DNA of 64,000 nt. It comes from Gammaproteobacteria bacterium (GTDB taxonomy: Bacteria > Pseudomonadota > Gammaproteobacteria > GCA-001735895). Below, piece after piece: positions 1-64,000 of this stretch. A model generated the notes under the pieces. The model did no database searches. It saw nothing but the letters and a program-made list of their open reading frames with translations, and was not told the DNA's origin. Location: positions 1-64,000 of the forward strand of contig JALSKD010000179.1 in NCBI GenBank assembly GCA_026989015.1, read 5' to 3'. The translations under genes were made by a program, and so were the position numbers. The stretch's first letter is position 1, and each line of letters starts with the position of its first letter.

Positions 1-76
1 CGAGAATGATGAACGCCGAACCCATCACGGTGGTGACCACCAGGAAAATCAGTATCGGCAGGTAGTTTCCCAGCAT
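1..76 (-). CDS. nuoA: NADH-quinone oxidoreductase subunit A, N-terminal fragment
   Basis: Only the first 25 codons lie inside the window; the gene runs off the left edge. The visible peptide starts MLGNYLPILIFLVV, a close match to the NuoA N-terminus and its first transmembrane helix. NuoA is a small membrane subunit of respiratory complex I, which passes electrons from NADH to quinone and pumps protons. Its place downstream of secG and a tRNA-Leu on the same strand is the usual gammaproteobacterial order, so the rest of the nuo operon should follow to the left. About 200 bases separate it from the tRNA, room for its own promoter. Confidence 0.85.
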   Translation of the reverse strand, partial: MLGNYLPILIFLVVTTVMGSAFIIL

Positions 77-247
77 CGTGACTTAGCCCCACTGCAGCGG
101 TTGACGAGTTCGATAACAGGCCGCGAGTCTATTGCCCACCGCCGGGTGAGTCAAGAAACCCGGGATAATGTTTCGTTATATCCGAATAAACCGATTCGGC
201 TTGACAGCCACCTCGTTGCGAGGGTTGCGCCTGATCGTTCAGGCATG

Positions 248-269
248 AAAAAACCGCCCGAAGGCGGTT
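248..269 (-). terminator. Rho-independent terminator behind tRNA-Leu
   Basis: A 7-bp GC-rich stem (AACCGCC / GGCGGTT) with a CGAA/TTCG tetraloop is followed, on the minus strand, by a run of six T. It lies 10 bases past the CCA end of tRNA-Leu and should end the tRNA (and secG-tRNA) transcript before nuoA. Confidence 0.85.
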
Positions 270-278
270 CGTTCAATA

Positions 279-363
279 TGGTGCCGATGGCCGGAGTCGA
301 ACCGGCACGGCTTTCGCCACTACCCCCTCAAGATAGCGTGTCTACCAATTCCACCACATCGGC
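279..363 (-). tRNA. tRNA-Leu (anticodon GAG)
   Basis: The 85-nt cloverleaf reads on the minus strand. The acceptor stem is GCCGATG/CATCGGC with discriminator A and an encoded CCA. The D-arm contains AATTGGTAGAC. The anticodon stem is CTATC/GGTAG with a seven-base loop TTGAGGG that gives anticodon GAG. There is a long class II variable arm and a T-loop GGTTCGACTCC. It closely resembles E. coli leuU. Its position directly behind secG is the classic arrangement, and only 14 bases separate the two genes, so they are probably co-transcribed. Confidence 0.97.
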
Positions 364-377
364 TTGTTCGGGATTCT

Positions 378-779
378 CTACTCGGCAGGCGGCAGGTCGC
401 CCGGTGCGGCATCGGCGGCGGGCTGTTGCGCCGTTTCCTCCGCTGGCGGCAGGTCGGCAGGGGCCTGCAGCGCCGGCGCCTTCTGCTCCATGGGTTGCTG
501 CTCCTCGACCACCGAATCGACAATGCTCCTTGGCCCCTCGCGGTGGCTGGCCAGGTAGGCCAGGCCCAGGCTGGTGACAAAAAACAGCGTCGCCAGGATG
601 GCCGTGGCCTTGGTCAGAAAATTGCCGGAACCGCGAGCGCCGAAGACGGTGCCTGAAGCTCCGCTGCCGAAGGCGGCACCGGCGTCTGCGCCCTTGCCGT
701 GCTGCAGCAGGATCAGCGCAATCAGCATCACCGAAAGCAGAACCTGCGAAACCAGCAGTATAGCGTTGAGGTTTTCCAT
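378..779 (-). CDS. secG: Protein-export membrane protein SecG
   Basis: SecG is a small subunit of the SecYEG translocon and assists SecA-driven export across the inner membrane. The protein has 133 residues. The first transmembrane helix lies at about 4-23, followed by the family-typical loop GKGADAGAAFGSGASGTVFG and a second helix at about 53-75. The C-terminal tail is longer than in E. coli (110 aa); it is Pro/Ala/Glu-rich and contains DLPPAE twice. A GAGAG Shine-Dalgarno-like stretch precedes the ATG. It sits between tpiA and tRNA-Leu, in the same order as in Pseudomonas. Confidence 0.95.
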   Translation of the reverse strand: MENLNAILLVSQVLLSVMLIALILLQHGKGADAGAAFGSGASGTVFGARGSGNFLTKATAILATLFFVTSLGLAYLASHREGPRSIVDSVVEEQQPMEQKAPALQAPADLPPAEETAQQPAADAAPGDLPPAE

Positions 780-809
780 GAATCTCTCGTCAGTTGGGCT
801 CGTTCGCGC

Positions 810-1559
810 TCAGGCCGAGGTGCCGATCGCGAGGAAATCGTCGGCCTTCAGCGAAGCACCGCCGATCAGTCCGCCGTCGATGTCGGGCTGGGCCAGCAGT
901 TCCGCGGCATTGCCCGGGTTCATGCTGCCGCCGTAGAGGATCTGCACGGCATCGGCAACCCCTGTGTCCAGAGCTGCCAGCTTGCCACGGATGAAGGCAT
1001 GCACTGCCTGGGCCTGCTCGGGACTGGCGGTCTTGCCGGTGCCGATGGCCCATACCGGTTCATAGGCGATGACGCACTGGCCGATAGCGTCTATGCCGGA
1101 GTGGCCGATCACCGCGTCGAGCTGTTCGCCGACCACCTGCTCGGTGACATTGGCCTCGCGTTGTTCCAAGGTTTCACCGACGCAGAGGATCGGGGTGATG
1201 CCGGTTTCCAGCGCCATCGCGAAACGGGCGGCAATCAGGGCATCGCTTTCGCCGTACAGACTGCGCCGCTCGGAATGTCCGATGATCGCATAGCGGCAAC
1301 CGAACTCTTTCAGCATGGCACCGGAGATCTCTCCGGTGAAGGCACCGGAAGCCTGGTCGCAGATGTTCTGGCTGCCCAGAGCGATCGGCGCATCGCCGAT
1401 CAGCTCGCGCACACGGGGGATGTAGACAAAGGGCGGACACACCGCCATGTCGGCGTTGCTCACCGAACCGATACCGTCACGGATACCGCCGATCAGGGTT
1501 TCGATGCTGGCAAGGGAGCCATTCATTTTCCAGTTACCGGCAATGAGCGTGCGTCGCAT
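810..1559 (-). CDS. tpiA: Triosephosphate isomerase
   Basis: Interconverts dihydroxyacetone phosphate and glyceraldehyde-3-phosphate in glycolysis and gluconeogenesis. The product has 249 residues, normal for the family. The N-terminus MRRTLIAGNWKMNG carries the substrate-binding Asn and Lys. The catalytic His is in GHSERR, the catalytic Glu in AYEPVWAIGTG, and the phosphate-binding GG in LYGGSMNPGNAAEL. I chose the ATG at 1559 over an in-frame ATG 30 bases upstream because GAGGA sits four bases before it and homologues start here. It lies between glmM and secG, as in pseudomonads, whereas E. coli keeps tpiA elsewhere. Confidence 0.96.
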   Translation of the reverse strand: MRRTLIAGNWKMNGSLASIETLIGGIRDGIGSVSNADMAVCPPFVYIPRVRELIGDAPIALGSQNICDQASGAFTGEISGAMLKEFGCRYAIIGHSERRSLYGESDALIAARFAMALETGITPILCVGETLEQREANVTEQVVGEQLDAVIGHSGIDAIGQCVIAYEPVWAIGTGKTASPEQAQAVHAFIRGKLAALDTGVADAVQILYGGSMNPGNAAELLAQPDIDGGLIGGASLKADDFLAIGTSA

Positions 1560-1655
1560 GGAGTCCTCGGTTTCGGGTGTGAGCTGCAAAACGGGCGCAA
1601 AGAGTACCGGCGAAGCGCCGACAAATCAAGCGCTTCAAGGCGTATTTCAATGGAC

Positions 1656-3014
1656 TCAGCGTTGCCCGGCGGTTTTCGCCACTACTTCGGCGATGCGGTT
1701 GGCCAGCCCTTCGACCAGGGCCGCATCCTGGCCTTCGACCATGACCCGGATCAGCGGTTCAGTGCCGGAAGGGCGCAGCAACACCCGGCCACGCTCGGCC
1801 AGTTCCGCTTCGGCGGCTTCCACCGCCTCGGTGATGGCCGGGAATTCCTGCGGATCGATGCGACTGGGCACCGGCACATTGACCATGCACTGGGGGTATT
1901 TGCTCATGCCCATGCGTGCCTCGGCCAGGCTCAGGCCCTTGTCCACCATCCATGCCAGCACCTGCAGGGCGGCGATGATACCGTCGCCAGTGGTGGTCTG
2001 ATTGAGGGCGATGATATGGCCGGAGGATTCTCCACCGATATGCCAGCCCTTTTCCTTGAGCAATTCCATGACATAGCGGTCACCGACCTTGGCGCGTTCG
2101 AAAGGGATGCCCTGGGTTTTCAGCGCGTGTTCCAGGCCAAGGTTGCTCATGAGAGTACCGACCACGCCGCCGGCATCGCCGCGCCCCACCAACTGGCTCT
2201 TGGCGATGACGAAGAGAATCTCGTCGCCGTCCATGACCTCGCCATTGGCGTCCATCATCATCACGCGGTCACCATCACCGTCGAAGGCGATGCCGACATC
2301 GGCCCGGTGTTCGAGCACAGCGGCACGCATGTTTTGCGGATGCAGGGCGCCGCAATCCTTGTTGATGTTGAGCCCGTCGGGCTGTACGCCCAACTCGATC
2401 ACCTCGGCACCCAGCTCGCGGAATACCGCCGGGGCAATGTGATAGGTGGCGCCGTTGGCGCAATCGAGCACGATCTTCATGCCGCGCAGGCTGGTGCGGA
2501 AGGGAATGGAGTTCTTGCAGAATTCGATGTAACGGCCGCGCGCATCCTCCATGCGTGTCACCTTGCCGAGATGGCGCGACTCCACCATCTTCATCGGCGC
2601 GTCGATCATCGCCTCGATCTCCAGTTCCACCTCGTCGGGCAGCTTGAAGCCATCGCCATTGAAAAACTTGACGCCGTCGTCGTAGTAGGGGTTGTGGGAG
2701 GCGCTGATGACGATGCCGGCAGTGGCGCGCTGGGCCTGTGTCATGTAGGCGACGGCCGGGGTCGGCATCGGCCCCATCAGCATTACATCCAGCCCGGCGG
2801 CGGCGAGCCCGGCTTCCAGCGCCGCCTCGAAGATGTAGCCGGAAATGCGGGTATCCTTGCCGATGACCACCAGCCCCTTTTCCTGGCGTTCGGCGGCCTT
2901 CTCCGACAGCACCTTGCCGGCGGCCCAGCCCAGTTTCATGACGAAATCGGCGGTCATCGGTTCCTGGCCGACGCGCCCGCGGATGCCATCGGTTCCAAAA
3001 TAGCGGCGTGACAT
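1656..3014 (-). CDS. glmM: Phosphoglucosamine mutase
   Basis: Converts glucosamine-6-phosphate to glucosamine-1-phosphate, the cytoplasmic entry step to UDP-GlcNAc for peptidoglycan and LPS. The protein has 452 residues. The N-terminal signature is [13 protein letters not shown], the phosphoserine loop [12 protein letters not shown] and the metal-binding loop FDGDGDR. The C-terminal phosphate loop is [12 protein letters not shown]. Homologues begin [13 protein letters not shown], so I use the ATG at 3014, which has AGGAATAGAATC before it, rather than the ATG at 3056 inside folP. It starts four bases behind the folP stop and should be translationally linked to it. Confidence 0.96.
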
Positions 3015-3018
3015 GATT

Positions 3019-3840
3019 CTATTCCTGCAGCGGTTGTGCGGTTTCCTCGACAGCACGCACTATAGCCAGCGCGTCACGGGTTTCTGCGACATCGTGCACA
3101 CGGATCACATCCGCCCCGCGCTGGGCCGCCAGCACCGCGAAGGCAAGGCTGCCGGCCAGCCGCTGATCCACATCGCGGCCGGTAATCGCGCCGATCATGC
3201 TCTTGCGCGAAATGCCCACCAGCAGCGGAAAGCCGTGGCTGCGCAGTCGCGGCAGGGCACGGAACAGTTCCAGGTTCTGATCCAGGGTTTTGCCAAAGCC
3301 GAAACCGGGGTCGAGGATGATTTTATCGCGGGCGATGCCGGCATCCATGGCGGCCTGGGCACGCTGCAACAGAAAGGTCTCGACTTCGGCCACCACATCG
3401 TCATAGCTCGGATTGTCCTGCATGCTGCCGGGCTCGCCCTGCATGTGCATCAGACACACTGGCAAACCGCTTTCCACGGCGGCTTCCAGCGCGCCGGGGC
3501 GCCGCAAGGCCCAGACATCGTTGATCAGGCTGGCGCCGGCTGCAGCGGCCGCGCGCATCACTTCCGGCTTGCTGGTGTCGATGGAGACGGGGATATCCGA
3601 ATGGCGACGCACGGCCTCGATCACCGGGATGGTGCGTTCGAGTTCCTCCTCGACCGGCACCGGGCGAGCACCGGGGCGCGTCGATTCGCCGCCGATGTCG
3701 ATCAGGTCGGCCCCTTCATCTATGAGTTTGCGGGCATGCACCAGCGCGGCGCCGGTCGCCAGATAACGGCCACCGTCGGAAAAGGAATCGGGGGTGGTAT
3801 TGATGACGCCCATCACGCGCGGGCTGTCGAGGTCGATCAT
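3019..3840 (-). CDS. folP: Dihydropteroate synthase
   Basis: Condenses dihydropterin pyrophosphate with p-aminobenzoate in folate synthesis; it is the sulfonamide target. The protein is a 273-residue TIM barrel. The first signature is [16 protein letters not shown], followed by the [11 protein letters not shown] loop, an [11 protein letters not shown] pterin-binding segment and GISRKSMIG near the C-terminus. It sits between ftsH and glmM in the conserved ftsH-folP-glmM operon. A short GC-rich hairpin separates it from ftsH. Confidence 0.96.
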
Positions 3841-3875
3841 TGCGGTTCTGTTCTCCCTGCTGCAGAAACGCGAAA

Positions 3876-3891
3876 GGCCGGATCACCGGCC
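3876..3891 (-). terminator. Hairpin between ftsH and folP, possible attenuator
   Basis: GGCCGG-ATCA-CCGGCC forms a perfect 6-bp stem with a 4-base loop. On the minus strand it is followed by only three T before GC-rich sequence, so it is more likely to reduce read-through or mark an mRNA end than to terminate fully. Confidence 0.35.
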
Positions 3892-3916
3892 CCTCGCTGC
3901 GTGTCGAACGCGCCCG

Positions 3917-5863
<1,947 letters not shown>

Positions 5864-5979
5864 ATTGACAACCTGTAGGTTTCGGAATATGCGGATATTA
5901 GACGCTATTCTGGCACAGCGCCGGTATTGAATACAGTTTGGACCGAAAAACCGCGGTTTCTATCCAGAAGAATGCAGGG

Positions 5980-6603
5980 TTATTTCGCTTTCAGCCCCCG
6001 ACACACCGCGTAAACCTCGCGCGAGCGCGGCCGCGAGGCCTTCGGCTTGCGGAAACGCACCGAACGGAAGGTCTGGCGGAAATCCCGCACCAACGGGTCG
6101 AAACCCTCGCCCTGGAACATCTTGACGACGAATCCGCCTTCCGTTCCCAGAACTTCACGGGCCAGATCAAAGGCCAGTTCCACCAGGTACATGGATTTCG
6201 GCTGATCGACGGACTCGATACCGCTCATATTGGGGGCCATGTCGGACAATACAAGGTCTACCGGGCGATGATCGATGCGTTCGAGAATCTGCGCAAACAC
6301 CGCATCCTCGGTGAAATCCCCTTCGATGATGTCCACATCGCCGATCGGATCCATCGGCAGGATGTCCACCGCGATCAGCCGGCCGCCGTCGCCGACGAAC
6401 TGGCTGGCGTACTCGCTCCAGCCACCGGGGGCAGCGCCCAGGTCGATGACGAACTGGCCCGGACGCAGCAGGCGGTCCTTTTCCTGCAACTCCATCAGCT
6501 TGTACACCGCGCGCGAGCGGTACCCCTCGCGCCGCGCCTGCTGCACGAAGGGGTCGCTGTGGTGTTCCTGCAGCCATCGGCGACTGCTTTTTGATCGGCT
6601 CAT
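5980..6603 (-). CDS. rlmE: 23S rRNA (uridine-2'-O)-methyltransferase RlmE
   Basis: RlmE (FtsJ/RrmJ) methylates the 2'-O of a uridine in the A-loop of 23S rRNA late in 50S assembly. The 207-residue length is typical. The Rossmann methyltransferase fold shows the SAM-binding [16 protein letters not shown]. The K-D-K-E catalytic set is visible as the early RSRAVYKL Lys, the Asp in [12 protein letters not shown], the Lys in [10 protein letters not shown] and a C-terminal Glu near SREVYAVC. It is followed by ftsH, and yhbY diverges from it 57 bases away; all three act in or near ribosome and protein quality control. Confidence 0.96.
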
Positions 6604-6660
6604 GATGCTCCTGGAGTCCGTTGTGCTACAATCCGCGCCCGTTCGAAACTGGCGATAACC

Positions 6661-6969
6661 ATGCCCTTGTCACCGCAACAGATTCGCGCCCTGCGCGCCG
6701 AAGCACACCGCCTCAAGCTCAAGCCCGTGGTCATGATCGGCCAACATGGACTCAGCGAGGCGGTACTGAAAGAAGTCGAAATCGCGCTCGACCACCACGA
6801 ACTGGTCAAGCTGCGCGTGCCAGCCGTGGACAAGGCGGAGAAGGATGCACTGATCGGGCGATTGACCGAAGCCACCGGCGCGGAGCTGATCCAGCGCATC
6901 GGGCATGTGCTGGTGCTGTTCCGCAAGAACCCCGAAAGCACCCGTTTCCTGAAGCCGCTCAAGGGCTGA
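6661..6969 (+). CDS. yhbY: Ribosome assembly RNA-binding protein YhbY
   Basis: YhbY is a single CRM-domain protein that associates with 50S precursors. The 102-residue length is normal. The family core is visible: [25 protein letters not shown], a Glu-rich helix, LVKLRVPA and the C-terminal VLFRKNPE, with GQHG matching the GxxG RNA-binding loop. It diverges from rlmE, the common pairing. A TACAAT hexamer at 6627-6632 could serve as its -10 box; no strong Shine-Dalgarno sequence precedes the ATG. Confidence 0.93.
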
Positions 6970-6986
6970 ACACCGCATGGCGGGAG

Positions 6987-7187
6987 TCAATCCCGGTCCG
7001 GCAATGCCCTGCGCGTCTGCGCGATCTCCACATAGGTGTCGAGACGGGTTTCCAGCCGGATCACCCGTTCGGTCAGTTCCTCGATGCGCCGCTGCTGCTC
7101 GATGACGGTATCGGCCAGACGCTCCACCTTGCCATCCATCTGAATGACGCGCGTGATGCCGTCCCACATCTTTTCGGTCAGGCCCAT
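6987..7187 (-). CDS. Small predicted coiled-coil protein, partner of the upstream RHH-like gene
   Basis: I do not recognise this 66-residue protein. Residues about 15-55 form a heptad-like, charged helix (VERLADTVIEQQRRIEELTE is the core) ending in an Arg/Asp-rich tail. There is no signal peptide or transmembrane segment. The ATG at 7187 overlaps the TGA of the preceding gene (TGATG), so the two should be translationally coupled. A GGGG stretch lies eight bases upstream. A TTG one codon earlier is also possible. It is convergent with yhbY, leaving a 17-base gap. The helix could dimerise or bind the similar helix at the C-terminus of its neighbour. Confidence 0.7.
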   Translation of the reverse strand: MGLTEKMWDGITRVIQMDGKVERLADTVIEQQRRIEELTERVIRLETRLDTYVEIAQTRRALPDRD

Positions 7188-7465
7188 CAACGCGACCCCG
7201 ATGAACGCAACAGCGCGTCGATGCGTCGGTTCGACTGTTCGACGAAGTCCAGCGCCGCATCGATGGCGCGTTCGGCGCGCTCGGTGGAGCGGTTCATCTG
7301 TTCGATCATCGCCTCCAGCGTCTTCTCGTCCTCGCCGGGCTGGTACTGCTCGGCCGCGACGCGCATGAACTGGCTGGTCTTCATGCCGGCCCGGCGGGCC
7401 TTGATCACGATGCGGGATTTCTCTTCCGGCGTCATCAACACCGGGATGCGTTCCGTGGCTGCCAT
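7187..7465 (-). CDS. Small protein with ribbon-helix-helix-like N-terminus and long helical C-terminus
   Basis: A 92-residue product. Residues about 8-40 (RIPVLMTPEEKSRI, then KARRAGMKTSQFMRVAAEQY) look like a ribbon-helix-helix or MobC-like DNA-binding fold: a short strand followed by two helices with a TSQF turn. Residues about 48-88 are a charged amphipathic helix. A clear GAGGAG lies eight bases before the ATG. Just upstream are a TAGTAT -10-like box and overlapping TGTGC/GCACA repeats that could be its own operator. There are no mobilisation genes nearby, so a relaxosome role is unlikely; an autoregulator or an antitoxin-like role is possible but not shown. Confidence 0.72.
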   Translation of the reverse strand: MAATERIPVLMTPEEKSRIVIKARRAGMKTSQFMRVAAEQYQPGEDEKTLEAMIEQMNRSTERAERAIDAALDFVEQSNRRIDALLRSSGSR

Positions 7466-7486
7466 GGCGCGGTCTCCTCTATGAAC

Positions 7487-7509
7487 ATGTGCTGCACAGG
7501 CACATACTA
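7487..7509 (-). promoter_or_regulatory. Candidate promoter/operator of the RHH-like gene pair
   Basis: A perfect palindrome TGTGC-T-GCACA (7488-7498) overlaps a second pair, ATGTGC (7487-7492) and GCACAT (7500-7505). On the minus strand TAGTAT (7504-7509) could be the -10 box, putting the repeats over the transcription start. RHH repressors often bind short repeats placed like this, but the link is inference. Confidence 0.4.
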
Positions 7510-7549
7510 CACCCGGCGTACCTGCAGGAGCAAGCCGGCCGCGGGTCGG

Positions 7550-8026
7550 CTATTCGTATCGGACGGCCGTGATCTCGTATTCCTTGGTGCCGCCAGGCGC
7601 TTCAAAACTGATTTCCTCACCCTCCTCCTTGCCGATCAGGGCGCGGGCGATCGGCGAGCTGACGGCAATGCGGTTGTGACTGATGTCGGCTTCCACATCG
7701 CCGACGATCTGGTAGCTGACTTCTTCTTCGGTCTCCAGGTCGAACAGCTCGACGGTACAGCCGAACACCACGCGGCCGGTCTGTGGCAGCTTGCTGACAT
7801 CGATGACCTGTGCATTGGAGAGCACCGATTCCAGTTCCTTGATGCGGCCTTCGATAAAGCCCTGCTGTTCGCGGGCGGCATGGTATTCGGCATTCTCCTT
7901 GAGATCGCCGTGCTCGCGCGCGGTGGCGATGGCGTCGATCACCGCCGGACGCTTCACCGTCTTCAGTTCCTTCAGTTCTTCCTTCAGGCGCTCGGCGCCC
8001 GCGACAGTCAGGGGTATCTGGCTCAT
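7550..8026 (-). CDS. greA: Transcription elongation factor GreA
   Basis: GreA rescues backtracked RNA polymerase by stimulating cleavage of the nascent RNA. The 158-residue length is standard. The N-terminal coiled coil carries the family pattern [16 protein letters not shown] and, at the tip, [20 protein letters not shown] with the acidic D and E that reach the catalytic site. The C-terminal FKBP-like domain includes [14 protein letters not shown]. It is last in carA-carB-greA, 31 bases behind carB, the order described in Pseudomonas. Confidence 0.97.
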
Positions 8027-8057
8027 TGCGCTTTTCCTCGCTTGTCAGTGCCGGACT

Positions 8058-11278
<3,221 letters not shown>

Positions 11279-11279
<1 letters not shown>

Positions 11280-12421
11280 CAGGCGTCTCCTCCGGCGCGG
11301 TAGGCCTCGATCATTGCGAAGAAGCGATCGAACAGCGGTGATACATCGTGGGGGCCGGGGCTGGCCTCCGGGTGCCCCTGAAAGCTGAAGGCCGGCCGGT
11401 CGTTGCGTTCTACGCCCTGCAGCGAGCCGTCGAACAGTGAGCGGTGGGTGGCACGCAGGCTGTCGGGCAGGGTCGCATCATCGACCGCGAAGCCGTGGTT
11501 CTGGCTGGTGATCATCACCACCCCGCTGGCCAGGTCCTGCACCGGGTGATTGGCGCCATGGTGACCGAATTTCATCTTCACCGTACGCGCGCCACTGGCC
11601 AGCGACAGCAACTGGTGCCCAAGGCAGATACCGAACAGCGGCACACCTGCCTCCAGCAACTCGCCAATGGCGGCTATGGTGTAGTCGCAGGGCTCCGGGT
11701 CGCCCGGGCCATTGGAGAGAAACACCCCGTCGGGGTTCATCGCCAACACCTCGGCAGCCGGTGTTTGCGCCGGCACCACGGTGACCCGCGCACCACGCTC
11801 GGCGAGCATGCGCAGGATGTTCTTCTTGACGCCATAGTCATAGGCCACCACATGCCAGCGTGGTTCGGGCTGTTCGTGAAAGCCTGCACCAAGACGCCAT
11901 TCGCCGTGGGTCCAGGCATAGGTTTTGCGGGTGGTGACTTCCCGGGCCAGATCCATCCCGGCCAGGCCGGGAAAGGCGCGCGCCGCTTCCAGCGCACGTG
12001 CCTCGTCGATGTCGTCCCCGGCCATGATGCAGCCGGCCTGGGCACCCTTCTCGCGCAGCAGACGGGTCAGACGGCGGGTATCGATGTCGGCAATGGCAAC
12101 CACGCCGCGGTCGCGCAGATACGCGTCGAGGGTGCGTTCGCAACGCCAGCTGCTGGCCCGCAACGGCAGATCACGGATGATCAGCCCGGCGGCGTGGATG
12201 GCATCGGCCTCCTCGTCCTCGGAATTGACACCGGTGTTGCCGATGTGGGGGTAGGTCAGGGTGACCAGCTGGCGGGCATAGGACGGATCGGTGAGAATTT
12301 CCTGGTAGCCGGTCATGGAGGTGTTGAAGACCACCTCGCCCTGACTCAGACCTGTGGCCCCGATCGACAGCCCTCGGAACAGGCTGCCATCTTCAAGGGC
12401 GAGTATGGCTGGTGTCGTCAC
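11279..12421 (-). CDS. carA: Carbamoyl-phosphate synthase small subunit
   Basis: This glutamine amidotransferase subunit feeds ammonia to CarB. The 380 residues comprise an N-terminal CPSase domain ([13 protein letters not shown] at the start, [12 protein letters not shown]) and a class I GATase domain with the Cys nucleophile in [14 protein letters not shown]. The His-Glu pair sits in [14 protein letters not shown]. The start appears to be an ATG at 12421. Its leader contains a hairpin and an overlapping arginine-rich reading frame, treated under regulatory entries and findings. Confidence 0.97.
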
Positions 12422-12536
12422 GAATACTCCGGAATCTGTAGGGCTTCAAAAAAATGCGCGCACACGAAAATGGGAGGAGCCAGCGGCTCTTCCCATCACG
12501 ACGGCAAAACATGAGATCACGCCGCGAAAGCGGCAT
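12393..12536 (-). CDS. Possible arginine-rich leader peptide of carAB
   Basis: A 47-codon frame starts at an ATG eight bases after the predicted carA transcription start and overlaps the first nine codons of carA in another frame. By eye it has ten arginines (for example [18 protein letters not shown] at its start). AGGA precedes the ATG, but the spacing is short. A stable hairpin falls inside the frame. This layout would suit translation-dependent attenuation of an arginine/pyrimidine operon, but chance is not excluded. Confidence 0.35.
12467..12495 (-). promoter_or_regulatory. Leader hairpin upstream of carA, possible attenuator
   Basis: TGGGAAGAGCC-GCT-GGCTCCTCCCA (minus strand) folds into an 11-bp stem with one A-C mismatch and a 3-base loop, followed by TTTT. 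It lies about 50 bases before the carA ATG. The T-run is short, so it is at best a weak terminator. Confidence 0.45.
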
Positions 12537-12550
12537 TTTCCTGAGCGGGT

Positions 12551-12580
12551 ATTCTAGAGCAAGGCGGGGCGGGCTGTCCA
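12551..12580 (-). promoter_or_regulatory. Candidate sigma-70 promoter for carA
   Basis: On the minus strand TGGACA (5 of 6 to consensus, 12575-12580) and TAGAAT (12551-12556) are separated by 18 bases. Transcription would start near 12544 and give a leader of about 120 bases before carA. Confidence 0.5.
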
Positions 12581-12602
12581 CGCCGCAAAGCGGTTTTTTC
12601 CG

Positions 12603-13814
12603 TCAATTCCGGGGATCGATGCGCAGTATTTCGCCGCCTGCCCAGTCGATCAGATAGAGCCGGCCGGACAGGTCTTCGGCCAGTGAACTGATCACCCGGC
12701 CGCTTTCGGCCATCAGCCTGAGCGTGGCGGTCGAATCGCTGGCATAGGGGTCGAGCGACCACAGCCGTCCCGATCCATAGTCGGCAAAGAAATAGCGCCC
12801 GTTCAAGCTGGCCAGCCGGGGATCCTGCCCCCGGTAGACATGGCCTCCGACCACGGCAATGCCCTCGCTGCGCGGGTACTCATGGATGGGCGGCGTGTTG
12901 GTCACGCCCGTGCAGTAGTCGCCATAATCGACGGAATCGTTGACCCGGGTTCCCTCGAAACAGGGCCAGCCGTACTGTTCTCCGGCCTCGATGCGGTCGA
13001 TCTCCTCGCGCGCGCCCTGCCCCACATCACCGGCAAGCAATACACCCGTTGCACGGTCGAAGCTCCAGCGCCAGGGGTTACGCAGGCCATAGGCAAAGAT
13101 CTCATCCCGCACCGCCGGATCGCCTGCAAAGGGGTTGTCGGACGGTATCCCGTAGTCGAGGCTGCCTGCCGTCGCATCGACATCGATGCGCAGCATGGAA
13201 CCCAGCAGAGTCCGGGTATTCTGGGCATTGCGGAAGGTATCGTTTGAACCGCCACCGTCGCCAAGGCCGATATAGAGGTAGCCGTCCGGGCCAAAGGCGA
13301 TATGGCCGCCATTGTGGTTGGCGGCGGGCTGCTCCACCTCGAGCAGTATCCGTTCACTGGCCGGGTCGATGGCGGTGCCAGCGCTATTGACATCGAATGC
13401 GGCAATCACGCTGCGCTGGCCACCGTCGGTCGTCACCCAGGACAGATAGACCGTTCGCTTTTGCGGGTAGTCCGGGTGAAATGCCATGCCCAGCAGACCG
13501 CGTTCATCCGCACCGCCGCTGTAGGCGACGCGGCTGCTGAGGTCGGCGAACAGGCTGGCGCTGCCGTCTCCGCTGCGGAAGGTCTTCACCCGTCCGCCCT
13601 GCTCCACCACATACCATCGGTTGCCGTCGCCGGGCGCCTGCAACATCAACAGGGGACGATCAAAGGCGATACCTTCGAAGACCGGGGTCAAACGGATGTC
13701 GACCGGGTCCGGTGACGGGCCTGGCGACGGATCCCGGGTACGGCTGGACGACCCGCAGGCGGCAAGCAGCAGAAGGCTGCACAGCAGACTGACACTCAAT
13801 GTCTTGTACGGCAT
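12603..13814 (-). CDS. PQQ-dependent sugar dehydrogenase family lipoprotein
   Basis: A 403-residue protein. The signal peptide ends in the lipobox LLAAC (Cys about 20), so it should be a lipoprotein, probably in the outer membrane facing the periplasm. The rest is a six-bladed propeller of the soluble aldose/glucose dehydrogenase (GSDH, YliI) family: RPLLMLQAPGDGNRWYVVEQGG, RGLLGMAFHPDYPQKRTVYLSW, NHNGGHIAFGPDGYLYIGLGDGG, GLRNPWRWSFDR and GGHVYRG. These segments carry the His and Arg that bind PQQ and substrate in relatives. The true substrate cannot be told from sequence. It is unrelated in function to carA downstream. Confidence 0.88.
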   Translation of the reverse strand: MPYKTLSVSLLCSLLLLAACGSSSRTRDPSPGPSPDPVDIRLTPVFEGIAFDRPLLMLQAPGDGNRWYVVEQGGRVKTFRSGDGSASLFADLSSRVAYSGGADERGLLGMAFHPDYPQKRTVYLSWVTTDGGQRSVIAAFDVNSAGTAIDPASERILLEVEQPAANHNGGHIAFGPDGYLYIGLGDGGGSNDTFRNAQNTRTLLGSMLRIDVDATAGSLDYGIPSDNPFAGDPAVRDEIFAYGLRNPWRWSFDRATGVLLAGDVGQGAREEIDRIEAGEQYGWPCFEGTRVNDSVDYGDYCTGVTNTPPIHEYPRSEGIAVVGGHVYRGQDPRLASLNGRYFFADYGSGRLWSLDPYASDSTATLRLMAESGRVISSLAEDLSGRLYLIDWAGGEILRIDPRN

Positions 13815-13899
13815 GGAACCTCCCTATCACAAATGGATGATTGGCAAACGGCCGAAGACGCTCTATTCTGCGCGGCTTGACCGGCTTCCTTCTACCCGC

Positions 13900-14112
13900 A
13901 TGACCGAAAAAGAATTCGTCGATATCGCCCTGCCCCTCGGACTGACCTTCACCATCGGCTACATGGTGTTCATCATGTACAAGCTGGGCAAGGACTCCAA
14001 GGCCGGCAAGTTCGGCATGGCCATCATCTTCCTGGCCCTCGGGCTTGGCATTTTCGGCTTCGTGCTCAAGTTCTTCATCAAGCTGTACCTGCAGGCCGAT
14101 CTCGACCAATAG
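13900..14112 (+). CDS. DUF2788 small membrane protein
   Basis: A 70-residue protein starting MTEKEFVDIALPLGLTFTIGYM. There are two predicted transmembrane helices (about 8-26 and 42-62) separated by KLGKDSKAGKFGM, the conserved block of the DUF2788 family, which has no known function. I chose the ATG at 13900 because the family starts here and the upstream in-frame codons overlap the region divergent to the sugar dehydrogenase. It ends three bases from the convergent NfeD-like gene. Confidence 0.85.
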   Translation: MTEKEFVDIALPLGLTFTIGYMVFIMYKLGKDSKAGKFGMAIIFLALGLGIFGFVLKFFIKLYLQADLDQ

Positions 14113-14115
14113 CCC

Positions 14116-14592
14116 TCAGGCCGCAGGACAGACCCTGAAGCGTCCGACCTCGACCGCGACCACGCGCACCTTGCTGCCGGCAGGAATCGACGCCACGCCG
14201 CAGCTGTCGTCGATTTCCAGTTTCCACTCGATACCCGAGTAGCGGTAGCGGCCGGGACGCCCGGGCTCCAGAGCCTGCTCGATGCGAAACTCCAGCCCTT
14301 CAAAATCACTGTGCGTACGCGCCGAGGCGTCGCTCCTGTCCTGCAGCGCACGAAATGGTTTCCACAGCAGCGCGCTGGCCAGACCCGTGCAGATACCAAA
14401 GCCGGCGATGCCGGCGACCCAGGTTTCGGGCAGCAGCCCCGCCATCATCAACAGCCCAGTAACCAACGCGCCGATGCCGGCGAACAGGAACACGATGGTC
14501 GAAAAGCCGAAGATCAATGCTTCCAGCACCAGCAGCAGAAAGCCGGTGGCGATCCAGAAGCCGGGCAGGTGGCTGTCGATGTATTCGATCAT
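14116..14592 (-). CDS. NfeD family membrane protein
   Basis: A 158-residue protein of the short NfeD (YbbK) type. Three hydrophobic helices fall in residues about 10-80, followed by a C-terminal OB-fold domain (GLEFRIEQALEPGRPGRYRYSG, then GSKVRVVAVEVGRFRV). Short NfeD proteins pair with SPFH/stomatin proteins in membrane microdomains. Its ATG overlaps the stop of the upstream SPFH gene by four bases, which supports that pairing. Confidence 0.92.
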   Translation of the reverse strand: MIEYIDSHLPGFWIATGFLLLVLEALIFGFSTIVFLFAGIGALVTGLLMMAGLLPETWVAGIAGFGICTGLASALLWKPFRALQDRSDASARTHSDFEGLEFRIEQALEPGRPGRYRYSGIEWKLEIDDSCGVASIPAGSKVRVVAVEVGRFRVCPAA

Positions 14593-15548
14593 TGCGGGTT
14601 CTTTTGCTGGCGATTCAGGGTGTTGATGATGGTCATCGCCTCGGCGACGACGCTGGATGGGCTGGCCTGGCTGTCACTGAGCAGCACCACCGAGGATTCG
14701 CGGGCGATGGCCTCGCGTGCAGCGATGGCCTGCTCGGCCAGATCCAGCTGAATGGCCTTTTGCCCCTTTTCCTCGACCGCCACGCTGCCGATGACTTCCA
14801 GCGCCTTGGCCTTGGCATCGGCCACCGCAAGTATGGCCTGGGCCTCGCCCTCGGCACGCAGGATCTGTTCCGCCTTGTCGGCTTCGGCGGCCAGCACCTT
14901 GGCGCGCTTCTCGCCTTCCGCCACATTGATTGCCGACTGGCGTTCGCCCTCTGATTCGAGAATGGTCGCCCGCTTCTCGCGCTCGGCCTTCATCTGCCGC
15001 TCCATCGCGTCAAGGACGGTGCGCGGCGGTTCGATATCCTTGATCTCGTAACGCAGTACCTGCACCCCCCAGGGTTCCGCGGCATCGTTGATCTGGGAGA
15101 CGATGTTGATATTGAGGGCTTCGCGCTCCTCGAAGGTTTTGTCCAGTTCAATCTTGCCGATCTCGCTGCGCATGGTGGTCTGCGCCAGTTGGGTCACCGC
15201 ATAGACATAGTCGTCCACGCCGTAGGAGGCTTTGTAGGGGTCGATCACCTTGAGATAGAGCACGCCGTCAACCACCAGCTGGATGTTGTCACGGGTGATG
15301 GCCGACTGGCTGGGAACATCCACGGCCTGCTCTTTCAATGACCGAACGAAGGCCACCTTGTCGATGAACGGCACCAGAAAGTTCAGTCCCGCGGTCATGG
15401 TCTTGTGGTATTTCCCGAAGCGCTCGATCACATAGGCGTAGTTCTGCGGCACGAACTTGATCGAGGATTTGACCAGCACCAGCACCAGAATGGCGAGGCC
15501 AACCCAGAAGTTGAACAGCAGGTCGATGAGGGCATTGAAATCGTTCAT
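14589..15548 (-). CDS. SPFH/Band 7 (stomatin-like, QmcA type) membrane protein
   Basis: A 319-residue protein. It has one N-terminal transmembrane helix (about 8-26), then the paraslipin signature IKFVPQNYAYVIERFGKYHKTMTAGLN. The SPFH domain follows (QAVDVPSQSAITRDN, then VLYLKVIDPYKASYGV). A long Ala/Glu-rich helix (about 190-280) drives oligomerisation. Relatives form large ring complexes in the inner membrane and modulate proteases such as FtsH. It is coupled to the NfeD gene, the standard partnership. Confidence 0.92.
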   Translation of the reverse strand: MNDFNALIDLLFNFWVGLAILVLVLVKSSIKFVPQNYAYVIERFGKYHKTMTAGLNFLVPFIDKVAFVRSLKEQAVDVPSQSAITRDNIQLVVDGVLYLKVIDPYKASYGVDDYVYAVTQLAQTTMRSEIGKIELDKTFEEREALNINIVSQINDAAEPWGVQVLRYEIKDIEPPRTVLDAMERQMKAEREKRATILESEGERQSAINVAEGEKRAKVLAAEADKAEQILRAEGEAQAILAVADAKAKALEVIGSVAVEEKGQKAIQLDLAEQAIAAREAIARESSVVLLSDSQASPSSVVAEAMTIINTLNRQQKNPQ

Positions 15549-15617
15549 TCGGGCATCCTTGAAGTATGGGCTTGCGGGATTCGATGATGCGGCCTTAACC
15601 GCGCTTTTGCAAGTCGT

Positions 15618-17174
15618 CTAGCACCTGTCGCGCTCAGCCAGCAGCGTCTCGCAGTGGCTCACCGCCTGCAGCATCTGCTCGGCATCGGCAAAGCGCTGAT
15701 AGGTCTTCTTCTGCAGAGCCTTGGCGATGACCTGCCGTATCGACTCGGGTACCTTTAGCAGATCGAGATCCACTTCCGTTTGACTGACACGCTTCTTGAC
15801 GGACTTCAGGTCATCGGCCACAAAGGGTTGCACGCCCGTCATCAGGTGATACACGGTGACCGCCAGCGAAAACAGGTCACTGCGACCGTCCAGCCGCTTG
15901 CCGGCCAACTGTTCCGGGGACATGTACGAAGGCGTGCCGATGATTTTTGTCTGGTGGTCGAACTGCCGGCTGCGATTCCATGCGGCGCCGAAGTCGGTCA
16001 CGATATAGCGCTTGTGCTGACGGTCGAACATGATATTGGCCGGCTTGATGTCTCCATGCACGATGCCCTTGCGATGAGCTGCGATCAGCGCCTCAAGCAC
16101 GGAACGCATTACCCTCAGACTCTCCGCCGCAGTCAGATAGCGCTTTCGCGCGAGTCGTGCCGACAGCGGGTAGCCGTCGATATAGTCCATCGCAATATAG
16201 GCGCGGTCATCGATAATGTCGGCATCATGGATTTTGACGATATTGGGGTGATCGAGGCTGGATACGGTCATTGCTTCGTGGAGAAAGGTCATGATGTCCC
16301 GCTCGCCGGTACTGTCATCGAGTTTCTGGTGCAGCAGCTTCAGTGCGACACGACGATGGGTGTGCAGATCCTCTGCCTCGTGGACCTCGGCCGTGGCGCC
16401 TATGGCCTTGCGTCCCAGCAGGAGGTAATGACCGAAAGGCTCTCCGCCCTGGGTCGACCGGTCGTTCGCATCCGACTCGTCCATCGCCATGTCCGACAAG
16501 CGGCGCGGATGCAGCTGGGCTTCCATGTGATCGACGAAATCCTGCATGCCGGGATCGAACTGCACCAGCCACTGATAGAGGTAACGCGCCAGCAGCCAGT
16601 TTTTTTCGGCCTCGATCTTTTGGCCAAGCTCGTAGGCCAGCTCGAACATGTCGTCGGAAAACGGGCAGCTCTTGAGCAGGAACACCGCTGAAGCATGGTC
16701 CCCTCGAGCCATCAGATCGCGAATCTCCTCGATGCGGCAGGAGGGTTTGCGATTCAGCAGCTGCCTCAGGCCATGGCGACGGTTCCAGGCCATCAGCAAC
16801 AATCCGCTGACCAGCAACGCCGCGCTCGGCCACAGCAGCGGCAGCCACAGCCCGCTGAACAGGGCCAGCAGGATTTCCAGCATCATCAGCGCAAAGCCGG
16901 TCAGCAGCAGAAAGGCAAGGCTGGGGCCCTTCGGATTGACGCGGCAGGACTCGATACACAGCCAGGTCTGTGTCAGCGCAATCAGCAGCCACCACAAGGG
17001 CAGGGAAAGCCGGATACCCGTGGGCATCGGGTGCGCAAACGGGACCCGCTCGAGCAGCTGGCGATAGAGCATGATTTCCGCCTGCTGCAGGGACGACAAT
17101 CCGGTGGCCACAAGCGCCAGCAGAAGCACCCCTCCTGTCAGCGCCGCCTTCCCTGAAACCGGCAGGCGTTTCAT
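15618..17174 (-). CDS. Membrane-anchored serine/threonine protein kinase
   Basis: A 518-residue protein. Four hydrophobic helices lie at about 11-28, 57-76, 86-108 and 110-130. A helical linker (about 140-245) follows, then a Hanks-type kinase domain (about 247-515). Visible kinase residues are Lys279 in VALKLL, a likely Glu300, Asp375/Lys377/Asn380 in HGDIKPAN, Asp394 in DFG and the GTPSYMSPEQ segment. The HRD arginine is glycine (HGD), so it is a non-RD kinase. The glycine loop (GRKAIGATAEV) is looser than consensus. It starts four bases behind metH and is surely co-transcribed, but no target is apparent. Confidence 0.9.
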   Translation of the reverse strand: MKRLPVSGKAALTGGVLLLALVATGLSSLQQAEIMLYRQLLERVPFAHPMPTGIRLSLPLWWLLIALTQTWLCIESCRVNPKGPSLAFLLLTGFALMMLEILLALFSGLWLPLLWPSAALLVSGLLLMAWNRRHGLRQLLNRKPSCRIEEIRDLMARGDHASAVFLLKSCPFSDDMFELAYELGQKIEAEKNWLLARYLYQWLVQFDPGMQDFVDHMEAQLHPRRLSDMAMDESDANDRSTQGGEPFGHYLLLGRKAIGATAEVHEAEDLHTHRRVALKLLHQKLDDSTGERDIMTFLHEAMTVSSLDHPNIVKIHDADIIDDRAYIAMDYIDGYPLSARLARKRYLTAAESLRVMRSVLEALIAAHRKGIVHGDIKPANIMFDRQHKRYIVTDFGAAWNRSRQFDHQTKIIGTPSYMSPEQLAGKRLDGRSDLFSLAVTVYHLMTGVQPFVADDLKSVKKRVSQTEVDLDLLKVPESIRQVIAKALQKKTYQRFADAEQMLQAVSHCETLLAERDRC

Positions 17175-17178
17175 CGGT

Positions 17179-20100
17179 TCAGGGCTCGTAGTTCAGCACC
17201 GGCGCCAGCCAGCGTTCGACCCAGGCCACGGACTGCCCCTTGCGGCGGGCATAGTCTTCGACCTGGTCGCGGTTGATCTTGCCGACGCCAAAATAGCGTG
17301 CCTCGGGATGGGCGAAAAGAAAACCCGAAACCGAAGCCATCGGCAGCATGGCAAAGGAATCGGTGATTCCGATGCCGATGCGTTCATCGGGCCGGATCAT
17401 CTGCCACAGCAGGGCCTTTTCCGTGTGGTCCGGACAGGCCGGATAGCCGGGCGCCGGGCGAATGCCGCGGTAACGCTCGCGGATCAGATCCTGATTCTCC
17501 AGCGCCTCATCGGGGGCATAACCCCAGTCCTCCCGTCGCAGCTTGCGGTGCAGCCATTCCGCCGCCGATTCGGCCAATCGGTCGGCCAGCGCCTTGGCCA
17601 TGATGGCGCTGTAATCGTCGTGATTCGCTTCATGCGAGGCAACGATGGGGTCGAGACCGATACCGGCGGTGACCGCGAATGCACCGATCCAGTCCTCCAG
17701 CCCGGTTTCCTCGGGGGCGATGAAATCGGAGAGACACTGGTTCGGTTTGCCCGGCGGTTTCTGGTTCTGCTGGCGCAGGTGGTGCAGGGTCATCCATTCC
17801 TGATCGCGTTGCCCATCGGCCCAGACCACGATGTCGTCGGTGCGGCTGTTGGCCGGGAAGAACCCATAGGCTGCCCGGGCGGTGAGCTGTCGGTTATCGA
17901 CAAGCTCGGCAAGCATTTCACGCGCATCGGCGAACAGCTTGCGCGCTTCTTCACCGACGATTTCGTCATCAAGAATCCGGGGATAGCTGCCGTGCAATTC
18001 CCAGGCATGAAAAAAGGGTGTCCAGTCGATGGTTTCGACCAGTTCCTCCAAGGGTATCTCGTCGATCTGATGTACACCCGGATTACGAGGCGCGGGCGGT
18101 GTATAACCGGTCCAGTCGATGGGCGTTCGGTTGGCCCGGGCCTGCTCAAGCGTGAGGAATTTCTTTTTCGATTGCTTGCCGGCATGCAATTGCCGCACCT
18201 GTTCATATTCCCGATCCAGATCGGCGACAAAACCGGGCTTGAGGCTGTCGCTGAGCAGTGACGAGGCCACGCCAACCGCCCGCGATGCGTCCTTGACATA
18301 CACCACCGGTTGTTCGTAATGGGGCGCGATCTTGACGGCGGTATGCACCCGCGATGTGGTCGCGCCACCAATCATCAGTGGGATATCGAAACCCTGGCGT
18401 TGCATTTCCTTCGCCACATGGACCATCTCGTCCAGGGACGGGGTGATCAGGCCGGAGAGGCCGATGATGTCCACCTGTTCCTCACGCGCCTTGCGCAGGA
18501 TGGTCTCGGCCGGCACCATGACGCCCAGGTCGACGATTTCGTAGCTGTTGCACTGCAACACCACGCCTACGATGTTCTTGCCGATGTCGTGCACATCGCC
18601 CTTGACCGTGGCCATCAGGATCTTGCCGTTGCTGCTCAGGTCATCGGCCGATTTTTCCGCTTCCAGGTAAGGCAGCAGATAGGCCACCGCCTGTTTCATC
18701 ACCCGAGCGGACTTGACCACCTGGGGCAGAAACATCTTGCCTTCCCCGAACAGGTCGCCGACCACATTCATGCCCGCCATCAGCGGCCCTTCGATGACTT
18801 CCAGCGAACTGGGGTATTTCTGCCGCGCGGCTTCGGTGTCCTCCTCGATGAACTCGGTGATCCCCTTGACCAGCGCATGTTCAAGGCGTTTGTCCACTTC
18901 CCAGCTGCGCCATTCCAGGTCGGCCTTGTTGTCCTGGGTCTTGCCGTCACCACGGTATTTTTCGGCGATTTCCAGCAGGGCCTCGGTGGCGCCCGGGTGG
19001 CGGTTGAGTACCACATCCTCGACCTTTTCGCGCAGCTCCTCCGGTATGTCGGAATAGATCGCCAACTGTCCCGCATTGACGATACCCATATCCATGCCGG
19101 CGCGTATCGCGTGGTACAGGAACACCGCGTGGATGGCCTCGCGTACCGGGTTGTTTCCGCGGAAGGAAAAGGAGACATTCGATACGCCGCCACTGACCAG
19201 CGCGTGCGGCAGATTCTGCTTGATGTATTTCGTCGCCTCGAAGAAGTCGACCGCGTAGTTGTCGTGCTCGGGAATGCCGGTGGCAATGGCGAAGATATTG
19301 GGGTCGAAGATGATGTCTTCGGGCGGGAACCCCACCTCATCGACCAGGATGCGGTAGGCGCGTGCGCAAATCTCGATCTTGCGTTCGGCAGTGTCGGCCT
19401 GCCCTTCCTCGTCGAAGGCCATGACCACGGCAGCAGCCCCGTAGCGACGGATCAACCGGGCCTGTTCGACAAACCGGTCCACGCCTTCCTTCATGCTGAT
19501 GGAGTTGACGACGCCTTTTCCCTGGATGCACTGCAGGCCGGCCTCAATGACTTCCCACTTGGAGGAGTCAATCATGATTGGTACCCGTGCGATGTCCGGC
19601 TCGGAGGCGATCAGATTGAGGAAACGCACCATCGCCTCCTTCGATTCGAGCAGTCCCTCGTCCATGTTGATATCGATGATCTGTGCGCCATTCTCCACCT
19701 GCTCCCGGGCCACATCGAGCGCGGTTTCATAATCGCCTTCCATGATCAAGCGCTTGAAGCGGGCCGATCCGGTCACATTGGTGCGTTCGCCCACATTGAC
19801 GAACAGGCTGTCCTCGTAGATGTTCAGTGGTTCCAGCCCCGACAACTGGCAGGCAACGGGCAGGTCCGGGAGTGGCCTGGGAGGGTATTTGGATACCCTG
19901 TCGACTATGGCCCGTATATGCTCCGGCGTGGTGCCACAACACCCACCGACGATATTGAGAAATCCACTCTGTGCCCATTCCTCGATCTCGGCAGCCACAT
20001 CGTCAGGTGTTTCGTCGTATTCGCCAAACTCGTTGGGCAAACCGGCATTGGGGTGAGCCGATACATGGGTTTCGGAGATGTTTGAAAGAATCTCGACATA

Positions 20101-20868
20101 CTGACGCAGTTCCCGGGGGCCCAGCGCGCAGTTAAGCCCGATGGATACCGGTTGTACATGGCGCAGGCTGTTGTAGAAGGCCTCGGTCGTCTGACCCGAG
20201 AGGGTGCGCCCGGAGGCATCGGTTATGGTCCCGGAGATCATGATCGGCAGCTTGCGACCCAGTTCGTCGAACACCTGCTCCACCGCAAAGGCGGCGGCCT
20301 TGGCATTGAGGGTGTCGAAGATGGTTTCGATCAGGATCAGATCGGCGCCGCCCTCGATCAGTCCACGCGTCGCCTCGGTGTAGATCTCCACCAGTTCGGC
20401 AAAGCTGATGTTGCGAAACCCCGGATCGTTGACATCGGGCGACAGCGAAGCGGTACGGCTGGTCGGTCCGAGGACGCCGGCCACAAACCTCGGCCGATCG
20501 GGAGTCGAGGCGGTTGTTTCGTCGCAGACCGCCCGCGCCAGCGCGGCCGACGCCCGGTTGATTTCGTAGGCCAGCTCCTCCATGCCGTAGTCGGCCATGG
20601 AGATGCGGTTGGCGTTGAAGGTATTGGTTTCGACGATATCCGCCCCGGCATCCAGATAGGCCCGATGGATGTCGCGTATGATGCCCGGCTGGGTCAGCGA
20701 CAGCAGATCGTTGTTGCCCTTGAGTGGCGTGGGCCAGTCAGCGAAGCGCTCACCCCGGTAATCGGCTTCCTCAAGCTCGTAGGACTGGATCATGGTGCCC
20801 ATGGCGCCATCGAGGAACAGGATGCGTTGCTTCAGGGCATCCAGGAATCGGGAACTGGAGTCGGTCAC
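17179..20868 (-). CDS. metH: Cobalamin-dependent methionine synthase
   Basis: Transfers a methyl group from methyltetrahydrofolate to homocysteine via methylcobalamin. The product has 1229 residues (E. coli 1227). In order: a homocysteine/zinc domain ending in [13 protein letters not shown]; the folate domain beginning [15 protein letters not shown]; the B12 cap and Rossmann domain with the axial His in [14 protein letters not shown]; and the SAM-dependent reactivation domain with [16 protein letters not shown] chose the GTG at 20868 because homologues begin VTDSSS-like and a TAGAAT -10-like hexamer at 20901-20906 lies just upstream; the ATG at 20940 would precede that box. I see no cobalamin riboswitch in the short leader. 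Confidence 0.97.
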
Positions 20869-20957
20869 TGCGCGGTCGTCCGGAAAAATGTGAAACCGGC
20901 ATTCTACACGATTGCCCCGTGCGGAGGCATGGCCTACCATCGGCTTCCCGCTACAGA

Positions 20958-21533
20958 ATGGCCGTTTCCGACATGGGCAATCGCCTCTCGCGCATCATCA
21001 CCGGCACCGGCGACGCCGGAGAAACCGGCCTGGCCGATGGCTCGCGCTGCCGAAAGTCCTCGCCACGCATCGAAGCCCTGGGCGAACTCGACGAACTGAA
21101 CTCGATCATCGGCCTGGCCCGCGCGGCCATCGATGACACGGAGGCCGGCGAAGTGCTGTTGCAGATCCAGCACGACCTGTTCGACTTGGGTGCCGAACTC
21201 TGTCAGCCCGAAAAACGCCTGATCGGCGGGGACTATCCCGACGCCCTGACCCGCCAGGCCGAAGCCCTCAACGCCAGATTGCCGCCGCTGCGTGAATTCA
21301 TCCTGCCCGGCGGCAGCGAGGCGCTGGCCCGCCTGCACCTGGCCCGCAGCGTCAGCCGCCGTGCCGAACGGGCGCTGGTGCGGCTGGCCGATACCGAGAC
21401 CGTCAACGGACATACCCTCGCTTACCTGAACCGGCTGTCGGACCTGCTGTTCATACTCGGACGCCACCTGGCGCAAGAACTGGGTCTGCGGGAAGAACTC
21501 TGGCAGCCCGCCCGTTCCCGGACTAGATCCTGA
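20958..21533 (+). CDS. PduO-type cob(I)alamin adenosyltransferase
   Basis: Attaches the adenosyl group to cob(I)alamin, making coenzyme B12. The protein is about 186-191 residues and all helical. The N-terminal ATP-binding signature [15 protein letters not shown] is clear, except that the usual Arg before TGD is Gly (ITGTGD). Downstream motifs are [50 protein letters not shown] and [13 protein letters not shown]. Two ATGs are plausible (20958 and 20973); homologues tend to begin at the second, MGNRLSRI, and neither has a strong Shine-Dalgarno. It diverges from metH. Its 3' end overlaps the convergent flavoprotein by 11 bases. Confidence 0.92.
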
Positions 21534-22521
21534 TCAGGGTATCGATGCGCCAGTGACGGTCGTCGATTCCGGCATCACGAAAGCGTTGTTCGGCGATTTG
21601 TCGGTAGGTTTCCGGCAGGGTCAGGTACACATCGGAAAACTTGATGGCAGGCTCCTGAACGAGGATCTTGCCGATCACCGCATCGATGCACTGATCCGAG
21701 GGTTCGCGGATGGCGATCGGGAAATAGCGGATATTGTCCATTGCGTCTTCGATCGACCGGCAGTAATTCTCGCGGTAGGGCGTGTGATTCGGTGTCACCA
21801 CCCAGTAGAGGTGGATGATCTGCGGCTTTTCCAGCGCGATGGCATGCTCGATCAGGCTCTTGATGCTCGCAAAGCCCGTGTCATAGGCAATGAACACCAG
21901 CGGACGCGTGCCGTCGTCATCGAGCACGAAATCCCCCCAGGGACCGGTCAGGCCGACCCGGTCGTTCTTCTTCAGTCGATGGAAGACATGTTCGCTGAAG
22001 GCGTCCCCCGGCCGGTACTTGACATGAATTTCGGGTTTCAGGCCGTCGCAGGGGCAACTGGCGATGGATTTGTTGCGTGACAGGCCATCACCCAGCTCTA
22101 CCGTCACATGCTGCCCGGCAAGAAACTGCAGCGGCTGGCTGCGCGGGGTCTTGAGCAGCAGCTGCATGACATCATCGGACAGGCGTTCCATGCGGTAGAC
22201 GCGCGCCTCGATCTGCTGTTGCGGTATCTCGCGCGGGCTCCCGACCTCGTCGGCCTGGATCACGCAGTCGCTTCTTGGCGAATTGATGCAGGCAAGAAAC
22301 TGTCGATTGGCCTTTTGTTGCGGACTGAGCAGGTAATCGGAGAAGCGTATGGCGCCGATCTCGCCTTCGACCAGACGGGCCAGGCAGTCTCCACAGCCAC
22401 CGGTTTCGCAGCCGTAGTGCAGGTTGATGCCGTGTTCGAGCGCCGCATGCAGGAAGCTCTGGTGCTCCGAGCAGTCGAATTCATGCCCGCTGGGCAGGAT
22501 GCGCACCCTATGCGTGGGCAT
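21523..22521 (-). CDS. [2Fe-2S] ferredoxin-FAD/NAD oxidoreductase-like protein with altered motifs
   Basis: A 332-residue protein. Residues 1-95 are a plant-type ferredoxin domain with Cys38, Cys43, Cys46 and Cys78 (GCETGGCGDC then ACINSPRSDC). Residues about 103-205 resemble the FAD domain of ferredoxin reductases and about 206-310 the NAD domain, close in layout to CDP-6-deoxyglucoseen reductase (AscD). The usual flavin motif RxYS is RNKS (149-152). The nucleotide loop GGTGFAP is YDTGFAS (213-219), so cofactor use may differ. It lies 36 bases behind the HTH/coiled-coil gene, which suggests an operon. The substrate is unknown, and a sugar role should not be assumed. Confidence 0.82.
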   Translation of the reverse strand: MPTHRVRILPSGHEFDCSEHQSFLHAALEHGINLHYGCETGGCGDCLARLVEGEIGAIRFSDYLLSPQQKANRQFLACINSPRSDCVIQADEVGSPREIPQQQIEARVYRMERLSDDVMQLLLKTPRSQPLQFLAGQHVTVELGDGLSRNKSIASCPCDGLKPEIHVKYRPGDAFSEHVFHRLKKNDRVGLTGPWGDFVLDDDGTRPLVFIAYDTGFASIKSLIEHAIALEKPQIIHLYWVVTPNHTPYRENYCRSIEDAMDNIRYFPIAIREPSDQCIDAVIGKILVQEPAIKFSDVYLTLPETYRQIAEQRFRDAGIDDRHWRIDTLIRI

Positions 22522-22557
22522 GCCTGTTTGCCGCGGGACGGGGTCGCTGGTCTGCCG

Positions 22558-22995
22558 TCAGCCCCGGCACTGCCGGTACTGGTGCATCATCCAGCCGATG
22601 AAGGCCGCCAGGGTCTGCTTCTGCTGCCGATCGCAGTGCTTCTGCATTTCCTCCAGCCGCGATTTGCTTTCCATCAGCAGGCGTTCGTATTCGCCAATCT
22701 TGAACTGGGCCTGCTGCAGGCGAATCTGCAGCCGGTTGACCTGGTCCATCAGCGACTGTTCCGAAGGCACGATACCGGTAAAGGCCTTGTGTATCGCCTC
22801 CTGCTGAATCCGCGCCACCCGCTGCAGTTCCCGTTCGTTGTCGAGTTCTGTCTGAGGGTAGAGTTTGAGCAGGGATTCGACCGTGACATCGCCTTCGAAG
22901 ACATCCAGCTTGCCCTGTTTGATGTCCTGTTGTATCTGCCGGCGACTGATGCCGGCGAGCTTGGCGGCGCGCGCCAGATTGAGGTGGTGTTCCAT
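22558..22995 (-). CDS. HTH (MerR/excisionase-like) and coiled-coil putative regulator
   Basis: A 145-residue protein that I do not recognise by name. Residues about 6-48 form a winged-helix or MerR/excisionase-like HTH (LARAAKLAGISRRQIQQDIK, then a wing KLDVFEGDVTVESL). Residues about 55-125 are a long coiled coil (QVNRLQIRLQQAQFKIGEYE is typical). The C-terminus is Trp/Met/Cys-containing (WMMHQYRQCRG). The ATG at 22995 follows AGAGA. Its promoter region contains an array of CCCAT/ATGGG inverted repeats, one inside the -35/-10 spacer, so it may repress itself and the flavoprotein gene behind it. Confidence 0.78.
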   Translation of the reverse strand: MEHHLNLARAAKLAGISRRQIQQDIKQGKLDVFEGDVTVESLLKLYPQTELDNERELQRVARIQQEAIHKAFTGIVPSEQSLMDQVNRLQIRLQQAQFKIGEYERLLMESKSRLEEMQKHCDRQQKQTLAAFIGWMMHQYRQCRG

Positions 22996-23110
22996 GGGTT
23001 TCTCTGTGTTTTACCACAACAGGTATAACCCCATGGGGAGAGTTTATCAAGGCGAGAATACCCATAAATGGGTAGATCATCGAAAGATTCGATGGGTCAG
23101 GGCACCCCAT
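22991..23110. repeat. Array of CCCAT/ATGGG inverted repeats (candidate operators)
   Basis: Four sites occur in 120 bases. They are CCATGG at the start codon (22992-22997), CCCCATGGGG (23029-23038), TACCCAT-AA-ATGGGTA (23059-23074), and the imperfect ATGGG...CCCAT pair between 23092 and 23110. The centres of the last three are about 33-35 bases apart, near three helical turns. The second site fills the spacer of the predicted promoter and the third abuts its -35 side, as expected for a repressor. Confidence 0.6.
23022..23050 (-). promoter_or_regulatory. Predicted sigma-70 promoter of the HTH-flavoprotein operon
   Basis: On the minus strand TTGATA (23045-23050) and TATACC (23022-23027) are exactly 17 bases apart. 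The palindrome CCCCATGGGG lies in the spacer. The start would be near 23015, giving a leader of about 20 bases before the ATG at 22995. Confidence 0.6.
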
Positions 23111-23119
23111 CAACAGCGC

Positions 23120-23521
23120 TTATACGGAGCCGGAGTTGTCCCAGGCAAAGGCGCAATCGAGTTGGGAACGCACCCGAATCAGCCCGGACAGCCCTTCCTC
23201 CACCATCACCTGTATCGGTGTACGGCCGTCGAAACGCTTGTGCGGTTTGCGCAGCCACAGGTTGCACATCTCCACATTACGCGGGTAGGTGGTGCGCAGG
23301 GCATCGGCGATGCCAACGATATGCTCGAGGTGTTCGTTGACGGTATCGGTGTCGGGGAAGGGCTCGTTCTGGCGAAAGCGGTCGAGCTTGCGCGCCTTGA
23401 CTTCGCCATCCAGGCCGAGCAGGACGACCTTTTGTTCGCCGGAGGTGCCCCAGCTGTCGAGCAGCGACATGATGTGCTTGGTGAGCAGAACCCTTCGTTC
23501 GGGCGTCATGGATTCGGACAT
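23120..23521 (-). CDS. MbcA/ParS/Xre-type toxin-binding domain protein, no toxin adjacent
   Basis: A 133-residue protein. The C-terminal half (LWLRKPHKRFDGRTPIQVMV, then EEGLSGLIRVRSQLD) matches the antitoxin Xre/MbcA/ParS-like toxin-binding domain (formerly DUF2384). The N-terminal half (residues about 6-60) is helical and could hold the Xre-like HTH. In toxin-antitoxin loci this domain partners a RES-domain toxin, but no RES gene lies on either side. A TATACT (minus strand, 23554-23559) may be its -10 box. It may be a stand-alone regulator; the assignment rests on the C-terminal motif. Confidence 0.72.
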   Translation of the reverse strand: MSESMTPERRVLLTKHIMSLLDSWGTSGEQKVVLLGLDGEVKARKLDRFRQNEPFPDTDTVNEHLEHIVGIADALRTTYPRNVEMCNLWLRKPHKRFDGRTPIQVMVEEGLSGLIRVRSQLDCAFAWDNSGSV

Positions 23522-23597
23522 GGTGGGTATTTCGTGCTGGGATCGATGCTTTGAGTATACCCCAGAGCGACGGAATATAGGCCTTTACGCTGTAAGG

Positions 23598-23921
23598 TTA
23601 CTGGCTGAGGTTGAAATAGCCCCGCTGCAATGCATGCTTGAGTTGATCGAAACTCTCGACGGCCTCTTCGTAGGCGAGACGCGCCTGACGCACCTCGTAG
23701 CACATCTTGCGATCCAGCTCGTGGTCATCGGCCCGCGCCATGGCGAGCACATCCTTGAGGTACTTGGCGCGCAGAATGGAGATGGATCGGGCCAGATTGA
23801 GGAAATCCTCCTCGCGGATGTCACCGGCGATATCGGTGATGGCGCTGCTGTTCATTTCGCTGATCTGATGCTCGAACTTCTGCATCATGCGGCGAACGGC
23901 GATTTCCTGTTCTTCGGACAT
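23598..23921 (-). CDS. Conserved small helical protein of unknown function
   Basis: A 107-residue acidic protein with no signal peptide or membrane segment. It appears all helical, with MSEEQEIAVRRMMQKFEHQI at the N-terminus and EAVESFDQLKHALQRGYFNL at the end. I cannot assign a family. I prefer the ATG at 23921 to one 30 bases upstream because GGAG precedes it at a workable distance. It sits between the MbcA-like gene and the MotY/OmpA-like gene on the same strand, with short gaps of about 70 bases on each side. Confidence 0.65.
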   Translation of the reverse strand: MSEEQEIAVRRMMQKFEHQISEMNSSAITDIAGDIREEDFLNLARSISILRAKYLKDVLAMARADDHELDRKMCYEVRQARLAYEEAVESFDQLKHALQRGYFNLSQ

Positions 23922-23990
23922 GGGGTTAAGGACTCCGGGATGGGCATTCACCAGTCTGTATAGCCCAGATCCGGGATTTTTCCAGCCCGA

Positions 23991-24878
23991 TCAGCGCTCC
24001 AGCAGCACTTCGACACGGCGATTGGCGGCCCGCGCCTTCTCGCCGCGGCCTCGTACTCTGGGCTCCCGTTCACCGCGGTAATCGAGGCGCAGCATGCCCG
24101 GATCCATGCCGCTGAGCACCAACCAGTCGTAGATGTACTGCGCGCGGCGCTTCGAGAGGTTGTCGTTGTAACAGCTGCTACCCTTTTCGTCAGCATGGCC
24201 GATCACGCGAATCACCTTCACCGAAGGGTCCACCTTGATGTAGTCGAGCAGCTTCTTCAATGCCCGTTCCTCTTCGCCCTCGGGCGGAAATTCCTCATCG
24301 AAGCCGAAGAACACCAGTGCCCGTTTAACATCCTCGAAATTATAGGGGTAGAGCTTGCCCACACAGGTATTGAACGCCTGTTCGCCGTCGCGGAAACGGA
24401 CCGTCGACAGCACGATGGCCACGCTGTTGCCACCGTCTGCCTCATCGATGAAACTGAAGGTGGGCTGGAAACCCTGTTGCAGTTCATACCAGGCCCGGCG
24501 CGCGGCCTCGGCATCGACCCTGAGCATCGGCTGTCCGCCCCCGAGCGTTTTGAGCCGGGCCAGTTCTGCCTCGGTGGCGCGGTCCTTCCATTCGGCGCTG
24601 ACGGAACGGAACACCACGTCCATGCCTTTCGGGTAGTTCTGCCAGGCATCGATGCGCAGACGCAATGGCCGGCCGCTGTCACGGTAGAACACCGCCTTGC
24701 CGAACAGCGGTATCTCGTGGGTCAGCCGGCACTGCAGCACGCCGTTGCCGGAGGCTTCCCAGGTCGACTGATGCAGATCCGCCTTGTAGACACGGTCGGC
24801 CGGCGGTGCCGCGAACAGGGGCAGAGCCATCAGCAACAACAGGGGCAGCAGGAGTTTCATCACCGGTTTATCGCTCAT
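23991..24878 (-). CDS. MotY-like OmpA-family periplasmic protein
   Basis: A 295-residue protein. The N-terminal signal peptide is hydrophobic (KLLLPLLLLMALPLFAAPP). A unique region (about 30-165) resembles the MotY N-terminal barrel that binds flagellar stators. The C-terminal OmpA peptidoglycan-binding domain has VIRVIGHADEKGSS, NLSKRRAQYIYDWL and AANRRVEVLLER. MotY forms the T-ring around sodium-type or Pseudomonas-type flagellar motors. No other flagellar gene is in the window, so a general envelope role is also possible. The ATG at 24878 overlaps the stop of the upstream esterase gene (ATGA), which supports that start. Confidence 0.8.
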   Translation of the reverse strand: MSDKPVMKLLLPLLLLMALPLFAAPPADRVYKADLHQSTWEASGNGVLQCRLTHEIPLFGKAVFYRDSGRPLRLRIDAWQNYPKGMDVVFRSVSAEWKDRATEAELARLKTLGGGQPMLRVDAEAARRAWYELQQGFQPTFSFIDEADGGNSVAIVLSTVRFRDGEQAFNTCVGKLYPYNFEDVKRALVFFGFDEEFPPEGEEERALKKLLDYIKVDPSVKVIRVIGHADEKGSSCYNDNLSKRRAQYIYDWLVLSGMDPGMLRLDYRGEREPRVRGRGEKARAANRRVEVLLER

Positions 24879-25660
24879 TCCGGCCGATTCTTTAACAGGA
24901 AATCGGAGCTGATGCGGAAAAACGCATCCGGCTGCTCGGCATGCAGCCAGTGCCCGGCGCGGACGATGGTCTCCAGTTGCGCCCGCGGAAAATGCGCCTC
25001 GATCAGCGGCCAGTATTCATCCTTGAGGTAGCTGGAAAAGCCGCCGCGCACAAACAGCGCAGGGCGTTCGATGCACCAGTCATCGATCGGCGGAAAGCCG
25101 GTGATGTGCCGGATGTTGTCGCGTATCGCCGGCCAATTGATCTGCCAGCGCCAACCCCGTTCATCGTGAACCAGGCTCTGCAGCAGGAACAGACGGACCG
25201 CGTCATCGGGGATTGCCGGCTTGAGGCGCTGATCCGCATCCCGGCGGCTTGTGATCCGGGTCAGATCGAGGTGCATGGCGGGTTCGATCAGTCCGTCGTA
25301 ACTGTGGTCGTAGGCCACCGGTGCGATATCGGCCACCAGCAGCCGGTCGAGGCGCTCGGGCCAGAGGTGGGCAAACATCATCGCGGCCTTGCCGCCCATG
25401 CTGTGGCCCAGCAAATGTGCACGCTCGATGGACAGGGCATCGATGAGATCGAGCAGATCCCGGGCCAGGGTCGGGTAATCCATCTGCCGCGCATGAAAGG
25501 ATTCGCCGTGATTGCGCAGGTCCACCGCAATCACATCGAAACGGGCGGCATAACGCCGCGCCAGACTGCGCCAGTTGCGCGCCGAACCGAACAGGCCGTG
25601 GATGATCAGCAGCGCCGGGCCCTCTCCCTGGCGTTCAAAATGCAGCAAAGGATGATTCAT
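24875..25660 (-). CDS. Alpha/beta-fold hydrolase, YbfF-type esterase
   Basis: A 261-residue cytoplasmic hydrolase. The oxyanion region is LLIIHGLFGSARNW, followed by the DLRNHGES loop and the nucleophile elbow GHSMGGKAAM with the catalytic Ser. The late ETIVRAGHWLHAEQP carries the catalytic His, and an Asp from the core completes the triad. E. coli YbfF hydrolyses short acyl esters and acyl-CoAs; the physiological substrate is not known. It diverges from the DUF748 gene and is coupled to the MotY-like gene behind it. Confidence 0.88.
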   Translation of the reverse strand: MNHPLLHFERQGEGPALLIIHGLFGSARNWRSLARRYAARFDVIAVDLRNHGESFHARQMDYPTLARDLLDLIDALSIERAHLLGHSMGGKAAMMFAHLWPERLDRLLVADIAPVAYDHSYDGLIEPAMHLDLTRITSRRDADQRLKPAIPDDAVRLFLLQSLVHDERGWRWQINWPAIRDNIRHITGFPPIDDWCIERPALFVRGGFSSYLKDEYWPLIEAHFPRAQLETIVRAGHWLHAEQPDAFFRISSDFLLKNRPE

Positions 25661-25722
25661 GTACTGTCGCGTTCCCTGTAGCCGGGGTAGACTCCCCGTT
25701 CTCGAAAAGCCTGCCGGGTCAA

Positions 25723-28110
25723 TTGAAACCAGTGTACTGGAAACGCCTCCTGTTCAGAAGCGGTCTTGCCCTATTGCTGCTGATGGCCCTGCTGGTCTTG
25801 CTGCTGCCCACGGCGTTGCGCATCGCCCTTGGCGAGTGGCTGCAGAGACAGGGCGCCGAAGAGGCCCTGATCGAGAACATCGACCTCAATCCGCTGACCG
25901 GCCGCATGGCGATTGAAGGCGTTCACCTGCGCTTTCCCGGTGCCCGCCCCTTTACCCTCGGCCGATTGACCGCAGATCTCGATATCGTCGAACTGACCGG
26001 CGGACGCATCGTCATCGATCAGCTGCGGCTTGACGGCCTGCGCGCCGACATTCGCCGCGATGGCAAGGGCGACCTGTACATCAATGGCTGGTCACCGCAA
26101 CCCCTGACCTCGAAACCGAACGCCACTGGGCGCAGCAGCTCCCCCCCGTCCTTTGCCCTGGCGCGGGTCCAGCTCAGCAACCTGCAGATCCGCTACAGCG
26201 AACCGGAATTCAGCCAGCCCGTGTTGCTGCGTGAACTGAGTTTCGGACCACTGCGAAGCAGGCAACCTGAACAGGCTTCTTCCCTCGCCTTCGACCTGCA
26301 ATTGCGGTCACCCGCCCGGCTCCAGGGCAGGCTCAAGCTCACGCCCCTGGCCACCAGCCCCGGCATGTCCGGCACACTGCACCTGTCATCGCTGGAGCTG
26401 GGCGATTACACCGCCTTTTTCCGCAACACCCTTGAGCACCTGTCCGGACGACTGTCCATGGAAGTAAACCTGGACCTGTCCCTCCCGCAAGGCGATCCGC
26501 GCAAGCTGAAAGGACAGCTGACTCCCCATCTCCGCCTCTCCAACCTCAATCTGCGCTACCGCTCCGTCGAACAGCGCGTGGGAACGCTGGACGGGCAAGG
26601 CAAAGTCCGCCTCGACGGCCTGCAACAGGCAGGGCTGACCGGCCGGATACAACTTGAACAAGGCCGTACCCGTGACTCGGACCAGCAGCAGGAACTGGCG
26701 TCATTCAACGCACTGAAGATCGATGGCATCGAGATGGACAGCAACGCCGGAATCCGCATCGCGTCCCTCGGTCTCGATCGGCTGAGGCTGCTGCCTGACC
26801 CGAAACAAGCGCCGCTGCTCGATCTGGATGGCCTGCGCATCGAACACTTCGAACGCGCGGACGGCAAGACGCTGTCGATCGGAGACATCCTCCTCGCGGC
26901 GCCGAAGCTCCGCCTGGTGATCGACGAACAGGGCCAACTGCCGGCAGTCGCACGCCTGCAGACCACTGTGGACAATCTTGCGGCAGGCGGCGATGGTGAT
27001 GGCGATACAGGAAAAGCGGGAACACCGACCACAGCAGCGCCATCCGATGACCTGCGGATCGACCGCCTGCGCATCTCCAAGCCCGGCCGGATCGATTTCT
27101 CCGACCGCAGCGTCACGCCCAACTTCAAGACCCGGCTGATTATCGACCATCTCGAGATTGACACACTCAACCCACGGGAACCTGGGCGCTTTTCGGCACG
27201 ATTGCGACAGGGCGAATACAACCGCATCGAAATCAACGGCCAGGGCCTGTTGCTGGATCCGCGACAACACCTCAGACTCAAGGCCGACATCGAACAGCTG
27301 GACCTGCCACCGCTGACGCCCTACAGCAGCAAGGCCTTGGGTTACGGCGTGCGCAGCGGCGTGCTCGACAGCCAGATCGACCTGACCATCGATGACAACC
27401 GCCTGGACGCCCTGATCAAGCTGGATCTGGACGGCATCGACATCATCGAGACCGACCCGAAGACCGCCGCGGAACTCAACAGCGCCGCAGGCATTTCCAT
27501 CGACCTCGCCCTCTCCACGCTGAAGGACAGCGACGGCAAGCTGCGACTCGAAATACCGGTCAAGGGCGACATCGACACGCCGGATTTCCGCATGCAGAGC
27601 ATCATCAACAAGGCCCTGGGCAAGGCCATGCAGGGCGCCACCCTGGGTTACCTCAAACACACACTGCAACCCTTTGGTTCACTGATCACCCTCTACCAGC
27701 TCGCCAAAACCGCCTCCCGGCGCGTCGCCCTCCCCTCCGTAACCTTCCAGCCCGGCAGCATTCAGCCTGCCGAAGGTCAGCGGCAGTTGCTTGAGAAAAT
27801 CACAACGCTGATGAAGGAACGCCCCGGACTCAAAATCAAGGCCTGCGGCCTGGCCGTGGACAGTGACCGCAGCGCATTGCTGGCTCAGTCACCGGCCGTG
27901 CCAAGCGAAACGGGCAAGAAACCCGCGACTCCTCCGCCAAGCGAGGCGCAGATCCGGCAGCAGCTGTTCGAACTGGCCGAACAACGGGCCGGCTGGGTGA
28001 AGCAACAGCTGGTCGAAGCCGGCATTTCTCCGGAACGGGTGCTGAACTGCCTGGGGCAGATTGATACGGCTGATTCCTCACTACAACCATCTGTCCAGCT
28101 ATTGCTGTAA
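25723..28110 (+). CDS. DUF748/AsmA-like envelope protein
   Basis: A 795-residue protein. A single N-terminal transmembrane helix (about 11-32) anchors a large periplasmic domain rich in short beta strands. Repeats of the type FxLxxxxxDLDIVELTGGRIVIDQLRLDG are typical of AsmA/TamB-like DUF748 proteins. A C-terminal helical tail contains a PxxPxxSEAQIRQQLFELAEQRA stretch that resembles OmpA-type KxQxVxxxL segments. AsmA-family proteins are thought to move phospholipids or support outer-membrane assembly. The start is uncertain: a TTG at 25723 or a GTG at 25732 (VYWKRLL). Transcription ends at a strong bidirectional terminator. Confidence 0.83.
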   Translation: MKPVYWKRLLFRSGLALLLLMALLVLLLPTALRIALGEWLQRQGAEEALIENIDLNPLTGRMAIEGVHLRFPGARPFTLGRLTADLDIVELTGGRIVIDQLRLDGLRADIRRDGKGDLYINGWSPQPLTSKPNATGRSSSPPSFALARVQLSNLQIRYSEPEFSQPVLLRELSFGPLRSRQPEQASSLAFDLQLRSPARLQGRLKLTPLATSPGMSGTLHLSSLELGDYTAFFRNTLEHLSGRLSMEVNLDLSLPQGDPRKLKGQLTPHLRLSNLNLRYRSVEQRVGTLDGQGKVRLDGLQQAGLTGRIQLEQGRTRDSDQQQELASFNALKIDGIEMDSNAGIRIASLGLDRLRLLPDPKQAPLLDLDGLRIEHFERADGKTLSIGDILLAAPKLRLVIDEQGQLPAVARLQTTVDNLAAGGDGDGDTGKAGTPTTAAPSDDLRIDRLRISKPGRIDFSDRSVTPNFKTRLIIDHLEIDTLNPREPGRFSARLRQGEYNRIEINGQGLLLDPRQHLRLKADIEQLDLPPLTPYSSKALGYGVRSGVLDSQIDLTIDDNRLDALIKLDLDGIDIIETDPKTAAELNSAAGISIDLALSTLKDSDGKLRLEIPVKGDIDTPDFRMQSIINKALGKAMQGATLGYLKHTLQPFGSLITLYQLAKTASRRVALPSVTFQPGSIQPAEGQRQLLEKITTLMKERPGLKIKACGLAVDSDRSALLAQSPAVPSETGKKPATPPPSEAQIRQQLFELAEQRAGWVKQQLVEAGISPERVLNCLGQIDTADSSLQPSVQLLL

Positions 28111-28140
28111 CAACAGGTGAGCAAGACCAATCCTTTGTCT

Positions 28141-28178
28141 GCATTGAAAAAGCCCGCTTGGGCGGGCTTTTTCAATGC
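28141..28178. terminator. Strong bidirectional terminator
   Basis: A perfect 17-bp inverted repeat (28141-28157 and 28162-28178) with a TTGG loop and A5/T5 tracts on both sides. It lies between convergent genes and should end the DUF748 transcript (+) and the lipoprotein transcript (-). Confidence 0.93.
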
Positions 28179-28202
28179 AGCTATTAATCTAGAGCACAAA
28201 GC

Positions 28203-28994
28203 CTAGGGGCATGTACCACCATCTTTTTTGATGAGCAGATCATTTCGGGTATGAATCATGGTGGACTTGGCACTGGCGTCACATTGAGGGTTGCCCGCAT
28301 AGCTGTCACACAGGCTGCCATTGTAGATTCCGTCGCCAAGGTCGTGGACACCATTGGCGCCCGAAGTGCCACTTCCGGGGAAACCGACGATATCGATCGT
28401 TTCACACACCAGATCAACATTGCAGGCCGAATCGTATTGCCCATTTGAATTGATATCCAAATACGGCTCCTCCAGATCCACGAAACTTTCACCCACATCA
28501 AAACGGCCATTATCATTAATATCGGCAAATTTCTCCTCTCCAACCGTCCAGGCCGTAAACGCCACAAGGCAGTCACCGGGGGGCGGTGTCTGCCCTGTCA
28601 GGGGGTTGGAAGTTCCACCGGGTATCCAGGTCACATAGCACTCGCCATTTTCAAGCGTACAGGCATCTTTTTCATCCTTGAAACTGCCCCATTCCGTCCG
28701 GAACTTTACCGTCTGCCCACTGACGATCAGGTCATGCACATCATCGGCTGAAATGACAATTTTTACTTCTTTCTGAGTATAGCTTCCATCAGCGTCATAA
28801 ATTTCCGGGTTACCCGGATCAAACAGGATCTGGAAGTCCCGGTGGGTCACGATGCCCGTGGGTGTGGAGTCTCCCAGATTGTTATTGGCACCTCCTCCGG
28901 CCGTCGCCCCCGGCGCATCATCCTGACTGCAGCCGGACACCAGCCCCAGTGCCGTGACGATGGTCAGAATTCCGATTGTCTTTGTGCTGTTCAT
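28203..28994 (-). CDS. Lipoprotein with EF-hand-like calcium loops, unknown function
   Basis: A 263-residue product. The signal peptide ends in the lipobox LVSGC (Cys about 22) followed by Ser, which suggests the outer membrane. After a Gly/Asn-rich linker comes a beta-rich region. Two near-perfect EF-hand-type loops follow, DINDNGRFDVGE and DINSNGQYDSAC, with Asp/Asn at ligand positions 1, 3, 5 and 9 and Gly at 6. About ten cysteines suggest disulfides. I prefer the second ATG (28994), since AAGGA is eight bases before it. Codon use looks more AT-rich than the neighbours. It follows the beta-barrel gene by 18 bases. I do not recognise the family. Confidence 0.8.
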   Translation of the reverse strand: MNSTKTIGILTIVTALGLVSGCSQDDAPGATAGGGANNNLGDSTPTGIVTHRDFQILFDPGNPEIYDADGSYTQKEVKIVISADDVHDLIVSGQTVKFRTEWGSFKDEKDACTLENGECYVTWIPGGTSNPLTGQTPPPGDCLVAFTAWTVGEEKFADINDNGRFDVGESFVDLEEPYLDINSNGQYDSACNVDLVCETIDIVGFPGSGTSGANGVHDLGDGIYNGSLCDSYAGNPQCDASAKSTMIHTRNDLLIKKDGGTCP

Positions 28995-29012
28995 GGTCAT
29001 GATCCTTGATGA

Positions 29013-29624
29013 TTAGTAGCGAATCGACTTGATCTTGTCGCGATTGCGGCTGAAATAGGAGGTGTCATCGGTGAAATAGTAGCTGAAGCCGATGCCGATG
29101 CTGTCGTAGACATAGTCGCCCTCATCCACCGACTTGTCGATCATGCGCAGGTATTCCACGCTGAGGGCAACCGCCTTGCTGCCGAAGACTTCCACGCCCA
29201 GGCCGATCGAGGCGCCGGATTCATCGACATCCGGCTGGACATCGTGGTAGTCATGGAAACCGCTTGCGCCGAGCAGCCCGTACACCCGGTAGCGCCCGAA
29301 ATCCTTCTCCGGCCTCAGGTAGAGGCCATAGGTGAAGCGGCCGCGCTTGTCACCGGTGTTGGTGGTCATGCCGAGCTGGCCCTCCACCGAAAAATACTCG
29401 TTCAGTTTCTTGCCGGCCTTGAGTTTCAGATGGCCCTTGTTCACCGTTCGGGTGCCGCCGGAATCGAGCTTCAGTTCCTCGGAACTGTCGGAGTACATGA
29501 AACCGCCGTACCAGCCCGTGAGTTCGAGTTCGGCCTTGGCCGGGGACAAAACCATCAACAGAGGCAATGCAATGAGGCTCCGCGCCCAGCGAGAGACCTT
29601 CGGATAGGAAGAAAGTGATGCCAT
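29013..29624 (-). CDS. Outer-membrane beta-barrel protein
   Basis: A 203-residue protein. The signal peptide is SLIALPLLMVLSPAKA with cleavage after AKA. About eight alternating amphipathic strands follow (for example ELTGWYGGFMYS, YFSVEGQLGMTT, IGIGFSYYFTDD). The size fits an eight-stranded barrel of the OmpA/OmpX transmembrane type. The C-terminus ends in Tyr, though the last segment is charged rather than a classic OMP signature. AAGGAG five bases before the ATG is one of the strongest ribosome sites in the window. It leads a two-gene operon with the EF-hand lipoprotein, whose transcript ends at the 28141 terminator. Confidence 0.8.
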   Translation of the reverse strand: MASLSSYPKVSRWARSLIALPLLMVLSPAKAELELTGWYGGFMYSDSSEELKLDSGGTRTVNKGHLKLKAGKKLNEYFSVEGQLGMTTNTGDKRGRFTYGLYLRPEKDFGRYRVYGLLGASGFHDYHDVQPDVDESGASIGLGVEVFGSKAVALSVEYLRMIDKSVDEGDYVYDSIGIGFSYYFTDDTSYFSRNRDKIKSIRY

Positions 29625-29876
29625 GTAAGCTCCTTGTGCTGCAGCGACGGATGGATGGAGGAAGTATAGCCAGGTTCTTATAGTTTACCTGAAGAATAAA
29701 CAACAAATGTATGGCTTACAAGGTTTTTCCGGAGCGCCTTGCGCCTGCGTTCAGGAGACGCTTCAGCGCCCGGGCAGCCACCGATCTCCCTGAACATAGA
29801 CGGCCGGGGCGATAAATCAAGTTCGAGGGGACAGCCGCCCCATCCGTGCGACAGGCGCAGATGGGGCGGCAGCGGC
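29625..29876 (-). other. Longest intergenic region: promoter for the barrel operon and lpdA 3' hairpin
   Basis: No gene is visible in these 250 bases. A TATACT on the minus strand (29663-29668) could be the -10 of the beta-barrel gene; its -35 is unclear. An 11-bp perfect stem (29834-29844 with 29860-29870, 15-base loop) follows lpdA but lacks a T-run, so it may protect the mRNA end rather than terminate. Confidence 0.45.
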
Positions 29877-31652
29877 TCAGCGTCGTTTCGGGAGATAGAG
29901 ATCGGTGATCGTGCCCTCGACCATTTCGGCGGCAAAATTGAAGGTTTCGGAGAGGGTGGGATGGGCATGAACGGTCAGGCCGATGTCTTCGGCATCGGCG
30001 CCCATTTCCAGGGCCAGCACCGCTTCGGCAATCAATTCGCCGGCGTTGGGGCCAACGATACCGGCACCGAGGATGCGTTTGCTTTCCGGGTCGAACAACA
30101 CCTTGGTCATACCTTCGTCCCGGTCCAGACCGAGCGCGCGCCCGCTGGCGGCCCACGGGAAGGCGCCCTTCTCGTAGGCGATACCCTTTTCCTTCGCTTC
30201 CGTCTCGGTCAATCCCATCCAGGCCACTTCCGGGTCGGTATAGGCCACCGAGGGGATGGTCAGCGGTTCGAAGAAGGACTTGTGGCCGCAGATGACTTCG
30301 GCGGCGACCTTGGCTTCGTGGGTCGCCTTGTGCGCCAGCATCGGTTGGCCGACGATGTCGCCAATGGCGAAGATGTTGGGCACATTGGTGCGCATCTGCT
30401 TGTCCACCGGAATGAATCCGTACTCATCCACGGTCACCCCGGCCTGTTCCGCGCCAATGGCAAAGCCGTTGGGCCGGCGGCCCACGGCCACCAGCACCCT
30501 GTCGAACAGCAACGGCTTGTCCGGTGCGTTCTTGCCCTCGAAACTGACCTTGAGTCCGTTCTTCTGAGCCTTGATTTCGGACACCCTGGTGGACAGCAGG
30601 ATGTCCTTGTAGCGCTTCTTGATGCGTTTCATCAGCGGACGCACCAGATCCTTGTCACAGCCGGGGATAAGGGAATCCATGAATTCGACCACGGTGATTT
30701 CGGAGCCGAGGGCATCATAGACAGTGGCCATCTCCAGGCCGATGATGCCACCGCCGATGATCAGCAGCTTTTTCGGCACTTCCTCCAGCGCCAGCGCATC
30801 GGTGGAATCCATCAGCCGCGGATCGTCGTTGGGGAACACCGGCACCTGCGTGGCATGGGAGCCGGCGGCGATGATGCAGTGCTCGAAGCCGATCAGGGTT
30901 TCCTCGCCGTCGCGCACGACCTTGAGCTGGTTGCGGCTGACGAACTCGCCCACACCGTGCACCACCTGCACCTTGCGCTGTTTCGCCAGCTGGGCCAGCC
31001 CGCCGGTGAGTTTCTGCACCACGCGGTCCTTGAAGCCGCGCACGCCATCGAGGTCGATCTTCGGTTTGCCAAAGCGGACGCCATTGACGGCCATGTGTTC
31101 GGCTTCGTTGATGACCTGCGCCGTGTGCAGCAGGGCCTTGGAGGGAATGCACCCCACATTCAGGCAGACCCCGCCGAGGCTGTCGTAGCGTTCCACCAGC
31201 ACCACCTGCTTGCCGAGGTCGGCGGCGCGGAAGGCCGCGGTATAGCCGCCGGGGCCGGCGCCCAGTACCAGTACCTCACACTGGATATCGCCCTCACCCA
31301 TGACCGCCTCCTCCGATTGTACGGCAGGAGCAGCAGCTTGCGGCTCGGCCGCACTGCCTGCGGCGTCGCCATCAGTGGCGGGTGCGGGCGCCTCCGGCGC
31401 TGCGGCCGGTTCATCGGCCACCTCGATGACACCGATGCGCATGCCTTCGGACACCTTGTCGCCGGTCTTCACATCCAGCGACACCAGCGTGCCGGACAGC
31501 GGCGAAGGGATGTCCATGGTGGCCTTGTCCGATTCCAGGGTGATCAGCGAATCCTCTTTCTCGATGCGGTCACCGGGCGCGACATGCACCTCGATAATCT
31601 CGACATTGTCGAAGCCGCCGATATCGGGCAGGATCAGGTCTTGTTGGCTCAT
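29877..31652 (-). CDS. lpdA: Dihydrolipoyl dehydrogenase (E3) with N-terminal lipoyl domain
   Basis: Reoxidises dihydrolipoamide of pyruvate dehydrogenase using FAD and NAD. The 591 residues are longer than classic E3 because residues 1-80 form a lipoyl domain (Lys43 in ESDKATMDIP). An Ala/Pro linker (about 80-118) joins it to the E3 body. Motifs: FAD-binding VLVLGAGPGGYTAAF, redox disulfide Cys163/Cys168 in GGVCLNVGCIPSK, and the NAD-binding IGGGIIGLEMATV. The dimer-interface His-Glu sits in HAHPTLSE. Its ATG shares a base with the aceF stop (TAATG). Lipoyl-E3 fusions are known in several beta- and gammaproteobacteria. Confidence 0.96.
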   Translation of the reverse strand: MSQQDLILPDIGGFDNVEIIEVHVAPGDRIEKEDSLITLESDKATMDIPSPLSGTLVSLDVKTGDKVSEGMRIGVIEVADEPAAAPEAPAPATDGDAAGSAAEPQAAAPAVQSEEAVMGEGDIQCEVLVLGAGPGGYTAAFRAADLGKQVVLVERYDSLGGVCLNVGCIPSKALLHTAQVINEAEHMAVNGVRFGKPKIDLDGVRGFKDRVVQKLTGGLAQLAKQRKVQVVHGVGEFVSRNQLKVVRDGEETLIGFEHCIIAAGSHATQVPVFPNDDPRLMDSTDALALEEVPKKLLIIGGGIIGLEMATVYDALGSEITVVEFMDSLIPGCDKDLVRPLMKRIKKRYKDILLSTRVSEIKAQKNGLKVSFEGKNAPDKPLLFDRVLVAVGRRPNGFAIGAEQAGVTVDEYGFIPVDKQMRTNVPNIFAIGDIVGQPMLAHKATHEAKVAAEVICGHKSFFEPLTIPSVAYTDPEVAWMGLTETEAKEKGIAYEKGAFPWAASGRALGLDRDEGMTKVLFDPESKRILGAGIVGPNAGELIAEAVLALEMGADAEDIGLTVHAHPTLSETFNFAAEMVEGTITDLYLPKRR

Positions 31653-33001
31653 TACAGCAATACTCGTCTGAGGTCGGCGATCAAGGCGCCGAGATGGTGG
31701 GTGAAACGCGCGCCCTGGGCACCATCGATGACCCGATGATCGTAGGACAGCGCCAGTGGCAGCATCAGCCGTGGCTGGAAGCTGCCGTCTTCCTGATAGA
31801 CCGGCTGCATCTTCGCCCGCGCCACACCGAGTATGGCCACTTCCGGCGCATTGACGATGGGCGTGAACTGGGTGCCGCCTATGCCGCCGAGGCTGGAGAT
31901 GGAGAAACACCCCCCCTGCAGGTCTTTCGGTGTCAGCTTGCCGTCACGGGCACGCTGGGCGGTGTCGGCCAATTCTTGAGACAGATCGTAGATCCCTTTC
32001 TGATCCACATCGCGGATCACCGGCACCATCAGCCCGTTGGGTGTATCCACCGCAATGCCGAGGTGATAGTACTTCTTCAGGATCAGGCTTTCGCCATCGG
32101 GCGACAGCGAGGCATTGAACTCAGGGAAGGTCTGCAGCGCGGAGACCACGGCCTTCATGATGAACACCAGCGGCGTCAGCCGCACGCCACGGCGCTCCGC
32201 CTCGCGGGACAGCGACTTGCGGAAGGCCTCGAGGTCGGTGATGTCGGCCTCGTCGAACTGGGTGACATGGGGCACGCTGATCCAGCTGCGGTGCAGGTGC
32301 GCGCCGGAGAGCTTCTTGATACGGCCCAGAGGCGTGGTTTCGATCTCGCCAAACTGGCTGAAATCCACCGCTGGCATCTGCGGCACGGCGAAGCCGCCGG
32401 AAGCCGCCGCAGTGCCCGGAGCAGCGGAAGCAAGCGCTGTCTTCACGAAGTTCTGCACATCCTCCTTGAGAATGCGTCCCTTGGGGCCACTGCCGTTGAC
32501 CCGGTCGATATCGACACCCAGTTCCCGCGCAAAGCGGCGCACCGCCGGGCTGGCATGGGCGGGCGTGCCGGAGGACGCGGAAGGATCGGGCGTCACCGGT
32601 GGCTCGCGGTGTACCGGAGCCGCGGCATCCGGGGCCAGAGTCCGGGGTGGAGCCTCGGCCGGCGCGGGCGGTGGCGTGTCTTCCGTGGGTTGTTCGTTGG
32701 GAGCCAGGGTCTCGGCTTCCCCGTCGGATGGCTGATCCGTGGATGCCGCCTCTGCATCCGCGTCGACCTCGATCTCGGCGATCGGATCACCCTCGGAAAT
32801 GCGGTCACCGACCGAGACCGCCACCGAAACGACACGGCCAGTCAGCGGGCTGGGGATCTCCATCGTGGCCTTGTCGGACTCCAGCGTGATGATGGATTCG
32901 TCCTTCTCGACCCGGTCACCGGGGCTGATGAGCACTTCGATGACCTCGATGCCCTGAAAGTCACCGATGTCCGGCAAGCGGATGGTTTGTGTTTCTGACA
33001 T
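31652..33001 (-). CDS. aceF: Pyruvate dehydrogenase E2, dihydrolipoyl acetyltransferase
   Basis: Transfers the acetyl group from lipoate to CoA. The 449 residues comprise one lipoyl domain (1-80, Lys44 in ESDKATMEIP), an acidic/Pro-rich linker and the peripheral-subunit-binding domain (ASPAVRRFARELGVDIDRV then GPKGRILKEDV). A further linker leads to the catalytic domain, which ends in the active-site block LSYDHRVIDGAQGARF with His and Asp. E. coli AceF has three lipoyl domains; here there is one on E2 and a second on E3. It follows aceE by 27 bases. Confidence 0.96.
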   Translation of the reverse strand: MSETQTIRLPDIGDFQGIEVIEVLISPGDRVEKDESIITLESDKATMEIPSPLTGRVVSVAVSVGDRISEGDPIAEIEVDADAEAASTDQPSDGEAETLAPNEQPTEDTPPPAPAEAPPRTLAPDAAAPVHREPPVTPDPSASSGTPAHASPAVRRFARELGVDIDRVNGSGPKGRILKEDVQNFVKTALASAAPGTAAASGGFAVPQMPAVDFSQFGEIETTPLGRIKKLSGAHLHRSWISVPHVTQFDEADITDLEAFRKSLSREAERRGVRLTPLVFIMKAVVSALQTFPEFNASLSPDGESLILKKYYHLGIAVDTPNGLMVPVIRDVDQKGIYDLSQELADTAQRARDGKLTPKDLQGGCFSISSLGGIGGTQFTPIVNAPEVAILGVARAKMQPVYQEDGSFQPRLMLPLALSYDHRVIDGAQGARFTHHLGALIADLRRVLL

Positions 33002-33028
33002 GTCTGCTCCGTCTGTCCGCCCTGCCGA

Positions 33029-35692
33029 TCACACCGTGGGGGGATTCGGTTTCTCAGGGTCGATGTTGTACTTCTTGATCGCCTGCTGCACCTGCTTGCT
33101 GTCGATCTCGCCATCATCGGCCAGCGCCTTGAGGGCGGCGACCACCACATGATAGCGGTTGACTTCGAAGAAGGTGCGCAGGTTCTTGCGGGTATCGCTG
33201 CGGCCATAGCCATCGGTGCCGAGCACCGAGTAGCGCATCGGTACGAATTCACGGATCTGCTCGGCATAGGCTCGGATGTAGTCGGTGGCGATGATCGCCG
33301 GGCCCTTGCGGCCGCTGAGCTGCTGTTCTATATAGGAAGCCTTTGGCTTGCGCGTCGGGTGCAGCCGGTTCCAGCGCTGGGTGGCCTGACCATCCCGCGC
33401 CAGTTCGTTGATGCTGGTCATGCTCCAGATGTCGGCATCGATGTCGAAATCCTCCGCCAGCAGGTCGGCGGCGGCGATCACCTCTCGCAGGATGGTGCCC
33501 GAGCCCATCAGCTGGACCTTCTTGCGCTTCGCCTTGTCCGCGCTTTCCCGCAGACAGTACATGCCCTTGAGGATGCCGGCCTCGGCTCCCTTGGGCAGCG
33601 CCGGATGCCCGTAGTTCTCGTTCATCACGGTGATGTAGTAGAACACCGGCTCGCAACGCTCGAACATGCGTTTCATGCCTTCGTGAACAATCACCGCCAA
33701 TTCGTATGCAAAGGTGGGGTCATAGGCGATGCAATTGGGGATGGTGGCCGCCTGCAGCAGGCTGTGGCCGTCCTGGTGCTGCAGTCCCTCGCCGGCCAGG
33801 GTGGTGCGTCCGGCGGTGCCGCCCATCAGAAAACCGCGCACCTGCATGTCGCCGGCGGCCCAGGCCAGGTCACCGATACGCTGGAAGCCGAACATGGAGT
33901 AATAGATGTAGAAAGGCACCATGTTGACGCCATGGGTGCAGTACGCAGTGCCCGCGGCGATCCACGACGACATGGCGCCTGCCTCGTTGATGCCTTCCTG
34001 CAGGATCTGGCCCTTGCGGTCCTCGCGGTAGTACATGACCTGGTCGGCATCCACCGGCTTGTACAGCTGCCCGGCATGGGAATAGATGCCAAGCTGGCGG
34101 AACAGCCCTTCCATGCCGAAGGTGCGCGCTTCGTCGGGCACGATGGGAACGATGTTCTTGCCGATGTTCTTGTCGCGGGACAGTGCGGAAAGGATGCGCA
34201 CGAAGGCCATGGTGGTGGAGAACTCGCGTTCGCCGCTGTCCTTCATCAGTGCATCGAAGATGCCGATGTCCGGCACCTGAAGGGGTTCGGCCATGTCCCT
34301 GCGCTGCGGCAGATAGCCGCCCAGCGCTTCGCGGCGTTCGCGCAGGTACTTCATCTCCTCGCTGTCCTCGGGGAAGCGGTAGAAGGGCAGATCCTTGATC
34401 TGTTCGTCACTGATCGGGATATTGAAACGGTCGCGGAAGGCCTTCAGCGCCTCCTCGCCCATCTTCTTCTGCGAGTGGGTGATGTTCTGCCCTTCGCCGG
34501 CCTCGCCCATGCCGTAGCCCTTGACCGTCTTGGCCAGGATCACCGTGGGCTGGCCGGTATGCTCGACCGCCGCCGCATAGGCGGCATAGACCTTGTGCGG
34601 ATCGTGACCGCCGCGATTGAGGCGCCAGATGTCCTCGTCGGACATGTTGGCCACCAGACGCTTGAGCTCCGGGTACTTGCCAAAGAAATGCTCCCGCGTG
34701 TAGGCGCCGCCCAGCGCCTTGTAAGCCTGGTATTCGCCATCCACCGCCTCTTCCATGCGCTTGCGCAGCAGGCCATCCTTGTCCTTGTCGAGCAGCGGAT
34801 CCCAGTAACCGCCCCAGATCACCTTGATGACATTCCAGCCCGCACCGCGGAATACGGCTTCGAGTTCCTGGATGATCTTGCCGTTGCCTCGCACCGGACC
34901 ATCGAGCCGCTGCAGATTGCAGTTGACGACGAAGACCAGGTTGTCGAGCTTCTCGCGGGAGGCCAGCGAGATGGCGCCCAGGGATTCCGGCTCATCCATC
35001 TCGCCATCACCCATGAAGGCCCAGACCTTGCGGTCTTTCGGTTCGATGAAGCCCCGGTTCTGCAGGTATTTCATGAAGCGCGCCTGGTAGATGGCCATCA
35101 GCGGCCCCAGCCCCATGGAGACGGTCGGAAATTGCCAGAAATCCGGCATCAGCCAGGGATGGGGATAGGACGACAGCCCCTTGTCGCTGAGCGCTTCCTG
35201 GCGGAAATGCAGCAGCTGCTCCTCGCTGAGGCGGCCCTCGATGAAGGCGCGGGCGTAAATGCCGGGCGCGGAATGGCCCTGAATGAACACCAGATCGCCG
35301 CTGTTGGGGCCGTTCGGCGCCTTGAAGAAATGATTGAATCCGACATCGTAGAGGGTCGCTGCCGAGGCAAAGCTGGCGATGTGCCCGCCCAGCTCGCTGC
35401 TCTTGCGGTTGGCCGCCACCACCATGGCCGCGGCGTTCCAGCGGATCACGGCGCGAATGCGGTGTTCGATGGCGCGGTCACCCGGCATCGGCTTTTGCAG
35501 GTGCACCGGAATGGTGTTGAGATAGGCGGTGGTGGCGCGGTAGGGCAGATAGGCACCCGAGCGACGGGCCTTGTCGATGAGCTTTTCGAGCAGGTAATGG
35601 GCGCGTTCGACACCTTCATTTTCGAGGACGGCTTCGAGGGATTCGATCCACTCCCGCGTTTCCTGTGGATCAGGATCTGTGTAGTCTGTCAT
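33029..35692 (-). CDS. aceE: Pyruvate dehydrogenase E1 component (homodimeric)
   Basis: Thiamin-diphosphate-dependent decarboxylation of pyruvate and acetyl transfer to E2 lipoate. The product has 887 residues, the same length as E. coli AceE. The ThDP motif is present as GDGEMDEPESLGAI...NCNLQRLDGPV. Other family segments are GHIASFASAATLYDVGFNHFF and QDGHSLLQAATIPNC. The ATG at 35692 starts MTDYTDPDPQETREW as homologues do and follows GAGAAG, so the in-frame start at 35827 is rejected. It leads aceE-aceF-lpdA and diverges from pyrC. Confidence 0.97.
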   Translation of the reverse strand: MTDYTDPDPQETREWIESLEAVLENEGVERAHYLLEKLIDKARRSGAYLPYRATTAYLNTIPVHLQKPMPGDRAIEHRIRAVIRWNAAAMVVAANRKSSELGGHIASFASAATLYDVGFNHFFKAPNGPNSGDLVFIQGHSAPGIYARAFIEGRLSEEQLLHFRQEALSDKGLSSYPHPWLMPDFWQFPTVSMGLGPLMAIYQARFMKYLQNRGFIEPKDRKVWAFMGDGEMDEPESLGAISLASREKLDNLVFVVNCNLQRLDGPVRGNGKIIQELEAVFRGAGWNVIKVIWGGYWDPLLDKDKDGLLRKRMEEAVDGEYQAYKALGGAYTREHFFGKYPELKRLVANMSDEDIWRLNRGGHDPHKVYAAYAAAVEHTGQPTVILAKTVKGYGMGEAGEGQNITHSQKKMGEEALKAFRDRFNIPISDEQIKDLPFYRFPEDSEEMKYLRERREALGGYLPQRRDMAEPLQVPDIGIFDALMKDSGEREFSTTMAFVRILSALSRDKNIGKNIVPIVPDEARTFGMEGLFRQLGIYSHAGQLYKPVDADQVMYYREDRKGQILQEGINEAGAMSSWIAAGTAYCTHGVNMVPFYIYYSMFGFQRIGDLAWAAGDMQVRGFLMGGTAGRTTLAGEGLQHQDGHSLLQAATIPNCIAYDPTFAYELAVIVHEGMKRMFERCEPVFYYITVMNENYGHPALPKGAEAGILKGMYCLRESADKAKRKKVQLMGSGTILREVIAAADLLAEDFDIDADIWSMTSINELARDGQATQRWNRLHPTRKPKASYIEQQLSGRKGPAIIATDYIRAYAEQIREFVPMRYSVLGTDGYGRSDTRKNLRTFFEVNRYHVVVAALKALADDGEIDSKQVQQAIKKYNIDPEKPNPPTV

Positions 35693-35924
35693 GAAGTCTT
35701 CTCGCTGGTTGCTACCCGCGGGCGCGGCGGCGGGTTTCCGGCAGGAAACTGCCAGGCGCGGCGGCGCCGTTCGATGTTGACCGATGGGCAGGTTGTCGAC
35801 GGGATCACCCCATGCCTGGCCGGGCACCCCGTTTCGGAATGGCGAGCATTATACGGCAAAATGAGAGATAATCAGCCTCAGTCGATAATTTGATGTTCCA
35901 ACCTTATTTCAGCGCCCCCTTCCC
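35693..35924. promoter_or_regulatory. aceE-pyrC divergent regulatory region
   Basis: The region holds no gene. A perfect TATAAT on the minus strand (35848-35853) is the best -10 for aceE and would give a leader of about 150 bases that is GC-rich and can form several hairpins. For pyrC two GATAAT hexamers (35867-35872, 35884-35889) are possible -10 boxes without convincing -35 partners. I see no PdhR-type palindrome. Confidence 0.45.
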
Positions 35925-36977
35925 ATGGACACGATCACCTTCATCCGGCCGGATGACTGGCACCTGCACCTGCGCGATGGCGCAGCAATGGCCTCCGTCG
36001 TCAACGACAGCGCCCGCCAGTTCGCTCGCGCCATCGTCATGCCCAACCTGCAGCCGCCAGTGACCACGGTGGCGGCCGCCGAAGCCTACCGCGATCGCAT
36101 CCTCGCCGCGCTCAACCCGGCCCTGGATTTCGATCCGCTGATGACGCTGTACCTGACCGACGACACTTCCGCGGTGGAGATCGCGCGCGCCGCGGCCTCC
36201 CCTGTCGTGCATGCCGTCAAGCTTTATCCGGCGGGCGCTACCACCCATTCCGATCAGGGCGTCACCGACCTGTCGCGGGTCACCGAGGCGCTGGAAGCGA
36301 TGCAGGAACACGGCCTGCCGCTGCTGGTGCATGGCGAAGCCACCGGCGAAGACATCGATGTCTTCGACCGCGAGCAGGTGTTCATCGAACAGCGGCTGCA
36401 ACCGCTGCTGCGGGATTTTCCCGCCCTGCGCATCGTGTTCGAACACATCACCACCGCCGATGCGGTCGATTTCGTGCGCGACAACGATCCCGAGCGGCTG
36501 GCCGCCACCATCACCCCGCACCATCTGCTGATCAACCGCAATGCACTGTTCAGGGGCGGCCTCAACCCGCACCACTACTGCCTTCCGGTCGCCAAGCGGG
36601 AGCGCCACCGGCAGGCCCTGCTGGCGGCGGCGACCGGCACGCCGCGCCGCTTCTTCGCCGGCACCGACTCCGCGCCCCACGCCCGCGGCGCCAAGGAGTC
36701 CGCCTGTGGATGCGCCGGCATCTACAGCGCCCATGCCGCCATCGAGCTGTATGCCACGGCCTTCGAGCAGGCCGGTGATTTCACCCATTTCGAGACCTTC
36801 ATGAGCACCGCCGGTCCTGCCTTCTACCGCCTGCCCGTCAACAGTGCCACGGTGACCCTGCGGCGCGATTCATGGACGGTGCCCGACACCCTGCCCTTCG
36901 GCGACGGCGAGGAACTGGTGCCGTTCATGGCGGGCCAGGTCCTGCACTGGAAATTGCAGCAGGAGTCCCGGCAATGA
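35925..36977 (+). CDS. pyrC: Dihydroorotase
   Basis: Cyclises carbamoyl aspartate to dihydroorotate, the third step of pyrimidine synthesis. The 350 residues correspond to the short bacterial class II form. Zinc ligands are visible in [10 protein letters not shown], the carbamylated Lys in [14 protein letters not shown], and His residues in LLVHGE and FEHITT. The late [13 protein letters not shown] carries the catalytic Asp. It starts about 230 bases from the divergent aceE and overlaps rnt by four bases. Confidence 0.97.
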
Positions 36978-37588
36978 CCGTACCCATGAACAAGCGCTTT
37001 CGCGGCTTTTTGCCGGTGGTGGTGGATGTCGAGACCGGAGGCTTCAACGAGCAGACCGATGCCCTGTTGCAGATCGCCGCGGTGATGATCGACAGGGACG
37101 AGGACGGCCGCCTGGTGCTGGGGGAAACCCACAGTTGCCATGTCAACCCGTTCGAGGGGGCGAACATGGATCCTGCCTCGATGGAGATCAACGGCATCAT
37201 CCCCGACCATCCGCTGCGCATGGCGGTGGACGAGAAACAGGCCCTGCCGATGATCTTCAAGCCGATCCGCGAGGCCCTCAAGCGGTATGAGTGCAAGCGC
37301 GCCATCCTGGTCGGCCACAATGCCAATTTCGACCTCAAGTTCATCAATGCCGCGGCGCAGCGCAGCGGCATCAAGCGCAACCCCTTTCACCCGTTCAGCA
37401 CCTTCGACACCGTGTCCCTGGCCGGGCTGCTCTACGGCCAGACCGTGCTGGCCCGGGCCTGCGATGTCGCCGGCCTCGGCTGGGACAGCCGCGAGGCCCA
37501 TTCCGCCATCTACGACGCGGAGATGACCGCAAAACTCTTCTGCACCATTGTCAACAGCGTGCCCTTCCAGCCTGCCCCGGCCTCCTGA
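36974..37588 (+). CDS. rnt: Ribonuclease T
   Basis: A 3'-5' exoribonuclease of the DEDDh family that trims tRNA CCA ends and other stable RNA 3' termini. The 204 residues show Asp18/Glu20 in [10 protein letters not shown], the second Asp in [12 protein letters not shown] and His/Asp in [12 protein letters not shown]. The ATG at 36974 overlaps the pyrC stop (ATGA) and fixes the start. E. coli RNase T is slightly longer (215 aa). Confidence 0.96.
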
Positions 37589-37708
37589 GCCGGGCACCGC
37601 CCCCGCCAATCGAAAAAAAACGCCGTTTGTTGGGAATAATCCATCAACTTATGCATCTTTCTGCCGATCCCCGTCTATACTCATGCCAAATAACAATCAT
37701 CACTCTCC

Positions 37709-38647
37709 ATGTTCAAAAAAGAAGAGCTCTCGATCATCGTCGTCGATGATCTGCAATTCAGCTGCGAGGTGGTCAAGTCGGGCCTGAAAAAGGCCGGCTA
37801 CAGGGACATACGCACGGCCAATTCGGCCAACGAAGCGATGCTGCAACTCAACGAACGCCGCGCCGATGTGGTGCTGGCCGATTTCTGGATGCCGGAGATG
37901 AATGGCCTGGAACTGGTCGACCTGATCCGGCGCTGGGACGAGAACAACAACCGCTATACCGGCATCATTCTGCTGACCGCCGAAGACACCACCCAGAGCA
38001 TCGTCGTCGCCTTCGACCGCGGGGTCGATGATTTCGTGTCCAAATCCGCCAACCAGTTCGAACTGGCGGCCCGGGTCTATGGTGCTGGACGCGCCGCCTG
38101 GATCCAGAACCGCCTGCGCCAGCAGAACCGTGACCTGACCCGCCAGTATGTACGCAACACCAAGCACAACCTGGTCGACGGCGACACCGGACTGATCAAC
38201 CGCAACCAGTTGCTGCGCTCGCTGGGCGACATGTTCCGTCACTGTGAATCCCGCGGCGGCGGTGTCGGCATCGCCCTGATCCGCCTCGAGCTGACCGATG
38301 TCAGCGGCCCGGCGCGGGGCGTCATCAGCAAGGGCACCCTGCGCACCGTGTCCAATTCGATCCAGCAGGTGGTGCGGCCTCTGGACCAGGTCGCCCGCTA
38401 CGATGACAACAGCTTCGCCATCGCGGTGCTGTTCGCCGACCCGGCGATCTTCAACCCCGACATGTTCGAACGCAGCACCCGCAGCATTCTGCGCCATACC
38501 CGCGAGATGACCGACGACGGTCACCGCCTCGGCATCAGCAGCGCCAGCGGCCATATCGAGCACTTCGACCCGTCACCGGACGCCAACCGCTACCTGTTCG
38601 AACTGGAAGCGCAGCTGCAGCCGGTGGAATCGGCCGTCGCCCACTGA
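37709..38647 (+). CDS. Response regulator with degenerate GGDEF output domain
   Basis: A 312-residue protein. The receiver domain (1-125) has the acidic pair Asp13/Asp14, phospho-acceptor Asp58 in LADFWMPEMNG, the Thr in LLTAEDT and the Lys in VSKSANQ. A helical linker leads to residues about 155-300, which have GGDEF-domain layout. The signature is RYDDNSFA instead of RYGGDEFA, so diguanylate cyclase activity is unlikely; it may bind c-di-GMP or a partner. A TATACT at 37676-37681 may be its -10. No histidine kinase is adjacent. The transcript ends at a strong hairpin. Confidence 0.82.
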   Translation: MFKKEELSIIVVDDLQFSCEVVKSGLKKAGYRDIRTANSANEAMLQLNERRADVVLADFWMPEMNGLELVDLIRRWDENNNRYTGIILLTAEDTTQSIVVAFDRGVDDFVSKSANQFELAARVYGAGRAAWIQNRLRQQNRDLTRQYVRNTKHNLVDGDTGLINRNQLLRSLGDMFRHCESRGGGVGIALIRLELTDVSGPARGVISKGTLRTVSNSIQQVVRPLDQVARYDDNSFAIAVLFADPAIFNPDMFERSTRSILRHTREMTDDGHRLGISSASGHIEHFDPSPDANRYLFELEAQLQPVESAVAH

Positions 38648-38668
38648 TCCACTGCCCTGCACAAACGA

Positions 38669-38704
38669 AAAAAGCCCCGGCGGAGTCATCCGCCGGGGCT
38701 TTTT
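38669..38704. terminator. Bidirectional terminator
   Basis: A perfect 16-bp stem, AAAAAGCCCCGGCGGA with its complement around a GTCA loop, flanked by A-run and T-run. It serves the response regulator (+) and grxD (-), which converge here. Confidence 0.93.
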
Positions 38705-38725
38705 GCGCACGATGCCTTGCGTGCT

Positions 38726-39064
38726 TCAGTCGGCCTTTTCGGCCTCGTGTTTTTCGATCGCCGCCTTGGCCAGCTTTTCCAGGTCGCCGGATTCCTTCAT
38801 CTCCAGCGTGATGTCGCAGCCACCCACCAGTTCGCCGTCGATGTAGATCTGCGGGAAGGTCGGCCAATCCGCGTAGCGCGGCAGATTCTGGAAGATCTCC
38901 GGATCGGTCAGCACATTGACATAGGCAAAGGGAACGCCCAGTGACATCAGCGCCTCGGCGGCCCGCGCGGAGAAGCCGCATTGCGGCAACTGGGGCGTAC
39001 CTTTCATGTAGATGACGATCGGGTTGCCCTCGACCTGTTCTTTGATGCGGTCCAGTACATCCAT
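38726..39064 (-). CDS. grxD: Monothiol glutaredoxin, Grx4 family
   Basis: A 112-residue protein with the CGFS active site (Cys29) that binds and delivers [2Fe-2S] clusters with glutathione. Typical segments are IVIYMKGTPQLPQCGFSARA, WPTFPQIYIDGELVGGCDI and a Glu/Lys-rich C-terminal helix. AGAGG-type sequence precedes the ATG (GTACTCACTATGG reads downstream of a TACAGAGG stretch on the minus strand). It is followed by the terminator at 38669. Confidence 0.95.
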   Translation of the reverse strand: MDVLDRIKEQVEGNPIVIYMKGTPQLPQCGFSARAAEALMSLGVPFAYVNVLTDPEIFQNLPRYADWPTFPQIYIDGELVGGCDITLEMKESGDLEKLAKAAIEKHEAEKAD

Positions 39065-39149
39065 AGTGAGTACCTCTGTAAGGGGTTAATTCTGAGTAAA
39101 TTGGTCAGGTATTGTACGCCGGCGCGGCGCAAAAACAAGACGATGGTCT

Positions 39150-40919
39150 TCAGATATGGGTCTGCAGCCAGTATTCAAGCAGCGCGCAATGCCACAGTTT
39201 GCTGCCGTTGAGGCGCGTGAAGTGCTGTTCCGGCTCCGCCAGCAGGCGGTCGACATAGCTCCGCGCATAGAGTCCTCGCTCACGGCATGCCTGTGATGTG
39301 AGGATATCCGCCATCCATTCGTAGAAGGCGCCACGCACATACTTGAGCGCCGGCATCGGGAAGTAACCCTTGGGCCTGTCGATCACCGCATCCGGTATGC
39401 GGCCACGGGCGATTTCCTTGAGGATGCCCTTGCCGTTGTGGCGCAGCTTGAGCTCCGGCGGGCACTGGGCCGCCAGCTCCACGAGCTGCTGGTCCAGAAA
39501 CGGCACCCGCGCCTCCAGCCCCCAGGCCATGGTCATGTTGTCCACCCGCTTGACCGGGTCGTCCACCACCAGAGTGGTGACATCGAAACGCAGCACCGCG
39601 TCCATGAAGGTATCGGCATGCTCGGTCTCCAGTTCGCGCCGCACGAGATCACTGGTCACATCGGGCACCTGCCAGGGCGCCTGCATCATCTGCAGATACT
39701 CCGGGTGATCACGGTCGAAATACCAGGGCGCGAAACGCTCCAGCGGCGTTCCGATGGCCGCGTTCATGCGCGGATACCAGAAATAGCCCGCGAACACTTC
39801 GTCCGCGCCCTGCCCGCTTTGCACCACCTTGACCTCTTCGGCGACCCGTTCGGACAGCAGGTAAAAGGCCACCGCATCCTGGCCAAACATGGGCTCCGCC
39901 ATCTGCGCCACCGCTTCCGGCAGCCGCTGCAACACCTCGTCGTTGGGAATCAGGTACTTGCGGTGGTCGGTGTCGTACATGGCCACCACCTGGTCGGAAA
40001 ACTCGAACTCACTGCCCTTCTCCTCCGGCTGGTCCTCGAAACCGATGCTGAAGGTACGCACCCGGTCCACGCCGGCCTCGGCCAGCAGCGCCACCAGCAG
40101 GCTGGAGTCCAGACCGCCGGAAAGCAGCACGCCGACCGGCACATCGGCGATGGCAAGACGCTTCTTCACCGCCTGCAACAGCGCCTGGTGAATGGCGTCT
40201 CGCCACTCGGCATCGCTGCGCGGTTCCGCCGGTCGCCGCGCCACCAGGTTCCAGTAGCGTTGCATCGTCAGCTCGCCTTGCGGTGTCACGGTGATGACAT
40301 GGGCCGGCGGGCACTTGCGCACCCCGCGCAGCAGGGTCCCCGGCGCGGGCACCACCGCATGCAACGTGAACAGCGGGTGCAGCGACTGGGCATCCAGCCG
40401 CGTGTCGCAATCCCCTGTGCTCAACAGCGCCTGGGGGTTGGAGGCAAACAGGAAACGCCTGCCGTCGTGGCTGTAGTACAGGGGCTTGATGCCCATGCGG
40501 TCGCGCACCAGATGCAGGGTCTGCGCCTCACGGTCCCAGATGGCGAAGGCAAACATGCCGTGCAGTCGATCGACACACTCGGCGCCCCACTCGGCCCAGG
40601 CATTGACGATGACCTCGGTATCGCTGTGCGAGCGGAAGCGACGCCCGAGCGCGATCAGTTCCTCACGCAATTCCGGGTAGTTGTAAATGGTGCCGTTGAA
40701 GACGATGTGGTAACGGCCGCCGGATTCGGCCATGGGCTGATGGCCCTGCTGTGACAGATCGATGATCGACAGACGGCGATGGCCGAGCAGTACCGGGCCT
40801 TCGCTCCATTCACCCCGGTCGTCCGGCCCACGCCGCGCCACCGCCGACGACATGCCCTCGGCCTGTGCCAGGTCCGGGGCCGCGCCGTCAAAACGCAGGA
40901 TGCCAAAGATGCCACACAT
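39150..40919 (-). CDS. Asparagine synthase-family amidotransferase, AsnO (NAGGN) type
   Basis: A 589-residue glutamine amidotransferase. Cys2 is the N-terminal nucleophile of the GATase II domain (MCGIFGILRFDG, RRGPDDRG, VFNGTIYNYPELR). The C-terminal synthetase domain has the ATP pyrophosphatase loop LLSGGLDSSLL. The late blocks GLEARVPFLDQQLVEL, RPKGYFPMPALKYVRG and LNGSKLWHCALLEYWLQ resemble N-acetylglutaminylglutamine amidotransferase more than AsnB. That enzyme makes the osmolyte NAGGN together with an ATP-grasp/GNAT synthetase (ngg), which is not in this window. AsnB remains the alternative. Confidence 0.8.
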   Translation of the reverse strand: MCGIFGILRFDGAAPDLAQAEGMSSAVARRGPDDRGEWSEGPVLLGHRRLSIIDLSQQGHQPMAESGGRYHIVFNGTIYNYPELREELIALGRRFRSHSDTEVIVNAWAEWGAECVDRLHGMFAFAIWDREAQTLHLVRDRMGIKPLYYSHDGRRFLFASNPQALLSTGDCDTRLDAQSLHPLFTLHAVVPAPGTLLRGVRKCPPAHVITVTPQGELTMQRYWNLVARRPAEPRSDAEWRDAIHQALLQAVKKRLAIADVPVGVLLSGGLDSSLLVALLAEAGVDRVRTFSIGFEDQPEEKGSEFEFSDQVVAMYDTDHRKYLIPNDEVLQRLPEAVAQMAEPMFGQDAVAFYLLSERVAEEVKVVQSGQGADEVFAGYFWYPRMNAAIGTPLERFAPWYFDRDHPEYLQMMQAPWQVPDVTSDLVRRELETEHADTFMDAVLRFDVTTLVVDDPVKRVDNMTMAWGLEARVPFLDQQLVELAAQCPPELKLRHNGKGILKEIARGRIPDAVIDRPKGYFPMPALKYVRGAFYEWMADILTSQACRERGLYARSYVDRLLAEPEQHFTRLNGSKLWHCALLEYWLQTHI

Positions 40920-41005
40920 GCTGTCCGCTCCATTGATGCCAAAACCGCTAGTCTAGCAAACACCGGACGGACGCATCTGTCCTGAATATCACCGAGGGCC
41001 CTGTG

Positions 41006-41034
41006 TTTACCCTCCACGGGCGCTGTGCTATAAC
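41006..41034 (+). promoter_or_regulatory. Predicted sigma-70 promoter of sodB
   Basis: TTTACC (41006-41011) and TATAAC (41029-41034) with a 17-base spacer. The start would be near 41041, leaving a leader of about 68 bases that includes a GGCGG/CCGCC hairpin and an AAGGA ribosome site seven bases before the ATG. Confidence 0.65.
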
Positions 41035-41108
41035 CCCGCGACCGGTACGGCGGTTCCGCCGCCGTCGAAGAACACGATCATCCCAATCATCAACAGAAGG
41101 ACATCATC

Positions 41109-41693
41109 ATGGCTTTTACACTTCCCGACCTGCCCTATGCCAAAGACGCGCTGCAGCCGCATATCTCCGAGGAAACCCTCGAATACCATCACGGCAAGCA
41201 CCACCAGGCCTATGTCACCAACCTCAACAACCTGATCGAAGGCACCGAATGGGCCAACAAGGATCTTGAGGACATCATCCGCAATGTCGGTCCCGGCCCC
41301 ATCTTCAACAATGCCGCCCAGGTCTGGAACCATACCTTCTACTGGAACTGCATGAGCCCCAATGGCGGTGGCGCACCCGGCGGCGCGCTGGCCGAAGCCA
41401 TCAACGCCAAGTGGGGTTCCTTCGAGGACTTCAAAAAGCAGTACAGCGCCGACTGCGTCGGCAACTTCGGTTCCGGCTGGACCTGGCTGGTCAAGAAGGC
41501 CAACGGCGAGCTGGACATCGTCAAGACCTCCAACGCCGGCACCCCGCTGACCGAGGACGGCATGACTCCGCTGATGACCTGCGACGTCTGGGAGCACGCC
41601 TACTACATCGACTACCGCAACGCCCGCCCGGAATACGTCAATCATTTCTGGGAGCTGGTCAACTGGGATTTCGTCGCCAGCAACTTCGGCTAA
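41109..41693 (+). CDS. sodB: Iron superoxide dismutase
   Basis: Dismutates superoxide in the cytoplasm. The 194 residues match Fe-SOD. Metal ligands fall at His27 (HHGKHH), His74 (NHTFYW), Asp157 and His161 (DVWEHAYY), the E. coli SodB numbering. The pattern around Gln70 ([16 protein letters not shown]) favours iron over manganese. It has a good sigma-70 promoter, an AAGGA ribosome site and its own terminator, so it is a single-gene unit. Confidence 0.97.
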
Positions 41694-41732
41694 GCAACCG
41701 CTGGACACCGCCTTCTGGCGGCAACGGTCCCC

Positions 41733-41765
41733 AAGCCCCTGCCGTTTCCGTGGCAGGGGCTTTTT
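41733..41765 (+). terminator. Rho-independent terminator of sodB
   Basis: An 11-bp stem AAGCCCCTGCC/GGCAGGGGCTT with an 8-base loop, ending in TTTTT. Confidence 0.92.
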
Positions 41766-41785
41766 CATGCCCGGCAGCAAAACGG

Positions 41786-41813
41786 TTGAAATCCCGTCCA
41801 AAACCCGTATGTT
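41786..41813 (+). promoter_or_regulatory. Candidate promoter of argD-argF
   Basis: TTGAAA (41786-41791) and TATGTT (41808-41813), 16 bases apart, would start transcription near 41820, about 20 bases before the chosen argD ATG. This excludes the more upstream in-frame start codons. No clear ArgR box is visible. Confidence 0.42.
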
Positions 41814-41838
41814 TGAGCGTTTTTTTCCGGGAATGCTC

Positions 41839-43023
41839 ATGAGCGACCATCTGATGCCCACCTATTTGCCGCTGCCGGTCACCTTCGACCGGGGCCAAGG
41901 CGCCTGGCTGTGGGACGACCGCGGCGAACGCTATCTCGATGCCCTGTGCGGCATCTCCGTCACCAGCCTGGGCCACGCCCACCCCGAGGTGACCCGAGCC
42001 ATCCATGAGCAATCGGAGCGCCTGCTCCACACCTCCAACCTCTACCACATCCGCAACCAGCAGGCGCTGGCCGACCTGCTCTGCGATCTGTCGGGCATGG
42101 AGCAGGCCTTCTTCGGCAACTCCGGCGCCGAGGCCAACGAAGCCGCCATCAAGCTGGCGCGCCTTTACGGACACGGCAAGGGCATCGACACCCCCGAGAT
42201 CATCGTCATGGAGGGCAGCTTCCACGGCCGCACCCTGGCCACCCTGTCGGCCACCGGCAACCGCAAGGTGCAGGCCGGCTTCGAGCCGCTGGTCAGCGGC
42301 TTCGTGCGGGCGCCCTTCAACGATACCGGTGCCATCGAGGCGATTGCCGACAACAACCGCAATGTGGTCGCCATCCTGGTGGAACCGATCCAGGGCGAGG
42401 GCGGCATCCGCATTCCCGACGACGGCTACCTGGCCGCGCTGCGCCGGATCTGCGACGACAACGGCTGGCTGCTGATGCTCGACGAGATCCAGAGCGGCAT
42501 GGCGCGTTCCGGCCGTTTCTTCGCCTTCCAGCATGAAGGCATCCTGCCGGATGTACTGACCCTGGCCAAGGCACTCGGCAACGGCATTCCGATCGGCGCC
42601 TGCCTCGCCCGCGGGCCGGCCCGCGATGTGTTCCAGCCCGGCAATCACGGCTCCACCTTCGGCGGCAACCCCTTTTGCAGCTTCGTCGCCCGCCGTGTGG
42701 TGGAGGTCATGCGCGACGGGCGGCTGGAGCAACGCGCGGCAGCACTCGGCGAACGCCTGGCGGCCGGCCTGCGCAGCGCCTTCGACGGCAAGGAAGGCAT
42801 ACGGGAAATCCGCCAGCGCGGCCTGTTGATCGGCATCGAGTTCGACCGCCCCTGTGGCGAACTGGCGCAGCGTGCATTGCAGCAACACCGCCTGCTGGTG
42901 AATGTGACCGCCGAGCGCGTGCTGCGGCTGCTGCCGCCGCTGACGCTCAACGACGACGAACTGGACGAGCTGCTGCGCCGTCTCGTCGCCTGCATCAACA
43001 GCTTCATGGAACAGACGACATGA
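41839..43023 (+). CDS. argD: Acetylornithine aminotransferase
   Basis: A PLP enzyme that converts N-acetylglutamate semialdehyde to N-acetylornithine in arginine synthesis. It has 394 residues from the chosen ATG ([19 protein letters not shown]). Key segments are [32 protein letters not shown] and [12 protein letters not shown]. The PLP-contacting Asp is in [15 protein letters not shown] and the Schiff-base Lys in [18 protein letters not shown] 41833 is equally near the GGGA ribosome site. The stop overlaps the argF start (ATGA). Confidence 0.95.
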
Positions 43024-43943
43024 ACCCCCGACATTTTCTCAGCCTGCTGGACCTCGACGCCGACGAGTTCCGGCAACTGATCGATCACGCCATCGCGGTG
43101 AAACAGACGCTCAAGTCCGGCTGCCTGCACCAGCCCCTGCAGGGCCGGGTGATGGCGATGATCTTCGAGAAATCCTCCACTCGCACCCGCGTCTCCTTCG
43201 AGGCGGGCATGGCGCAGATGGGCGGCCACGCAATGTTCCTGTCGCCCCGCGACAGCCAGCTCGGCCGCGGCGAGCCGATCGAGGATACCGCCCGCGTCAT
43301 TTCCAGCATGGTGGATGTGGTGATGATCCGCACCTTCGGCCACGACCGCATCGAGACCTTCGCCGCCCACTCCAGCGTCCCGGTAATCAACGGCCTGACC
43401 GACCTGCTGCACCCCTGCCAGTTGCTGGCCGACATGCAGACCTGGTTCGAATTGCGCGGCGACATCCGTGGCCGCCGCGTGGCCTGGATCGGCGACGGCA
43501 ACAACATGTGCCATTCCTGGATCAACGCGGCGCGGTTGCTCGATTTCGAACTGTTCATCGGCTGCCCCGCCGGTTATGAGCCGGACGCGGCGATCCTCTC
43601 CGCCGCCGGCGAGCGCGCGCGGGTGGTTCACGATCCGCGCGAGGCGGTGCGCGGTGCCGACCTGGTAGTCACCGATGTGTGGGCCAGCATGGGCCAGGAA
43701 GAGGAGCAGAAACTTCGGGAGCAGGCGTTTGCCGACTACCAGGTGGACGAGGCATTGATGGCGCTGGCGGACGATGACGCCCTTTTCATGCACTGCCTGC
43801 CGGCCCACCGCGGCGAGGAAGTCAGCGCCGGTGTCATCGACGGGCCGCAGAGCGTGGTCTGGCAGGAAGCGGAAAACCGCCTGCACGCGCAGAAGGCGCT
43901 GGTGGAGTTTCTGGTCAACGGAGGGCTGACTCCACCGGCCTGA
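43020..43943 (+). CDS. argF: Ornithine carbamoyltransferase
   Basis: Joins carbamoyl phosphate and ornithine to citrulline. The 307 residues show the carbamoyl-phosphate loop [21 protein letters not shown], the ornithine-binding segment near [11 protein letters not shown] and the catalytic [12 protein letters not shown]. It starts in the last codon of argD, so argD-argF form one operon. The carAB genes that supply its carbamoyl phosphate are also in the window. Confidence 0.96.
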
Positions 43944-43952
43944 GGCAGCGCT

Positions 43953-45143
43953 TCAGCTGGCGATCTCGATCCGGTTGCGGCCGTTGCGCTTGGCCTGCAG
44001 CAGGGCTCCCTCGGCACGCTGCAGCAGGTCCCGGGACGACAGCTCGTCAGTGATCGGGGTGCAACAGATGCCGATCGACAGGGTCAGCCGGTCGAAGGCG
44101 CGGCCTCCCTTGTGTTCGATATTCAGCTCGTCGAGCTGATCCTGGATCTTCTGCATCATCATCCGCGCGCCCTCGCAGGAAATGCCCGGCAGCAGCAGGC
44201 CGAATTCCGCGCCGTGCAGCCGGGCCACGATCTCGTCGCCGTTGACCACCTCACCCATCAGCAGATGCGCCACCTGGGTCAGGGTGCGGTTGCCGATGTC
44301 CTGCCCATAGGCAACATTGTATTCGTAGAAATGGTCGATATTGACCATCACGATCGACAGCGGCAGATGATTGGAGGCATGCTTGCGGCGAAATTCCTCC
44401 AGCCGTACCCGGAACGCACGGAAGTTGGAGGCCCCGGTCAGTTCATCGGTGGTGGAAATCTTGTCCAGCTCCTTGTTCGACTTGGCCACCGCATTGAGCA
44501 GGCGCTGCAGGTCGTTGACCAGCAATTCGTTGTCGAAACGGTAGGTCAACGAATCGGCGATCATGCGGTTCATGCACCTGACCCCGCTGTAATAGGCCCA
44601 GAACATGAACAGGTACATCGCGCCCAACACAAGACTGTCGGGCGTTGCCCGCCAGAACTGATAGAGTGTCACCGGCAGGATCATCAGTACCAGATAGCTG
44701 GTGTAGACCCACATTGAGGTCGAGAGGTAGGCGATGGCCCCGGCACCCAGGCCCAGCAGGAAGATATGGTAGATGTACTGCAGGTTCTGACTGATCCAGG
44801 GCATCGCCAGCACCGCCCCAAGGCCCTGCCACAACGCCACCACCGCCATGCCGACAAAGAAGCGGCGCTGCCACAGATGATGATTCAGGTAATCGTCGTT
44901 GCGCACGCGGTCGTAGAGCAGTTTCAGGCGCAGGCGCGCCAGTTCCAGCAGCAGCAGACCGCCAAACCAAATCCAGGGCCACAGCTCTCGGCCCTGCAGA
45001 TCCAGCTCGATGTAGGCCAGCAGCGCGGCGATGCCCCCGACGATGAGGGTGTAGACCATGCCCAGCGGAAAGCGGTCATAGAGAAAATTGACCAGCTCAT
45101 GCTGCTGCAGGTGGTAGGTGCTGATGGCGAGCTTCTTGTCCAT
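43953..45143 (-). CDS. Membrane GGDEF-like protein with altered signature
   Basis: A protein of about 396 residues (414 if the ATG at 45197 is used). About six transmembrane helices occupy the first 200 residues, a helical linker follows, then a GGDEF-type domain (about 235-395, starting STTDELTGASNFRAF). The signature RLHGAEFGLLLPG replaces RxGGDEF: the first Gly is His and the metal-binding Asp is Ala, so cyclase activity is doubtful. No EAL domain is present. It converges on argF and diverges from argA. It is likely a sensor or c-di-GMP-related scaffold. Confidence 0.83.
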   Translation of the reverse strand: MDKKLAISTYHLQQHELVNFLYDRFPLGMVYTLIVGGIAALLAYIELDLQGRELWPWIWFGGLLLLELARLRLKLLYDRVRNDDYLNHHLWQRRFFVGMAVVALWQGLGAVLAMPWISQNLQYIYHIFLLGLGAGAIAYLSTSMWVYTSYLVLMILPVTLYQFWRATPDSLVLGAMYLFMFWAYYSGVRCMNRMIADSLTYRFDNELLVNDLQRLLNAVAKSNKELDKISTTDELTGASNFRAFRVRLEEFRRKHASNHLPLSIVMVNIDHFYEYNVAYGQDIGNRTLTQVAHLLMGEVVNGDEIVARLHGAEFGLLLPGISCEGARMMMQKIQDQLDELNIEHKGGRAFDRLTLSIGICCTPITDELSSRDLLQRAEGALLQAKRNGRNRIEIAS

Positions 45144-45261
45144 GTACGGGTAGATGCGTTTTCTTCCCCTGACGGCCGTGCCTGCATTGTAATCCATTCA
45201 CCCGGTGCCCGCCGCACAAATCTGGAGCATCACCCGCCATGCGCCCCCACGGCAGTTCCTT

Positions 45262-45267
45262 TATACT
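45262..45267 (+). promoter_or_regulatory. -10-like box placing argA on a leaderless transcript
   Basis: TATACT ends six bases before the argA ATG, so transcription would begin at or within a base of the start codon. No Shine-Dalgarno is visible and no good -35 is seen, so this is tentative. Confidence 0.4.
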
Positions 45268-45273
45268 TCGGCC

Positions 45274-46569
45274 ATGTCCCAGGCTGAACACATCCGCTGG
45301 TTTCGCGGCGCCGCGCCCTATATCAATGCGTTTCGCGGCAAGACCTTCGTCATCGTCATCAGCGGCGAAATGCTGCGCTCGAAGCTGTTCGAGCACCTGA
45401 TCCACGACATCGCCCTGTGCCATCACCTCGGCATCCGCCTGCTGCTGGTACACGGCAGCCGCGAGCAGATCGACGACCGCCTGCGCGAGGCCGGCATCGA
45501 GAGCCGTTTCCACCGCAACATGCGCATCAGCGAGAAGTCGGCAATGCCGGTGATCCTGCAGGCCATCCACGACGCGCGCAGCAGCATCGAGGCGCGGCTG
45601 TCGATGGGCCTGCCCAATACCCCGATGTCCGGCAGCGACATTTCCGTGATCAGCGGCAATTTCGTTACCGGCATGCCGCTCGGCGTGATCGACGGCATCG
45701 ACATGCAGTACAGCGGGAAGCCGCGTTCCATCGATTGCGAGGCCCTGCGCGAACTGCTGCCTCGGCACATCCCACTGCTCTCGCCATTGGGCTATTCGCG
45801 CAGCGGTGAGCTGTTCAACCTGCCTTCCGAGGAGCTGGCGGCGGAGGTCGCCATTCAACTCGGTGCCGAGAAACTGATATTCTTCAGCCGCGACTACATC
45901 CGCCGTGACCGCAGCGACCAGTTCTCCACCGCCGAATGCCTGCAACTGATCGCCTCCGGCGAAGCCAGCGACAGCCTGCAAGCCCTGCTCGGCCATGCGG
46001 TGCATGCGGTGCAGCAGGGCGTCGAGCGGGTGCATATCATCGACTCCACGCTGGACGGCGCGCTGCTGCAGGAGCTGTTCACCCGCGAAGGCGCGGGAAT
46101 GATGGTCACCAACCGTTTCTACGAGGGGCTGCGCCAGGCCAGCATCGACGACATCGGCGGCATACTGGAGCTGATCCAGCCGCTGGAGCGCGCCGGCGCG
46201 CTGATTCCCCGCTCGCGCGAACAACTGGAGCTGGACATCGACCATTTCCTGGTCATCGAGAAGGACGGCATGATCGTCGGCTGCATCGCCTGCATCCCGG
46301 ATGCGGAAGCACGCATCGGCGAGATTGCCTGCCTGGCGGTTCATCCGGAATTCCGCAACGCCGGTTTCGGCGAACAGCTGCTGGCCGCCGCCGAGGAACA
46401 GGCGCGCAAGGCAGGGCTGGAGCGGCTCTACATCCTCACCACGCGCACCTCCCACTGGTTCCTCGAACACGGCTACCAGCCGGCCAGCCTGGAAATGCTG
46501 CCCCAGGGCCGTCAGCGCCGCTACAACGAGGCGCGCAAATCCATCATCATGAGCAAAACCCTGGACTGA
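45274..46569 (+). CDS. argA: N-acetylglutamate synthase
   Basis: Makes N-acetylglutamate, the first step of arginine synthesis, and is normally inhibited by arginine. The 431 residues comprise an N-terminal amino-acid-kinase fold (FVIVISGEML, LLVHGSREQID) that binds arginine and a C-terminal GNAT acetyltransferase (about 290-431; CLAVHPEFRNAGFGEQLL is the acetyl-CoA loop). The start at MSQAEHIRWFRGAAPYINAFRG agrees with homologues. It is followed after one base by the 5'-nucleotidase gene. argJ, which can also make N-acetylglutamate, lies 15 kb away. Confidence 0.96.
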   Translation: MSQAEHIRWFRGAAPYINAFRGKTFVIVISGEMLRSKLFEHLIHDIALCHHLGIRLLLVHGSREQIDDRLREAGIESRFHRNMRISEKSAMPVILQAIHDARSSIEARLSMGLPNTPMSGSDISVISGNFVTGMPLGVIDGIDMQYSGKPRSIDCEALRELLPRHIPLLSPLGYSRSGELFNLPSEELAAEVAIQLGAEKLIFFSRDYIRRDRSDQFSTAECLQLIASGEASDSLQALLGHAVHAVQQGVERVHIIDSTLDGALLQELFTREGAGMMVTNRFYEGLRQASIDDIGGILELIQPLERAGALIPRSREQLELDIDHFLVIEKDGMIVGCIACIPDAEARIGEIACLAVHPEFRNAGFGEQLLAAAEEQARKAGLERLYILTTRTSHWFLEHGYQPASLEMLPQGRQRRYNEARKSIIMSKTLD

Positions 46570-46570
46570 C

Positions 46571-47482
46571 ATGGCCTACGATCTGAGCAACTACCTGGTC
46601 ATCGGCATCTCCTCGCGCGCGCTGTTCGACCTGACCCGGGAAAACGAGATCTACGAACAGCAGGGACTGGAAGCCTATTGCCAGTACCAGCTGGAGCACG
46701 AGAACGACATCCTCAAGCCCGGCGTCGGCTTCGCGCTGATCGAGGCCATGCTCAAGATCAACGAAATCCGGGAAGGCCAGCGCCATGTGGAAGTGGTGAT
46801 CGTTTCGCGCAACTCGGCCGACACCAGCCTGCGCATCTCCAATTCCATCGATCACTATGGGCTGGACATCTCTCGCGCCGCCTTCACCGGCGGGGAGCCG
46901 GTGGCCAAGTACCTCGGAGCCTTCGATGTGGACCTGTTCCTGTCGGCCACCGAAGAGGATGTACAGGCCGCGGTGGAATCCCAGGTGGCGGCCGGCCTCA
47001 TTTATGAGGGTTCCGCCGAAAACCTGGGCAAGCCGCTGGAGCAGATTCGCATTGCCTTCGATGGCGATGCGGTGCTGTTTTCCGAGGAGTCGGAACGCAT
47101 CTATCAGGAACAGGGCCTGCAGGCCTTCATCGAGCACGAGAAGAAGAACGCCCAGAACCCGCTGCCGGAAGGTCCCTTCGCCAAGCTGCTGAAGACACTC
47201 TCCTACCTGCAGTTCCAGCTGGACAACGCAGTGGACGGTCCGCCGCCCATCCGTACCGCGCTGGTCACCGCCCGCAACAGCCCGGCCCACGAGCGGGTAA
47301 TCCGTACGCTGCGCGCCTGGGATGTGCGCATCGACGAGACCTTTTTCCTCGGCGGCGTGCCCAAGGACCGGGTACTGGCTTCCTTCAAGCCGCACATCTT
47401 CTTCGACGACCAGCACCGCCATTGCGGCCCGGCTTCCAGGCTGGTGCCCACCGCGCGGGTGCCTTCGACGGTCGGCGAGTGA
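46571..47482 (+). CDS. 5'-nucleotidase (NT5C1-like)
   Basis: A 303-residue protein of the bacterial 5'-nucleotidase family related to cytosolic 5'-nucleotidase IA. The N-terminal LVIGISSRALFDL, VVIVSRNSADTSLRI, AAFTGGEPVAKYL and IAFDGDAVLFSEESE (HAD-type Asp motif) are visible, with HIFFDDQHRHC near the C-terminus. It should release nucleosides from nucleoside monophosphates. It begins one base behind argA, so it is probably co-transcribed, though no metabolic link to arginine is evident. Confidence 0.9.
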   Translation: MAYDLSNYLVIGISSRALFDLTRENEIYEQQGLEAYCQYQLEHENDILKPGVGFALIEAMLKINEIREGQRHVEVVIVSRNSADTSLRISNSIDHYGLDISRAAFTGGEPVAKYLGAFDVDLFLSATEEDVQAAVESQVAAGLIYEGSAENLGKPLEQIRIAFDGDAVLFSEESERIYQEQGLQAFIEHEKKNAQNPLPEGPFAKLLKTLSYLQFQLDNAVDGPPPIRTALVTARNSPAHERVIRTLRAWDVRIDETFFLGGVPKDRVLASFKPHIFFDDQHRHCGPASRLVPTARVPSTVGE

Positions 47483-47569
47483 GCGTCCGCCACTGAATCA
47501 TTCGGTAACGCCGATGTCCCAACCCTTGTCCGCAGTCCCGACCGTTCTCACACACCAAGGAAAATACCG

Positions 47570-48019
47570 ATGAAGACAAAAAGCCTGTTGATACTCGCCT
47601 GCGCGCTGTTCTCTGCGCCGCTGATGGCCGCCGAGGGGCTGATGCGCGTCGCCAGCCCCTACAGCGTGGATGACACCGCCAACCGCCTGGAACAGGTGCT
47701 GAAGGCCAAGGGGATGACCGTATTCACGCGCGTGCGCCATTCCGATGCCGCCGCCGCGGTCGGTGTGGCGCTCAGGCCGACCCAGCTCATCATCTTCGGC
47801 AACCCCAAGGTGGGCAGCCCGCTGATGGCCTGCGCGCCCACCGTCGCCATCGACCTGCCGCAGAAAGCGCTGATCTGGAAGGATGCCGACGGCAAGGTCT
47901 GGATCGGCTACAACGACCCGCAGTGGCTCAAGCAGCGGCATGCCATCGAAGGTTGCGACCCGGTGCTGAAGAAAATCGGTGGCGCCCTGTCGAAGCTGAC
48001 CGCCGCGGCAGTCAAGTAG
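47570..48019 (+). CDS. DUF302 secreted protein
   Basis: A 149-residue protein with a signal peptide (LLILACALFSAPLMAAE, cleavage after AMA-like MAA). One DUF302 domain follows: SPYSVDDTANRLEQVLKAKG, VFTRVRHSDAAAAVG, RPTQLIIFGNPKVGSPLM and IDLPQKALIWKD. DUF302 folds are small alpha/beta domains of unknown role found in the periplasm of many proteobacteria. AAGGA about eight bases before the ATG supports the start. A 16-bp hairpin follows. Confidence 0.9.
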   Translation: MKTKSLLILACALFSAPLMAAEGLMRVASPYSVDDTANRLEQVLKAKGMTVFTRVRHSDAAAAVGVALRPTQLIIFGNPKVGSPLMACAPTVAIDLPQKALIWKDADGKVWIGYNDPQWLKQRHAIEGCDPVLKKIGGALSKLTAAAVK

Positions 48020-48045
48020 GCCGAACGCAATCCGCCCAGGCCCGC

Positions 48046-48082
48046 AACGCAACAGGCCCGGCATGACCGGGCCTGTTGCGTT
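48046..48082. terminator. Hairpin terminator between DUF302 gene and dksA
   Basis: A perfect 16-bp stem (48046-48061 with 48067-48082) and a 5-base loop between convergent genes. The flanking T/A runs are only two bases long, so termination may be incomplete. Confidence 0.65.
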
Positions 48083-48100
48083 CCTGTATCAGCAGCGGCA

Positions 48101-48517
48101 TCACTCGTCGCGGTGTTGCCGTTCCAGTCGCTCGTGTTTTTCCTGGGCTTCGATGGTCAGGGTGGCGATCGGCCGCGCCTCCAGGCGGGCCAGACCGATT
48201 TCCTCGCCGGTTTCCTCGCAATAGCCATAGGTGCCATCGGCAATGCGCGCCAGCGCGGCATCGATCTTGTTGATCAGCTTGCGGTAGCGGTCGCGGGTGC
48301 GCAATTCGAGCGCGGCATCGGTCTCCAGGGTGGCGCGGTCGTTGATGTCCGGCTCCTGCCAGTTCTCTTCCTTGAGGTGATTGATGGTGTTTTCGGATTC
48401 CTGAAGCAGTTCGCTGCGCCAGTCGAGCAGCTTGCGGCGGAAATACTCGAGCTGCTGCGGCGACATGTATTCTTCATCGGGAGAAGGCGTGTAGCCCTCC
48501 GGCAATTCGATAGTCAT
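48101..48517 (-). CDS. dksA: RNA polymerase-binding protein DksA, zinc-less type
   Basis: DksA enters the RNA polymerase secondary channel and works with ppGpp to reset transcription of rRNA and amino-acid genes. The 138 residues have the coiled coil with its functional tip intact (DINDRA, Asp57/Asp60). In the zinc-finger region only Cys100 of the four cysteines remains; the other three positions read Thr103, Thr121 and Ala124 (GYCEETGEEIG and ATLTIEAQ). That matches the alphaproteobacterial form and resembles zinc-independent DksA proteins. AGGAGGA six bases before the ATG fixes the start. Confidence 0.95.
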   Translation of the reverse strand: MTIELPEGYTPSPDEEYMSPQQLEYFRRKLLDWRSELLQESENTINHLKEENWQEPDINDRATLETDAALELRTRDRYRKLINKIDAALARIADGTYGYCEETGEEIGLARLEARPIATLTIEAQEKHERLERQHRDE

Positions 48518-48592
48518 CCAGAGTCCTCCTGTGGGCTCTCGGGTTGGCGATTCGCCCGGGCGAACGGCCTGCCGGACGGAAAAACGGCAGGC

Positions 48593-48621
48593 AGTATAGG
48601 CAGGTTTGCCGGAGGCGGCAA
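48593..48621 (-). promoter_or_regulatory. Predicted dksA promoter
   Basis: On the minus strand TTGCCG (48616-48621) and TATACT (48593-48598) are 17 bases apart. The start would be near 48586, giving a leader of about 70 bases. The -35 box overlaps a small GGCGGC/GCCGCC hairpin behind sucD. Confidence 0.55.
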
Positions 48622-48633
48622 GCCGCCCCGATC

Positions 48634-49503
48634 TCAGCCCAGCAGTTTCTTCATCGCCTCGCCGATGCGCGACGGGGAGTTGACGGTGGTCACGCCGGCC
48701 GCCTGCAGGGCGGTGAATTTTTCCTTCGCGGTGCCCTTGCCGCCGGCGATGATGGCGCCGGCGTGGCCCATGCGCTTGCCCGGGGGCGCGGTGACACCGG
48801 CGATGTAGGAAACCACCGGCTTGCTGAAATGGTCGCGGATCCACTCCGCGGCCTGCTCCTCGGCACTGCCACCGATCTCGCCGACCATGACCACGCCCTC
48901 GGTCTGCGGATCCTGCTCGAACAGTTCCAGGCAGTCGATGAAGCTCATGCCATGGATCGGGTCGCCGCCGATGCCAATGCAGGTGCTCTGGCCCAGGCCG
49001 TTGCGGGTGGTCTGGTGTACCGCTTCGTAGGTGAGGGTGCCGGAGCGAGAGATGATGCCGACCCGCCCTTTCTTGTGGATGGCGCCGGGCATGATGCCGA
49101 TCTTGCATTCGCCAGAGGTGATGATGCCCGGGCAGTTGGGGCCGATCAGGTAGCTGTCGCTGCCCTCGAGCGCCGCGCGCACCTTGAGCATGTCCTGTAC
49201 CGGGATGTGCTCGGTGATGCAGACGATGACCCGAATGCCGGCGTCCGCGGCCTCGAGGATGGCATCGGCGCAGAAGGGTGCCGGCACATAGATCATCGTT
49301 GCCTCGGCACCGGTTTCCTTCACCGCATCGGCCACGGTATCGAACACCGGCAGGCCGAGGTGGGTCTGCCCGCCCTTGCCGGGGGTGACGCCGCCGACCA
49401 TCCGGGTGCCGTAGGCGATGGCCTGCTCGGAGTGGAAGCTTCCCTGCTTGCCGGTGAAGCCCTGGCAGATGACCCGTGTGTTGCGATCGACCAGTATGCT
49501 CAT
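48634..49503 (-). CDS. sucD: Succinyl-CoA synthetase alpha subunit
   Basis: Converts succinyl-CoA to succinate with NTP synthesis in the TCA cycle. The 289 residues have the CoA-binding [28 protein letters not shown] and the phosphohistidine loop [17 protein letters not shown]. Its ATG overlaps the sucC stop by four bases, as usual for the sucCD pair. Confidence 0.97.
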
Positions 49504-50669
49504 GACGCACCTCCGATGGCGGCCACCGCCTTGCGGGCGCCGTCCTCCAGATCGTCGGCGGGGATGATGTCCACATCGCTGTCGGCGAGCAGTTGCTTGC
49601 CCTGCTCCACATTGGTGCCTTCGAGGCGTACCACCACCGGCACTCCGACCTCCACTTCACGCACGGCCTGGATGATGCCCTCGGCAATCAGGTCACAACG
49701 CACGATGCCGCCGAAGATATTGACCAGAATCGCCCGCACCTTGCCGTCGGAGAGGATCAGCTTGAAGGCTTCCGCCACCTTTTCGGCGGTGGCGCCGCCG
49801 CCCACATCGAGGAAATTGGCCGGCTCGCCGCCCTGCAACTTGATCTCGTCCATGGTCGCCATCGCCAGTCCGGCGCCATTGACCAGGCAGCCGATGTTGC
49901 CGTCCAGCGCCACATAGTTGAGGCCGTGTTCGGCGGCGGCCAGCTCGCGCGGGTCTTCCTGGCTGGTATCGCGCATTTCGGCGATCTGCGGCTGGCGGTA
50001 GAGTGCGTTGTCGTCGATGCCGAACTTGGCGTCCAGCGCCATCAACCGGCCCTCGCTGGTGGTGATCAGCGGATTGATTTCGAGCAGGCTGCCATCGTGT
50101 TGGGTGAACAGCTCATACAGCCCCTGCATGATGCGCCCCAGCTGCTTGATCTGATCACCGGCCAACCCCAGCCCGAAGCCGAAACGCCGCACCTGCCAGG
50201 GCATCAGCCCGGTCACCGGGCTGACCGTGATGCGCAGGATCTTCTCCGGGCTGCGGGCGGCAACCTCCTCGATGTCCATGCCACCCTCGGCGGAAGCCAT
50301 GAACACGATGCGGCGGCTGGCGCGGTCGATCAGCGCGCCCAGGTAGTATTCACGATCGATGTCGGACAGGGCCTCGATCAGCACGCGGCTGATTGGCAGG
50401 CCCTCCGGCCCGGTCTGGTGGGTGACCAGCTTCCGGCCGAGAAAGTCCTCGACGGTCTCGCGCAACTGCTGCTCGCCCTCGACGATCTTCACGCCTCCGG
50501 CCTTGCCGCGGCCTCCGGCGTGGACCTGGGCCTTGACGATCCAGCGGTCGCCGCCCAGCCGGCGCGCGATCTCCACCGCCTGATCGGGATCGAAGGCGGC
50601 ATCGCCCTCGGGAACGGGTATCTTGAACTGGCGGAACAGCGCCTTCGCCTGATGCTCGTGCAGATTCAT
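49500..50669 (-). CDS. sucC: Succinyl-CoA synthetase beta subunit
   Basis: Partner of SucD; the ATP-grasp domain binds the nucleotide. The 389 residues show [45 protein letters not shown] and [15 protein letters not shown]. It leads the two-gene operon, separate from sucAB, and diverges from the PP0621-like gene with an 88-base gap. Confidence 0.97.
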
Positions 50670-50757
50670 GGGGTCGGACCAGCCTTGTCGTTGTCACGGG
50701 AAGCACATAGACTAGCGAGCGAACCCTCCCCAGCCAATAACTTTTTATTCTGTCGAT

Positions 50758-51003
50758 ATGATCTTCCGCATCCTGCTGCTGTTTCTGGTGATCTGGGGTC
50801 TGCTGTGGCTCGTCCGCAAGCAGTTCGCCGACAAACCGGGTCCCGAACGGACCGCCGAGGCGGACGCGGAAGACATGCTGGTCTGCGAAACCTGCGGCGT
50901 GCACACGCCCCGCTCGCTGACCGTGCAGGTGAACGGCAAGACCTACTGCTGCCATGAGCATATTCCGGCCCCGAAGTCCCATGACGGTGCCGATGACGGC
51001 TGA
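50758..51003 (+). CDS. PP0621-like small protein with paired-cysteine motif
   Basis: An 81-residue protein. An N-terminal transmembrane helix (about 2-20) is followed by a charged linker. Then comes a zinc-ribbon-like segment with Cys pairs in VCETCGVHTPRSL and TYCCHEH. The family often sits directly before pilS, as here, but its role is unknown. A TATTCT ends six bases before the ATG, hinting at a leaderless transcript. It overlaps the predicted pilS start by about 23 bases. Confidence 0.85.
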   Translation: MIFRILLLFLVIWGLLWLVRKQFADKPGPERTAEADAEDMLVCETCGVHTPRSLTVQVNGKTYCCHEHIPAPKSHDGADDG

Positions 51004-52615
51004 AGGCGGCATCAAGTTCGGCTTCAGGCCGCGCTCCAGCAACTGGACCTCGCTGCGCCTGCTCAACATCTCGCGGGTGGTGGTGGCGGCCATCCTGTTC
51101 AGCCAGAGCTTCCTGCCCGATTCGCCGTTGCTGCAGATCCGCGACATCCAGCTCTATGCCTGGACCAGCTTCGCCTACCTGCTGCTGGCGCTGGTGTTCA
51201 CCGTGGCTTCGTGGATCGAACGCCGCAACTACCAGACCCAGGTTTCTCTGCAGATCTACAGCGACATTCTGGCCATCGTGCTGCTGATGCACGCCTGCGG
51301 CGGAGTATCCAGCGGACTGGGCATGCTGCTGCTCATCCCCATCGCCATCTCGGCGCTGCTCAGCCGTGAATCGCTGGCGCTGGTGTTTGCGGCGCTGGGC
51401 ACGGTGGCGCTGCTCACCGAATACATCTACGCCATCAATTTCACCGATTACCGCGGCAACTCCACCCAGGTGGGCCTGCTCGGCATCATCCTGTTCATTA
51501 CCGCCATCGTCACCCAGACGCTGACCCGGCGCATACGCCGCGGCGAGGAACAGATCCAGAAACACAAGCTGGATGCGGCCAACCTGGCCGCGCTGAACGC
51601 CGAAATCCTGCAGAAGATGGATGCCGGCGTGCTGGCGCTGGACAGCGAGGACCGGGTGCGGCACATCAACGACACCGCGCGGCAACTGCTGCACCGCCGG
51701 CTCAGCCACGACCTGAACGCCCTGCAGCCCCCCTTCCCGCTGAGCGATGTCCTGCCCGCCCTGCAGAAGGCGCTGGAACGCTGGCGGGTCGATCCGAATA
51801 CGCCCAAATGCCTGCTGCCGTCCACCACCGGCGGCATCGACCTGCAGGCCAGCTTCCACCCGCTCTCCTCCACCGCGCATCAGGGCACGCTGATCTTTCT
51901 GGAGGATGTCTCCAGCCTCAAGCAGCAGATGCAGCAGGCCAAGCTGATGTCTTTGGGCCAGCTCACCGCCAACATCGCCCACGAGATCCGCAACCCGCTC
52001 GGCGCCATATCCCACGCCGCGGAGCTGCTGGCCGAGAACCGCGATTTGCCGCCCACTGAGCTGCGGCTGAGCGAGATCATCCACCAGCACAGCCAGCGCA
52101 TCAACCATATCATCGAAGACATCATGCAGATCTCGCGGGGGCAGATGGCCAGCCCCGAGACCGTCGATCTGCGCCAATGGTTGCCGCAGTTCCTCGACAA
52201 CCTGTGCATCGGAACCGATATTTGCCGCCAGCGCTTCCTCATCGAGTGGCCGGACGGCGACACGCGGCTGGATTTCGACCGTGGCCACCTGGAACGCATC
52301 CTCGCCAATCTGTGTCAGAACGCGCTCAACCACGGCGCGAACGAAGAAGGCGAACCCGAACCGGTGACCCTGCGCGTGCGGCGCCCGGAACCGGGCCAGC
52401 TGTGCATCGATGTCATCGACCGTGGCCCCGGCCTTGCCGAGGGACAAGGCGACAAGATTTTCGAACCCTTTTACACCACCCGCCATCAGGGCAGCGGCCT
52501 CGGCCTGTACATCGTTGCCCAGCTGGCCGAACTCAACAACGCCCGCGTCAGCGCCGCCAACAACGCGGACCGAGGCGCCCAGTTCACCCTGTGCACACAC
52601 CAAACCCGCCCATGA
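50981..52615 (+). CDS. pilS: Type IV pilus sensor histidine kinase PilS
   Basis: Inner-membrane kinase that controls pilA expression through PilR. The protein has about 544 residues. Six transmembrane helices fall in the first 200 residues, followed by a PAS-like region. The dimerisation domain has the phospho-His in NIAHEIRNPLGA. The ATPase domain contains NLCQNALNHGA, DRGPGLAEG and the late GSGLGLYIVAQL. The start could also be the ATG at 50993. The stop overlaps the pilR ATG (ATGA). Because the helices lie in the membrane next to PilA, it may sense pilin directly, as shown in Pseudomonas. Confidence 0.93.
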   Translation: MTVPMTAEGGIKFGFRPRSSNWTSLRLLNISRVVVAAILFSQSFLPDSPLLQIRDIQLYAWTSFAYLLLALVFTVASWIERRNYQTQVSLQIYSDILAIVLLMHACGGVSSGLGMLLLIPIAISALLSRESLALVFAALGTVALLTEYIYAINFTDYRGNSTQVGLLGIILFITAIVTQTLTRRIRRGEEQIQKHKLDAANLAALNAEILQKMDAGVLALDSEDRVRHINDTARQLLHRRLSHDLNALQPPFPLSDVLPALQKALERWRVDPNTPKCLLPSTTGGIDLQASFHPLSSTAHQGTLIFLEDVSSLKQQMQQAKLMSLGQLTANIAHEIRNPLGAISHAAELLAENRDLPPTELRLSEIIHQHSQRINHIIEDIMQISRGQMASPETVDLRQWLPQFLDNLCIGTDICRQRFLIEWPDGDTRLDFDRGHLERILANLCQNALNHGANEEGEPEPVTLRVRRPEPGQLCIDVIDRGPGLAEGQGDKIFEPFYTTRHQGSGLGLYIVAQLAELNNARVSAANNADRGAQFTLCTHQTRP

Positions 52616-53958
52616 ACAAGCAATCCGTGCTCATCGTCGACGACGAACCCGACATCCTCGAACTGCTGGAAATGACCCTGCTGCGCATGGGCCTGCAGGT
52701 GGCCTGCGCCACCGGCTACAGCGAGGCCACGCGGTGGATCCACGACGGCGATTTCGACTTCTGCCTCACCGACATGCGGCTGCCCGACGGCGACGGCATC
52801 GCCCTGGTCGAATACATCCAGCAGCACAAGCCGCAGATGCCGGTGGCGGTCATCACCGCCCACGGCAACATGGAACTGGCGATCCAGGCGATGAAGGCCG
52901 GCGCCTATGATTTCGTCTCCAAGCCGGTGTCGCTGGAGAAACTGCGTGCCCTGGTCGAACACGGCCTGCAGACCGGCGGCACCGCGCTGCCCGAGCAGAC
53001 CGGAGAGATCCCCGCGCTCCGGGGCGAGGACCGCTACCGCATCATCGGCGACTCGCCGCAGATCCGCGAACTGCGCCAATCGATCCGCAAGTTCGCGCGC
53101 AGCCAGGCTCCGGTATTCATCGAGGGTCCGTCCGGCACCGGCAAGGAACTGGTGGCGCGCCAGATCCACGCCCAGAGCGACCGCGCCAAGGCCCCCTTCG
53201 TCGCCGTCAACTGCGGCGCCATCCCCTCCGAACTGATGGAAAGCGAGCTGTTCGGCCATGTGAAGGGCAGCTTCACCGGCGCCGTCAGCGACAATCCGGG
53301 CCTGTTCCGCAGCGCCGAGGGCGGCACCCTGTTCCTCGACGAAATCGCCGACCTGCCGCTGCCGATGCAGGTCAAGCTGCTGCGGGTGCTGCAGGAGAAG
53401 AGCATCCGCCCGGTCGGCGCGCAACAGGAGATCGCCACCGATGTGCGCATCATCAGCGCCTCCCACAAGAACCTGGCCGAGCTGGTGGAAACGGGGCAGT
53501 TCCGCCAGGATCTCTACTACCGCATCAATGTCATCGGCATCCAGACCCCACCGCTGAGCGAGCGGCGCGGAGACATCCCGTTGCTCGCCGAACACATCCT
53601 TGGACGGCTGGGCCGCGAGCAACAGCGCCCGCTGAAACTGGACAAGGCCGCGCTGGCACGCCTCGAGGGCTACGCCTTTCCCGGCAATGTGCGGGAACTG
53701 GAAAACATCCTTGAGCGCGCCGCCGCGCTGGCCGATGGCGACCGCATCGGCGAGGCCGAGCTGCAGCTGCCCGAGCATGCCACTGTCGCCGGACAGCAAC
53801 AGTCCCTGACCGAACGGACGCGCAAGCTGGAAGCCGAGGCTCTGCGCCGCGCACTGGAAGCCAATCGCTGGAACCAGTCCGCCGCAGCCCGTGAACTAGG
53901 CATCACCCTACGCCAGCTGCGTTACCGCTGCGAGAAGTTCGGCTTGACAAAAACCTGA
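52612..53958 (+). CDS. pilR: Sigma-54-dependent response regulator PilR
   Basis: Activates the pilA promoter with sigma-54. The 448 residues begin with a receiver domain (phospho-acceptor Asp54 in [11 protein letters not shown]). The AAA+ domain has Walker [11 protein letters not shown], the sigma-54 contact GSFTGA and Walker [14 protein letters not shown]. The C-terminal Fis-type HTH is [20 protein letters not shown]. It is coupled to pilS and lies directly before the pilA promoter, which carries TGTC-type sites it could bind. Confidence 0.95.
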
Positions 53959-53964
53959 CCGGAC

Positions 53965-53988
53965 TGTCAAAAGTTGACATTTTTGTCA
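53965..53988 (+). promoter_or_regulatory. Candidate PilR-binding TGTC elements upstream of pilA
   Basis: A perfect inverted repeat TGTCAA-AAG-TTGACA (53965-53979) is followed by another TGTCA (53984-53988). They lie about 100-125 bases before the sigma-54 promoter, the distance expected for an enhancer. TGTC repeats are the known core of Pseudomonas PilR sites. Confidence 0.55.
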
Positions 53989-54089
53989 CCAATGGCACAC
54001 CCTTCAGTCCCGCCACCCGTCGCCGCCCGAACGAGAAAAACACGATAACCTGTTGTTTCATAAAGATATATAAAGTTTCAATACAAAAC

Positions 54090-54106
54090 TGGCACGCTCT
54101 CTGCTA
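54090..54106 (+). promoter_or_regulatory. Sigma-54 promoter of pilA
   Basis: TGGCACG-CTCTC-TGCTA: GG at 54091-54092 and GC at 54103-54104 have the exact 12-base separation of -24/-12 promoters. Transcription would start near 54116, about 63 bases before the pilA ATG. Confidence 0.8.
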
Positions 54107-54178
54107 CCATCCAGCCATGATTCGGCCCTGCCGTATCGTGAATCCATTGGAACTCAATTTTTGAAAGAGGAAATCAAC

Positions 54179-54601
54179 ATGATGAAGAAACAACAAGCGG
54201 GCTTTACCCTGATCGAACTCATGATCGTCGTCGCGATCATCGGCATCCTGGCCGCCGTTGCACTGCCGGCCTACCAGGACTACACCAAGCGCGCCAAGTT
54301 CTCCGAAGTGGTCATCGGTACTTCGGGCATCAAGACCGCTGTTGAACTGTGCGCCCAGGATCTCGGCACTGTGACCGGATGCGACGGAGGTACTCAAGGA
54401 AACGGCTGGTCAATTGTTGATGTTGCAGCTGGTGCACCGGGCTATGTCGACAGTATCTCCACAACCAATGGCGTCATCACCGCTACTGCTGATAATGCCA
54501 ATGGTCTCGCGGGTGAGACTTACATCCTGACACCCACTTTCGCCGGCGGCAAAGTCACTTGGGCCAAGAGTGGCACCTGTGTAGCAGCCAATATTTGCTG
54601 A
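54179..54601 (+). CDS. pilA: Type IV major pilin
   Basis: A 140-residue prepilin. The leader MMKKQQAG is cleaved after Gly8 by PilD, giving N-terminal Phe9 and Glu13 at mature position 5 ([20 protein letters not shown]), the assembly helix. The globular part has two cysteine pairs ([11 protein letters not shown] and CVAANIC), the last being the C-terminal disulfide loop. AGAGGA seven bases before 54179 favours this ATG over the next codon. It is transcribed alone from a sigma-54 promoter and ends at a terminator. Confidence 0.95.
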
Positions 54602-54625
54602 TCGCTTACAGCGAAAACCACCCTG

Positions 54626-54654
54626 AAGGGCAGTCGTTTCGGCTGCCCTTTTTT
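54626..54654 (+). terminator. Rho-independent terminator of pilA
   Basis: An 11-bp stem AAGGGCAGTCG/CGGCTGCCCTT (one G-T pair) with a TTT loop and a run of six T. Confidence 0.92.
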
Positions 54655-54750
54655 GTGCCCATCATATATCAAATTGAAGGAGAAACGCCCCCCATATACC
54701 TATTAATTCCGCATATAAGGAATCCATTCAACAAAACTTCAAAACTGTAA

Positions 54751-54756
54751 TATACT
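54751..54756 (+). promoter_or_regulatory. Possible -10 of pilB
   Basis: TATACT lies in an AT-rich stretch about 50 bases before pilB; a weak TTCAAC at 54727-54732 is 18 bases upstream. Being behind the pilA terminator, pilBCD needs its own promoter. Confidence 0.35.
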
Positions 54757-54806
54757 CAGGCATATACACAGGTATTCTCAGAATCATAATCACCTCTCAA
54801 TAATCC

Positions 54807-56519
54807 ATGAGCCTAGTCACCGCCCCACCTCTGACCGGTCTTGCCCGCAAGCTGGTCGCCGACCGCATACTCGACGAACAGACGGTTCAAGAGGCCATTG
54901 ACAAGGCCAAAACCGAAAGCACCTCTTTACAACGCTACCTGATCGACCAGAAACTGGTATCCGCCGATGTGGTCGCCATGGCTTCGGCCGAGGAGTTCGG
55001 CCTGCCGGTGTTCGACCTGTCGGTGATGGATCCGGAGCAGGCACCGCTGACCCTGGTCGAGGAAAAGCTGATCGAGAAGCACCACGCGGTGCCGCTGTTC
55101 AAGCGCGGCAAGCGGCTGTTCGTGGCCATTGGCAATGCCACCAACATGCAGGCGCTGGACGAGTTCAAGTTCAACACCGGCCTGTCCACCGAGCCGGTGC
55201 TGGTGCGCGAGGACGACCTCGACAAATTCATCGAGAAAGCCCTGTCGGCGATGGACACCGGCATGGACGACATGATGCTCGACGATGACCTGGCGAACCT
55301 GGATGTGGAAGCCGCCGAGGAGGAGGACAGAGGCCCCACCGAAAGCGACGCCGATGACGCCCCGGTCGTCAAGTATGTGAACAAGATCCTCGTCGACGCC
55401 ATCAACAAGGGCGCCTCGGACATCCACTTCGAGCCCTACGAGAAACGCTACCGCATCCGCTACCGCATCGACGGCATCCTGCAGGAAGTGGCCTCGCCGC
55501 CGATCAACATCGCCGGCAAGCTGACCGCGCGGGTCAAGGTCATGTCGCGCATGGACATCGCCGAGCGACGGGTGCCCCAGGACGGCCGCATCAAGCTGAA
55601 ACTCTCGAAAAAGCGGGCCATCGATTTCCGCGTCAACACCTGTCCGACCCTGTTCGGCGAGAAGATCGTGCTGCGGATCCTCGACTCGGCCAGCGCCAAG
55701 CTGGGCATCGACGCCTTGGGCTACGAGCCGGAGCAGAAGGAACTCTACCTCAATGCGCTGGCCAACCCCTACGGCATGATCCTGGTCACCGGCCCCACCG
55801 GCAGCGGCAAGACGGTGTCCCTGTACACCGGCCTCAACATCCTCAACGAGCCGGAGACCAACATCTCCACCGCCGAGGACCCGGCGGAGATCAATCTGGA
55901 AGGCATCAACCAGGTCAATGTCAATCCCAAGGTGGGGCTGACCTTCGCCGAGGCGCTGCGCGCCTTCCTGCGGCAGGACCCGGATGTGATCATGGTCGGC
56001 GAGATCCGCGACCTGGAAACCGCCGAGATCGCCATCAAGGCGGCCCAGACCGGTCACCTGGTATTGTCCACACTGCATACCAATGATGCCCCTCAAACGC
56101 TCACTCGTCTGATGAACATGGGGGTGCCGGCCTTCAATATCGCCACCTCTGTTACCCTGATCATTGCGCAGCGGCTGGGGCGGCGGCTGTGCCCGCACTG
56201 CAAGGCGCCCGAGGACCTGCCGACCGAGATACTGAAACAGGAAGGCTTCACCGATGACGACATCGCCGAGGGCTTCACCGTGTACAAGGCCGTTGGCTGC
56301 GACCAGTGCGTGAAGGGCTACAAGGGCCGGGTCGGCATCTATCAGGTGATGCCGGTCACCGAGGCCATTGGCCGTCTGATCATGGGCGGCGCCAATGCGA
56401 TGGATCTGGCCGACCAGGCCGCGAAGGAAGGCGTGGACGACCTGCGCCGCTCCGCCCTGAAGAAAGTCAAGCAAGGCATACTGAGCCTTGAAGAAGCCAA
56501 CCGAGTCACCAAGGATTAG
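54807..56519 (+). CDS. pilB: Type IV pilus assembly ATPase PilB
   Basis: Cytoplasmic motor that extends pili. The 570 residues comprise an N-terminal MshEN-type domain (1-140, LARKLVADRILDEQ) and an acidic linker. The ATPase has Walker A VTGPTGSGKTVSL, the Asp box near STAEDPAEI, Walker B VIMVGEIRD, the His box STLHTNDAP and a zinc tetracysteine site (CPHC and CDQC). No strong ribosome site precedes the ATG. pilC follows after five bases. Confidence 0.96.
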   Translation: MSLVTAPPLTGLARKLVADRILDEQTVQEAIDKAKTESTSLQRYLIDQKLVSADVVAMASAEEFGLPVFDLSVMDPEQAPLTLVEEKLIEKHHAVPLFKRGKRLFVAIGNATNMQALDEFKFNTGLSTEPVLVREDDLDKFIEKALSAMDTGMDDMMLDDDLANLDVEAAEEEDRGPTESDADDAPVVKYVNKILVDAINKGASDIHFEPYEKRYRIRYRIDGILQEVASPPINIAGKLTARVKVMSRMDIAERRVPQDGRIKLKLSKKRAIDFRVNTCPTLFGEKIVLRILDSASAKLGIDALGYEPEQKELYLNALANPYGMILVTGPTGSGKTVSLYTGLNILNEPETNISTAEDPAEINLEGINQVNVNPKVGLTFAEALRAFLRQDPDVIMVGEIRDLETAEIAIKAAQTGHLVLSTLHTNDAPQTLTRLMNMGVPAFNIATSVTLIIAQRLGRRLCPHCKAPEDLPTEILKQEGFTDDDIAEGFTVYKAVGCDQCVKGYKGRVGIYQVMPVTEAIGRLIMGGANAMDLADQAAKEGVDDLRRSALKKVKQGILSLEEANRVTKD

Positions 56520-56524
56520 ACAGC

Positions 56525-57745
56525 ATGGCCAAGAACCCTCCCGAGAAGATCGAGTTTCTCTATGAAGGCACCGACCGCAGCGGCAACCGCATCAAGGGCG
56601 AGGTCTTCGCGCTCAACGACGCCCTGGCCAAGGGCCAGCTGCGCAAGCAGGGCATCAACCCGCTGCGCCTGAAAAAGAAACCCAAGCCGCTGTTCGGTGG
56701 CAAGACCGCCAAGATCACACCGGCCGACATCGCCGTGTTCAGCCGCCAGATGGCGACCATGATGTCTTCCGGCGTACCGCTGGTGCAATCCTTCGACATC
56801 ATCGGCCAGGGTAACGACAACCCGGCCATGGCCAAGATGATCATGGACATCAAGGCCGATGTGGAAGCCGGTGCCAACTTCGCCGACGCGCTGAAGAAAT
56901 TCCCGATGCATTTCGATCCGCTGTTCGTCAACCTAGTCCAGGCCGGCGAACAGTCGGGCGCACTGGAAACCATGCTCGACAAGCTGGCCACCTACAAGGA
57001 AAAGACCGAGGCGTTGAAGGCCAAGGTCAAGAAGGCCATGACCTACCCGATCGCGGTACTGGTGGTCGCCTTCATCGTCACCGTGATCCTGCTCATCTTC
57101 GTGGTGCCCCAGTTCCAGGAAGTGTTCTCCAGTTTCGGCGCCGAACTGCCGGCCATGACCCTGTTCGTCATCGCCCTGTCGGAATTCATGCAGCAGTACT
57201 GGTGGATGTTCATCGCCGCCATCGGCATTGCCTTTGCCGTTTACAGGCATTTCAACGCCAAGTCGGAAAAATTCAGAAAATGGAAGGACCGGACGGTACT
57301 GAAGATTCCGGTCGTCGGCGAAATCGCCGAGAAATCCGCCATCGCCCGCTTCGCGCGCACGCTGGAAACCATGTCCGCCGCCGGCGTGCCGCTGGTCGAG
57401 GCCATGGATTCGGTGGCCGGCGCCACGGGCAACAGCCTGTTTTACGAAGCCACGATGAAGATCCGCGACCAGATCTCCGGCGGTACCCGTCTGCAGGATG
57501 CCATGAAAATGACCGGCCTGTTTCCGAACATGGTCATCCAGATGGTCTCCATCGGCGAGGAAGCCGGCTCGCTGGATCACATGCTGAGCAAGGTGGCCGA
57601 TTTCTACGAGGCCGAGGTGGACAACCTGGTCGACAACCTGACTTCACTGATGGAACCGATGATCATGGCCGTGCTGGGCGTGCTGGTCGGCGGCCTGATC
57701 GTGGCCATGTACCTGCCGATCTTCCAGCTCGGCAATGTCGTCTGA
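56525..57745 (+). CDS. pilC: Type IV pilus inner-membrane platform protein PilC
   Basis: Couples PilB rotation to pilin insertion. The 406 residues contain two T2SSF cytoplasmic domains (VFSRQMATMMSSGVPLVQSF and FARTLETMSAAGVPLVEAM). Three transmembrane helices lie at about 172-195, 222-242 and 378-400. It has the usual length and place between pilB and pilD. Confidence 0.96.
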   Translation: MAKNPPEKIEFLYEGTDRSGNRIKGEVFALNDALAKGQLRKQGINPLRLKKKPKPLFGGKTAKITPADIAVFSRQMATMMSSGVPLVQSFDIIGQGNDNPAMAKMIMDIKADVEAGANFADALKKFPMHFDPLFVNLVQAGEQSGALETMLDKLATYKEKTEALKAKVKKAMTYPIAVLVVAFIVTVILLIFVVPQFQEVFSSFGAELPAMTLFVIALSEFMQQYWWMFIAAIGIAFAVYRHFNAKSEKFRKWKDRTVLKIPVVGEIAEKSAIARFARTLETMSAAGVPLVEAMDSVAGATGNSLFYEATMKIRDQISGGTRLQDAMKMTGLFPNMVIQMVSIGEEAGSLDHMLSKVADFYEAEVDNLVDNLTSLMEPMIMAVLGVLVGGLIVAMYLPIFQLGNVV

Positions 57746-57757
57746 CGCCAGCCGCTG

Positions 57758-58627
57758 ATGTTCGACAACCTGCTGGAGGCGTTCACGCAGATGCCGTGGC
57801 TGTTCCTGGCCACCGTGTTTCTGCTGGGCCTGATGGTCGGCAGCTTCCTCAATGTGGTGATCTACCGCCTGCCGCTGATGATGCAGCGCGAATGGCGGCG
57901 CGAGTGCCTGGAATTCCTCGAGCAGGACAGCGAAGGCGAAACGGAGCGTTTCAACCTGATGTGGCCCCGCTCCCGTTGTGGTGAATGCGGCCACGCCATC
58001 ACCGCTCTGGAAAACATCCCGGTCGTCTCCTGGCTGCTGCTGCGCGGCCGCTGCAGCCAGTGCGGCACGCGCATCTCCTGGCAGTATCCACTGGTGGAAC
58101 TGTTCACCGCCATCGTCTCCATCACCGTGGCCTGGCGCTTCGGCGTCAGCGAACAAACCGCCGCCGCGCTGCTCTTCAGCTGGGCGCTGATCGCTATGAG
58201 CGGCATCGACATCGGCCACAAGCTGTTGCCGGACAGCCTCACCCTGCCGATGCTCTGGCTCGGCATTCTGCTCTCCTTCTTCCATGTCTTTGTCGATCTC
58301 GAGAGCAGCGTCATCGGCGCCATGGCCGGCTACCTGAGCCTGTGGTCGGTGTACATCGTGTTCAAGCTGATCACCGGCAAGGAAGGCATGGGCCACGGCG
58401 ATTTCAAGCTGCTGGCCATGCTCGGTGCCTGGATGGGCTGGAAGATGCTGCTGGTGATCATCCTCACCTCTTCGCTGGTCGGCGCCACCATCGGCATCCT
58501 GATGATCCTGCTCAGAAAAACCGGGCGCAATACCCAGATCCCCTTCGGCCCCTATCTGGCTGCCGCCGGCTGGATTGCCCTGCTGTGGGGCGACGCACTG
58601 AACCGCTTCTTCTTCTCCCTCGTCTGA
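57758..58627 (+). CDS. pilD: Prepilin peptidase/N-methyltransferase PilD
   Basis: Cleaves and methylates prepilins such as PilA. The 289-residue polytopic membrane protein has the N-terminal GSFLNVVIYRLP. A cytoplasmic four-Cys domain (RCGECG and RCSQCG) supports methylation. The two catalytic Asp residues are in SGIDIGHKLLPD and GMGHGDFKLLA. It follows pilC by 12 bases and precedes coaE by two. Confidence 0.96.
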   Translation: MFDNLLEAFTQMPWLFLATVFLLGLMVGSFLNVVIYRLPLMMQREWRRECLEFLEQDSEGETERFNLMWPRSRCGECGHAITALENIPVVSWLLLRGRCSQCGTRISWQYPLVELFTAIVSITVAWRFGVSEQTAAALLFSWALIAMSGIDIGHKLLPDSLTLPMLWLGILLSFFHVFVDLESSVIGAMAGYLSLWSVYIVFKLITGKEGMGHGDFKLLAMLGAWMGWKMLLVIILTSSLVGATIGILMILLRKTGRNTQIPFGPYLAAAGWIALLWGDALNRFFFSLV

Positions 58628-58629
58628 GC

Positions 58630-59235
58630 ATGCAACGCATTGGCCTGACCGGCGGCATCGCATCGGGCAAGACAGCCCTTGCCGATGCGCTGGCCCAACG
58701 CGGGCTCACCGTGATCGATGCCGATGACATCAGCCGCGCGCTGATGCAGCCTGGCGAGCCGGGCTACCGTGTGGCGGTCGATCACTTCGGCGAAGGCATT
58801 CTCGACGCTGAAGGCAAAATCGACCGCCCCGCCCTGCGCCGCCGGGTATTCGAACGACCGGAGGAGCGGCGCAACCTGGAGCGGATGCTGCACCCGCTCA
58901 TCCGCCAACGCATCGAGCAGACCCTCGATGAGCTGGAGGAAGACAGCGCCCTCATCGTTGTGCCGCTGCTGTTCGAAAGCGGTTTCGATGATCTGGTGGA
59001 CCGCAGCCTGGCCATCGATTGCCCGAGAGACATCCAGATCGAGCGCCTCATGCAGCGGGACGGCATCGACCGCATGCTGGCCGAGCGCATGCTCGATGCC
59101 CAGATGAGCAATGCCGAGCGCGTGCAACGCTCCGACCACAGTGTGGTCAACGACGGCTCGCAACCCGTCGAAGCGATCGCGGAGCAGGTGCTGGACTGGT
59201 TGTACGGTCGCGGCCCGTGGGCATCGCGGTTATAA
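58630..59235 (+). CDS. coaE: Dephospho-CoA kinase
   Basis: Last step of coenzyme A synthesis. The 201 residues show the P-loop LTGGIASGKTALA, the substrate motif DADDISRALMQPG and the CoA-binding VVPLLFESGFDDLVD. The ATG at 58630 lies two bases past pilD. The pilD-coaE link is conserved in gammaproteobacteria. Confidence 0.95.
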   Translation: MQRIGLTGGIASGKTALADALAQRGLTVIDADDISRALMQPGEPGYRVAVDHFGEGILDAEGKIDRPALRRRVFERPEERRNLERMLHPLIRQRIEQTLDELEEDSALIVVPLLFESGFDDLVDRSLAIDCPRDIQIERLMQRDGIDRMLAERMLDAQMSNAERVQRSDHSVVNDGSQPVEAIAEQVLDWLYGRGPWASRL

Positions 59236-59262
59236 TCCCCCGAATCTTCCGGACGCCCTGAC

Positions 59263-60036
59263 ATGCCGACTTCCGCCGTCATCTACGAACAGCCGCTCAA
59301 TGAACGCATCCGCATCTGCCTGCGCATCGAGGCGCTGATCGACCGGCTCGATCATTTCAACGCCCTGGACAGCGATCACGCCGCCTACCAGTCGTTGCTG
59401 ACGGTGCTGGAGATCACCGCCCTGGTGGAACGCGGCGACATCAAGCAGGAAATCATCAAGGAACTGGACCGCCAGCACAAGGTACTTACCGGCCTGATCA
59501 GCCATCACAGCGTGGACACATCGCGTCTGGAGATGACCCTGAACCGGCTCAAGCAGGCGCTCAACCGCATGCACGGCATGGACGGCCGGCTGGGCGAGCA
59601 CCTCAAGGCCATCGACTTTCTGCTCGCGGTGAAACAACGCTCGGTGATCCCTGGCGGCAGTTGCGATTTCGACCTGCCGCAGCTGCGCTACTGGCTCAAC
59701 CGCAGCCACGAACAGCGCCAGCAGGACATCGACCGCTGGTCGGCCCCCTACCGCGAGCTCTACCAGACCCTGGCATTGATCCTCAAGAACATCCGTGACA
59801 GCGCCTTCGCCGAACCGGTGGAAGCCGCCAAGGGGTTTTTCCAGGAATCGCTGGATCCGGCCCAGCCCAACCAGATGCTGCGCATCGAGCTTGACAGCAA
59901 CGACCTGTTCCCCGAGATCAGCGCCGGCAAGCACCGCTACAGCATCCGTTTCATGCGCTATGCCGGCAGCGTCGATCAGCTGCCGCAACAGATCAAGGAC
60001 AGCGTGTCCTTCCGGTTGATGCGCTGCAGCCTCTAG
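59263..60036 (+). CDS. zapD: Cell division protein ZapD
   Basis: Bundles FtsZ filaments at the septum. The 257-residue length matches E. coli ZapD (247). Family segments are YEQPLNERIRICLRIEALI, LLTVLEITALVERGDIKQE and IPGGSCDFDLPQLRYWLN, with the C-terminal YSIRFMRY barrel strand. A TATAAT inside the end of coaE (59231-59236) may start a separate transcript. The small gene yacG that often follows zapD is absent. Confidence 0.95.
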   Translation: MPTSAVIYEQPLNERIRICLRIEALIDRLDHFNALDSDHAAYQSLLTVLEITALVERGDIKQEIIKELDRQHKVLTGLISHHSVDTSRLEMTLNRLKQALNRMHGMDGRLGEHLKAIDFLLAVKQRSVIPGGSCDFDLPQLRYWLNRSHEQRQQDIDRWSAPYRELYQTLALILKNIRDSAFAEPVEAAKGFFQESLDPAQPNQMLRIELDSNDLFPEISAGKHRYSIRFMRYAGSVDQLPQQIKDSVSFRLMRCSL

Positions 60037-60063
60037 GGAAGCCCGAATCAATCAGAGCTTCCC
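60036..60063. terminator. Weak inverted repeat between zapD and the Nudix gene
   Basis: GGGAAGC (60036-60042) and GCTTCCC (60057-60063) form a 7-bp stem with a 14-base loop between convergent genes. There is no T-run. Confidence 0.3.
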
Positions 60064-60069
60064 GCGCAA

Positions 60070-61059
60070 TCAGCCTGCCCAGAAATCCGAAATACCCGCC
60101 ACGCCGATGGCGCCCTGCTCCCGAGCCACCGCGAAATCCTTGCGCCCTACGCCGCCCAGCGCATAAAGCGGCAGACGACTGGCGGTGCTGATGGCCTGAA
60201 AACCGGCCCAGCCCAGCGCCGGCCGGCCCGGATGACTGAGGGTTGTCCGCACCGGTGACAGCAGCGCAAAGCGGCAGCCCAGATGTTCTGCCCGCTGTAC
60301 CTCAAAGGCATCATGAGCGGAGGCACTGAGGCGAATGCCATCGTCAAAGGGCGGCTCATCGAGCGACGCCAGGGCCGCCGAGGACAGGTGGCGATTGCGG
60401 AAGGGCTGCAGCCGCGCCGCGGTCAAACCCTCCAGGGTGGGCCGGTGGACGATCAGCTCCGCGCCGTGGCGTTCGCAGATGACCGTGGCCCGCAGGGCCA
60501 GTTCCGCATAACGGTCATCGGGCAGCGCATGGGCGCGCAGCAGCACCGCCCCATAGTGACGACGCGCCAGCAGCGCATCGAGCCGTTCGGTGAACTCCCG
60601 CTGCCGGGTGCCTGCGGGTTCGGGGGTGATCAGCAGTTCAGGGGGCAAATCCAGCGCCTGCAGGACCGAAAGATCCGCCGGCGGAAAGTCCAGTGCCTTC
60701 AACGCATCGATGGACACCCAGCGCCATTCCTGCCCCTCGCGGCCCTGCGGCTCGCCGGTGAAGCTGCGGACTTCCCAGACATCCAGCGCCACGCGCCGGT
60801 CCGGGTAGTCGTGGGTCAGCCGAAAAAAGGGCCGTGCCACCAGGTGACGCAGGCCCAGTTCTTCTTCCAGCTCCCTGGCCAGGGCATGGAAGCGGGCTTC
60901 GCCCGGTTCCTGCTTTCCGCCCGGAAACTCCCACAGATTCTCCAGATGCTGGCCGCGGCGCCGGCGGCTGACGAGGATTTCAGAGCGGTCGGGGTGGTGG
61001 ATGATGGCGGCCACCACCGGGATGGCCGGCGCAGTCGCTTCAACTGCGGTACTCGGCAT
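60070..61059 (-). CDS. MutT-type Nudix hydrolase fused to a thiamine-phosphate-synthase-like domain
   Basis: A 329-residue protein. Residues about 12-140 are a MutT domain with the Nudix box GGKQEPGEARFHALARELEEELG, cut here to its core GxxxxxExxAxRELxEE. It should hydrolyse 8-oxo-dGTP. Residues about 150-329 resemble ThiE/TenI (YALGGVGRKDFAVAREQGAIGVAGI). This fusion is widespread in gammaproteobacteria and the ThiE part may be inactive. The ATG lies 20 bases inside argJ, so the two are coupled. Confidence 0.92.
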   Translation of the reverse strand: MPSTAVEATAPAIPVVAAIIHHPDRSEILVSRRRRGQHLENLWEFPGGKQEPGEARFHALARELEEELGLRHLVARPFFRLTHDYPDRRVALDVWEVRSFTGEPQGREGQEWRWVSIDALKALDFPPADLSVLQALDLPPELLITPEPAGTRQREFTERLDALLARRHYGAVLLRAHALPDDRYAELALRATVICERHGAELIVHRPTLEGLTAARLQPFRNRHLSSAALASLDEPPFDDGIRLSASAHDAFEVQRAEHLGCRFALLSPVRTTLSHPGRPALGWAGFQAISTASRLPLYALGGVGRKDFAVAREQGAIGVAGISDFWAG

Positions 61060-62254
61060 TGATCTTCACATAGTCGTAGGAGAGATCGCTGGTCCAGATC
61101 CGCGCCGAGGCGTCGCCGGCCCGAAGCAGGATGCGGATCAGAATGTCTTCCCGGTCCATTACCGCCTGGCCGCGTTCCTCGCGGTAATCCGGATCCGGCT
61201 CACCCTTGTGGATCAGCCGGACATCGCCCAGGTAGAGATCCACGCGGTCGATATCCAGCCGTTCGATCGGCGCGCGACCCACCGCCGCCAGGATGCGCCC
61301 CCAGTTCGGGTCGGAGGCGAACACAGCGGTCTTGACCAGCGGCGAATGGGCCACGGTATAGGCAATGGCGCGTGCATCCTCGGCGCTGGCGGCACCTTCG
61401 ACACGCACTTCGACGAACTTGGTTGCGCCCTCGCCATCGCGCACGATGGACTGGGCCAGTTGCAAAAACAGCTCGTTCAGGGCTTCAACGAAGTCGGCTT
61501 CCGTACCGTCGATACCCACCCCGGAGCGGCCGGTGGCAATCAGCACACAGGCATCGTTGGTGGAGGTGTCGCCATCGACGGTGATGGCGTTGAAGGAAGC
61601 GTCCACGGCCTGCTGCAGCAGGTGTTGCAGCCGTGCCGGGTCGACGGCCGCATCGGTGGCGACGAAGGCCAGCATGGTGGCCATGTCGGGGCGGATCATT
61701 CCCGAGCCCTTGCAAATGCCGGTGAGGGTGACCCTGCGTCCGTCGATCTCGACTTGCCGGCTGGCGCCCTTGGGCAGGGTGTCGGTGGTCATGAGGCCAC
61801 GGGCCGCGACCGGCCAGGCATCGGCGGATAGGCTCTCGTACAATGCCGGAAGCGCACCGGCAATCCGTTCCAGCGGCAGGGGTTCGCCGATGACGCCGGT
61901 GGAAAAGGGCAGCACCGAAGCCGCCTCATCTCCGCTCAGCGACGCCAGAGCGGCGCAGCTTGCACGCGCGGCGGATAGCCCTGGCTGCCCGGTGCCGGCA
62001 TTGGCGTTACCGGAATTGATCAGCAGAAAACGGCGCCCGTCGACCGTGCGGGCCAGGTGCTCGCGGGCAACGGTGACCGGTGCGGCGCAGAAGCGGTTGC
62101 GGGTGAACACGGCAGCCAGGGCGCTGCCCTCGGCGGCCTCGATCAGCACCAGGTCATCGCGTCGCGGGTCGGCCTTGATGCCGGCGTGAAGCGCAGACAG
62201 GCGGACACCATCGACCGCTTCGAGGTTTTCCGGTTCCCGCAGACCGACCGGCAT
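61040..62254 (-). CDS. argJ: Bifunctional ornithine acetyltransferase/N-acetylglutamate synthase
   Basis: Recycles the acetyl group from N-acetylornithine to glutamate in arginine synthesis. The 404-residue proenzyme cleaves itself before the Thr in MIRPDMATMLAF to form the two chains. Other segments are LLINSGNANAGTGQPG and VDGDTSTNDACVLIATG. I chose the ATG at 62254 (MPVGLREPENLEAVDGVRL); longer versions would start inside secA. It lies two bases behind secA. Confidence 0.95.
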   Translation of the reverse strand: MPVGLREPENLEAVDGVRLSALHAGIKADPRRDDLVLIEAAEGSALAAVFTRNRFCAAPVTVAREHLARTVDGRRFLLINSGNANAGTGQPGLSAARASCAALASLSGDEAASVLPFSTGVIGEPLPLERIAGALPALYESLSADAWPVAARGLMTTDTLPKGASRQVEIDGRRVTLTGICKGSGMIRPDMATMLAFVATDAAVDPARLQHLLQQAVDASFNAITVDGDTSTNDACVLIATGRSGVGIDGTEADFVEALNELFLQLAQSIVRDGEGATKFVEVRVEGAASAEDARAIAYTVAHSPLVKTAVFASDPNWGRILAAVGRAPIERLDIDRVDLYLGDVRLIHKGEPDPDYREERGQAVMDREDILIRILLRAGDASARIWTSDLSYDYVKINAEYRS

Positions 62255-62256
62255 CG

Positions 62257-64000
62257 TCAGCTCAGCTTGCCGTGGCAGTGCTTGTATTTCTTGCCCGAGC
62301 CGCACCAGCAGGGCTCGTTGCGACCCAGCTTCTTCTCCTTGCGCACATAGGGCTGGGACGGAGCCTCAACGGCCGGTTCCTCGGTGGCCAGCGCGCTCTC
62401 GATCGCGTCGTGCTTCAGCTCCAGATCGTCCAGCTCATGCTGCTGTTGCTGTTCCAGCGCTTCCACCTGGGATTCGTCGCGCACCTGGATGCGGGTAAGG
62501 ATGGTGATCGCTTCCAGCTTGATGCTGTCGAGCATGGCGCTGAACATCTCGAAGGATTCGCGCTTGAATTCCTGCACCGGGTTTTTCTGCGCGTAGCCAC
62601 GCAAGCCAATGCCCTGGCGCAAATAGTCCATGGCCGCCAGGTGCTCCTTCCAGTGGCGGTCCAGTACCATCAGCATGATCTCCTTTTCGTAGCGGCGGGC
62701 GATGTCCTCGCCGACCAGGGCCACCTTGGCGTCATAGGCCTGCTCGAAATGCTCGACGATGCGGTCGAGAATGGTTTCATCGGTGAGCTGTTCGTCCTCG
62801 TCCAGCCATTGCTGAATCGGCAATTCCTCGCCGAATTCGTTGGCCAGGGATTCTTCCAGGCCCTTGATGTCCCACTGTTCCTCGATGCTGCCGGCCGGCA
62901 CATACAGGCGGAAATGGTTTTCCAGTACATCGCGGCGCATGTCCTTGAGGGCCTCGTAGATGCTGTCGGCACGCAGCAGATCGTCACGCTGGGCGTAGAT
63001 GACCTTGCGCTGATCATTGGCGACATCGTCGTATTCCAGCAGGTGCTTGCGGATGTCGAAGTTATGGGCCTCCACCTTGCGCTGTGCGTTCTCGATGGCC
63101 TTGGTGACCCAGGGGTGCTCGATGGCTTCCCCTTCCTGCATGCCCAGTTTCTGCATCAGCCCGGCCACCTTCTCCGAGGCGAAGATGCGCATCAGGCTGT
63201 CTTCCATCGACAGGTAGAAACGCGAGGAACCCGGATCACCCTGACGGCCGGCACGGCCACGCAACTGGTTGTCGATGCGGCGGGATTCATGGCGCTCGGT
63301 GCCGATGATGTGCAGCCCTCCGGCGTCCAGTACCCGCTGATGGCGCTGCTCCCAGTCCTGCCGGGCCGATTCACGGGCCTTGCTGTCCTCTTCGGGGATA
63401 TCCGCCAGTTCCTTGTCGAGGTTGCCCCCGAGCACGATGTCGGTGCCGCGACCGGCCATGTTGGTGGCGATGGTCACCGCGCCCGGACGGCCGGCATTGG
63501 CGATGATCTGCGCCTCACGCTCATGCTGCTTGGCGTTGAGCACCTCGTGCTTGATGCCGGATTTCTTCAACAGCCCGGAGAGGTATTCGGACACCTCGAT
63601 CGAGGTGGTACCCACCAGCACCGGCTGATCGCGTGAGACGCAGTCCTTGATGTCCTCGATGACCGCATCGAACTTCTCACGCGCGGTCAGGTACACCAGA
63701 TCGCCCTTGTCGTCACGGATCATCGGCTTGTGGGTCGGCACCACGACTACTTCCAGGCCATAGATCTGCTGGAATTCGAAGGCTTCGGTGTCGGCGGTTC
63801 CGGTCATGCCGGAGAGTTTTTCGTAGAGCCGGAAGTAGTTCTGGAAGGTGATCGACGCGATGGTCTGGTTTTCCTGCTGGATGGAAACCCCTTCCTTGGC
63901 CTCGATGGCCTGATGCAGGCCGTCGGACCAGCGCCGGCCGGGCATGGTGCGGCCGGTGAATTCATCGACGATGACCACCTGGCCGTCCTGTACGATGTAA
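62257..64000 (-). CDS. secA: Protein translocase ATPase SecA, C-terminal part
   Basis: About 580 residues are visible; the N-terminal third lies beyond the right edge. SecA is the ATPase that drives preproteins through SecYEG. Visible segments are [32 protein letters not shown] and the second nucleotide-binding motif [16 protein letters not shown]. The helical scaffold and wing domains follow, then the C-terminal zinc-binding tail [14 protein letters not shown] that contacts SecB. argJ follows after two bases. The ends agree with a normal full-length SecA of about 900 residues. Confidence 0.96.

Follow-up and report, generated by a model that had tools for sequence, protein, structure and literature searches.

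A conserved pair of predicted operator dyads at the promoter of a winged-helix/coiled-coil protein gene in Gammaproteobacteria

Overview

The cluster of CCCAT/ATGGG repeats at positions 22991-23110 of the window (the whole 64-kb stretch of DNA that was analysed) is real and, judged from sequence comparison, is a conserved paired operator, which we redefine as a 16-bp dyad of the approximate form TATCCC-N4-GGGATA. On the same grounds, CCCAT/ATGGG is a local variant of that dyad. Our preferred reading, to which we assign a probability of slightly above one half, is that this is an autoregulatory region, where the 145-aa winged-helix protein encoded beside it would bind two dyads (sites A and B) and cooperatively repress both its own gene and a reductase gene. 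What the computation shows is a conserved dyad motif, spaced in a regular way and placed consistently with respect to the promoter, that is associated with the free-standing form of the helix-turn-helix (HTH) gene.

The case is most likely one of autoregulation of an uncharacterised HTH family tied to a reductase, that is, a familiar kind of control in a new setting. It offers a specific predicted DNA target for an HTH family that is widespread in Gammaproteobacteria, and both gene order and gene fusion tie this family to a flavin/iron-sulfur reductase; the pairing and fusion of the two proteins are the most interesting part. The features discussed are collected in Table 1.

Table 1. Features at and around the array, in window coordinates
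Feature	Position	Strand	Description
Reductase gene	21523..22521	minus	Fer2 + FAD-binding reductase; next gene downstream of the HTH gene
HTH gene	22558..22995	minus	145 aa; predicted N-terminal winged helix-turn-helix (MerR/Xis type) + long coiled coil; candidate binder and autoregulator
Start-codon repeat	22992..22998		CCATGGG across the start codon; not conserved (AATCATGG etc. in relatives); listed in the earlier note
-10 element	23022..23027	minus	TATACC; position kept, TATAAG/TATAAA in orthologues
Putative operator site B	23026..23041		TCTCCC-CATG-GGGTTA on the minus strand; centre ~-18.5, in the spacer, overlaps the -10
-35 element	23045..23050	minus	TTGATA; TTGCCA, TTGATT, TTGAAT etc. 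in orthologues
Putative operator site A	23059..23074		TACCCA-TTTA-TGGGTA on the minus strand; centre ~-51.5, 33 bp from B
Distal pair	23092..23110		ATGGGT...CCCAT, opposite layout; not conserved; listed in the earlier note
Xre/MbcA/ParS-type gene	23120..23521	minus	133 aa; Xre/MbcA/ParS C-terminal domain (PF09722, 5.2e-7); conserved upstream neighbour

The array and its promoter

An earlier note on this DNA had described an array of four inverted-repeat sites wrapped around a promoter, and the words are indeed there: 22991-23110 holds seven CCCAT/ATGGG words, more than any other 120 bp of the window, while 60 dinucleotide shuffles of the whole window gave maxima of 3-6 and never seven. Nor is the repeat common at random across the genome, the exact pattern CCCAT-N0-2-ATGGG occurring only five times in 2.9 Mb. 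The palindrome said to occupy the 17-base spacer between TTGATA and TATACC (23028-23044), CCCCATGGGG, indeed lies within it (23029-23038) as the core of site B. A strict consensus promoter scan made no call for TTGATA-17-TATACC, but orthologues keep both the place of the -10 and the 17-bp distance, with TTGCCA-17-TATAAG, TTGATT-17-TATAAA and the like at the same place.

The second palindrome, TACCCATAAATGGGTA (TACCCAT-AA-ATGGGTA), is present exactly at site A, but it does not touch the -35 as had been supposed, since 8 bp separate the two. More generally, the description of four sites with one half-site survives in half: A and B are good dyads, whereas at the start codon there is no more than CCATGG plus ATGGGT, and the halves of the distal pair are laid out the other way round. 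These two are not conserved and, as far as the comparison of sequences goes, are probably incidental. Three centres had also been placed about three helical turns apart; the centre-to-centre spacings are 39, 33 and ~34 bp, and relatives share only the 33 bp between A and B. A further perfect dyad, CATCGAA-AGA-TTCGATG (23078..23094), is unrelated to the CCCAT motif and is shared by the same-genus relative alone.

Conservation of the dyads among relatives

Close comparison covered one other genome of the same genus and four of the sister genus. At the position of site A these five genomes carry dyads of changed sequence (CTATCTCTTATGGGGTAG, CTATTACTTAAGTGATAG, CTATTACTAAAGTAATAG, TATCACTTTAGTAATAG and TATCACTTTGGTAATAG), and the two arms have changed together, from TACCCA/TGGGTA to TATTAC/GTAATA; family f57 has CTATTACCAAGGGGATAG together with TTGCCCTTAAGGGGTAA over its -35. 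The search for the repeats upstream of orthologues, proposed earlier, thus finds dyads at the same promoter positions with both arms altered in step, but not as literal CCCAT/ATGGG. As a conserved unit the CCCAT half-site is ruled out, because orthologues retain the dyad positions and not that sequence; the conserved type is TAYCCC/TATYAC, and the half-site drifts strongly among relatives.

In the alignment of these sequences, eight in all, 82.8% of cells pair in register, compared with at most 58% after sliding by one to three columns, and four of the eight pairs are altered on both sides. Set against within-column shuffles, the pairing percentage is unexceptional (99/500); fairly high values are seen for the number of pair types (11/500) and for the covariation score (29/500).

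Similar dyads are found further afield. A TATCCCNNNTGGG-type dyad stands before the free-standing gene in f142 (genus g311, eight genomes, plus G181) and in f154 (G303). In f142 it is placed just downstream of a TATACT/TATAAT -10; the G303 contig ends before its -10 would show. A symmetric matrix was built from only the ten TATCCCNTTTGGG sites of f142 and f154 and scored on held-out upstream regions, some of them from lineages in which the motif had first been spotted by eye. Values of p between 0.0025 and 0.025 were reached in four families: 0.0075 in each of the two genomes of this genus, 0.010-0.013 in f57, 0.0025 and 0.010 in f63 (with a third region at 0.07) and 0.025 in f118 (with another at 0.38). 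The sister genus on its own was not significant with this matrix (p 0.12-0.14). When the 64-kb window itself was scored by a matrix trained on other families, site B ranked first and site A eighth.

The motif goes with the HTH gene in its free-standing form, though not in every lineage: the matrix scan detected none at the free-standing genes of f43, f103, f110, f127, f132 and some of f142. It is absent where the HTH protein is fused to the Fer2/FAD reductase. The upstream regions of 53 long HTH genes, most of them fused, include a single one at p<0.05, nothing beyond chance, and operators of this type at fused HTH-reductase genes are rejected on that result.

Spacing of the paired sites

With the best site held fixed, the score of the second-best site was profiled over spacings of 17-69 bp. 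The highest mean scores fell at 33, 35, 34 and 32 bp, followed by 63 bp, about double. Taking one representative per lineage and a 4-base window, the excess at 32-36 bp exceeded that of all 300 shuffled sets under two choices of lineages (p<1/301), with the proviso that the lineage sets were partly picked after inspection and that the 33-34-bp spacing had been seen by eye in two families beforehand, making the test not fully blind. In a broader lineage set, including lineages with no evident motif, second sites at 32-36 bp gave p=0.01. Genus g311 yielded no second site at the 33-bp spacing. Within the 64 kb of the window, A and B form the best pair spaced by 30-37 bp, scoring 21.1 against 13.1 for the best pair outside the region.

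Matches elsewhere in the genome

As a marker of a genome-wide regulon the motif is ruled out: 23 places match with at most one mismatch, compared with 34 for a reversed control. This lack of enrichment suggests, at the level of sequence, local autoregulation rather than a large regulon. Exact matches number three, all apparently intergenic, with ~3 expected. One of them, TACCCCCATGGGGATATAC, lies between dsrA-like (NIR_SIR) and TauD-family genes (G000:C53:67925-67940) in the layout CCCCATGGGG-N-TATAC, the same as at the window promoter; this site may be a second target, or may have arisen by chance. About 2.4 kb from it, an intergenic match with one mismatch, TACCCCCTTGGTGATA (G000:C53:70285-70300), follows a gene with a product end that by eye resembles DsrC. 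Another exact match sits in the dyad CTATCCCAAATTGGATAG (G000:C20:7531-7546), between a purC-like (SAICAR_synt) gene and a divergent gene that is purE-like by eye.

The HTH/coiled-coil protein and its reductase

The AlphaFold model of the 145-aa protein (pLDDT 81, pTM 0.41) predicts a winged helix with a long coiled coil behind it, and the nearest solved folds returned by Foldseek are HiNmlR (MerR family), phage Xis, RacA and BldC, all at E of at least 0.02, with none significant and high whole-chain rmsd. A Pfam search gave no match above the cutoff, no MerR model at E<=1 and no family pointing to DNA binding, while a search of solved structures by sequence returned coiled-coil noise only. 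Among 95 near relatives, 31 have a homologue; in a sample of 369 genomes from the class, 63 do. Among 25 aligned free-standing homologues, C121 near the end of the coiled coil is an invariant cysteine, and a reductase gene is adjacent in many genomes. One sister-genus genome (G014:C205) has lost the HTH domain together with the promoter and the operator region; only the last 39 codons of the gene remain, and the Xre/ParS-type gene is intact.

The downstream protein matches Fer2 (5.5e-14) and FAD_binding_6 (3.3e-8) in Pfam. HTH homologues come in two forms, either free-standing at ~145 aa, often with the reductase gene behind, or as a single chain of ~490 aa fused to the reductase; in two sister-genus genomes no reductase follows the HTH gene within the stretch examined. 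The in-frame fusion of the HTH/coiled coil to a Fer2/FAD reductase is seen in many Gammaproteobacteria (loci L008-L027, L057, L061-L069 and L093-L125), and a few genomes (G303, G412 and G485) carry a free-standing and a fused-length copy together. In the literature searched, no system matched either the HTH/2Fe-2S reductase fusion or the dyad motif.

Proposed mechanism and its alternatives

The earlier proposal of a cooperative-repressor operator, with the adjacent HTH protein as putative binder, fits in so far as the dyads, their promoter positions and their spacing are conserved; its half-site was wrong and two of its four sites drop out. In the form preferred here, dimers of the 145-aa protein would sit on both 16-bp dyads, A at about -51 and B at about -18, which face almost the same side of the helix, and contacts through the coiled coil would aid joint binding, a cooperativity suggested by the distance of about three turns between the dyads and by the coiled coil of the protein. 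Once occupied, B, which lies in the spacer and reaches into the -10, would block RNA polymerase; repression fits because B takes up the site of the polymerase, and other families have a site just downstream of the -10. In this way the protein would curb the production of both itself and the Fer2/FAD reductase encoded behind it, and the signal may be redox in nature, because the reductase is encoded alongside. The identity of the binder, repression, cooperativity, co-transcription of the two genes, the transcription start and any signal are the parts of this mechanism that we infer.

The binder could instead be the Xre/MbcA/ParS-type protein of the upstream gene, controlling the HTH-reductase genes. 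Its Pfam domain, its position as upstream neighbour to the HTH gene across several families, its presence in every motif-bearing genome checked and its absence from six g3 genomes checked (three with the fused HTH form) speak for this. Yet in f63, f142 and f154 the Xre/ParS-type gene lies elsewhere while the motif remains at the HTH gene, and the HTH protein is favoured as binder for that reason. Upstream of the Xre/ParS-type gene itself, 2 of 30 regions reached p ~0.05 or less, none beyond chance, and that protein is also present in two genomes (G164 and G088) whose HTH gene is fused and showed no motif upstream; overall we regard control by the Xre/ParS-type protein as unlikely. Less probable again is MerR-style activation by the HTH protein from site B, in which A would play an accessory part. 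The MerR/Xis-like predicted fold and a dyad between -35 and -10 would suit it, but the sites downstream of the -10 in f142 and f63 suit repression. MerR-type promoters have a spacer of 19-20 bp; the spacer here has the normal 17 bp rather than the long MerR type, so untwisting of that kind is not needed, and of the marks of the MerR family a sequence match and an elongated spacer are both lacking, the dyad lying in a spacer of 17 bp.

A CsoR/RcnR-type metal sensor is a more doubtful binder still. In its type-1 operators a GC tract stands between TATCC/GGATA-like arms in the spacer, and the Mesorhizobium NreA operator, TATCCYCtccrgGRGGATA, does sit between -35 and -10, with two operators close to one another reported for the family (PMC12724321). 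The NreA arms are set as TATCC-N9-GGATA (19 bp) as against TATCC-N6-GGATA (16 bp) here, a difference of three bases; AT-rich relatives drift to TATTAC/GTAATA and lose the central G/C tract of type 1, and no metal-efflux gene is recognised beside the site. Finally, it is very improbable that the repeats act as RNA hairpins, whether as a terminator of the upstream gene or as a leader structure. The arms could pair as RNA with some G-U pairs, and the f142 dyad lies downstream of its -10; against this, site B falls within the promoter itself, whose transcripts would not include it, and a 33-bp phasing would be meaningless in a terminator. An intrinsic terminator is ruled out, the scan having found no terminator-like site (GC-rich stem plus T run) at the array.

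A bolder extension of autoregulation by the 145-aa protein is that it makes up, together with the Fer2/FAD reductase, a redox-linked transcription switch of an undescribed sort, in two chains in some lineages and in one in others, in which electron flow through the reductase, perhaps acting at Cys121, would control winged-helix binding to TATCCC-N4-GGGATA dyads phased three turns apart; we hold this to be unlikely as it stands. If the protein does bind, it becomes of interest why an electron-transfer enzyme should carry a DNA-binding domain, and why the fused forms have no such operator.

Comparison with known systems

The Fer2 + FAD layout of the downstream protein is that of MmoC/BenC-type oxygenase reductases; unlike these, it falls far below the curated cut-offs of all named members and is linked or fused to an HTH domain. 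The predicted N-terminal fold of the 145-aa protein comes nearest, in Foldseek hits short of significance, to those of HiNmlR (a MerR-superfamily winged helix without a sensor domain), phage Xis, RacA and BldC, and the MerR type also comes with a coiled coil; in contrast to that group, there is no significant sequence match, the spacer is 17 bp and the operator is another one. NreA of Mesorhizobium offers a parallel at the DNA level, where a TATCC...GGATA dyad in the promoter spacer mediates repression (PMC12724321), a dyad of the type seen here, but its site is 19 bp long with a G tract, its binder is an unrelated CsoR/RcnR metal sensor and its target is a nickel operon.

In function, a comparison can be drawn with HspR of Helicobacter pylori, a MerR-family autorepressor whose dyad overlaps its own promoter and for which a cooperative spread of dimers to flanks over more than 70 bp has been proposed (PMC6102357). 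The present case differs from HspR and its HAIR motif in the motif and the target genes, in having a second recognisable dyad at a fixed spacing and in lacking a MerR Pfam match. As in autoregulated tandem-dyad repressors of the HspR-like functional class, like dyads are phased about three turns apart around a promoter and are kept in orthologues. As with HspR itself, a dyad lies over the gene's own promoter, and cooperative binding is proposed in both cases.
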